Assembly: GCA_016929295.1 (NCBI GenBank)
Contig: JAFGJB010000277.1
Location: 1-35,028, forward strand
Direction of reading: 5' to 3'
DNA from: Candidatus Zhuqueibacterota bacterium
Lineage (GTDB): Bacteria; Zhuqueibacterota; Zhuqueibacteria; Residuimicrobiales; Krinioviventaceae
DNA length: 35,028 nucleotides
Position 1 is the first letter of the stretch, and every line of letters starts with the position of its first letter. Both the position numbers and the translations under genes were made by a program. Under the pieces are notes generated by a model. That model made no database searches. It was not told the DNA's origin and saw only the letters and a program-made list of their open reading frames with translations. Shown in pieces: positions 1 through 35,028 of this stretch.

Positions 1-657
1 CATGGGATCGAGGATGTGAAAGACAATGACCTCGTGCTTTTTATGGCGAAAATGCTTGAGGCCGGACATGACCTTTTGCGGATTATCCAACAGATCTGAA
101 AATAGAATGATCAAGCCGCGCCGATGAATTCGCTCGGCCATCTGGTGCAGCGTCGCGGCGACATTGGTGCGCTCGTGGCTGGTTGTCTTGTGCAACTCTT
201 TGAGGATCAAGGTGAGATAGCTCTTGACCGAACGCGGCGGCATGAAGGTGCGGATCTTTTCATCGAATGTCACCAGCCCGACGGAATCTCGCTGCTTCAG
301 CATGAGATAGGATAATGCCGCGACCAGATAAGAGGAATATTCGAGTTTGGACAGAGCGTGCGAGGTGTAACCCATCGATGCCGAGGAATCCAGCAGCATG
401 TAGGATTTGAGGTTCGTCTCTTCTTCAAACTGCTTGATAAAATGACGATCCGTCTTTGCATAGACTTTCCAGTCGATGTGCTTGATCTCGTCGCCAGGCA
501 TATACTGGCGATGTTCGGCGAATTCGACGCTAAAGCCGTGATAGGGGCTTTTGTGCAAGCCGGTGATGAATCCCTCCACCACAAGGCGGGCGACCAGATT
601 GAGGTTGGCCAATTTGGAGGCCGTCTGCGGCTGCAGATAGCGCAAATAGTCCTTCAT
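1..657 (-). CDS. DUF58 domain protein (vWA-like), 3' end cut by window edge
   Basis: Partial gene: the first 219 codons are present and the frame is open at base 1. I translated it by eye from an ATG at 657 (MKDYLRYLQPQ...). Residues 47-70 carry the DUF58 signature (EHRQYMPGDE, then KHIDWKVYAKTD). Residues 90-94 read DSSAS, a MIDAS-type DxSxS metal site at the start of a von Willebrand A-like domain. Proteins of this family occur next to MoxR ATPases and are thought to work with them in metal-dependent assembly or chaperone functions at the envelope. Here the MoxR gene lies 14 bp upstream on the same strand, which fits a two-gene start to a longer operon. No strong SD precedes the ATG, so translation may be coupled to moxR. 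The family call is firm; the cellular target is unknown. Confidence 0.9.
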   Translation of the reverse strand, partial: MKDYLRYLQPQTASKLANLNLVARLVVEGFITGLHKSPYHGFSVEFAEHRQYMPGDEIKHIDWKVYAKTDRHFIKQFEEETNLKSYMLLDSSASMGYTSHALSKLEYSSYLVAALSYLMLKQRDSVGLVTFDEKIRTFMPPRSVKSYLTLILKELHKTTSHERTNVAATLHQMAERIHRRGLIILFSDLLDNPQKVMSGLKHFRHKKHEVIVFHILDPM

Positions 658-671
658 TTGTTCTGGCGCTG

Positions 672-1673
672 CTATGCTGTCTCTCCTACCAGTCTGGTGA
701 TGATTTCGCTCGAGCTGACGCCCTCGGCCTCGGCATTAAAGTTGGTGACAAGTCGGTGGCGCAGCACCGGACTGGCGACGGCTTTGATGTCGTCGATGTC
801 CGGAGTTGGGCGACCGTCGAGGATGGCGCGAGTTTTGGCGCCGAGGACAAGATATTGCGACGCGCGCGGTCCGGCGCCCCAGTTGATCCACTCTTTGACA
901 AATTGCGGCGCGTCATCGCTCTTCGGGCGCGTCCGGCGCGCCAGCCGCACCGCAAACTGTATCACATGATCCGCCACCGGCACGCGACGAACGAGCGCCT
1001 GCAAATCGACTATTTGTGCGGCGTTCAGAACGACGTTCGGACTGGCGCTGTAAGCGCTCGTCGTCGAGCGCACAATCTCCTCTTCTTCATCAGGCGCCGG
1101 ATAATCGACCCAGAGATTGAACATGAAGCGGTCCAGCTGCGCTTCCGGCAGCGGATAGGTGCCCTCCTGCTCAATCGGGTTTTGGGTGGCAAGCACAAAA
1201 AACGGTTCGGCCAGGGTGTAGGTAGTGCCCGCTGCGCTCACTTCGTGCTCCTGCATTGCCTGCAGGAGCGCGGATTGGGTCTTGGGCGGCGTCCGGTTGA
1301 TCTCATCCGCCAACACAATATTGGCGAACACCGGACCGCGGACAAATTTGAACGCCTTTTCGCCGGTCGATCTGTTCTCTTGAATGACTTCGGTGCCGGT
1401 GATATCGGACGGCATCAGATCGGGCGTGAACTGGATGCGACTGAATTTCAGCTCGAGCACTCTCGCCACGGTGCTGATGAGCAGCGTTTTCGCCAATCCC
1501 GGCACCCCGACCAGCAGACAGTGTCCGCGGGAGAGCAGTGAGATCAACAGCTCATCGATCACCGTGCGCTGACCGATGATCACTTTGCCTATTTCGCCTA
1601 CGATACTGTCATGCGCCTTTTTGAGCTCCTGCACGATCTCGATGTCGTTGCCGGCGCTTTTCTGAGTGGTCAT
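672..1673 (-). CDS. MoxR family AAA+ ATPase
   Basis: 333 aa, the usual MoxR length. Walker A is GVPGLAKT at residues 56-63, and Walker B is IVLADE at 119-124, followed by NRTPPKTQ. The family-typical stretch LATQNPIEQEG with LPEAQLDRF follows at about 161-182 (sensor and pore-proximal region), with an AAA lid domain after it. The ATG start has a good SD (GGAGG, 4 nt spacing). MoxR ATPases are soluble hexameric chaperone-like ATPases that act on vWA-domain partners, and the DUF58 gene 14 bp downstream is the expected partner. It is the first gene of this minus-strand unit, with about 175 bp shared upstream with the divergent rlmN. Family call very secure; substrate unknown. Confidence 0.95.
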   Translation of the reverse strand: MTTQKSAGNDIEIVQELKKAHDSIVGEIGKVIIGQRTVIDELLISLLSRGHCLLVGVPGLAKTLLISTVARVLELKFSRIQFTPDLMPSDITGTEVIQENRSTGEKAFKFVRGPVFANIVLADEINRTPPKTQSALLQAMQEHEVSAAGTTYTLAEPFFVLATQNPIEQEGTYPLPEAQLDRFMFNLWVDYPAPDEEEEIVRSTTSAYSASPNVVLNAAQIVDLQALVRRVPVADHVIQFAVRLARRTRPKSDDAPQFVKEWINWGAGPRASQYLVLGAKTRAILDGRPTPDIDDIKAVASPVLRHRLVTNFNAEAEGVSSSEIITRLVGETA

Positions 1674-1778
1674 TGAACCTCCATCGTGGAATGTGACGGT
1701 AAAGTAAATATTTCTTGCGCGAAAGTCAATGCTGGGTTATGAGTAGATAATTGCCGAAAATGAGCGTAATTTTTTGTA

Positions 1779-1844
1779 TATTGATACGGTGACCACCCTG
1801 GCGGACTCAAGCCGCAACCAAAACGTGATGGTATCGTATCAATA
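1779..1844. promoter_or_regulatory. Inverted repeat in the rlmN leader
   Basis: A perfect 10-bp inverted repeat lies in the moxR-rlmN divergent gap: TATTGATACG at 1779-1788 and CGTATCAATA at 1835-1844. The second arm ends 4 bp before the rlmN start codon, and no SD-like sequence is visible there. The repeat could be a protein-binding site for one or both divergent genes. It could also be an mRNA stem (46-nt loop) that occludes the rlmN start. The repeat is seen directly; the function is inferred. Confidence 0.35.
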
Positions 1845-1848
1845 ACGT

Positions 1849-2880
1849 ATGAAAAAGAGACTCATCGGTTTAACAATAGCGGAATGCGAGCTTTATGCCG
1901 AAGAAATCGGCGAAAAAAAGTATCGCGGCCGCCAACTGTACAAGTGGATTTATGCCAAAAAAGCGGCTTCATTTGCCGCCATGACCGATCTTGCCGCGAC
2001 TGTGCGCGACAAACTGAACGAGACCGCCGAGCTCGGCCATCTTCAGGTCGCTGAGATCGATGGGCGCTCTGCATCGGGCTCTGTCAAGTACCTTTTCCGT
2101 CTGCCTGATGGCCGCCACATCGAGAGCGTCTACATTCCCGACGACAGCCGAAAAACTCTCTGCATCTCCTCGCAGGTCGGTTGTGCGCTGAATTGTCAAT
2201 TTTGCGCCACAGCCCGACTCGGTCTGCAGCGGCATCTGTCCGTCGGCGAGATCGTCGGTCAGGTTTTGACGATCATGCAGCTGGGCGAGGAGATCAGCAA
2301 CATCGTCTTTATGGGCATGGGCGAACCGTTCGCCAACTATGAGAACGTCATCCGCGCCGCACAGTTGCTGAGCGACGATAACGGCATGGCCATCGGCGCG
2401 CGCCGCATTGTCATATCAACGTGCGGCCTGGTGGATAAAATCATTCGCTATGCCGATGAAGGGCATAAATTCCGCCTGGCGATTTCGCTGAATTCGCCCT
2501 TTCAGGAGCAACGAGTGCAATTGATGCCCGTCAGCCGAAAATGGGATGTGGACACGCTCTGCGAAGCGGTGAAATACTATGCAAAAAAATCTCGCAAAGT
2601 GCCGACGATTGAATATGTCCTTATAGCCGGGGTCAACGACAGCCGCGAACACGCCGCGGCGCTGAAAAAAATTGTCCGCAGCATGCCGTGCAAGGTGAAC
2701 CTGATCCCCTACAATACGACCGGCGCCCTCTTCGCGCGGCCGTCGACGCAGCAGATCGAGACATTTGTCCGATGGCTGTTGCCGCTGAAGGCGGGCTTGT
2801 CGGTGCGCTGGAGCAAGGGCGACGATGCAGCGGCGGCCTGCGGTCAGTTGGCCGGTAAAAAACAGGAGAGGATGGAATGA
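1849..2880 (+). CDS. rlmN: 23S rRNA (adenine-2503-C2)-methyltransferase RlmN
   Basis: 343 aa, normal for RlmN. The radical SAM cluster motif CALNCQFC gives C112, C116 and C119. The S-adenosylmethionine-binding stretch FMGMGEPFANY follows, and the C-terminal SKGDDAAAACGQLAG carries the catalytic methyl-carrying cysteine C331. This GDD...ACGQL ending matches RlmN. The enzyme methylates C2 of A2503 in 23S rRNA and, in several bacteria, A37 of some tRNAs, using two SAM per cycle. The start is ATG at 1849 (MKKRLIGL); no SD is visible and an inverted repeat abuts the start. Its stop overlaps the next gene (ATGA), so the two are probably translationally coupled. Assignment is secure; the resistance enzyme Cfr, a close relative, is less likely given the housekeeping context. 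Confidence 0.95.
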   Translation: MKKRLIGLTIAECELYAEEIGEKKYRGRQLYKWIYAKKAASFAAMTDLAATVRDKLNETAELGHLQVAEIDGRSASGSVKYLFRLPDGRHIESVYIPDDSRKTLCISSQVGCALNCQFCATARLGLQRHLSVGEIVGQVLTIMQLGEEISNIVFMGMGEPFANYENVIRAAQLLSDDNGMAIGARRIVISTCGLVDKIIRYADEGHKFRLAISLNSPFQEQRVQLMPVSRKWDVDTLCEAVKYYAKKSRKVPTIEYVLIAGVNDSREHAAALKKIVRSMPCKVNLIPYNTTGALFARPSTQQIETFVRWLLPLKAGLSVRWSKGDDAAAACGQLAGKKQERME

Positions 2881-3356
2881 TGCAACGGATCATTGGCGTC
2901 ATGGGCGGCGCAACGGTCTCTGATCTCGATTATCAGCTTGCCTACGAACTCGGAGCGCTCGTCGCCGAGCGCGGCTGGATTCTCCTCAATGGCGGTCGCG
3001 ACGCCGGCGTCATGCGCGCGTCGGCCGAGGGCGCCAAAAGTCGGGGCGGGACAACCATCGGCATCTTGCCCACCGCCTCAAAGGCGGACGCCAATCCATT
3101 CATTGACATCGCGATCGTGACAAACCTGGCGGACGCGAGAAATTTGATCAATGTTCTGACGAGTGACGTTGTGGTGGCGTGCCAGGGTTCGGCCGGCACC
3201 CTATCTGAAGTGGCGTTGGCGCTGAAGAATGGCAAGACGGTCTTTTTGCTGCGGCTGGATGTGGGCAGTGCGTTTCAGGAGTATCGGCAAAAGGGTCGGC
3301 TCATCGACGTGAGCACCGCTCAGGAGTGCGTTGACAAAATTGCCGGGCTCGAATAA
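2877..3356 (+). CDS. SLOG/LOG-like nucleotide-binding protein (TIGR00725-type)
   Basis: 159 aa Rossmann-like protein of the SLOG superfamily (TIGR00725, related to LOG and DprA). It opens with IGVMGG near residue 5. It then has LLNGGRDAGVMRASAEGAK at about residues 37-55, the GG..GxM nucleotide-binding loop, and IGILP at 61-65. Near residue 101 it has QGSAGTLSEVALAL, equivalent to the PGGxGTxxE loop of LOG phosphoribohydrolases but starting QGSAG. The core G-T-x-x-E is intact, so binding of a nucleotide or hydrolysis of a nucleoside monophosphate is plausible, but substrate cannot be read from sequence. There are two adjacent ATG starts (2877 and 2880), with AGGAGAGG just upstream inside rlmN. 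The rlmN stop overlaps the start. Confidence 0.82.
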   Translation: MMQRIIGVMGGATVSDLDYQLAYELGALVAERGWILLNGGRDAGVMRASAEGAKSRGGTTIGILPTASKADANPFIDIAIVTNLADARNLINVLTSDVVVACQGSAGTLSEVALALKNGKTVFLLRLDVGSAFQEYRQKGRLIDVSTAQECVDKIAGLE

Positions 3357-3362
3357 AGTGGT

Positions 3363-3917
3363 TCATTGGGAGGCAAATTGGCGCTCCAGTTGTTGAATTT
3401 TATTCTTCAAATCGGCGACTGAGCTTTGCAGTGCGCGCAAATCTTCTCGCATTGCTCGGTCATCGCGCTCCAATTCACCGCGGGCTTGCGCAAAATTTTT
3501 ACTCAGGAGCTCGTTTGCATTTTCGATCAGATTCATCTGCTGCTCGAGTCGCTGCAATTGCTGCACGTAAAGTCGCTCCCGATCTCTGTTTTCTTTTTGG
3601 ATGCTCGTCAATTCTTTCAGGTAACCGCTCGAATCGGCCACGATCAAATAGTGTATCTTTTCCTGCACTGCCTTCAACTGCTCTTGTCCTTCCGCCAGGC
3701 GCTGATCGAGTTGTGCGACCTCCTGCCGATGCGCGAGAAGCTCTTTGCCAATCTTTTCCTGCTGTTTTTGCAGCGGTCGCCGGATGAGAGAATGCGATAG
3801 CAGCAGCGCGCCGCCCAATCCAACGACCAAACCAATGGCCACGGCGGCGGAAATCAGCGCCCCGCGAGGATTGCCCTTGACCGGGTTCGTCATTCTGTTT
3901 TCAGACGATCGATTCAT
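3363..3917 (-). CDS. Single-pass membrane protein with periplasmic-type coiled coil, function unknown
   Basis: 184 aa from the ATG at 3917, chosen because AAAGGAG lies 6 nt upstream. A longer frame starting at 3977 has no such site. A short basic N-terminus (MNRSSENRMTNPVKG) is followed by one hydrophobic segment at about residues 19-46 (GALISAAVAIGLVVGLGG, then ALLLSH). From there to the C-terminus the sequence is almost entirely heptad-like: Gln-, Glu- and Leu-rich (LQKQQEKIGKELLAHRQEV and so on). This predicts a membrane-anchored coiled coil. I do not recognise a family; a structural or scaffold role is possible. It is convergent with the SLOG gene, with only 6 bp between their stops. Confidence 0.7.
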   Translation of the reverse strand: MNRSSENRMTNPVKGNPRGALISAAVAIGLVVGLGGALLLSHSLIRRPLQKQQEKIGKELLAHRQEVAQLDQRLAEGQEQLKAVQEKIHYLIVADSSGYLKELTSIQKENRDRERLYVQQLQRLEQQMNLIENANELLSKNFAQARGELERDDRAMREDLRALQSSVADLKNKIQQLERQFASQ

Positions 3918-4551
3918 TACCAACTCCTTTTTGAATCGCTTTCGGCAAAGCTTATCAAAATATATGGAAAGAAGCAACCGTTTTTTATCCGGATGCGCGG
4001 CGCTAGGTGTTTATTTAACAAAATTTCAAATCATATAAAAAAGAAAATCGCAGAGACTTTGCCTCAACCTTTGGCCGCAACCAAAAAATGTAACAATTAC
4101 GAAAAGCTAAACGCAAAGCCGCAAAGATTCGCCAAGTTTTTAAAAAACATTAGACTCTTTTTCGTTGACATTTTTACCTGATTACAGGACATCGTAACTT
4201 TATTATTAATATATAATAATCAAATCAGATGGAGTAATTTGACGGGTTAGTAATTGTCAGATCGCTTATCATTGTATAAATATTTCTATATTTTTTCTTT
4301 GCGTCTCCTCTGCGGCTTGGCGGCTTTGCGTGATTTTGGACCCATCACGCCAAGTGAACATTGTATTTTTTTCATATTATTCTTAACATAGTATCTCGGC
4401 GGTTTTGGCTTTTTTGCTACGGACAAAGGCCGCGCCAAGTTGATCTTCGTCTTTGCCAGGACTAATGTTTTACAGCGCTAATTGATAATTCCTTGCATTG
4501 CGTCTTGAAACTTGCGATATTACGGCATGACGAGCCAAACAAAAGAGCGCG
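3918..4551. other. AT-rich non-coding gap with a repeat element
   Basis: 634 bp without a convincing gene. It is clearly more AT-rich than the flanking genes, especially 4000-4420. ORFs here are short, lack SD sequences and encode low-complexity Lys/Asn/Phe-rich peptides, so I reject them. The stretch holds the inverted-repeat element at 4111-4331 (described separately) and, in its middle, an AT-only imperfect palindrome: TTATTAT at 4200-4206 and ATAATAA at 4213-4219. Scattered CGCCAAG/CGCAAAG-like words continue on both sides (around 4050, 4350 and 4430). The promoter of the divergent coiled-coil gene and that of the HAD gene should also lie here, but I cannot place them. Confidence 0.6.
4111..4331. 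repeat. Inverted-repeat element built from CGCAAAG-type words
   Basis: The arms are ACGCAAAGCCGC at 4111-4122 and its exact reverse complement GCGGCTTTGCGT at 4320-4331. Beyond the 12-bp perfect match, both arms continue with related words: CGCAAAG, CGCCAAG and CCGCAGAG. The centre is about 200 bp of AT-rich DNA with its own palindrome near 4200-4219. Arrays of CGCAAAG-like heptamers in inverted orientation around an AT-rich core are a common dispersed intergenic repeat in many environmental bacterial genomes. No ORF is inside, so if mobile it would be non-autonomous. Copy number elsewhere cannot be seen from this window. Confidence 0.5.
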
Positions 4552-5211
4552 ATGAGATATAAAAAGGTTATCTGGGACTGGAACGGCACGTTGATTGACG
4601 ATACGTGGCTGTGCGTTGAGATCATCAATGAACTGCTGGTGAAATATGAAAAATCGCCGATCACGCTGGAAATTTATCAAAAAGCCTTTGATTTTCCGGT
4701 CAGGGACTATTATCAGAGAATCGGCTTTGATTTCAACGAGACGCCCTTTGAAATCATCGGCAGCGAGTTCATGGATCGGTACTGGCAACGCTGGCAGGAA
4801 TGCGCCCTGCATGACGGCGCGCGCGAGCTCGTTGAGGAGCTGAAGGCGCAAAATATCTCCCAGCTCATTGTCTCCGCTGCCCAGGTTCGCCTGTTGCACG
4901 CCTGCGTAAACCATTTTCAGATTGCGCCATTTTTTGACGAGCTCCGGGGACTGGATGATCATTATGCAACGGGCAAAGAAGGTCTGGTGCAAGACTATGT
5001 CAGGTCGATCGCCATTGCGCCGAGCGAAATAATATTCATCGGTGATACACTGCATGACTGCGACGTGGCGCGTTCGGCCGACGCGGCGTGCATTCTGGTG
5101 GCTCGCGGCCATCATCCGAGATACAGACTGGAATATTGCGGCGCGCCGGTTTTTGATTCACTCCGGTGTGCTCGCGATTATATTTTTCAGGGCGAGGCTA
5201 TTGTCAGTTGA
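4552..5211 (+). CDS. HAD-superfamily hydrolase (phosphoglycolate-phosphatase-like)
   Basis: 219 aa, typical of subfamily I HAD phosphatases with a helical cap. Motif I is DWNGTLIDD with nucleophile D9; motif II is LIVSAAQ (S109). The motif III lysine is probably K142 in ATGKEG, and motif IV is IFIGDTLHDCDVA (D165, D169). The usual second Asp of motif I (DxD) is Asn here (D9-W-N11). This occurs in a recognisable group of HAD proteins and may affect the general acid step or specificity. A small phosphorylated metabolite is the likely substrate; phosphoglycolate is only a guess by homology. The ATG has a weak SD. The next gene starts 58 bp downstream on the same strand. Confidence 0.82.
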   Translation: MRYKKVIWDWNGTLIDDTWLCVEIINELLVKYEKSPITLEIYQKAFDFPVRDYYQRIGFDFNETPFEIIGSEFMDRYWQRWQECALHDGARELVEELKAQNISQLIVSAAQVRLLHACVNHFQIAPFFDELRGLDDHYATGKEGLVQDYVRSIAIAPSEIIFIGDTLHDCDVARSADAACILVARGHHPRYRLEYCGAPVFDSLRCARDYIFQGEAIVS

Positions 5212-5269
5212 TATGAACCGAGCGAGACGATGCGAAACTGCTCATAATGGAATCAGAGGAGAAGGAATC

Positions 5270-6607
5270 ATGAAGAAAATGATCGCTGCATTGATCAGCG
5301 CCCAGCTGCTGTTCGTCGCCTGCGAAGAACAACTCATGCCGGAGAATGCGCTCGAACGCTATCTCGACAACAAGGACAAATTTTTTGCCTGGGAGGTGTT
5401 GGAGACGTTCGTGAGCGAATCCGCAACAGCCCATAATCTGCTTCTCACCTCGCAACGTTGGCGCGACATCACCTGGAGACATCAGCTCACCGTCATTGTC
5501 CCCGCCGAGGTGAAATACGATGGCGCGCTCGTCTTCGTCACCGGCGGCAGGACCAAAGATGACATGCCAAAGCTCAAAAAACACGATGATGACGCCATAA
5601 AAATGATGACGACCGTCGCTGAAAAGAACAGCGCCATCGTCGCCGTGCTCTATCAGGTTCCAAATCAGCCGCTCTTTGGCGATCTCACTGAGGATGAAAT
5701 CATTTCGCATACACTGCACAACTATCGTCAGGATAAAGATCTGACCTGGCCTCTGTTATTTCCCATGGTGAAAAGCGTCGTGCGCGCCATGGATGCGCTG
5801 CAAGAGTTTGCCAAAAAAGAGCTGCGTGCCGATATCAACAGGTTTGTCGTCTCCGGCGCGTCCAAACGGGGCTGGACAACCTGGCTCACCGGCGCCAGCG
5901 ATGCGCGCGTCGTCGCCATTGCGCCGATGGTGATCGATGTCCTGAACATGCCGGTGCAGATGGACTATCAAATCACCGTGTGGGGTGACTATAGTCCGCA
6001 GATTGAAGATTATGTCAAACTGGAAATCCCGCAGGCGGTCACTACACCTGAAGGACAGGAGCTGGTGACGATGATCGATCCCTATTCCTACCGCGCCAGG
6101 CTCACCATGCCCAAAATGATATTCATCGGCACCAACGATGAGTATTGGCCGGTGGATGCAATCAAACACTATATCGATGATATGCCGGGAGAGAATTACA
6201 TCCACTATACGCCAAATGCCGGCCACGATCTGGCCGACGGTGAGCAGGCGATCGCGACCTTGAGCGCCTTTTTCGCCGAAACGCTGCAACATAAAAAGCA
6301 TCCCGCCTGCTCGTGGAAAATAGCCGAGAGTGATGACGGGATTGACCTGCTGGTCGATGCTGAGGACATGGCGCTGCAAAAGGCCGTGCTCTGGAGCGCC
6401 GAATCGACTCATCGGGATTTCCGACCCGCCGCCTGGCAGTCGCAAGAACTTGGCAATAGCGGGGCGCCCGCGCTCGAGGTTCACGTCGCCTTGCCAGAGA
6501 GCGGATTCAAGGCTTTTTATGTCGATCTTGTCTACATTGATCCAAATGGCGGCGACTATGCGAAAAGCACCAGAATGTTCGTCATGGATGCGAAAAGCGT
6601 GCTGTAG
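5270..6607 (+). CDS. PhoPQ-activated pathogenicity-related protein (PqaA) family, predicted lipoprotein
   Basis: 445 aa from the ATG at 5270, chosen for its strong SD (AGAGGAGAAGGA) and because it begins a lipoprotein signal (MKKMIAALISAQLLFVAC, Cys18 as lipid site). A longer upstream frame would run back into the HAD gene and has no SD. The core matches the PqaA family: FVVSGASKRGWTTWLT at about residues 192-207 with the alpha/beta-hydrolase nucleophile S198, then VVAIAPMVIDVLNM. IFIGTNDEYWPVD and NAGHDLADG later in the protein supply the likely Asp and His of the triad. PqaA proteins are poorly characterised; in Salmonella the founding member is PhoPQ-controlled. Here the product is probably an envelope-anchored hydrolase, substrate unknown. 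The C-terminal ~90 residues look like a small beta domain. Confidence 0.85.
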   Translation: MKKMIAALISAQLLFVACEEQLMPENALERYLDNKDKFFAWEVLETFVSESATAHNLLLTSQRWRDITWRHQLTVIVPAEVKYDGALVFVTGGRTKDDMPKLKKHDDDAIKMMTTVAEKNSAIVAVLYQVPNQPLFGDLTEDEIISHTLHNYRQDKDLTWPLLFPMVKSVVRAMDALQEFAKKELRADINRFVVSGASKRGWTTWLTGASDARVVAIAPMVIDVLNMPVQMDYQITVWGDYSPQIEDYVKLEIPQAVTTPEGQELVTMIDPYSYRARLTMPKMIFIGTNDEYWPVDAIKHYIDDMPGENYIHYTPNAGHDLADGEQAIATLSAFFAETLQHKKHPACSWKIAESDDGIDLLVDAEDMALQKAVLWSAESTHRDFRPAAWQSQELGNSGAPALEVHVALPESGFKAFYVDLVYIDPNGGDYAKSTRMFVMDAKSVL

Positions 6608-6637
6608 TGACAATATTGCTGTTTGATATTCGATCTG

Positions 6638-6656
6638 ATTTTCATTAATTTTCATT
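6638..6656 (+). promoter_or_regulatory. Tandem ATTTTCATT repeat upstream of argG
   Basis: Two copies of ATTTTCATT (6638-6646 and 6648-6656) lie 10 bp apart, one helical turn, and end 21 bp before the argG start. They sit where an operator or promoter element would be expected for an arginine-biosynthesis gene. They are direct rather than palindromic, so they do not match the classical ArgR box half-site arrangement. The repeat is seen; the regulatory role is inferred. Confidence 0.3.
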
Positions 6657-6677
6657 GTATTTTGTCAGGAGCATAAA

Positions 6678-7931
6678 ATGAAAGTGAACAAAGTGGTATT
6701 GGCTTATTCGGGCGGTTTGGATACATCCGTCATCATCCCCTGGCTCAAAGAAAATTATCAGTGCGAGGTCATTGCCATGGCCGCCGATGTTGGTCAGGGG
6801 AAAGAGCTGGAGGGATTGCAAGAGAAGGCCATCGCGACGGGCGCGAGCAAGTGCTATATCGAGGATTTGCGCAAAGCCTTTGTCGAGGAGTATATCTGGC
6901 CGACCTTGAAAGCGCGTGCGATTTACGAGGGTCAGTATCTGTTGGGCACATCGTTCGCTCGTCCTCTCATTGCCAAACGTCAGATCGAGATCGCCGAGGC
7001 AGAGGGCGCCGATGCCGTCGCCCACGGCTGCACCGGCAAGGGAAATGACCAGGTCCGTTTTGAACTGACATACAAGGCCTTCAACCCCAAATTAAAAGTG
7101 ATTGCCCCGTGGCGCGAATGGGATATCCGCTCTCGCGAAGATGCCATTGCCTATGCTGAAAGGAAAAAAATTCCCGTTGCGGTGAGCAGAGAAAAAATCT
7201 ATAGCAATGATCGCAACATATGGCACATTAGTCACGAGGGCGGCGATCTGGAAGATCCGTGGAATGCGCCGAAAGATGAGATGTACGTTCTGACACAGTC
7301 CCCCATGGCGGCGCCGGACGAGCCGGAAATCATCCAGATCGGCTTTGAAAAAGGGACGCCGATTTCCTATAACGGACAACGGATGGACGCCGTATCTCTG
7401 CTCGAGGCGCTCAATAAAGTGGGGGGAAAGCACGCCATCGGCCGCGTCGATATTGTCGAAAACCGACTCGTCGGCATGAAGTCCCGCGGCGTCTACGAGA
7501 CGCCCGGCGGCACTTTGCTCTATACCGCTCACCGGGAAATTGAAAACCTGGTGCTGGACCGGGATACGATGACGATGAAAGATATGCTGTCGCCCAAGTA
7601 CGCCGAACTGGTCTATAATGGCGCCTGGTTCACCCCCTTGCGCGAAGCGCTCGATGCGTTTGTCGAGTCGACGCAGCAGAATGTGACGGGCATGGTGAGA
7701 TTGAAATTATATAAAGGCAATATCATCATCGCCGGACGCAAATCTCCCTATTCTCTGTACCGAGAAGAGCTGGCCACATTCGGCAAGGAAGATGTCTACG
7801 ACCAGGCGGATGCCAAGGGTTTCATCAATCTCTTTGGTCTGCCGCTCAAGGTTCGTTCATTGGTCAAAATCGACTGGGGGAAAAAGACGCATTATGATGA
7901 GCCGGATTACAGCATTTTCAAACGGGATTGA
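6678..7931 (+). CDS. argG: Argininosuccinate synthase
   Basis: 417 aa, full length. The ATP-pyrophosphatase loop [10 protein letters not shown] lies at residues 9-18. [28 protein letters not shown] and APWREWDI follow in the standard order for citrulline and aspartate binding. It condenses citrulline and aspartate with ATP to form argininosuccinate in the cytosol. The ATG has an AGGAG SD 6 nt upstream. It is followed directly by argH, whose ATG shares one base with the argG stop (TGATG), so both steps are made together. Other arginine genes are not in the window. Very secure. Confidence 0.97.
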
Positions 7932-9313
7932 TGAGCGCTGATGATAAAATCTGGGGTGGACGATTTGAGCACAAGACCGATGCCCTGATGGAGCAATTCA
8001 GCACGTCACTGCATTTTGACCGCCTGCTTTTTGATGCGGATATCGCCGTGAACAAAGCGTGGGCCGCGGCTCTCGTTGCGGTTGGTGTTTACACGGCCGA
8101 TGAAAAAGAGCAAATATGCGCTGCCCTCGATGCCATTCAAAAGGATTTCCACGCCGGCGTGTTGTCATTTCCGCCCGGTGCGGAAGATATCCATTCGGCG
8201 AACGAGCGCTGGCTGACCGATCGCTGCGGTGAGGCAGGTGCGAAAATTCACAGCGGTCGAAGTCGGAATGATCAGGTCGTCACCGATCTGCGTCTCTATA
8301 TGCGGACACAAAATCAACTGTTGCAGGACGCCGTCAAATCGATGCAGAGCGCACTGGTCGACCTCGGTGCTCGCTCTGTGGATACTGTCATGCCGGGTCA
8401 GACGCATCTGCGTCAGGCGCAGCCGATCTCTTTTGCGCACTATCTGCTGGCTTTTTTCTTTCAACTGCAAAGAGATCTTCAACGTCTCCGGGAGGCCTGT
8501 TCGCGCTGCAATCAGATGCCGTTGGGTTCGGGCGCCATCGCCGGCGCCGCCTTTGAGATTGATCGCCATGCCCTGGCGGCGGCGCTTGGTTTTGCTGCGC
8601 CGACCGAGAACAGCTACGACGCGACCGCGGATCGTGATTTTGTCAACGAGCATTTATATTGCTGTTCGCAGATCATGGTGCATCTCAGTCGATTGGCGGA
8701 AGATTTCATCATCTGGTCATCCGAGGGCTACCGCTTTATCGAAATCGATGAAAAGTACGCGACCGGCAGCAGCATGATGCCGCAAAAGCGCAATCCCGAT
8801 GCGCTCGAATTAATCCGCGGCAAGTCCGCTCGCGTCATCGGCAATCATGTCACCGGCCTTTGCCTGCTCAAAGGTGCGCCGACGGCCTATGTCCGCGATC
8901 TGCAGGAGGATAAGGAGCCTATTTTTGATTCCTTGCAGCAGACCATTGATTCGCTGCTCATTTTTGCCGGTGTCATGCGGACAGTGATCGTACTGCCGGA
9001 AAATATGAAAAACGCTCTTGATCCGGCGCTTTACGCGACCGATGTGGCCGATTATCTTGTTCGCAAGGGTATGCCATTCAGACAGGCGCACCGTATAGTC
9101 GGCTCTCTTGTCGCGCTGGCGGAAAGAGAGGGACAAACGTTGGCGGATTTGTCACTCGACATTTACAAAAAGCACTCCCCGCTCTTTGAGCGCGATGTCT
9201 ACGCACTCTTTGATCCCGATGCAGCCCTGAGCAAAAGAGAAATAATGGGCGGCACGGGAAAAAAATCGCTCAAAGTGCAAATAAATCACGCGCGAGAATT
9301 GTTAGAACTTTAA
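7931..9313 (+). CDS. argH: Argininosuccinate lyase
   Basis: 460 aa from the ATG at 7931; a TTG three bases earlier is possible but unnecessary. Fumarase/aspartase-superfamily motifs are in place. They are KIHSGRSRNDQVVTD at about 105-119, GQTHLRQAQP at 156-165, and the signature GSSMMPQKRNPD at 279-290, with the mobile-loop serine. The enzyme splits argininosuccinate into arginine and fumarate, completing the pathway begun by ArgG. No separate SD is visible; translation is probably coupled to argG through the 1-base overlap. C-terminal GGTGKKSLKVQI is typical for the family. Very secure. Confidence 0.97.
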   Translation: MSADDKIWGGRFEHKTDALMEQFSTSLHFDRLLFDADIAVNKAWAAALVAVGVYTADEKEQICAALDAIQKDFHAGVLSFPPGAEDIHSANERWLTDRCGEAGAKIHSGRSRNDQVVTDLRLYMRTQNQLLQDAVKSMQSALVDLGARSVDTVMPGQTHLRQAQPISFAHYLLAFFFQLQRDLQRLREACSRCNQMPLGSGAIAGAAFEIDRHALAAALGFAAPTENSYDATADRDFVNEHLYCCSQIMVHLSRLAEDFIIWSSEGYRFIEIDEKYATGSSMMPQKRNPDALELIRGKSARVIGNHVTGLCLLKGAPTAYVRDLQEDKEPIFDSLQQTIDSLLIFAGVMRTVIVLPENMKNALDPALYATDVADYLVRKGMPFRQAHRIVGSLVALAEREGQTLADLSLDIYKKHSPLFERDVYALFDPDAALSKREIMGGTGKKSLKVQINHARELLEL

Positions 9314-9356
9314 GCCGCGAAAAACATTCTCATTCACTAACCTTGGAGGAGATTCT

Positions 9357-9596
9357 ATGAGTCTGAAGGAGATCATTTTGTACCTGGTGCAGATCGCCAT
9401 CTTTTTTGCGTTTCCGGCTATCTGGGGCTGGCTCATCCGTTTAATACCCTGGTGGCCTTTTGGTCAACAGGATACGTTGAACATCATCATCTTTTTAGCG
9501 ATCACCGTCGTTTCCTGGATTCTTGGCTGGCTCGGCATCAAACGCTTCCTGAAGCAAGTGAAAACTCGCGGCCTGGCAGCAGATGTAAAAGCCTGA
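9357..9596 (+). CDS. Small two-helix membrane protein, function unknown
   Basis: 79 aa with an excellent SD (TTGGAGGAGA, then ATG). There are two hydrophobic segments, at about residues 6-30 and 42-62. They are separated by a short Trp/Pro-rich loop (PWWPFGQQD). A basic C-terminal tail follows (KRFLKQVKTRG), placing the tail probably in the cytoplasm. I do not recognise a family. It sits 43 bp after argH and before a strong hairpin, so it is probably the last gene of the argGH transcript. Its coding status rests on the SD, the start context and the coherent membrane topology. Confidence 0.65.
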   Translation: MSLKEIILYLVQIAIFFAFPAIWGWLIRLIPWWPFGQQDTLNIIIFLAITVVSWILGWLGIKRFLKQVKTRGLAADVKA

Positions 9597-9623
9597 TCGC
9601 AGTGCCAAAAACATTCCACTATC

Positions 9624-9651
9624 ACATCGCTCCGCCCCGGCGGAGCGATGT
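9624..9651 (+). terminator. Strong hairpin between the argGH unit and metF
   Basis: A perfect inverted repeat with 13-bp arms (ACATCGCTCCGCC at 9624-9636; GGCGGAGCGATGT at 9639-9651) separated by two bases, so probably a 12-bp or shorter stem with a small loop. It lies 27 bp after the small membrane-protein stop. The downstream sequence (TGTCTCGT) has few consecutive Ts, so it is not a textbook intrinsic terminator. It could be a weak terminator, a processing/stability hairpin or part of the metF leader. Confidence 0.45.
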
Positions 9652-9663
9652 TGTCTCGTCGCC

Positions 9664-10566
9664 ATGGGAATAGAGATGACGGTCAAAGAAATACTGGACG
9701 CAACGCCGCTCTCCTTCAGTTTCGAGTTTTTTCCTCCCAGGACAGAAGATGGCTGGGATAGTCTCTTTCACAATATAGCTGATCTCATGCCGCTCAAGCC
9801 ATCGTGGGTCAGCGTCACCTACGGCGCCGGCGGTTCGACGCGCGATCGAACGCACGACCTGGTCATGCGGATTCAAAAAGAGACCAATCTGACGGCCGTC
9901 GCCCACCTGACCTGCGTCGGTTCATCACAAGATGAAATTGCCGGCATTATCGATCGCTATGTGAAAAATGATGTCCTCAACATTCTGGCGCTGGGCGGGG
10001 ATCCGCCAAAAGATATACCCGACTGGAAGCCCCAACCGGACGGTTTTCGCTATGCCGGAGAGCTCGTCGGATTCATCAAGCAACAGCATCCACAACTCTC
10101 CGTTGGCGTGGCTGGATTTCCGGAAGGCCATCCGGCGACACCGAACCGTTTGATGGAAATTGACCATCTGAAGGACAAGGTCGATGCCGGAGCGGATTAC
10201 ATCATCACCCAGCTGTTTTTCGATAATCGGGATTATTATGATTTTTGCGAACGGTGCGAGATCGCCGGCATCCGCGTTCCGATCATCGCCGGCATCATGC
10301 CTGTGCTGACCAAAAAAGGCATGTATCGCATGGCTGAGCTGGCGGCGGGCGCCCGACTGCCGGCCCGGCTCCTGAAACTCATCTCGCGCGCCGATTCGGA
10401 TGACTATGTCGCCAAGGCCGGTATCCATTGGGCCAGCGAACAGGTTCGCGATTTGCTCGACAATGAAGCTCGCGGGATTCATTTTTTCACGCTGAACAAA
10501 TCCAGAGCGACGATTCAGATTTATGAATCACTGGGCGTGCGAAGCTCCGAACAATTTTTACGATAG
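9664..10566 (+). CDS. metF: Methylenetetrahydrofolate reductase
   Basis: 300 aa, the length of bacterial MetF. Hallmarks in order are SFEFFPPRTEDG near residue 18, with the catalytic Glu in FEFFPP. Then come VSVTYGAGGSTRDRT, HLTCVG, ILALGGDPPKD, GADYIITQLFFD and VPIIAGIMPVL. It is a FAD-dependent TIM-barrel enzyme that reduces 5,10-methylene-THF to 5-methyl-THF for methionine synthesis. Two starts are possible (9664, or 9676 with GGGA just upstream); no strong SD decides between them. It is convergent with the GH97 gene, with 29 bp between stops. Confidence 0.96.
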   Translation: MGIEMTVKEILDATPLSFSFEFFPPRTEDGWDSLFHNIADLMPLKPSWVSVTYGAGGSTRDRTHDLVMRIQKETNLTAVAHLTCVGSSQDEIAGIIDRYVKNDVLNILALGGDPPKDIPDWKPQPDGFRYAGELVGFIKQQHPQLSVGVAGFPEGHPATPNRLMEIDHLKDKVDAGADYIITQLFFDNRDYYDFCERCEIAGIRVPIIAGIMPVLTKKGMYRMAELAAGARLPARLLKLISRADSDDYVAKAGIHWASEQVRDLLDNEARGIHFFTLNKSRATIQIYESLGVRSSEQFLR

Positions 10567-10595
10567 TCGGCCGGTCGTGCGTCTCTGACAGCCGT

Positions 10596-12626
10596 TCATC
10601 GATCCACTCTGCTCAGATGAATGGCAAAGCCGCCGCTGCCGGCCATCGGCATGGTCAGGTGATCGCCGGACGTCACCTTTTTTTCTGCAATGGCGAGGCG
10701 ATCGGGGTAATCCGCTGCTTCCTCCGCGTCGGCGTAAATTTTGGCGCTGAAATTTCCGGCGCCTAAAAAATCGAGCGAGACTTGCGCCGTCCGCGCGCTC
10801 TCATTGGTGAGACCGCCGACGAACCACTCTGCGCCCTTTCTCCGCGCAATGATAATAAACTCGCCAGGGTAGCCATCGAGAACCCGGGTGTCATCCCACA
10901 CGGTCGGAACGACCTTGAGCAAGTCCGTGCCGGCGGGCGAGACGCGATAGTTGTATGGCGAATCGCACGCCACCTGCAGCGGACTCTCGTAGACGATGAA
11001 CTGCGCCAGTTGATGGGCGCGCGTGCTCATCACAAACGGCGCCGGCGCATCATCGCCGACAATGCGAAAGGTCGAGGGCGTCTTGTTGCGAAAACCGCCC
11101 GGCGTATAGTCCATCGGACCGCAGAGCATGCGGGTGAAGGGCAGCACGCAGTTGTGCGTTGGCGTGATGCGATCGCTCCATTTGTTATACTCATTGCCTA
11201 ACACGCCCTCGCGGGTTAGCAAGTTCGGATAGGCGCGACGAAGACCGGTCGGTTTGTAAGCGCCGTGGAAATCCACGGTGAGATGGTGTTTGGCGGCCAA
11301 TTTGACGAGTCGATGATAAAAATTGACCACGTACTGATCATCGCGCGCCATAAAATCGACCTTGACGCCGGCCACGCCCCATTTTTCATACAGCGGAAAA
11401 GCCTTTTCCATTTGCCGGTCGGCATTCTCCCATTCGAGCCAGAGCAGAATTTTCACCCCCTTTTGGGCGGCGTACTGCACGAGTTCCGCTATGTCGATGT
11501 CGTCAATGGACATGGTCAAATCGGCCGCCGGATTGCCGGCGGCGCCAAACGGTTGCTTCGGATCAAACGGAGGACCGTACCATTCCCAGTCGACCAACTG
11601 ATATTCCCAGCCCATAACCGCCGCGAAATCGATATAGTATTTCATCGACGCAGTGTTGACGCCCATGTGACCGGCGAAATCGGGCGCATAGCTTCCGGCC
11701 CACCAGCGATCCCATGCCGAAATGCCGGGTGTGATCCAGGATGGATCGTCGATGGCCAAGGGATCGGCGAGATTGAGGATGATACTGGATTCGATCAGAT
11801 CACCCGGTCTGTCGCCGATCATGATGACGCGCCAGGGTGAGACGCGCGGCGCTGCGGACACGACGGCTGCGTCCGGCTGATCGATTCTGGGTGAGAGCCT
11901 GGTGACGACGGCGGCGGGGATGGTGGCATGGCGGGTGTAATAGACGCCGGCCCAATCGACCAGATTGGCTTCGGTCAAAGCCACCCAGGCGTTGGGCAGC
12001 TGCGCCAACAGCGGACAGGCGATGATTTGTCCCGGTTTTGACTCGCTTAAATTCATCCTGTTGTACTCAGTCTCCTGGTGGCCGCGATAGGAAGGATAGT
12101 GTCCAATCCAGCAGATCGGATCGATGGGGAAATGGAATTCGCTCATCTCCTGTGCGATGATGAAATTTGTCAGGAGCTTTTGTTCGGGAATGCCGTATTG
12201 CAGCGCCACGCCGTCGTCAAAAGCTCGTGCAGCAAAGGTAATGGTGCGGTATGGCGCGCTTGCCTCTTTCAGCGTGAGGATCATTTCATTATAGCTGTTG
12301 ACTATGGTACTATGGCTGCCGAATGGCGTCGACCAGGTTTCGTTGATCGTGCGGGTCTGCTGATCGACGATCGCCAATCCTTTGGCGAGCGGCGGCATGT
12401 CCTTGAAATCGAGACGAAAGGGCGAATCGAGCAAAATCGCCTGGCCGCTCTTTTGCACTGAGTAATAGAGTCGTTCTCCGACGGGATAAGGTTCAAGATT
12501 CTCTTTTATCCCCAATGTGACGACTATTTTCCCGTCGGGCGAAGTAACAGTAGCTGCCGACAGGTTGGTGCAGAGTGACAGGATCACAAAAACCATAATG
12601 AAACGACAAAAATCAATTCTATGCAT
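10596..12626 (-). CDS. Glycoside hydrolase family 97 (alpha-glucosidase/alpha-galactosidase-like)
   Basis: 676 aa from the ATG at 12626, chosen for its SD (GGAGAGGAG, 7 nt spacing) and because it begins a signal peptide (MHRIDFCRFIMVFVILSL, cleavage near Ala24-Ala25). Layout is that of GH97. There is an N-terminal beta-sandwich (about 28-290), a TIM barrel (about 300-560, from WITPGISAWDRWWAG), and a C-terminal all-beta domain with DYPDRLAIAEKKV. GVKVDFM places D424 where retaining GH97 members have the nucleophile; inverting SusB-type enzymes lack this Asp. LTREGVLGNEYNKW carries E473, the probable acid/base. So a retaining, alpha-galactosidase-like mechanism is my inference; specificity is not proven. 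Located 78 bp downstream of the GH127-like gene, same strand, probably one transcript. Exported to the periplasm. Confidence 0.92.
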   Translation of the reverse strand: MHRIDFCRFIMVFVILSLCTNLSAATVTSPDGKIVVTLGIKENLEPYPVGERLYYSVQKSGQAILLDSPFRLDFKDMPPLAKGLAIVDQQTRTINETWSTPFGSHSTIVNSYNEMILTLKEASAPYRTITFAARAFDDGVALQYGIPEQKLLTNFIIAQEMSEFHFPIDPICWIGHYPSYRGHQETEYNRMNLSESKPGQIIACPLLAQLPNAWVALTEANLVDWAGVYYTRHATIPAAVVTRLSPRIDQPDAAVVSAAPRVSPWRVIMIGDRPGDLIESSIILNLADPLAIDDPSWITPGISAWDRWWAGSYAPDFAGHMGVNTASMKYYIDFAAVMGWEYQLVDWEWYGPPFDPKQPFGAAGNPAADLTMSIDDIDIAELVQYAAQKGVKILLWLEWENADRQMEKAFPLYEKWGVAGVKVDFMARDDQYVVNFYHRLVKLAAKHHLTVDFHGAYKPTGLRRAYPNLLTREGVLGNEYNKWSDRITPTHNCVLPFTRMLCGPMDYTPGGFRNKTPSTFRIVGDDAPAPFVMSTRAHQLAQFIVYESPLQVACDSPYNYRVSPAGTDLLKVVPTVWDDTRVLDGYPGEFIIIARRKGAEWFVGGLTNESARTAQVSLDFLGAGNFSAKIYADAEEAADYPDRLAIAEKKVTSGDHLTMPMAGSGGFAIHLSRVDR

Positions 12627-12704
12627 GTGTTTTCTCCTCTCCGGGGTGGGCGTTTTGCGTTGGTCATTCATCTGGCCGGATGACTGCGGTGCTCCCGCCA
12701 TTTT

Positions 12705-14519
12705 CTATTCTCCCTTTTCTATTTTAACTTGATGAATGATCTGTACGGCGCGCCGGGAAATCGGTTTTTCACTATTGCGCATGAAATGTCGCCATTCGTC
12801 GGTCCATTCCATATAGCCGGTTTGTTCGCAAACGGGAACGAGTGTGGTTGCCGAGAGAAAATTGTTGGCGACCGCGGGGATCATGAAATGTGCCTTGGGA
12901 AGGACAAATGGCGCCGCCGGGCCGTCCATGCGATAGTCTTTGCAAGCAACAAAAAAGATTTGCTCAGGACTGTTTTGATTGTACTTTGTATCAGCGCCGA
13001 GCAATAGCGGGCCGTAGTAGAAGGAGGCGGAGTAAAAGTGATCGCCAAGCTCACGGCGGTTGAGGAGGTTGTTGCCGCGCGCATCAACGACGCGCAGGTG
13101 CAGCGGAATATTGATCTCCAGCTCGTCGCCTTTTTCCCATCGATGCTGAAAAGAAAAGACGCCGCGAGAATGACGGCCCGCGACATCGACACCATTGAGT
13201 TTCACACTAAAACTCGTGGCCCAGGATGGAATGCGGAGATGGGAGACGGTATTTGCCCCCGGCTTTGTGCACTGAATTGTGATCTGTCCGTCCTGCGGAT
13301 AATCGGTGACGATTGAAAAAGCGGCGTCTTGCAGTTGCAGAGACAGGGGTGCATAAAAGTTGAACCAGATATCATCGCTGTCGGCGACGATGGCAAAATT
13401 GATCAGATCAGCATACGCCCACAAGCCGTGCATGGTGCAGCACCACCACGCCTCACTATAGTCATCTTCGTAGCCACGTGGCGAGCAAACGGCATGGCCA
13501 AAGGCGCCGTTCGCCGTTTGATGAAAGTTGAGCGCATTATACCAGGCATTCTCCGCTTCATTCAGATAGACGGCATCCTGGCTGATCTGCCACATGTAGA
13601 GGTTCAGGCGAATCCAGTCGGTGATGGAACACCCCTCGGTGCGATGATCATCGGGAAACCACTCGCGCATGCCGCCATCGATGGCATAGCCGCGCATCAT
13701 GATATCCTGCCAGTACAAATTGTACAGGCGGTCGAAAACGTACTGATCGCCTGTGCGGGCGGTCAGCATGGCCATACCGGTCATCGTGTTCATATAGGAA
13801 TGGGAGTGATAATGGCCAAATTCCGGAAAAAGCTCAATGACCGCCCTGCCCGCATCGAGGTATTCTCGTTTTGGATTGATGTCATACAGCATCATCAGGG
13901 ATTCAAGAATGCTCGTCATGTGCGTTTTGACAAAATGTTGGCGATCGGCCTTCTCGTTCGGCCACGTCACCCATTTTTGCTCATTTGTCCAGGGATTTTC
14001 CTGGTGAGCGCTGCTCCAGATCGGAATGTATTTGACAATATAGTTCGCCAGTCTGGTGGCAGCCGTGCGCGCCCGTTCGTCCTTGCTGAGAAGATAATAT
14101 TGTACGAGTCCGCCTAACAATCTCCCGTGTCCGAATGTCTGTCGTCCCCAATAATCCCAGCCGATTTTCTGCTGATCCTCGCCAAAAAAACCGTCTTCGC
14201 GCTGGTGCGGCAACACCGCGGCAAAAATGTCATCCAGCTTTTGCGGCTTCTCGCCCAGCAATCTCGATATATAGCTCCAGCTTCCGAGGACGCGCCCCGA
14301 GACATCGCCCTGGTATTCTTCAAACCGCCGCTTCAGCTCCGGCGCCCGCGCCACATCCTGGACGATGAGCGGCACATCGAATGGTTCGTGCATGAAGCGG
14401 TTCTGCGTCAACCGGACGCGTTGCTCCAGCTCGCCTGAGAGTGTGACATTCTGCGGGAAATGTAACTCTTTGGCGAAAAGAGTGAGGGGGAGCACGGTCA
14501 AAATAAATAGTCTTGCCAT
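12705..14519 (-). CDS. GH127-like (DUF1680) exported glycoside hydrolase, putative beta-L-arabinofuranosidase
   Basis: 604 aa with an AGGAG SD and a short signal peptide (MARLFILTVLPLTLFA). The N-terminal ~380 residues form the helical-barrel part (LPHQREDGFFGEDQ, YWGRQTFGHGRLLGGL, SYMNTMTGMAML). The C-terminal part is beta-rich (HLRIPSWATSFSVKLNG). The zinc-thiolate site of GH127 is recognisable. E295-G-C297 (TEGCSITDW) matches the E338-x-C340 pair of Bifidobacterium HypBA1. C360-C361 (EAWWCCTMHG) matches its C417-C418 pair, one of which is the catalytic nucleophile. DUF1680-type families are broad, so the sugar (beta-L-arabinofuranose or another) is inferred only. Probably co-transcribed with the GH97 gene; divergent from the exported protein at 14812. 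Confidence 0.85.
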   Translation of the reverse strand: MARLFILTVLPLTLFAKELHFPQNVTLSGELEQRVRLTQNRFMHEPFDVPLIVQDVARAPELKRRFEEYQGDVSGRVLGSWSYISRLLGEKPQKLDDIFAAVLPHQREDGFFGEDQQKIGWDYWGRQTFGHGRLLGGLVQYYLLSKDERARTAATRLANYIVKYIPIWSSAHQENPWTNEQKWVTWPNEKADRQHFVKTHMTSILESLMMLYDINPKREYLDAGRAVIELFPEFGHYHSHSYMNTMTGMAMLTARTGDQYVFDRLYNLYWQDIMMRGYAIDGGMREWFPDDHRTEGCSITDWIRLNLYMWQISQDAVYLNEAENAWYNALNFHQTANGAFGHAVCSPRGYEDDYSEAWWCCTMHGLWAYADLINFAIVADSDDIWFNFYAPLSLQLQDAAFSIVTDYPQDGQITIQCTKPGANTVSHLRIPSWATSFSVKLNGVDVAGRHSRGVFSFQHRWEKGDELEINIPLHLRVVDARGNNLLNRRELGDHFYSASFYYGPLLLGADTKYNQNSPEQIFFVACKDYRMDGPAAPFVLPKAHFMIPAVANNFLSATTLVPVCEQTGYMEWTDEWRHFMRNSEKPISRRAVQIIHQVKIEKGE

Positions 14520-14811
14520 GATAAACTCCTGACTCTGTAAATTGCATCATCGATGGCAGTGAAAATCGCCTTCACTTTCTCTTTGCTATTGCAATGATAA
14601 TGAAATAAATTTTGATAATCAATTAATTAGATCATATATTCTTTCGCCTCATTTTCATCACTGTCGAAATTTTGGTGACATCTTTGCTGTTTGTGTGATA
14701 TAGTAAATGAAACATACACCCGCAGGAACTCTGCACGCAGGTCTGCAGGTGGAGCAGCAAGCCAGTGCACATCTGAATGATCTGTGCGCTGACCATTGCC
14801 GGAAAGACCAA

Positions 14812-15849
14812 ATGGTTCGTCTTGTACTGACAATTTTCATCTGTTTTTCACTGATACCTGCAGCGCTCGCATCTGCTCAACCCCTCGATCGCGGCTCGAT
14901 TCGCGGTATGATTACGGATTCCGCGACCGGCGAACCACTGCCATATACCAATGTTTTTCTGTCCAATACAACGCTGGGTGATGCAGCCGATCAGGATGGC
15001 GAGTTCATCATTGCGCAGATACCGCCGGGATTTTATCAACTGGTCGTATCGAGAATTGGCTACCATATGGCAGTGCAGGACATAGCCGTCCAGTCCGGCA
15101 AAACGACGGTGAGCGATGTGTCGCTGACTGTGAAGGCCATCGAGGGCGAAGAGATCATAGTTGTCGCGCGTGACAATAAACAGTGGAAGCGCGATCTGCA
15201 GGAATTCACCAGCTATTTCATTGGCGAAACGGCCAATGCGCAGAAATGTACAATCGTCAATCCTGAAGTGCTGGCTTTTCAACGGCAAGCCACCCAGCAC
15301 CTGGTGGCGACCTCGGACAGCATCATCGTCGTCGAAAACATGGCATTGGGCTACCGAATTGACATCATCCTCGATTCATTTCGCTGGGGAAATGGCGGTG
15401 GTTTTTATCTCATCTATCCGCGATATGTGAGCCTCGAGCCGCGGAACGAACGCCAGGCAAAGAGATGGACCAGGAATCGCCAACAGACGTTTCACTTTTC
15501 ATTGCGCCATTTTTTCGCCTCCTTGGCGGCGGAAAATCACCAGGAGAGCTATATCGTCTCCCGGCTCGGGAAGCCTTTGCCGGGCAGTTTCGAAACGAGC
15601 GCTGTCATGGACAGCATGTCCGTCTCTCTCGTTGACTCGACTCGGGGTCTACGGCGGTTGCGATTTGATGGTCTTTTGCAGGTCGTTCGGCGAGCGGGCG
15701 GAAGTTCAAATTTATATCTCAACTATGGCTATGTCGATTTTGATCCCTGGGGCAACATCTATCCCGCTGATGCCGTAAAAATTTACGGCTATTGGGGTCA
15801 GTACAGGGTGGCGGATTCATTGCCATTTGATTATTGGCCGGAAGACTGA
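14812..15849 (+). CDS. Exported protein with carboxypeptidase-regulatory-like (CarboxypepD_reg) domain
   Basis: 345 aa from the ATG at 14812, chosen for the GGAAAG SD and the signal peptide (MVRLVLTIFICFSLIPAALA, cleavage near ASAQ). A frame from 14707 would bury the signal 35 residues inside. Residues about 30-110 are the beta-sandwich: GSIRGMITDSATGEPLPYTNV, then DQDGEFIIAQIPPGFYQLVV. The remaining ~230 residues (F..YFIGETANAQKCTIVNPEVLAF, VENMALGYRIDIIL, GGGFYLIYPRYVSL) resemble a domain seen with this sandwich in Bacteroidota-type proteins. No enzyme motif and no C-terminal membrane segment are visible. A periplasmic or outer-membrane-associated binding role is likely. Its stop is one base from the TTG start of the radical SAM gene. 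Confidence 0.8.
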   Translation: MVRLVLTIFICFSLIPAALASAQPLDRGSIRGMITDSATGEPLPYTNVFLSNTTLGDAADQDGEFIIAQIPPGFYQLVVSRIGYHMAVQDIAVQSGKTTVSDVSLTVKAIEGEEIIVVARDNKQWKRDLQEFTSYFIGETANAQKCTIVNPEVLAFQRQATQHLVATSDSIIVVENMALGYRIDIILDSFRWGNGGGFYLIYPRYVSLEPRNERQAKRWTRNRQQTFHFSLRHFFASLAAENHQESYIVSRLGKPLPGSFETSAVMDSMSVSLVDSTRGLRRLRFDGLLQVVRRAGGSSNLYLNYGYVDFDPWGNIYPADAVKIYGYWGQYRVADSLPFDYWPED

Positions 15850-15850
15850 C

Positions 15851-17290
15851 TTGAGCAGTCTCCATTTTTTTAACAATCCTGAGAAAAAGGCAGTGCGGGC
15901 AGTTGACGAATACAGAGCATCGTTGATAGAGCAAAACAGGATTGAATACGGCGCTGATTATGACCATATCGCCTTTATGTCGCCGAGCGAAGCCGCGGAG
16001 TTGACGGCAGCGCGACAACGTCTCGTCGATGAGCTCGGATCATACGCTCAATTCGGCTATAAAAGAACCAAGGTCGACGTATCGCGTCTATCGCCCGGAT
16101 GCCGCCTGTGCGCCGAGGGCACGTGGTCTTGTCTGTTCATCAGCGGACTCTGCAATGCGCACTGCTTGTATTGTCCGTCCAGCCAGGATCAAGTCGGCGT
16201 ACCGATGACAAACACCCTGCAATTTCCCCGGCCTGATGATTATGCCGCTTACATTGAAGAATTTGGTTTTGCCGGCGTCAGTCTGAGCGGTGGAGAGCCA
16301 TTGCTGACGTTGGAAAAATCAGTCGAATTCCTGAAGCGAATTAAAACTCAATTTGGCGATCGCGTCTATTTCTGGATCTATACCAACGGCCTTTTGCTCA
16401 CCGTCGATAGAGCGCTGCAATTGCGTGATGCCGGCATCGATGAAATCAGATTCAATATCGGCGCAACGGACTACCGACTGGACTTTGTCCGGCATGCGAT
16501 CGGCATCATTCCCACGGTCACGGTCGAGATTCCGGCCTTGCCGGATAAAATAGAACTGCTCAAAGCGAAAATCGGCGAGATGAAGGACCAGGGCGTTGAT
16601 TACCTCAACCTGCACCAGCTTCGCTTGACGCCGTATAATTGTCGACATCTCTTGAAGCTAGATTATTCTTTTGCGCACGGAGAAAATGTCACTGTGCCGG
16701 CATCAGAAATAGCCGCGCTAAAACTGCTGCGCTATAATTTTGAACATGAAATTGGTTTGCCGATCAATTATTGCTCGTTCGTCTATAAAAACCGATTTCA
16801 GAGAGCGGGTGCGCGCAAACGGGCGGCGACTGCCATCTGCAAGCCGTGGGAACAGGTGACTGAAAATGGTTACATCCGCACCATCGAGTTCGTCGCGGAT
16901 GTCGCTGCGCTCGACAGCTCTATTACAAAACTCTCGGGCCATAACATCCGCACGGGCTGGAAATATGACGCTGCGGCGCAACGGTTGTGGCTCACCGCCG
17001 ACATGCTCGATCTTCTCAATGATGAGCAGGCCACCATCGTGCTATCCTATTCAGAGGCTTCCTTGCGGCAAAATCTGTCCTTTCGGCATCCCTACGCCGA
17101 GCGCACATTGGCGGGCCACTCTGTCTACATTGAGAGATGGATCGTAGCAAAAGATATTGCATTAGCTTGGCGAGATTGGCAACTTTTGCGGAGCGGCGGC
17201 ATGGCACATGAGCGAGTGCAAGGTGACCGCGAGCTGCTGACGGTTTATCGGCATGAATATATTGCTGCTGGTCTGGCAGACTATTATTGA
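15851..17290 (+). CDS. Radical SAM protein with six-cysteine N-terminal motif, function unknown
   Basis: 479 aa from a TTG at 15851. I prefer this start because GGAAG lies 6 nt upstream and the upstream stop ends at 15849; a TTG at 15827 is the alternative. The cluster motif is C101-x3-C105-x2-C108 (CNAHCLYC), followed by SLSGGEPLLT (GGE, SAM binding, 147-149) and a TIM-barrel-like core (FWIYTNGLLLT, GIDEIRFNIGA, LNLHQLRLTP). Three more cysteines precede it in a regular pattern, C84-x2-C87-x6-C94-x6-C101 (CRLCAEGTWSC). They could bind zinc or a second Fe-S cluster. About 170 further residues after the barrel are unassigned. It is not recognisable as a known activase, SPASM or MoaA type. The AspC-like aminotransferase begins 106 bp downstream. 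Confidence 0.8.
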   Translation: MSSLHFFNNPEKKAVRAVDEYRASLIEQNRIEYGADYDHIAFMSPSEAAELTAARQRLVDELGSYAQFGYKRTKVDVSRLSPGCRLCAEGTWSCLFISGLCNAHCLYCPSSQDQVGVPMTNTLQFPRPDDYAAYIEEFGFAGVSLSGGEPLLTLEKSVEFLKRIKTQFGDRVYFWIYTNGLLLTVDRALQLRDAGIDEIRFNIGATDYRLDFVRHAIGIIPTVTVEIPALPDKIELLKAKIGEMKDQGVDYLNLHQLRLTPYNCRHLLKLDYSFAHGENVTVPASEIAALKLLRYNFEHEIGLPINYCSFVYKNRFQRAGARKRAATAICKPWEQVTENGYIRTIEFVADVAALDSSITKLSGHNIRTGWKYDAAAQRLWLTADMLDLLNDEQATIVLSYSEASLRQNLSFRHPYAERTLAGHSVYIERWIVAKDIALAWRDWQLLRSGGMAHERVQGDRELLTVYRHEYIAAGLADYY

Positions 17291-17396
17291 TCCCTGTTTT
17301 GTCGACAATTCAGTGTGAAAAAGCGCAGAAATTTCATACATTTGTCCGCACTAGGAAAATTTACCAAGAAAGATCAATCCAAAGCGGAGAATTTGC

Positions 17397-18617
17397 ATGG
17401 ACCTTGAATTCGGACAGCACACCGCCAAAACTGCGCAAGAGATGTTGGCACAGGGAAAAGATGTGAATCAGACCGTCAAGATCTTGTTTGACCGGGATCC
17501 GCAGGGCCATAACTATGGCATCGGCATCATTCTCAATGGCCGCGGCGAACCGGCGGCGAGCTCCCCGACGCTGACAGACTATGCGCTGCAAGAATTGCAA
17601 AATTGTGCGATGGGAACTTATTACAACTCGGCGGCGCTGATGGAGCAGCTGCAAGAAGCGGTGTTACGCTGGCAGCGCATACCGGAAGAATATTGGCCGT
17701 ATTTCAATCTCGCCCTGCCCTCCGATTCCGGCACCGGCGCTGTGCAGTCGGCTGTCCAGCTGGCATTGCTGCAAAATCCAGCCTACAACACCATCGGCAT
17801 TCAGGAGCTCGGCTGGCCCGCCCATAAGGCTATTGCCAGACTGGCTCGCGTTCGATATCAGGAATTCCCCCAGGATGCGGTGATGCCGCCCGGCATTTTG
17901 CCGCTCTACCAGTCTGGCCCGTTGAATACGACCGGCCTGGTGCCCGGCGCGCAACTCGTTCAGACGCGCGCCGCGGCTGCCGCGACATCCGGAGAGTATA
18001 TCGTGCTCGATCGCGCCTATTCCGGTTTTGAATTCGCGCGGCTGATCGACAGCGACTCTTTCGACACGATCATGCGCCGGAGCTTTGAGTTGCAGCTTTT
18101 GCCATTTCTCGATGCCGGCGTGCCGTTGAGCATTGCCATTAGTCCGACTAAAGTTTTTATCACCTTTGCCTTCCGGCCCTGCGGACTTTTGCTGGTCTAT
18201 ACTCCCGACAAATCGAGAGCTGAAGATATGACGCAGGCTCTGAATGCGACGATTCGCGCACGCGGCTCGTCTTTTGAACATCCGATCACGCGCGCATTTG
18301 CCAAAGCCATGATTAACGATTTGCCGGCATTGGAAGCCGAGCAGACCGCGGCTTTCCGCCGGCTCGCCGATGCGGAAAAACTATGGGGTGAATTGGTTTG
18401 CGGGACAACCATTGAGGAGCTGTTCTCGGAACGCTATGCCGGCCTCTTCCGCAATCCGCTCGTCAAAGAGGACGCGCCGGCGGCTATTTATGGCTCGCAT
18501 CTCTATCCGGTTTTCGACCAGGGCCGCTGCCGCCTGAACATCACCGGCATTCCTGAGCACAGAGCGCTGGCGGCAAAACATGTGGCTGTGTTTGCCGACT
18601 ATTATATCGGCGCATGA
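17397..18617 (+). CDS. Divergent AspC-like PLP-dependent aminotransferase (fold type I)
   Basis: 406 aa. Aligned by eye with E. coli AspC, the active-site set is kept. S111-G-T113 (SGTGAV) is the phosphate loop. W140 (LGWPAHK) stacks on the ring. N177 (LNTTG), D205-x-x-Y208 (DRAYSGF), K252 (SPTKVF, Schiff base) and R260 (RPCG) correspond to N194, D222, Y225, K258 and R266. The N-to-D (28), D-to-Y (3) and K-to-R (8) spacings equal those of AspC. The D-to-K gap is 11 residues longer. Overall divergence is high, so substrate is open: aspartate/aromatic-type transamination or another PLP reaction. The ATG has a modest SD (GCGGAG). It follows the radical SAM gene on the same strand and is convergent with the esterase (61 bp between stops). 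Confidence 0.75.
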   Translation: MDLEFGQHTAKTAQEMLAQGKDVNQTVKILFDRDPQGHNYGIGIILNGRGEPAASSPTLTDYALQELQNCAMGTYYNSAALMEQLQEAVLRWQRIPEEYWPYFNLALPSDSGTGAVQSAVQLALLQNPAYNTIGIQELGWPAHKAIARLARVRYQEFPQDAVMPPGILPLYQSGPLNTTGLVPGAQLVQTRAAAAATSGEYIVLDRAYSGFEFARLIDSDSFDTIMRRSFELQLLPFLDAGVPLSIAISPTKVFITFAFRPCGLLLVYTPDKSRAEDMTQALNATIRARGSSFEHPITRAFAKAMINDLPALEAEQTAAFRRLADAEKLWGELVCGTTIEELFSERYAGLFRNPLVKEDAPAAIYGSHLYPVFDQGRCRLNITGIPEHRALAAKHVAVFADYYIGA

Positions 18618-18678
18618 TGATGGCAACTGATCTGCCCCTGCGCATGTCAACGCTGCGCTGGCGGCTGGTCATACCGCT

Positions 18679-20712
18679 CTAAAAATCTGCGATGGTTTCC
18701 ATGCACCGGAATGAGGTGGCGCCACCCAGTCTCTGATATAACTCTCTTGACCAGTCAAATTCCGCCGCAACGCTGCCGACAAATGATATCGGCGTCGGAA
18801 ACAGCAAGCCGGGAATCTGATAGACATCGGTGATTTGCAGACAGCCGAGCATCTCGATGGCTGGACCGCGGCCATCCGGCTGACTGGCGATGTCCTGGGA
18901 GGGAGGCGGATTTTTCAGCAAGAGGGCGGCGCAGCCGCCGTCGAGGAGTGCCGCGTACAGGGCAATGACAGTCATCTCACCCCTCGCCGCCAGGCCGATT
19001 CTTTCTGCGTCCACCCCGGGCACTGTTTTGAGGAATTCGATGCAGCGGAGCGCATCGTAAACCCGCATTGATGCCACCGTTCGACCGGTCCAGGCCGCCG
19101 CGCGCCGCACATGCCACTGCAGCTCCGGCGACCAGCCGCTCTCGCCAACGCCGCGCGTTTCAAAATAGGCGATATTCCAGCTGTCGTGCAAACCGCTGAT
19201 AAATTCCTCCGATTCCCAGCGTTTCTCATCCGGACTGCGCAGGACGAGCATGAGCGGCGACCTGGCATCCTGAGGATTTTTCCAGCGAATATCCACCTTG
19301 AGCCGCCAATCTCTTTCCGCGACAAAGGTGTAAACGGACCGTCCATAAGGGGCGCTGTCCAGGGTGCGAAATTCGTAGCGAGGTGACAGCGGCACCGGGG
19401 ACGGGAAGGCGTGGAATGTTTTGGCTCGCAACCGGTCAACCGTCCTCTGGCGATGCGATGCCAGTTCCGCAACACTGCCGATGACCGGCGCTTGCGGCAG
19501 CCTGATGAATGAATCCTGAATGGTCCTGGTACGATCATCAGCCGGCGGACCATCGATGTAAACTCGCAGCGCTTCCTCCGACAACTGGCTCTGTTCCGAA
19601 TCATCGATATCTGCAAGTTCGGCATAGTCGACTCGTTTGTTCATCAGGTGTTTTAGAAAGAATGCAAAGATTTTTTGTCGGGAGGTTTTGTGATAAGAGT
19701 GGCCGCCCGGCGTCTCGACCAGTTCGATGCTCTCCGCAGCGTCATACAAATCGTAAATGCTTTTGATGCGAAAGGTGATATCGCGCACGGATTCGATGGT
19801 GTTCAAGCCATCCCTGTCCGCCTGACCAATGAGCAAGGGCCGTGGGGCGATCAGCGCGCCGATATCCGGAAAGTCCCAGCCATAGATATTGGTCGGGACC
19901 ATGCAATCGCAGTGGCCGTCGATAGTGCGAGTATGAATGTGCGCTTCGCAGTTGCTGGCGCCGCAGACAGGCGCAACCGCCTTTATCCGCGGATCGATGG
20001 CCGCAATATACCAGCTCTGTGCACCGCCACCCGAGATGCCGGTGACCCCCAGCTTGTCGGCATCGATCTCTGGCCGTTCGCATAAAAGATCGAGGCCGCG
20101 AATGCCGTTCCAGGCTTCCACGCCGCCGGGATTGTAGCCGCGACTGTACCAGTGAAACCAGCCGTTGGCGTAGCAGCCCCAGTGTTCGCCGCGCACCTCG
20201 CCCCATTGAATGGTCTCGATGATGAGGCAGACAAAGCCGAGCTGGGCAAATCGGCGCGCATGCGGCTGGTAATGCACTTTTTGTGTGCGGGCATGGCCGC
20301 ACACATAGAGAATGGCCGGACGCGGTGCAGTGATGTCATCCGGAATATAAAGATCGGCCGGGACATAAAGCTGCGGCAGCGATTCATAATAGAGCTTGAT
20401 AATTCGGAATCCTGGTTGCTGAATGGTGTCGACTAGTGTGACATTGAGGGGCGGACGCTCTTCTCGCAGCGGCACATCAACCAGTCCCAGCATCTCGATC
20501 ATCTGATCGTATCTTGTCGGACGGCGCTCCTGCCAGGTCGCCAGCGACGTGATGTCGGCGAAGGAGTGCCGGGTGATCTCGCTGGCGACGCGCATGAGAT
20601 GGCCGCGTATGTTATTTGACTGGTCCAGCGCCGGAGTTGTCTGAATGGGCAGTGGCTGGGAGTGAAGAATAGAGCAAAATAAAATAAATGCCAGACAAAA
20701 AAAACAGTTCAT
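18679..20712 (-). CDS. Secreted tandem alpha/beta-hydrolase esterase (acetyl-xylan-esterase-like)
   Basis: 677 aa from the ATG at 20712 (perfect GGAGG, 5 nt spacing), with signal peptide MNCFFCLAFILFCSILHSQP. The first hydrolase domain (about 90-360) has PAILYVCGH (oxyanion strand) and the nucleophile S227 in GVTGISGGGAQSW. The probable triad partners are D299 (IGQADRDG) and H338 (ETPGGHSYHK). A linker follows, then a second hydrolase-like domain (about 440-660: LMLVLRSPDEKRW, NIAYFETRGVGESGW). There the nucleophile elbow reads IGLAARGEMTVIAL, with Arg577 where Ser should be, so this half is probably inactive. Likely a polysaccharide deacetylase/esterase in the periplasm. It begins 30 bp after the rho stop, so it is probably transcribed with rho. 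Confidence 0.83.
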   Translation of the reverse strand: MNCFFCLAFILFCSILHSQPLPIQTTPALDQSNNIRGHLMRVASEITRHSFADITSLATWQERRPTRYDQMIEMLGLVDVPLREERPPLNVTLVDTIQQPGFRIIKLYYESLPQLYVPADLYIPDDITAPRPAILYVCGHARTQKVHYQPHARRFAQLGFVCLIIETIQWGEVRGEHWGCYANGWFHWYSRGYNPGGVEAWNGIRGLDLLCERPEIDADKLGVTGISGGGAQSWYIAAIDPRIKAVAPVCGASNCEAHIHTRTIDGHCDCMVPTNIYGWDFPDIGALIAPRPLLIGQADRDGLNTIESVRDITFRIKSIYDLYDAAESIELVETPGGHSYHKTSRQKIFAFFLKHLMNKRVDYAELADIDDSEQSQLSEEALRVYIDGPPADDRTRTIQDSFIRLPQAPVIGSVAELASHRQRTVDRLRAKTFHAFPSPVPLSPRYEFRTLDSAPYGRSVYTFVAERDWRLKVDIRWKNPQDARSPLMLVLRSPDEKRWESEEFISGLHDSWNIAYFETRGVGESGWSPELQWHVRRAAAWTGRTVASMRVYDALRCIEFLKTVPGVDAERIGLAARGEMTVIALYAALLDGGCAALLLKNPPPSQDIASQPDGRGPAIEMLGCLQITDVYQIPGLLFPTPISFVGSVAAEFDWSRELYQRLGGATSFRCMETIADF

Positions 20713-20742
20713 TTGTGCCTCCGCATGCTGTTTCAAACGATC

Positions 20743-21837
20743 TCAACTGTCGGGAATGCTCTGCAAAACCTCCGCATTGCTCGGATATTTTTCAAGCAAT
20801 TTGATCATGTATTGCATGGCCGTTTTCGCATCCTGGTCGGCAAAGAGCCGACGCAGTCGAACGAGTTTGGCATTCTCTGCCGGCGAATAGAGGCATGCTT
20901 CTTTCCGCGTGCCGCTTTTGCTGATATCGATGGCCGGAAAGATATAGCTGTTCGCCAGAGAGCGGTCAAGCACGATTTCGCAGTTGCCGGTGCCCTTGAA
21001 TTCCTCGAATATGAGATCATCCATGCGCGAGCCCGTGTCGATCAGGGCCGTGGCGATGATGGTGACCGAGCCGCCATTCTCAATTTTGCGCGCCAGACCG
21101 AAGAATCGACGCGGGAACTCGAGTGCACCCACTTCGACGCCGCCGGACATGGTCCGGCCGCGACCCGTGCCCTTGAGATTGAACGCCCGCCCCATGCGCG
21201 TCAGACTGTCGACAAGGACGACGATATCCTGGCCGCATTCCAGCTCGGTGCGGACATGCGCCAGGGTCAGCTCGGCCAACTCGACATGTTCTGCAACGGA
21301 TTGGTCGCTCGAGCTGGATAATACTTCTGCCGGCACGCTGCGTCGGAACATGGTGACCTCTTCGGGCCGTTCGTCGAGCAACAAAGCGATGATGCGGGTC
21401 TCGGGCGCATCCTTGTTGATCGCTTTGGCGATATTTTCCAAAATGGTCGTCTTGCCGGCCTTGGGCGGCGACACGACGAGCGCGCGCGTGCCGCGCCCGA
21501 TGGGCGCGATGAGATCGATGGCGCGCATGGTGAACTGATTCGACACAGAGAGATGAAAACGATTGCACGGGTCAACGGCGGTCAACTGTTGGTAGGGCGT
21601 CCGGTTTTTATAGGCAGGCGGCGAAATGCCGCAGATAGAATCGACGGTCGCGAGCACCGGACGATTCTCGACAGTCGCTGCTGTGCCGGTCACCCGCGCA
21701 CCATTGTCGAGATCGTACTCTATTATCAGTGACAGAGGAACAGAGACATCCGCCGGGTCGGGGCGAAACGAGTTTTTCGGATCTCGTAGAAAACCGGATT
21801 TGGACTGTTGTTGAAATACACCGCTCACGTGGGACAT
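20743..21837 (-). CDS. rho: Transcription termination factor Rho, compact form
   Basis: 364 aa; E. coli Rho is 419 aa. An S1/cold-shock-like RNA-binding region is recognisable at about residues 4-35 (VSGVFQQQ, GFLRDPKNSF, DVSVP). The helical Rho_N domain that normally precedes it is absent. An in-frame TGA five codons upstream of the ATG rules out a longer N-terminus. The ATPase is intact: Walker A PPKAGKTT (124-131), ALLLDERPEEVT (151-162), Walker B VVLVDSLTR (206-214). Then come GGVEVGALEFPRRFFG (Q-loop region), MDDLIFEEFKGTGN (R-loop) and FPAIDISKSGTRKE. It is a hexameric RNA-dependent ATPase that terminates transcription. No clear SD is seen. It lies 123 bp after a DEAD-box helicase gene and 30 bp before the esterase. 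Confidence 0.92.
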   Translation of the reverse strand: MSHVSGVFQQQSKSGFLRDPKNSFRPDPADVSVPLSLIIEYDLDNGARVTGTAATVENRPVLATVDSICGISPPAYKNRTPYQQLTAVDPCNRFHLSVSNQFTMRAIDLIAPIGRGTRALVVSPPKAGKTTILENIAKAINKDAPETRIIALLLDERPEEVTMFRRSVPAEVLSSSSDQSVAEHVELAELTLAHVRTELECGQDIVVLVDSLTRMGRAFNLKGTGRGRTMSGGVEVGALEFPRRFFGLARKIENGGSVTIIATALIDTGSRMDDLIFEEFKGTGNCEIVLDRSLANSYIFPAIDISKSGTRKEACLYSPAENAKLVRLRRLFADQDAKTAMQYMIKLLEKYPSNAEVLQSIPDS

Positions 21838-21960
21838 CGGAAAGGGCTCTCACAAGATTCTATGATATCGGATTCAACAGGGTGATCGCAGGATTTCTCT
21901 CCTTCGGCAAATGACGCACTTGCCTGCTATTTTCTACCCGAACGGGAGGCCACTGCTGAT

Positions 21961-23394
21961 CTAGGAATTGGCTGCGCGATGTCTGCGGTCTTTACGGCGC
22001 CGGGATGGCTTTTTTGCAGATCTTTCTCGCGCCGGTTCTGCTTGTTCCAGACGCACGAGCGGTTCGTGCAGCATCTTTTGGTAAAAATCATCGACCAGCA
22101 TGGCGATGATCGCCAGCTCATCTTCGCTCTCCGCCAGACTCCTGGCCAGGGGGACGAACCGTTGACTGCGCTCCGCCTGCAGCCGGTCGCGCTCGCGCAA
22201 GTGAGCCTCGAGCAGCGACGTGACTCGCTCCGCCACGATTTTTTGCACATCTTCATTCGTCGGCATTTCGCGAATCTGCATGTCGATCGCGTATCGTTTG
22301 GCGATGCGCTCCAGTTGCATCCGTTCGACGGTTGTGACCAGCGTGATGGCGACGCCGCCGGCGCCGGCGCGGCCGGTGCGGCCGGCGCGGTGTATATAGG
22401 CCTCAAAGTCTTCCGGCGGTTCGTATTGAATGACATGCGAGAGCATGGGGATATCTATGCCGCGCGCCGCGACATCGGTCGCGACCAGATAGCGGAGCGT
22501 GCCGCTGCGAATGCGTTTGAGCACCTGTTCGCGCTTGTTCTGTTCCAAATCCGAACTCAACTCATCGGCATCGTAGCCGAACCGCTGCAGCACCGTATTG
22601 ACATAGTGGACCTGCGATTTTGTGTTGCAAAAAACAAGCGCCGATGCCGGATTCTCGACTTCTATGAGCCGCACCAGCGCCCGATCTTTATCCATGCCGG
22701 GCACGACGCAAAACAGATGCTCCACTTCCGTGACGTGGGTGTGATCTCGGCTCAGCGAGATGAAGGTGGGCTCACTGATGAATTCGTTCGCGGTCGTCAT
22801 GACGTGAATCGGAAAAGTGGCGGAGAACATGCAGGTATGGACGCGTCGTTTGGGCAGATGCTTTTGCACCTTTTTCATGTCCGGATAGAATCCCATGGAG
22901 AGCATGCGGTCGGCTTCGTCGAATATGAGCATTTTCAAACTGCTGAGAGAGAATGTGCCCTTGAGCAGGTGGTCCAGCACGCGGCCCGGAGTGCCGATGA
23001 CGACCTGTGCGCCCGCCTTCAGGGCGTCGGTCTGTTTGCCATAGCCGACGCCACCATAGACCGCGACCGCGCGCAGTTCAGTGTCTTTGAACAGTATTTG
23101 GCTGTCCTGCCACACCTGGTTCGCCAACTCGCGGGTTGGCACCAGCACCAGAGCCTGACAGTGGTTCGCTTTTTCATCCAGTTGCACGAGCATTGGCAAC
23201 AGGAAGGCGCCGGTTTTACCGCTGCCGGTGCGCGCCTGGATCATGGCGTCGCGTCCCTCGAGCAGATGTGGTATCGCACGCGCCTGCACCGGCATCAGTG
23301 TCGTCCAGGTCGTGTGGGCAATGGCTTTTTGCAGCGGCGCGGGCAATTGCTCTATCGTCGTGTCATGAAAATCGATCTCTTTTGAATCCTGCAA
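21961..23394 (-). CDS. DEAD-box ATP-dependent RNA helicase
   Basis: 477 aa. The start is a TTG at 23394, supported by GAGG five bases upstream; the next in-frame ATG falls inside the Q-motif region (TLMPVQ), too late. Helicase motifs are complete. They are the Q motif near 30-36, ARTGSGKT (54-61), PTRELA (86-91), TPGR (135-138), DEAD (159-162), SAT (191-193), then VATDVAARGIDIP (304-316) and HRAGRTGR (335-342). A basic C-terminal tail (SAKKPSRRRKDRRHRAANS) probably binds RNA. Likely a cytosolic RNA remodelling enzyme in ribosome assembly or RNA turnover (RhlE/CsdA-like), but subfamily is not certain. It is the first gene upstream of rho on the same strand. Confidence 0.93.
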   Translation of the reverse strand: MQDSKEIDFHDTTIEQLPAPLQKAIAHTTWTTLMPVQARAIPHLLEGRDAMIQARTGSGKTGAFLLPMLVQLDEKANHCQALVLVPTRELANQVWQDSQILFKDTELRAVAVYGGVGYGKQTDALKAGAQVVIGTPGRVLDHLLKGTFSLSSLKMLIFDEADRMLSMGFYPDMKKVQKHLPKRRVHTCMFSATFPIHVMTTANEFISEPTFISLSRDHTHVTEVEHLFCVVPGMDKDRALVRLIEVENPASALVFCNTKSQVHYVNTVLQRFGYDADELSSDLEQNKREQVLKRIRSGTLRYLVATDVAARGIDIPMLSHVIQYEPPEDFEAYIHRAGRTGRAGAGGVAITLVTTVERMQLERIAKRYAIDMQIREMPTNEDVQKIVAERVTSLLEAHLRERDRLQAERSQRFVPLARSLAESEDELAIIAMLVDDFYQKMLHEPLVRLEQAEPARERSAKKPSRRRKDRRHRAANS

Positions 23395-23974
23395 GGAATC
23401 CTCTTTTTTTAGGATGTGGAGCCGAACATTCTTTCTTGGATAGAAAGGGAAGGTGTCTGTTGGTTACAAGGTATTGAATTTTCAAGATAATTACAATGAA
23501 AATTGCGGATGCGCTCTTTTCCGTACTATTCGCAGCCATCGACACTGGAGTCGAAGAAACTTTGCAATGTTCGAGATGTCGGAAGGCCAGAAAAGATCGG
23601 ATCATTACACTTTCGGCATACATATACATGAAGAGCAGCTATAATAATTGCATGAGTGCATAATTTAATTGATTTATTTGATATTGTCGGCTATATTTAT
23701 CTGATGGCAAGGCGGGAACAGATTTTTCACTATCCGAGCGTAACTACAGTTTTTGTAATAGATGAGCCGCCGTTTGGATTTATTCATGGCCAGCGAACAG
23801 GCTGATCTAAATATTGTTGCACACAATTACCTAGGCATCGATGCTGTTGGAATCGCCGATTTTTTCGATAAAATCCGAGGCAGTTTAAAAGTTCAGCTTG
23901 TTGGCATTGATTAGCCTGATGCGGTTCCAGCCGGTGATGAACTTGTTGGCTTCACATAAGAAAGACTTTATGCG
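23395..23974. other. 580-bp gap with no secure gene
   Basis: This is the leader region of the TTG-started helicase (minus) and of the GH29 gene (plus). Short plus-strand frames exist: 55 codons at 23496-23663 containing QCSRCRKARK, and 63 codons in another frame over the same stretch. None has an SD, and their composition is unlike the neighbouring genes. Towards 23704-23914 there are two short overlapping frames that may be transposase remnants (listed separately). The whole stretch looks like decayed sequence rather than a compact promoter region. Confidence 0.4.
23704..23914 (+). pseudogene. Possible remnant of a Y1-type (IS200-like) transposase N-terminus
   Basis: An ATG at 23704 opens a 33-codon frame beginning MARREQIFHYPSVTTVFVI. 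The opening (MARREQIF..., then a V-x-V stretch) resembles, from memory, the start of IS200-like / REP-associated transposases that read on to an RRxFL motif. Just where that motif should appear, a second frame (ATG at 23762) reads MSRRLDLFMASEQ and continues to 23914, as if a frameshift separated the two. No HUH catalytic motif is present, so at best this is a short decayed 5' fragment. Low certainty. Confidence 0.22.
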
Positions 23975-25012
23975 ATGAATAGAACGATATTATGCTATGC
24001 TCTGGCCCTGCTGATGGGGATATCAAGGCCAAGTCCTACAGTCTCTGCAGAAGAACAGATCAACCCGACGACGCACATAAAGTTTAAAAGGGGAAAGCTG
24101 GTCGAGGAGCTGCAATCTGAGTTCCTGAAACTAAAGTTTGGCATGTTCATCCATTTCAATATGGAAACTTACAAGAACGTCCAATGGGTGGCTGGTTATG
24201 TTAGTCCTGCCGATTTCAATCCGGGCAGTAGGATTGACACAGATGCATGGGTAGATGCCGCGGTGTCCGCAGGCATGAAGTACGGCGTGCTGACAGTCAA
24301 GCATGTTTCCGGTTATTGTCTCTGGGACAGCAAATACACGACGTATGATGTCATGCATCCAGATTGTCCGTATAAACAAGATCTTGTCGCGCAGTTTGTC
24401 AAATCTTTCGCTAGTCGGGGATTGAAGGTCGGATTGTACTACTGCTGGCGCAATCCGGGATTTGGCAATCCAGAAAAATACAAAGTCCTGCCGCCGGAAT
24501 GCGATCCGGCGACTCATCCCATGGAAGAGCAGATAGAATTCCAAAAGAAGCAAATTGAAGAGCTTGTCGAAAAGTATCCGGATGTATTTTACATATGGAA
24601 CGATGGTCTCGACCCTGAGATCATGAATCAGGACGAAGCGTCAACTTTTATAAGGGGATTGCGTCCGGGGATCATTGCCAGCGCGAATTGGTGGGATTGG
24701 GAGAAGAAGGGGCAGACCTATCTGGACCTTGCCGTAACTGAAACCAGACACTTTCCAGATGGCAACAAGAGCCCGGGCGAAACATGCTGGTGCCTGGAAC
24801 AGAGCTGGTTCTGGAACGACACGTTTCACCCCAAAACAGCGCGAGATATCGTATTGCAAATGACCGCGGCAAATGCTAGGAACGCGAATTTTCTGCTCAA
24901 TGTAGCACCTGATAAACAGGGACATTTCACGGAGTCGAGCGTCGAGGTTCTGGCAGAAATAGGAAAACTTTTGGGGGTGGATACTCGTGACCGCGTAAAA
25001 GAGGCGAATTGA
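23975..25012 (+). CDS. GH29 alpha-L-fucosidase, exported, catalytic domain only
   Basis: 345 aa with a signal peptide (MNRTILCYALALLMGI, cleavage near VSA-EEQ). GH29 landmarks are FGMFIHFNME at 55-64 (family FGIFIHWG) and VKHVSGYCLWDSKYTTYDV at 108-126 (family KHHDGFCLW). LKVGLYYCWRNP follows at about 150-161, then YIWNDGLDPE with D210 as the predicted nucleophile (family W-x-D-G). LLNVAPDKQGHF near the end is the usual closing motif of the barrel. At 345 aa it stops right after the TIM barrel and lacks the C-terminal beta-sandwich of many fucosidases. Many GH29-annotated proteins of this type have unproven substrates. Weak SD; it follows a decayed-looking gap and is convergent with the metal-efflux operon. 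Confidence 0.85.
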   Translation: MNRTILCYALALLMGISRPSPTVSAEEQINPTTHIKFKRGKLVEELQSEFLKLKFGMFIHFNMETYKNVQWVAGYVSPADFNPGSRIDTDAWVDAAVSAGMKYGVLTVKHVSGYCLWDSKYTTYDVMHPDCPYKQDLVAQFVKSFASRGLKVGLYYCWRNPGFGNPEKYKVLPPECDPATHPMEEQIEFQKKQIEELVEKYPDVFYIWNDGLDPEIMNQDEASTFIRGLRPGIIASANWWDWEKKGQTYLDLAVTETRHFPDGNKSPGETCWCLEQSWFWNDTFHPKTARDIVLQMTAANARNANFLLNVAPDKQGHFTESSVEVLAEIGKLLGVDTRDRVKEAN

Positions 25013-25066
25013 GCCAATAAGCCACTTCAGGATAACTCGCATTCGCTCGTATTCAGAGTGGCACAG

Positions 25067-25153
25067 TTATGCCAAAAATAATGAAGAAATTCCATATCTT
25101 TTAAGGCTGAGCTGCAGATCTTCCTGGAAACGAATGGATAGATCAGTCATCAT
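25067..25153 (-). CDS. 28-aa ORF with perfect SD; possible recombinase 5' fragment
   Basis: AAGGAGG sits at 25157-25163 on the minus strand, three bases before two tandem ATGs. The short frame reads MMTDLSIRFQEDLQLSLKRY and stops after 28 codons. Such an SD is unlikely in random non-coding DNA. The opening (MTDL..RF.EDLQL) resembles the N-terminus of some tyrosine recombinases (where EDLQLRG-like sequence precedes a core-binding domain). The resemblance ends at DLQL, so this could be a truncated 5' end or a genuine tiny gene. It lies between the GH29 and RND permease stops. Confidence 0.3.
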   Translation of the reverse strand: MMTDLSIRFQEDLQLSLKRYGISSLFLA

Positions 25154-25180
25154 CGACCTCCTTAGATGAATGATTAAATT

Positions 25181-25211
25181 TTGCAGCCAAGTCTATGATG
25201 ACTTGATGCAA
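25181..25211. terminator. Candidate hairpin in the GH29-permease convergent gap
   Basis: Two-part stem: TTGCA (25181-25185) with TGCAA (25207-25211), and CAAGTC (25188-25193) with GACTTG (25200-25205). The loop is 6 nt and there is a small internal bulge. On the minus strand it is followed by AAATTTAAT, a weak U-rich tail. It lies about 105 bp beyond the permease stop, so it could end the efflux transcript. It also lies about 18 bp upstream of the SD of the 28-aa ORF. Function uncertain. Confidence 0.28.
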
Positions 25212-25316
25212 TCCTCAGTATAAATCTGCCCTGTGCCGAAGGGCTAGGACTTTGTTATCCTGGGGAAGGGCGACTTTTCTTTGCCGCAGTCCAATTGCAG
25301 CTGTCTGACATGACGC

Positions 25317-28300
25317 TCAAGAAGCCTGTGATTGGGATCTTTTTTTGCGCAACTGCCTTTCAGCAACTGCGGCATACAGTACCGGCACCACGAACATTGT
25401 GATGATGGCGATGAGCATACCGCCACAAACAGGGATAGCCATGGGGATCATGATATCAGAGCCGCGGCCTGTTGATGTCAAAACGGGCAATAAGGAGAGA
25501 ATTGTCGTCGCGGTCGTCATGATCATCGGTCGAATTCTTTTTCGACCGGCTTCCACTGTCGCCTTGCGGATGTCATCGATGGAGGCCGGCCGAAGCCGGG
25601 CAAAGCTCTGATCCAGATAGGTGGCTATGAGCACGCCGTCATCTGTGGCGATGCCGAAAAGGGCAAGAAAGCCAATCCAGACGGCGACGCTGAGGTTGAT
25701 GGCGTGCATTTGAAAGAGATCGCGCGTGGACGTCCCGAAAAACGATGCGCTTAAAAACCATTCCTGCCCATAGAGCCACAGCAGGATGAAGCCGCCGGCC
25801 CAAGCCACCGCGATGCCGGTGAAGATCAGCAAGGTTGTGGTGACGTTCTTAAAGTTGAAATAGATCAGCATAAAGATGATGAACAGTGAGATCGGCAGCA
25901 CAATGGTCAAGCGCTTCTGAGCGCGTATCTGGTTTTCAAAGCTGCCGGCGAAATGAAAGCTCACGCCGGCCGGAATTTCCAGCGCTCCGGTTCTGATTTT
26001 ACCGTCCAGGTATTCTTGTGCCTGCCGGACGACAGTGGCTTCGTCATAGCCTGGACGCTTGTCAAACAGGACGTAGGCGGTGAGAAATGTATCTTCGCTG
26101 CGGATCATTTGCGGACCACGAACATATTCGATCGAGCTCAACTGTTTGAGCGGAATCTGGGCGCCTGAAGGTGATGCCACGAGTATGTTTTCAATTTCCT
26201 CGATAGAATTACGCAGCTCGCGCATATAGCGCACCCTGATGGGATACCGCTCACGGCCTTCAACAGTCTGTGAGAGCGGATGGCCGCCAATCGCCACTTC
26301 GATGACGTTTTGAACGGTTGCCAATCGTATTCCATATCGCGCAATCTTTTCGCGGTCGATATGGATTTCCAGGTAGGGCATGCCGATAATCCTGTCCGCC
26401 TGCACGGTTGCGGCATGGATACTCGGAACCTCTTTGAGAAGTCGTTCGATATCGAGTGCTGCTTTATCGATGGTTTCCAGGTCCGGTCCTTTTATTTTAA
26501 TGCCCATCGGTGCACGCATGCCGCTCTGCAGCATCAAAATCCGCGTTTCGATGGGCTGCAGTTTCGGCGCCGATGTCGTGCCGGGAATCTTTGTCACCCG
26601 GATGATCTCGTCCCAGATATCATCCGGGTTGTTGATGCCGGACCATGTCGCTCGACCGGGATTCAACTTGGGATCGAGCGGCGGTCGCCAATTGCGGAAA
26701 GGTTTTCCTCTCCGATCCGGCATCAGCCTGCCATCGCCATCTCGCAGATGTACGCCCTTGACGATGTAGGGAATGCCGTCCGGCGCCAGCATCATCGCTC
26801 CCGATGCATCCAGCGCTGGCCCTGTGCTGTCCGGATGAAACGCAAATTTTGCCACTCGGCCGTGATCATTGGTGATGAAGGGATCCACATAGTTTATCAC
26901 CGTTTCAAACATGGAAATAGGCGCAGGATCAAGAGCCGTTTCCGCCCGGCCAAGTTTGCCCACCACAGACTCGATCTCCGGCAGCGATCGAATCGCCATG
27001 TTCTGCTTGCTGAGCACATCGGTCGCCTCGCCGATTGCGGCGTGCGGCATGGTTGTCGGCATAAAGAGGAAGGAGCCTTCATCCAGCGATGGCATAAATT
27101 CTTTGCCGATCCCGGGAAAGGAATGCGCGATCAGGGATATCGGTCTAAATGCGCGCAATGGTCTTGGCAACCAGCCGAAGAATGTCTCAAAGCCAAGCCA
27201 GATCATCATGCCCAAAATGACGATGGTGATCGGTGCTGCCAGAAATAGCTTTTTATGAGCCAGCGCCCATGTCAGCACCTTCGGATAGACAATGATGACC
27301 GAGCGGAAAAATCCGTAAACAATAAAGATGACCAGTCCGACAAAAAGGATGTTCAGCAGGGCGCTGCGTCCGGCGCCGAGCGGCAGCCAGTTGAGAGCGA
27401 GGATGATCATGACGCCCAACACGACAATCAGATGAGATAAGGTGTCGAGGGACAGCCGTCCTCGCCGCGGGCCGCCGTGCAGAAAAGCGGCAGCTTTGTC
27501 CAATTTATTCTTGTCCATCGTTTTCACTATGCCGAGAGATGCCAGGACAAGGATAATAAATCCGGTTACAATGTTCATTTTTACCATCACGGCTATGCCG
27601 GCGATGACCAGGCCAAAGTGAAATATGCGTCTCATCTCCAGCCGTTTTATGGTCCCTGCAAAAAGCACGTGCGCCAACGGCGGAATAATGGTCAAGGCGA
27701 TGATCGACGATGCAATGAGTGCAAATGTTTTTGTGAATGCCAGCGGTTTGAAGAGTTTGCCTTCCGCTTCCTGCAGGGCGAAAACCGGCAAAAAGCTGAT
27801 GATCGTCGTGCTGACGGCGGTGAGAACGGCTCCTCCGACTTCACTGACGGCGCGATAAATGATTTCGAGCGGTTTTTCGTCCGGTGCCGCGGCAGTATGT
27901 TTGACAATATTTTCAGTGACGACGATGCCCATATCGACCATCGTGCCAATGGCGATGGCAATGCCGGAGAGAGCAACGATATTGGCGTCAATGTTGAAAA
28001 TCTTCATGCCGATGAAGCTCATCAGCACCGCGAGCGGCAGGAGCCCGGAAATCAGCAGCGAACTTTTCAAATGCATGACGAGCAGAATGACCACGATGAC
28101 GACGATGAGTATCTGCTGCGCGATAGCCGATTCCAGTGTACCCAGCGTTTCGTTGATTAGCTTGGTGCGATCATAGAACGGCACGATCGTCACCTGACTG
28201 ACTGTGCCATCAGCCAGTATCTTTTTTGGCAAACCGGGTTGGATCTCGCTGATCTTTTGTTTGATATTTTTTATTGCAGTCAGCGGATTTTCACCATAAC

Positions 28301-29249
28301 GCACGACCGCCACACCGCCGACGGCTTCGGCGCCTTCTTTATCCAGAACGCCGCTGCGCAGTGCCGGGCCAAGGCTGACGTTCGCGACGTTTTTTACAAA
28401 TATCGGAGAGTTATCGATGCTCGTGATGACGGCGTTTTCGATATCATTTATCGATTTGACGAAACCGACGCCTCGAATGATATATTGAACGTTGTTTAAA
28501 TCGATCGTGCGGGCGCCAACGTCGATGTTTGACATTTGAACGGCGCTGATGACCTGTTCCAATGTAACACCATAGAATCGCAAGGCATCTGGATGAATAT
28601 CGATTTGATATTCCTGCACAAAACCGCCAATGGAGGCTACCTCTGCAATACCTTCCGTAGCGGCCAGCGCAAATCGCACGGTAAAATCCTGTATGGAACG
28701 CAGTTGGTGCAGATCCCAACCGCCCGCAGGATTATCATCAGAGTCCCGGCCTTCCAATGTGTACCAGAATACTTGTCCCAGGGCTGTAGCATCCGGGCCA
28801 AGATTCGGTCTGACACCATCGGGCAGTGTGCCGGAAGGCAGGCTGCTCAGTTTTTCAAGAATTCGCGAGCGCGACCAGTAACGATCGATGTCCTCTTTGA
28901 AAATAACATAGACTGTCGAAAAGCCCAGCATAGAAAAACTACGAATCGTCTTCACGCCGGGCATGCCGAGCAGAGAGACTGTGAGTGGATAAGATATTTG
29001 ATCTTCAACATCCTGAGGTGATCGTCCGGGCCAATCAGTGAACACTATCTGCTGATTTTCGCCAATGTCGGGAATGGCGTCGACCGGCACAGGATCGCGC
29101 AGTTCGCCGAGGAATGTCCAGTCGAACGGCGCTACCATGTAACCCCAGCCAACGACTGCGAACAGCAGCAGGAAAACAACAAGCTTGTTTTCAAGGCTAT
29201 AACGAATGAATCTGTCAATAAGAGACGGATATTCTTTTCGATCCCTCAT
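25317..29249 (-). CDS. CusA/CzcA-family heavy-metal efflux RND permease, extended form
   Basis: 1310 aa from the ATG at 29249, which overlaps the upstream stop (ATGA) and has AAAGGAG in range. CusA is about 1047 aa. HME-RND features include VPVDAIPDIGENQQIVFTDW, NIDVGARTIDLNNVQYIIRG, and TM4 with D439 in GTMVDMGIVVTENI (proton relay). The length comes from about 120 extra residues after TM6 (roughly 535-660), with about four added hydrophobic stretches. A further ~70-residue insertion lies near 805-875 and a smaller one near 1160-1183. Of the CusA methionine triad (M573, M623, M672), two match (M906 in RILMLQSG; M1048 in GPQMIRSED). The third is Pro991 in AIGGHPLSQTVEG, next to His990. Proton-driven export of Cu/Ag or another soft metal is likely; the ion is not certain. 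Last gene of the efflux operon. Confidence 0.93.
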   Translation of the reverse strand: MRDRKEYPSLIDRFIRYSLENKLVVFLLLFAVVGWGYMVAPFDWTFLGELRDPVPVDAIPDIGENQQIVFTDWPGRSPQDVEDQISYPLTVSLLGMPGVKTIRSFSMLGFSTVYVIFKEDIDRYWSRSRILEKLSSLPSGTLPDGVRPNLGPDATALGQVFWYTLEGRDSDDNPAGGWDLHQLRSIQDFTVRFALAATEGIAEVASIGGFVQEYQIDIHPDALRFYGVTLEQVISAVQMSNIDVGARTIDLNNVQYIIRGVGFVKSINDIENAVITSIDNSPIFVKNVANVSLGPALRSGVLDKEGAEAVGGVAVVRYGENPLTAIKNIKQKISEIQPGLPKKILADGTVSQVTIVPFYDRTKLINETLGTLESAIAQQILIVVIVVILLVMHLKSSLLISGLLPLAVLMSFIGMKIFNIDANIVALSGIAIAIGTMVDMGIVVTENIVKHTAAAPDEKPLEIIYRAVSEVGGAVLTAVSTTIISFLPVFALQEAEGKLFKPLAFTKTFALIASSIIALTIIPPLAHVLFAGTIKRLEMRRIFHFGLVIAGIAVMVKMNIVTGFIILVLASLGIVKTMDKNKLDKAAAFLHGGPRRGRLSLDTLSHLIVVLGVMIILALNWLPLGAGRSALLNILFVGLVIFIVYGFFRSVIIVYPKVLTWALAHKKLFLAAPITIVILGMMIWLGFETFFGWLPRPLRAFRPISLIAHSFPGIGKEFMPSLDEGSFLFMPTTMPHAAIGEATDVLSKQNMAIRSLPEIESVVGKLGRAETALDPAPISMFETVINYVDPFITNDHGRVAKFAFHPDSTGPALDASGAMMLAPDGIPYIVKGVHLRDGDGRLMPDRRGKPFRNWRPPLDPKLNPGRATWSGINNPDDIWDEIIRVTKIPGTTSAPKLQPIETRILMLQSGMRAPMGIKIKGPDLETIDKAALDIERLLKEVPSIHAATVQADRIIGMPYLEIHIDREKIARYGIRLATVQNVIEVAIGGHPLSQTVEGRERYPIRVRYMRELRNSIEEIENILVASPSGAQIPLKQLSSIEYVRGPQMIRSEDTFLTAYVLFDKRPGYDEATVVRQAQEYLDGKIRTGALEIPAGVSFHFAGSFENQIRAQKRLTIVLPISLFIIFMLIYFNFKNVTTTLLIFTGIAVAWAGGFILLWLYGQEWFLSASFFGTSTRDLFQMHAINLSVAVWIGFLALFGIATDDGVLIATYLDQSFARLRPASIDDIRKATVEAGRKRIRPMIMTTATTILSLLPVLTSTGRGSDIMIPMAIPVCGGMLIAIITMFVVPVLYAAVAERQLRKKRSQSQAS

Positions 29250-30979
29250 TCGTCGTCTCCTTTTTTGTTTGCAAATATTTTTACAGGCGAGCCGCAGCTG
29301 AACATTTCTGCGCCGAAATAAGGATTTTCCACTTTGTCCTTTTGGCTTAACCAATCGGCACCTTTATTATTGAATGCCATTGGGCAATGGTACTGTCTAA
29401 TAGGGGATATGTCCGGTGCGCCGAACGCCGTGAGTGTCTCAATTAAAGCTTCAGAGAGCTTGAAAAATTTCGCCCGAACAATGGCAATATCATTCGTCGA
29501 GGCTATCAGCTCCGTCGTATTTTGAATTGATGCGCCCAGGCGTTGCCAATGAGCATAGTGTGCGCTCAGCGAGACGGCATCAACTTTCTGCAAACTGGTC
29601 AGCAGTCTCGCGGCGGGCTGCGTCACCGCATTCACATTATCATGCGCGAGGGCATCCTGGATATCAAAATAGGCCAGAAAAACGTCGGCCAGGCTATTGA
29701 CAAAATCGGTTGATCTGTGATCATGCGGCAAAGACGCCGGCTTGCCACCATCCAGGTTCATCATGCTTTTTTTTGCCAGGATCTGCATTTCACTGTCGAT
29801 TTTAAACGCGCCGTTGGTCACCACTTGTTCGCCTGCACGCAAGCCTGATGCGACGATATAAAAATCATCGACGCGCTCGCCGAGCACAATTTCGCGGCCT
29901 TCAAAAGTGCCTTTCTGCTCGGGGAGAGCAACGTAGACAATAGCCCTTTTGCCTGTCAGCAGCGGAGCGGTGGCTGGTATGACGAGCCCCCTTTTCGCGG
30001 CGCCGGCAGCGATATGTGCTGATACCAGCAGTCCTGGTACAAGTCTGTTGTCGCTATTAGCTGCCACGGCGCGCACTTTGACCGTGCGGCTGTCTGCATC
30101 CAGCACAGGATCGATGAAATTGATCGTACCGTTGTACACAATGCCCGGATAAGCTTCCGTGGTAAATGTTATTTTCTGCCCCAGTTTGAGCCAGGCAATA
30201 TCCTTTTCATAAGCGTTCAGGTCTATCCACACGGTCGAAAGATCGGCAATATCATATAATGGCGTTCCGGTGTCGACATAAGCTCCCCGGGTGGCGTGGC
30301 GCTCCATGACAATGCCATCGCTCGAAGCATCAACGGTCATTGTCTCCGAGGCATAGCCGCGTTTTTCTATCTCCTCGAGTTGCCTGTCTGTGAGTCCCCA
30401 CAAGCGGAGTTTTTTGCGGACGCTTTCCGAATCAAGCAGCGCTGAATTCGGATTGCTCAATGTATTCAAATACTCCTGTTGTGCAACGTATAGATCGGGG
30501 CTGTAAATGTCGAGGAGTGGCTCACCCGTTTTAACGGCAGCGCCCGTGTAATCGACGTACAGACTTTCAATGCGACCGGGCACGTGTGCGGTGATTGACT
30601 TGAGCAAAGTTTCGTCGACCTCTATTTTGCCGTACAATGCGATACTTTTTGAAACAGCCTTGTACTCGACAAAAGCCGTTTGGACGTTCGCCAATTTCAA
30701 GGCCGTGTCCGAGAGGTACAGTTGCTGCATTCCGAGCTCTTCGGTGTGCTCTTTAGCTATGGGAATCAAGTCCATGCCGCAGATGGGACATTTGCCCGCT
30801 TGCGGTTGTCGTATTTGCGGGTGCATCGCGCATGTCCACGTTGTCGTCTCATTCTGTGCGTCTGTTTGCTGGTTATGGTATGGCGCGGTCGGCTTGCTCA
30901 GGTAGCCGATGATAAAAGCTGTCAGGGCGGCGGCAATAATTGTCCAGTAACCCACTTTGAATTTTGCTAATCCCTTCAT
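29246..30979 (-). CDS. CusB-like membrane fusion protein with N-terminal metal-binding and C-terminal DUF3347-like domains
   Basis: 577 aa. One membrane anchor lies at about 11-28 (YWTIIAAALTAFIIGYL). A heavy-metal-binding module follows at 48-74: WTCAMHPQIRQ, then GKCPICGMDLIPI, with C50, M52, H53, C64 and C67. The membrane-fusion body (about 95-390) has ALYGKIEVDE, HVPGRIESLYVDYTGAAVKTGEPLLDIY and WIDLNAYEKDI. The C-terminal ~160 residues form a helical DUF3347-like domain (VFLAYFDIQDALAHDNV) ending with QYHCPMAFNNKGADWL and a FSCGSP segment, further Cys/Met/His candidates for metal capture. It links the RND pump to the outer-membrane channel and probably hands metal over. ATGA overlaps at both ends with its neighbours; SD AGGGGA. 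Confidence 0.92.
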   Translation of the reverse strand: MKGLAKFKVGYWTIIAAALTAFIIGYLSKPTAPYHNQQTDAQNETTTWTCAMHPQIRQPQAGKCPICGMDLIPIAKEHTEELGMQQLYLSDTALKLANVQTAFVEYKAVSKSIALYGKIEVDETLLKSITAHVPGRIESLYVDYTGAAVKTGEPLLDIYSPDLYVAQQEYLNTLSNPNSALLDSESVRKKLRLWGLTDRQLEEIEKRGYASETMTVDASSDGIVMERHATRGAYVDTGTPLYDIADLSTVWIDLNAYEKDIAWLKLGQKITFTTEAYPGIVYNGTINFIDPVLDADSRTVKVRAVAANSDNRLVPGLLVSAHIAAGAAKRGLVIPATAPLLTGKRAIVYVALPEQKGTFEGREIVLGERVDDFYIVASGLRAGEQVVTNGAFKIDSEMQILAKKSMMNLDGGKPASLPHDHRSTDFVNSLADVFLAYFDIQDALAHDNVNAVTQPAARLLTSLQKVDAVSLSAHYAHWQRLGASIQNTTELIASTNDIAIVRAKFFKLSEALIETLTAFGAPDISPIRQYHCPMAFNNKGADWLSQKDKVENPYFGAEMFSCGSPVKIFANKKGDDE

Positions 30980-32232
30980 TTCAATTCCCCTTTTGTTGAT
31001 GTTCCGATCAGATTTTCAAGCTTTGCCCATGTACGGACATATCGGTTCGACAGTTCTATGTGAGCGAGTTGGTATTGCAGGTGTTCTCTCGCATACTGCA
31101 CGAGCGATAAAAAGTCCAGGCGATCACTCTGATATCCGACTATAGACAACGCGACAGTCTGTTCCGAGGCGGGTATAATTTCAGTGCTGTAGAGATCGAT
31201 TTGATCGGAGAAAGCAGAGAGCTCGTTTCTTAGGGCGATTAGTTGTACTCGAAATTTATCCAAAAGCGTTTGGTAGTCCATGACTGCCTGCCTTGCCAGG
31301 ATTCGTGATTTTTCCAGCGCCGCTCGCGTGTCCTGACGTGACCAGGGCATGAATGGCAGCGTCATGCTGACCCGTCCCATAAGGGCATCATTCATATCGT
31401 TCATCACCATATATCCGCCCATGATATGGAAGGCTGGACGTTTGCCGGCGCGCATCAGCTCCAGGTCATTCTCGCTGGCGGCGATCCGGATTCTCGCGGC
31501 CCGTAAAAAAGGATTCGAACGCTCCAGCAGAGAATCTGAATTTGTTACGGTTGACAAAATGGGCATGATGATCGTCGAGTCCGTCGATATATATCCATCT
31601 AATCGTCGCCTCAGGAGGCGGTTCATTTCGGCTGCCAATGAGGATCGCTGTTCCAGTAACGACAATCGGTCCGTTTCAAGACGTGCTTTTTCGATCCTGA
31701 TGTGATACAGAGCTTGCTGCTCGGTTTTGCCGACGACATATTTACTCTCCGCACTTTTTTCGAATTCACTCATGAGCTGCAAATGTCTGTCATTTGTCGC
31801 CAGCGTTTGGTCGAGATAATAGATCTGGTAATAGACATCCTTGACCGCCCAGATGATTTCGTTTTCAACAGCATTTAACATCTCGATTTGAATGTCCGCA
31901 GCAAACTCGCCGTTCTTTCGCATCCGTCTCAGGACGCCCGGGGCGGGAAACATCTGTTCCAGCATGAACATCAGCTCGCGTGTGGTGGTGATGTCAGAGA
32001 TGTCGAGCGGCAAACCGCGGCCCTCGATCATAAATGTCGGATCAGGCAGAGCGCTGGAGATGTGAGCCTCTTGTTGCGTCGCATCTCTCGCCAGTCGGGC
32101 TGAGAGGATTTCTGTGTTCGACTCCAGGGCAGTCTTGATGTAATCCTTTAGCAAATAATCGCCGCCGTGTGCGGGCTGGTATGGCCATAGTAGGCAAAAG
32201 TACAACAGGAAAGAGTGTGTAGGGATCTTCAT
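30976..32232 (-). CDS. TolC-family outer-membrane efflux channel (CusC-like)
   Basis: 418 aa from the ATG at 32232, chosen for the AGGTGAGCAG SD and signal peptide (MKIPTHSFLLYFCLLWP, cleavage near AHG-G). The pattern is that of outer-membrane efflux proteins. Two long helical repeats contain ALESNTEILSARLARDA near residue 40, and LRAARIRIAASENDLELMRAGKRPAF near 240. They have PDPTFMIEGRG and QDTRAALEKSRI-type turns between helices. No lipobox Cys follows the signal region, unlike CusC itself, which is acylated. It forms the outer-membrane exit duct of the tripartite pump. Its stop overlaps the fusion-protein start by 4 bp. Confidence 0.9.
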   Translation of the reverse strand: MKIPTHSFLLYFCLLWPYQPAHGGDYLLKDYIKTALESNTEILSARLARDATQQEAHISSALPDPTFMIEGRGLPLDISDITTTRELMFMLEQMFPAPGVLRRMRKNGEFAADIQIEMLNAVENEIIWAVKDVYYQIYYLDQTLATNDRHLQLMSEFEKSAESKYVVGKTEQQALYHIRIEKARLETDRLSLLEQRSSLAAEMNRLLRRRLDGYISTDSTIIMPILSTVTNSDSLLERSNPFLRAARIRIAASENDLELMRAGKRPAFHIMGGYMVMNDMNDALMGRVSMTLPFMPWSRQDTRAALEKSRILARQAVMDYQTLLDKFRVQLIALRNELSAFSDQIDLYSTEIIPASEQTVALSIVGYQSDRLDFLSLVQYAREHLQYQLAHIELSNRYVRTWAKLENLIGTSTKGELK

Positions 32233-32387
32233 CTGCTCACCTCTCTTAAGTGACAAAATTTGACGATAACTTGCAGAAAATGACCTGTTCATGATATCAA
32301 CGGCTTTTAATTCTCATACGTTGAGTCATGCCAGGCTTGCAAGACCGTGTGCTTTGAAAAATGCGGAGTGGAGCTTCCGCCTCCGGA

Positions 32388-32831
32388 TCAAATGAGGAGA
32401 GGCAGGTTTAACTGTTTGGTGGGATGAACAGGCAAGATGGGTAATTTGCAGATGCCATGAGCATGCACGTCGTGCGCCGATGACTGACCTTGGGGACATG
32501 TGGTATCATAATCGAGATCAACCGGCTTGGAGAGAGTCGTCGCGTCGATGAGGTGAAAAGCCGCCTGGTCTTGACAGCACTGACCTTGCATCTTTAGCAA
32601 ACGAGCGGACCGAGCGGGCAGAGAATCGTCAGGCGCCCCGCTGCAGCATGAATCTTGTTGCGATGATAAAGTAATGAGGCCTTTCTCATATTCCGCGGCA
32701 GGCCTGCAGCTGCATTCCTCTCGCTTTTCTCCCGTTTGGCGTTGTATCTTGCACACATGCTGTACTGTCGTTACGCCCATACTAACCATGATATAGATCA
32801 GTGTAAAGATTGTGATCAATAATCTCTTCAT
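32388..32831 (-). CDS. Small Cys/His-rich exported protein at head of metal-efflux operon (HYC_CC_PP-like)
   Basis: 147 aa from the ATG at 32831 (SD CGGAG, 5 nt spacing). An N-terminal hydrophobic segment (LLITIFTLIYIMVSMGV) is a signal or anchor. It is followed by QHVC (H25, C27), two CC pairs (C62-C63, C85-C86 in GQCCQDQAAFHL), further Cys at 40, 42, 112 and 128, and His at 93, 120, 123, 125 and 136. The order HxC, CC, CC..F resembles the small Bacteroidota proteins known as the HYC_CC_PP family, with HVC in place of HYC; this is recalled similarity, not a search. Position 155 bp upstream of the channel gene on the same strand suggests a periplasmic metal-binding or sensing role. Function unproven. 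Confidence 0.68.
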   Translation of the reverse strand: MKRLLITIFTLIYIMVSMGVTTVQHVCKIQRQTGEKREECSCRPAAEYEKGLITLSSQQDSCCSGAPDDSLPARSARLLKMQGQCCQDQAAFHLIDATTLSKPVDLDYDTTCPQGQSSAHDVHAHGICKLPILPVHPTKQLNLPLLI

Positions 32832-33067
32832 CGCTTCTCCGATATGGAAAACTTTAACAAAGATCTGTGCACCACAATTCCAGCGCTTTTTCCCAAACAA
32901 GCCTAACATTACTGTTCTGAAAAAAATATGAATTCTTTGAGGATTTTTGCCCATTGCTGCGCTCTATTTATGCAGCAAAAGTCAATCGGATTTCTATTCC
33001 GAAGACGCTTGCTTCATTTAAGATGACGCAGGGAGGAATGACGAGGAAATAGAACCGGAGGTAATTT
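32832..33067. promoter_or_regulatory. Divergent promoter region: metal-efflux operon versus secreted peptide cassette
   Basis: 236 bp between the divergent starts at 32831 (minus) and 33068 (plus). It must hold the promoters of both units. AT-rich tracts lie near 32905-32935. I see no clear palindrome of the MerR/CueR type and no regulator gene beside it, so any metal-responsive regulator is encoded elsewhere. Confidence 0.4.
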
Positions 33068-33331
33068 ATGAAAAAGAAACTCGGTAGCATCATGCTGCGG
33101 GCAGTGGCGCTTATCCCATTGCTCAGCTCAGCTGCGATGTCAACGCCGTGCCCCTATCTGTCGGTGACGAGCAATGGATGGACGGGTCAACTGAAACGTT
33201 GCTACACCTTCACCTGGGGAGTCAGTTCCGGCATCATCGCCACCGTGGTTTATCACAAGTGCGAGTATGTCGGAATTAGCGGTCATAGCGGCACGATAAC
33301 AGTCGAAAGGGATATTGTTGATTACTGCTAA
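33068..33331 (+). CDS. Secreted four-cysteine small peptide, function unknown
   Basis: 87 aa with a near-perfect SD (CGGAGG, 7 nt spacing). The basic start MKKKLGSIMLRAVALIPLL, then SSAAMS, is a standard signal peptide; cleavage near S25 leaves about 62 residues. The mature part has four cysteines (C28, C45, C65, C87), the last being the C-terminal residue, so two disulfides are possible. It is rich in beta-forming residues and aromatics (WTGQLKRCYTFTWG, IIATVVYHKCEYVGI). No family is recognised. Placement 72 bp before a 6-bladed beta-propeller lipoprotein recalls Bacteroidota loci in which small exported peptides (for example NVEALA-type) sit beside propeller proteins, but the NVEALA motif itself is absent. 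Confidence 0.75.
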   Translation: MKKKLGSIMLRAVALIPLLSSAAMSTPCPYLSVTSNGWTGQLKRCYTFTWGVSSGIIATVVYHKCEYVGISGHSGTITVERDIVDYC

Positions 33332-33403
33332 CCGGTCTGCTAATACAATATTACTCTAAACGATTTCCGCGCTTATTCTTCCCTGTGAGATTATGGAGAC
33401 AAT

Positions 33404-34483
33404 ATGCGGATAATTCAAATTGTCGGAATAACTTTATGCGTCGCCCTTTTGCCCGCCTGTGTGGGGCTCTTTGATGTGGACCCGCACAGCCCTGCAAACA
33501 GGTATCTTGCCGGTGATATGATACTGGTTGAACGCGAAAATCTTTTGGCCGCGCAGAGCAGCCTGTCGCTATTCTGCGACGAGAACTGGTGCGATTTTAC
33601 CTCTGTTCGCGATATCGCCGTCTCCGAATCACAGACAATTTTTATCCTCAATGATTACGGCGAGATTCTCATCATGAATGAGGCTGGGACGCCGCAGCGC
33701 TTTTTTGAGTCCTATGGGCAAGGTCCGGGCGAGATGATCTCTCCCACTGTCATTAAAGTCCGAGATCAAACACTTTATGTGCTAGACAGCGGCAGCAACA
33801 AATTCGTGCTTTTTGATCTCGACGGAACATGGATGAAGGATATAGTCATCCACGATATTCTGGTCACGGCGTTTGCGGTGGACGACGAGGGGCTCATTTA
33901 TATCCCTCGACTGGTGCCGCGGTTTCTCGGCAACGGCGAGATGGCGCTCTTGCATGTTTACAATGAAGAGGGCGATTTATTGAAGGCATTGGCGCAAAAC
34001 AGCGTTGTTCAGAATGACCTGCTCAATATACCGACCACACCGCTCATCTGCCTCGCTAAAGATGCCGACATAGTGCTCGGCCTCAACATTCAGGGTGTTT
34101 TTTATCTCTTCACCAGGGAAGGGGAATTCAGACAGAGATTTCATATTCGGAGGGGAGCTGAATGGAGAGAGAGCGTGCGTTTTCAGCGGGCGCTGGACAA
34201 ACAGTTCGGCCATGGGAATAGCTGGCGTAACCGGGTCGAGAACATGTCCGTTGATTCCCGTGGGACCATTTACGCAACTTTTGGCGGCGAGTTTAAAAAA
34301 CAGCGAACGCTGGCATTGATCTATGACGATCGCGGCCAGTTCATTGGCCGTCTGTTTGGCAATGCCGGTCTGCCATTTGCGCCCACCTGTTTTCAGCTGG
34401 CAACTGATTCGACGGCGTGGATTTACAGCCGAGAACAAGAGTTTTTAGGAATGTGCAAAATGAGGCGGAGGAAGGATGATTAA
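33404..34483 (+). CDS. 6-bladed beta-propeller lipoprotein
   Basis: 359 aa with SD GGAGAC. The signal peptide ends in a lipobox (MRIIQIVGITLCVALLPAC, Cys19). The body has repeated propeller-blade phrases. They include VRDIAVSESQTIFILNDYGEIL, VRDQTLYVLDSGSNKFVLFD, FAVDDEGLIYIPRL, MSVDSRGTIYATFGG and LATDSTAWIYSREQ: hydrophobic strand, Asp/Ser turn, then (I/L)Y(I/V). SYGQGPGEM matches the G-x-GPGE signature typical of the 6-bladed (NHL/BF-type) family. No catalytic motif. It is probably an envelope-anchored binding protein; partner unknown, with the small peptide upstream and the overlapping gene downstream as candidates. The next gene's ATG lies 8 bases inside this reading frame. Confidence 0.82.
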   Translation: MRIIQIVGITLCVALLPACVGLFDVDPHSPANRYLAGDMILVERENLLAAQSSLSLFCDENWCDFTSVRDIAVSESQTIFILNDYGEILIMNEAGTPQRFFESYGQGPGEMISPTVIKVRDQTLYVLDSGSNKFVLFDLDGTWMKDIVIHDILVTAFAVDDEGLIYIPRLVPRFLGNGEMALLHVYNEEGDLLKALAQNSVVQNDLLNIPTTPLICLAKDADIVLGLNIQGVFYLFTREGEFRQRFHIRRGAEWRESVRFQRALDKQFGHGNSWRNRVENMSVDSRGTIYATFGGEFKKQRTLALIYDDRGQFIGRLFGNAGLPFAPTCFQLATDSTAWIYSREQEFLGMCKMRRRKDD

Positions 34484-35028
34484 TCCCGTATCACTCTTCA
34501 CTTTGGTGAAAACGCCTTTTTTCATCCATCCGGATGAAAAAGCAGGGCGTCAACGGATTCGCAGTAGATGCAGTGCTTCTGCGCCGCTGCTGGTCATTCT
34601 GCTGCTGGCCAATTGCCTGCGGGCAAATGATCAGCTGCGGCCATCGCCATTCATCATTCTGCAGGACAATGAAAAATGCATGCTTCCTCAACCGGGCAAA
34701 GTGACATTGTTTTTTCTGCCATTATCGCCGCCGGCGGCAAAAAGTGAATGGCACTATCTGTCGGCGCTCTCGAACTGTCTGCCGCAACATCAGCTCTCTG
34801 TCTATCATGTTGTCTTTGATTCCACAGCGGACGCCGGAGATTTGACCATGATCCTGCCGCAATCAGATGTATTCGATTCTACTTTCGCTCGGGCAACCGA
34901 GTATGCGACAGATATCGTCCTACTCGTCGATAAAAGTGCTGAGCCCCAATGTACCAAGATTAGTGCAAAAACGGACAATTTTAGGATGAAAATAGTGCTA
35001 AGCTATTGTTTATTAGTACGGCGACTCA
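34476..35028 (+). CDS. Partial gene overlapping the propeller gene; thioredoxin-like fold possible
   Basis: Open to the window end; 184 codons translated by eye. The ATG at 34476 overlaps the propeller stop by 8 bp and is preceded by GGAGGAAGG. The N-terminus is MINPVSLFTLVKTPFFIHPD. A hydrophobic stretch follows a basic segment at about 36-46 (APLLVILLLANC), probably a signal or anchor, though unusually far from the start. Then comes PGKVTLFFLPLSPPAAKSEW, with LSVYHVVFDS 30 residues later. This resembles the beta-alpha-beta opening of a redoxin/TlpA-like domain but with no CxxC (SPPA instead). I do not recognise the family; the missing C-terminus could decide. Confidence 0.6.
   Translation, partial: MINPVSLFTLVKTPFFIHPDEKAGRQRIRSRCSASAPLLVILLLANCLRANDQLRPSPFIILQDNEKCMLPQPGKVTLFFLPLSPPAAKSEWHYLSALSNCLPQHQLSVYHVVFDSTADAGDLTMILPQSDVFDSTFARATEYATDIVLLVDKSAEPQCTKISAKTDNFRMKIVLSYCLLVRRL

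Follow-up and report, generated by a model that had tools for sequence, protein, structure and literature searches.

Does a small exported peptide with several cysteines form a unit with the beta-propeller encoded directly behind it, or do the two genes simply share a locus? This question is raised by the end of a contig of 35,028 nucleotides (G000:C33) from a metagenome-assembled genome (4.34 Mb in 367 contigs); the contig in its whole length is referred to as the window. The preliminary description of this DNA had proposed a cassette of a secreted cysteine peptide, a propeller lipoprotein and an overlapping exported protein, and had drawn a parallel to Bacteroidota; the system is located in the KSB1 phylum instead. 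We favour a reading in which the peptide is handled, and presumably bound, by the propeller.

The peptide and propeller genes

The peptide gene (33068–33331, forward strand) encodes an exported small Cys protein of 87 amino acids and has a homolog at L003:1258–1506 (35% identity). A Sec-type signal peptide is predicted for residues 1–25 (33068–33142, forward strand) with a likely cut after AMS-25, and its MKKK start is kept in the related genome G004 (see below). The resulting mature peptide of about 62 residues carries four cysteines (Cys28, Cys45, Cys65 and Cys87), the last of them being the C-terminal residue, in agreement with the preliminary description; the near-perfect Shine-Dalgarno site mentioned there is the GGAGG at 33057–33061 (forward strand), 6 bases 5′ of the ATG. 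Scans of this peptide and 24 others against Pfam and NCBIfam returned no informative family; a lone Ammonium_transp match in one of the surveyed peptides was taken as chance. The AF2 model of the peptide is too poor for use (pLDDT 58). A promoter and terminator scan yielded sites no more frequent than in shuffles. The cassette adjoins, in the opposite direction, a three-gene RND heavy-metal efflux set (25317–32292, reverse strand; CusA-, CusB- and TolC-like by eye), which is preceded by another small exported Cys-rich ORF (32388–32954, or a shorter start) with no NCBIfam match.

About 72 bp behind the peptide gene lies the gene of an exported protein of 359 amino acids (33404–34483, forward strand). 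It scores 39.2 bits against DUF5128 (PF17170), over the curated cut-off of 22.9. Its AF2 model is of good quality (pLDDT 82.6, pTM 0.82), and the best PDB matches of this model are 6-bladed NHL propellers (Z 24–26 over about 268 residues); based on the model, a 6-bladed NHL-like fold is predicted with confidence. While the propeller itself was thus read correctly at the outset, the label of lipoprotein is uncertain: the window protein has LPAC with a Pro at position −2, the G004 ortholog is devoid of a lipobox, and a strict lipobox is found in 13 of 104 surveyed propellers. No relative of the propeller was found in viral contigs, and a scan of genome contigs returned none beyond the two already known.

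Conservation of the pair was assessed in related genomes. In G004, which belongs to a different genus within the family, the pair is also present, with identities of 35% for the peptide and 39% for the propeller. All four cysteines, the motif GWTG and the terminal Cys are kept in the G004 peptide, which has three extra cysteines of its own in the mature part. The propeller of G001 is 71% identical to that of the window; since the G001 contig begins inside the propeller gene, presence of the peptide there is not assessable. Wherever upstream DNA is available, the closest propeller family was never seen without the peptide. The preliminary description had regarded a small ORF that is not conserved, or is lost while the propeller is kept, as speaking against the cassette; with the peptide kept in G004, neither was observed. 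In the remaining 79 genomes, both a close propeller and the peptide are absent; weak peptide matches in other genomes (E > 0.004) fell mostly in ORFs that were long or broken, and were put down to chance. A more distant and weaker cassette of like layout occurs in G019, a genome of the same order; its peptide has six Cys, one of them terminal, and is accompanied by a propeller and by a two-domain protein with CxxC.

The interrupted third gene and the rest of the operon

The third gene (ORF3) starts at 34476 and overlaps the end of the propeller gene at 34483 by 8 bp, as had been described. It had also been taken for an exported protein; the ORF is real, but it is native only to about 34943, appears thioredoxin-like, and is cut by a repeat. 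Positions 34476–34943 (forward strand) represent the 5′ part of the interrupted two-domain gene, of which the 3′ part is found on contig C306 of the same genome, up to base 627. The final 85 bp of the window (34944–35028, forward strand) are foreign to ORF3 and belong to an IS-like, repeated element, whose left end terminates the contig. An identical sequence forms the end of contig C24, which likewise runs into the repeat, and homology of ORF3 to its G001 relative ends where the repeat begins. The second half of ORF3 follows behind the other repeat end, which is also present on C318 (repeat ends at window 34944–35028, G000:C24:33712–33798, G000:C306:1–87 and G000:C318:13066–13154). The terminal inverted repeats of the element are imperfect (one of 2000 shuffles was as good), and the insertion point is flanked by a 4-bp target-site duplication, TGAG (34940–34943, forward strand, with the second copy on C306). 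Terminal inverted repeats and target duplication, the marks of an insertion sequence, are both present at the window end; a transposase was not seen. Joining the ORF3 flanks in silico, so as to restore the empty site, gives an in-frame product of 335 residues, 47% identical over 304 residues to the 314-aa protein of G001. The simplest account would be that an insertion sequence has entered a thioredoxin-like gene with two domains and a CxxC. The repeat breaks both this gene and the assembly.

ORF3 is probably thioredoxin-like. The assignment is graded no higher because it is based on the motifs CTPC, CTTC and CMPC together with sub-threshold matches. These motifs share one alignment column in the second half of the product, and every member of the ORF3 family has the CxxC. 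The Pfam thioredoxin match of ORF3 is sub-threshold, AhpC-TSA matches the relative of ORF3 in L095 with E 0.0023 (below the cut-off), and the ORF3 profile matches a designed thioredoxin in the PDB with E 0.04. Profile comparison of ORF3 with the other neighbours gave a probability of 3%, which is not significant.

The preliminary description had expected the rest of the operon beyond the window edge. The remainder was found on C306, where the 3′ half of ORF3 is followed 31 bp downstream by the gene of an 889-aa GT2-like protein and then by riboflavin genes. The 889-aa protein is 58% identical to its G001 ortholog, carries IPTKNR and DDD motifs, and matches the GT2 models TIGR04440 and TIGR00180 (E 1.5e-4) as well as MftF (E 0.003) below cut-off; no relevant PDB match was found for it. 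In G004, a GT2-like ORF follows about 35 bp after the propeller gene, and the thioredoxin-like gene is absent. Because one further contig of the genome holds both the other half of ORF3 and the GT2-like gene, the operon of this lineage is read as peptide, propeller, (thioredoxin-like) and GT2-like.

The GT2-like gene is constant in the window lineage, and the chance of a modified peptide product is therefore raised. This may point to the peptide as a natural product of ribosomal origin (similar to a bacteriocin or a signal, crosslinked by disulfides or thioethers, and possibly glycosylated), with the propeller as carrier or immunity protein. The weak matches of the 889-aa protein to TIGR00180 and MftF glycosyltransferases are in line with such a product. 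A homolog of this protein in G026 overlaps an NRPS-like gene (L150, G026:C62, 7037–8566 and 8547–11819), so that natural-product clusters, too, contain members of this enzyme family. Moreover, MauE and a Cys-rich small ORF cluster with a DUF5128 propeller in one locus of G078 (L034, G078:C25, 368–3649), together with a radical-SAM/SPASM enzyme that resembles CcpM closely (341.5 bits against a cut-off of 500). However, the signal of the window peptide is of the ordinary Sec type and not a double-Gly leader, genes for a dedicated ABC exporter or a leader peptidase are missing next to the pair, the operon is devoid of a radical SAM gene, and the GT2 matches are below cut-off. On balance, a natural product appears unlikely.

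Cysteine peptides beside propellers across the phylum

Further Cys peptides beside propellers, for which a search within the same genome had been suggested, were sought phylum-wide. A DUF5128 search of 82 genomes of the phylum provided the 129 matches used; about 60 propeller neighbourhoods were fetched, and 104 propellers were recognised in them. Small ORFs were picked with a simple in-house rule (signal-like start, Shine-Dalgarno site and at least 3 Cys) and not by a trained signal-peptide predictor. Such Cys ORFs are located at most 400 bp from a propeller in 20 of 25 cases, compared with about 3 predicted from the 11% of sequence concerned (binomial P 2.5e-15). The 20 nearby ORFs are situated upstream (13) or downstream (7) of the propeller, none on the opposite strand, with gaps mostly below 200 bp. 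One of them (L111) is a truncated thioredoxin, and the conclusion is the same without it. Control loci that were not chosen by propellers (125 kb) contain one such ORF. The association proposed for the window cassette is hence not a product of chance.

MauE is a membrane protein tied to disulfide formation. Its genes accumulate near propellers (18/106 within 3 kb, 0.19 expected, P 3e-30); in the window genome, MauE is present as a single copy on C267, unlinked to the operon. In L100 and L068, neighbours of thioredoxin fold score above the cut-off for AhpC-TSA. The genetic link of propellers to exported Cys peptides and MauE-type genes is statistically firm, and a pair that recurs, often near genes for forming or exchanging disulfides, suggests a dedicated peptide-plus-partner system. 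Alternatively, small Cys proteins and propellers may be surface genes that share loci without interacting. The pairing is known here from genes, and about 85 of the 104 surveyed propellers have no detected Cys peptide, which means that propellers also work without one. Such mere cohabitation nevertheless fits poorly with nearby pairs that are all same-strand and closely spaced, and with the preservation of the pair in G004 at 35–39% identity; we consider it improbable and retain the dedicated system as our working model.

In an alignment, the surveyed peptides have little in common beyond signal and cysteines. Cysteine counts are even in 14 and odd in 13 entries of a list that includes two non-peptides and the window twice; there is no excess of even counts, and simple, fully paired disulfides are therefore not general. 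The more similar two propellers are, the more similar their peptides tend to be (Mantel r 0.26, p 0.002; p 0.005 without obvious duplicates), which fits pairing but may also result from shared descent. In one locus (L074, G076:C53), eight DUF5128-type propellers are arrayed behind a single 8-Cys exported peptide. Small lytic-transglycosylase-like ORFs were seen by peptide-propeller pairs in L095 (8103–8702, by eye only) and L081 (1869–2282, SLT E 0.005, sub-threshold).

The kinds of genes assembled in these loci (small Cys protein, propeller, MauE, thioredoxin fold) correspond to those of methylamine dehydrogenase, and peptide and propeller may be regarded as subunits of a redox enzyme built in the same way, with a Cys-rich small subunit, a propeller large subunit, MauE and a MauD-like thioredoxin. 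This correspondence does not extend to the proteins themselves: no Trp pair is conserved across the 25 aligned peptides, which appear too variable for a single active site, the propeller resembles NHL propellers, and a MauG or cytochrome partner was not noticed beside the pair. An enzyme of this type is therefore judged very improbable.

Proposed mechanism and relation to known systems

Our preferred reading of the dedicated system is an extracytoplasmic peptide-plus-partner module, in which a Cys peptide would mature by oxidation and be held by an NHL-like propeller of its own; derived from sequence, this reading appears to us about evenly poised between right and wrong. The peptide would be exported unfolded via Sec, and its cysteines would be oxidised or rearranged outside the membrane by redox proteins of the thioredoxin or MauE type, linked to the pair or encoded elsewhere. 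Its own propeller would then bind the matured peptide and act as stable partner or carrier. With less weight, the GT2-like enzyme may modify the peptide or its carrier. The unlinked MauE of the window genome, the missing thioredoxin-like gene in G004, the sub-threshold matches of ORF3, the odd Cys counts, the poor peptide model and the many propellers with no detected peptide all speak against this reading. The complex may be a structural or redox protein, a signal, or an inter-bacterial product; the proposal of the preliminary description that the peptide is a signal or toxin found no support in the analysis. MauE and MauD function in maturing methylamine dehydrogenase, and formation of the disulfides in the small subunit of this enzyme has been ascribed speculatively to MauE; in candidate RiPP clusters of Streptomyces, MauE/MauD were also noted near precursors with at least 8 Cys (PMC7794033).

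Extended to the KSB1 phylum as a whole, the model would comprise fast-diverging exported Cys peptides, each bound by a cognate NHL-like propeller and supplied with lineage-specific maturation genes (MauE/thioredoxin, radical SAM, GT2); such a carrier- or receptor-locked system, which would be without described equivalent, is possible although somewhat doubtful. DUF5128 propellers, which are frequent in the phylum, have lacked an explanation; the link to Cys peptides and MauE gives them a testable partner. The survey yields about 20 natural peptide-propeller pairs, and suggests that exported Cys peptides include a class not recognised by family libraries.

In the literature searched, no functional paper was found on peptide-propeller neighbourhoods, and nothing direct on DUF5128 or on MauE with propellers. 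Among known systems, NVEALA peptides (PF14055) are encoded beside 6-bladed propellers in Bacteroidota, a pairing familiar from annotation. The likeness consists in a small exported peptide beside a DUF5128-type propeller; in contrast, none of the 25 KSB1 peptides matches the NVEALA model up to E 1. Clusters of the mau type share a small Cys-rich subunit, a propeller subunit, and MauE and MauD gene kinds. The propeller of methylamine dehydrogenase, however, is 7-bladed, whereas the propeller described here is 6-bladed and NHL-like, in addition to the differences in MauG, peptide variability and Trp pair given above. In candidate RiPP clusters of Streptomyces detected by decRiPPter, a small Cys-rich peptide adjoins MauE and thioredoxin-type genes as well; a propeller is not mentioned in the available part of that source, and the window operon differs by its Sec signal and its unlinked MauE (PMC7794033). 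Finally, while the window operon is without the enzyme that characterizes CcpM-type clusters, one KSB1 propeller locus, that of G078 (L034), brings a CcpM-like enzyme together with a Cys-rich small ORF.
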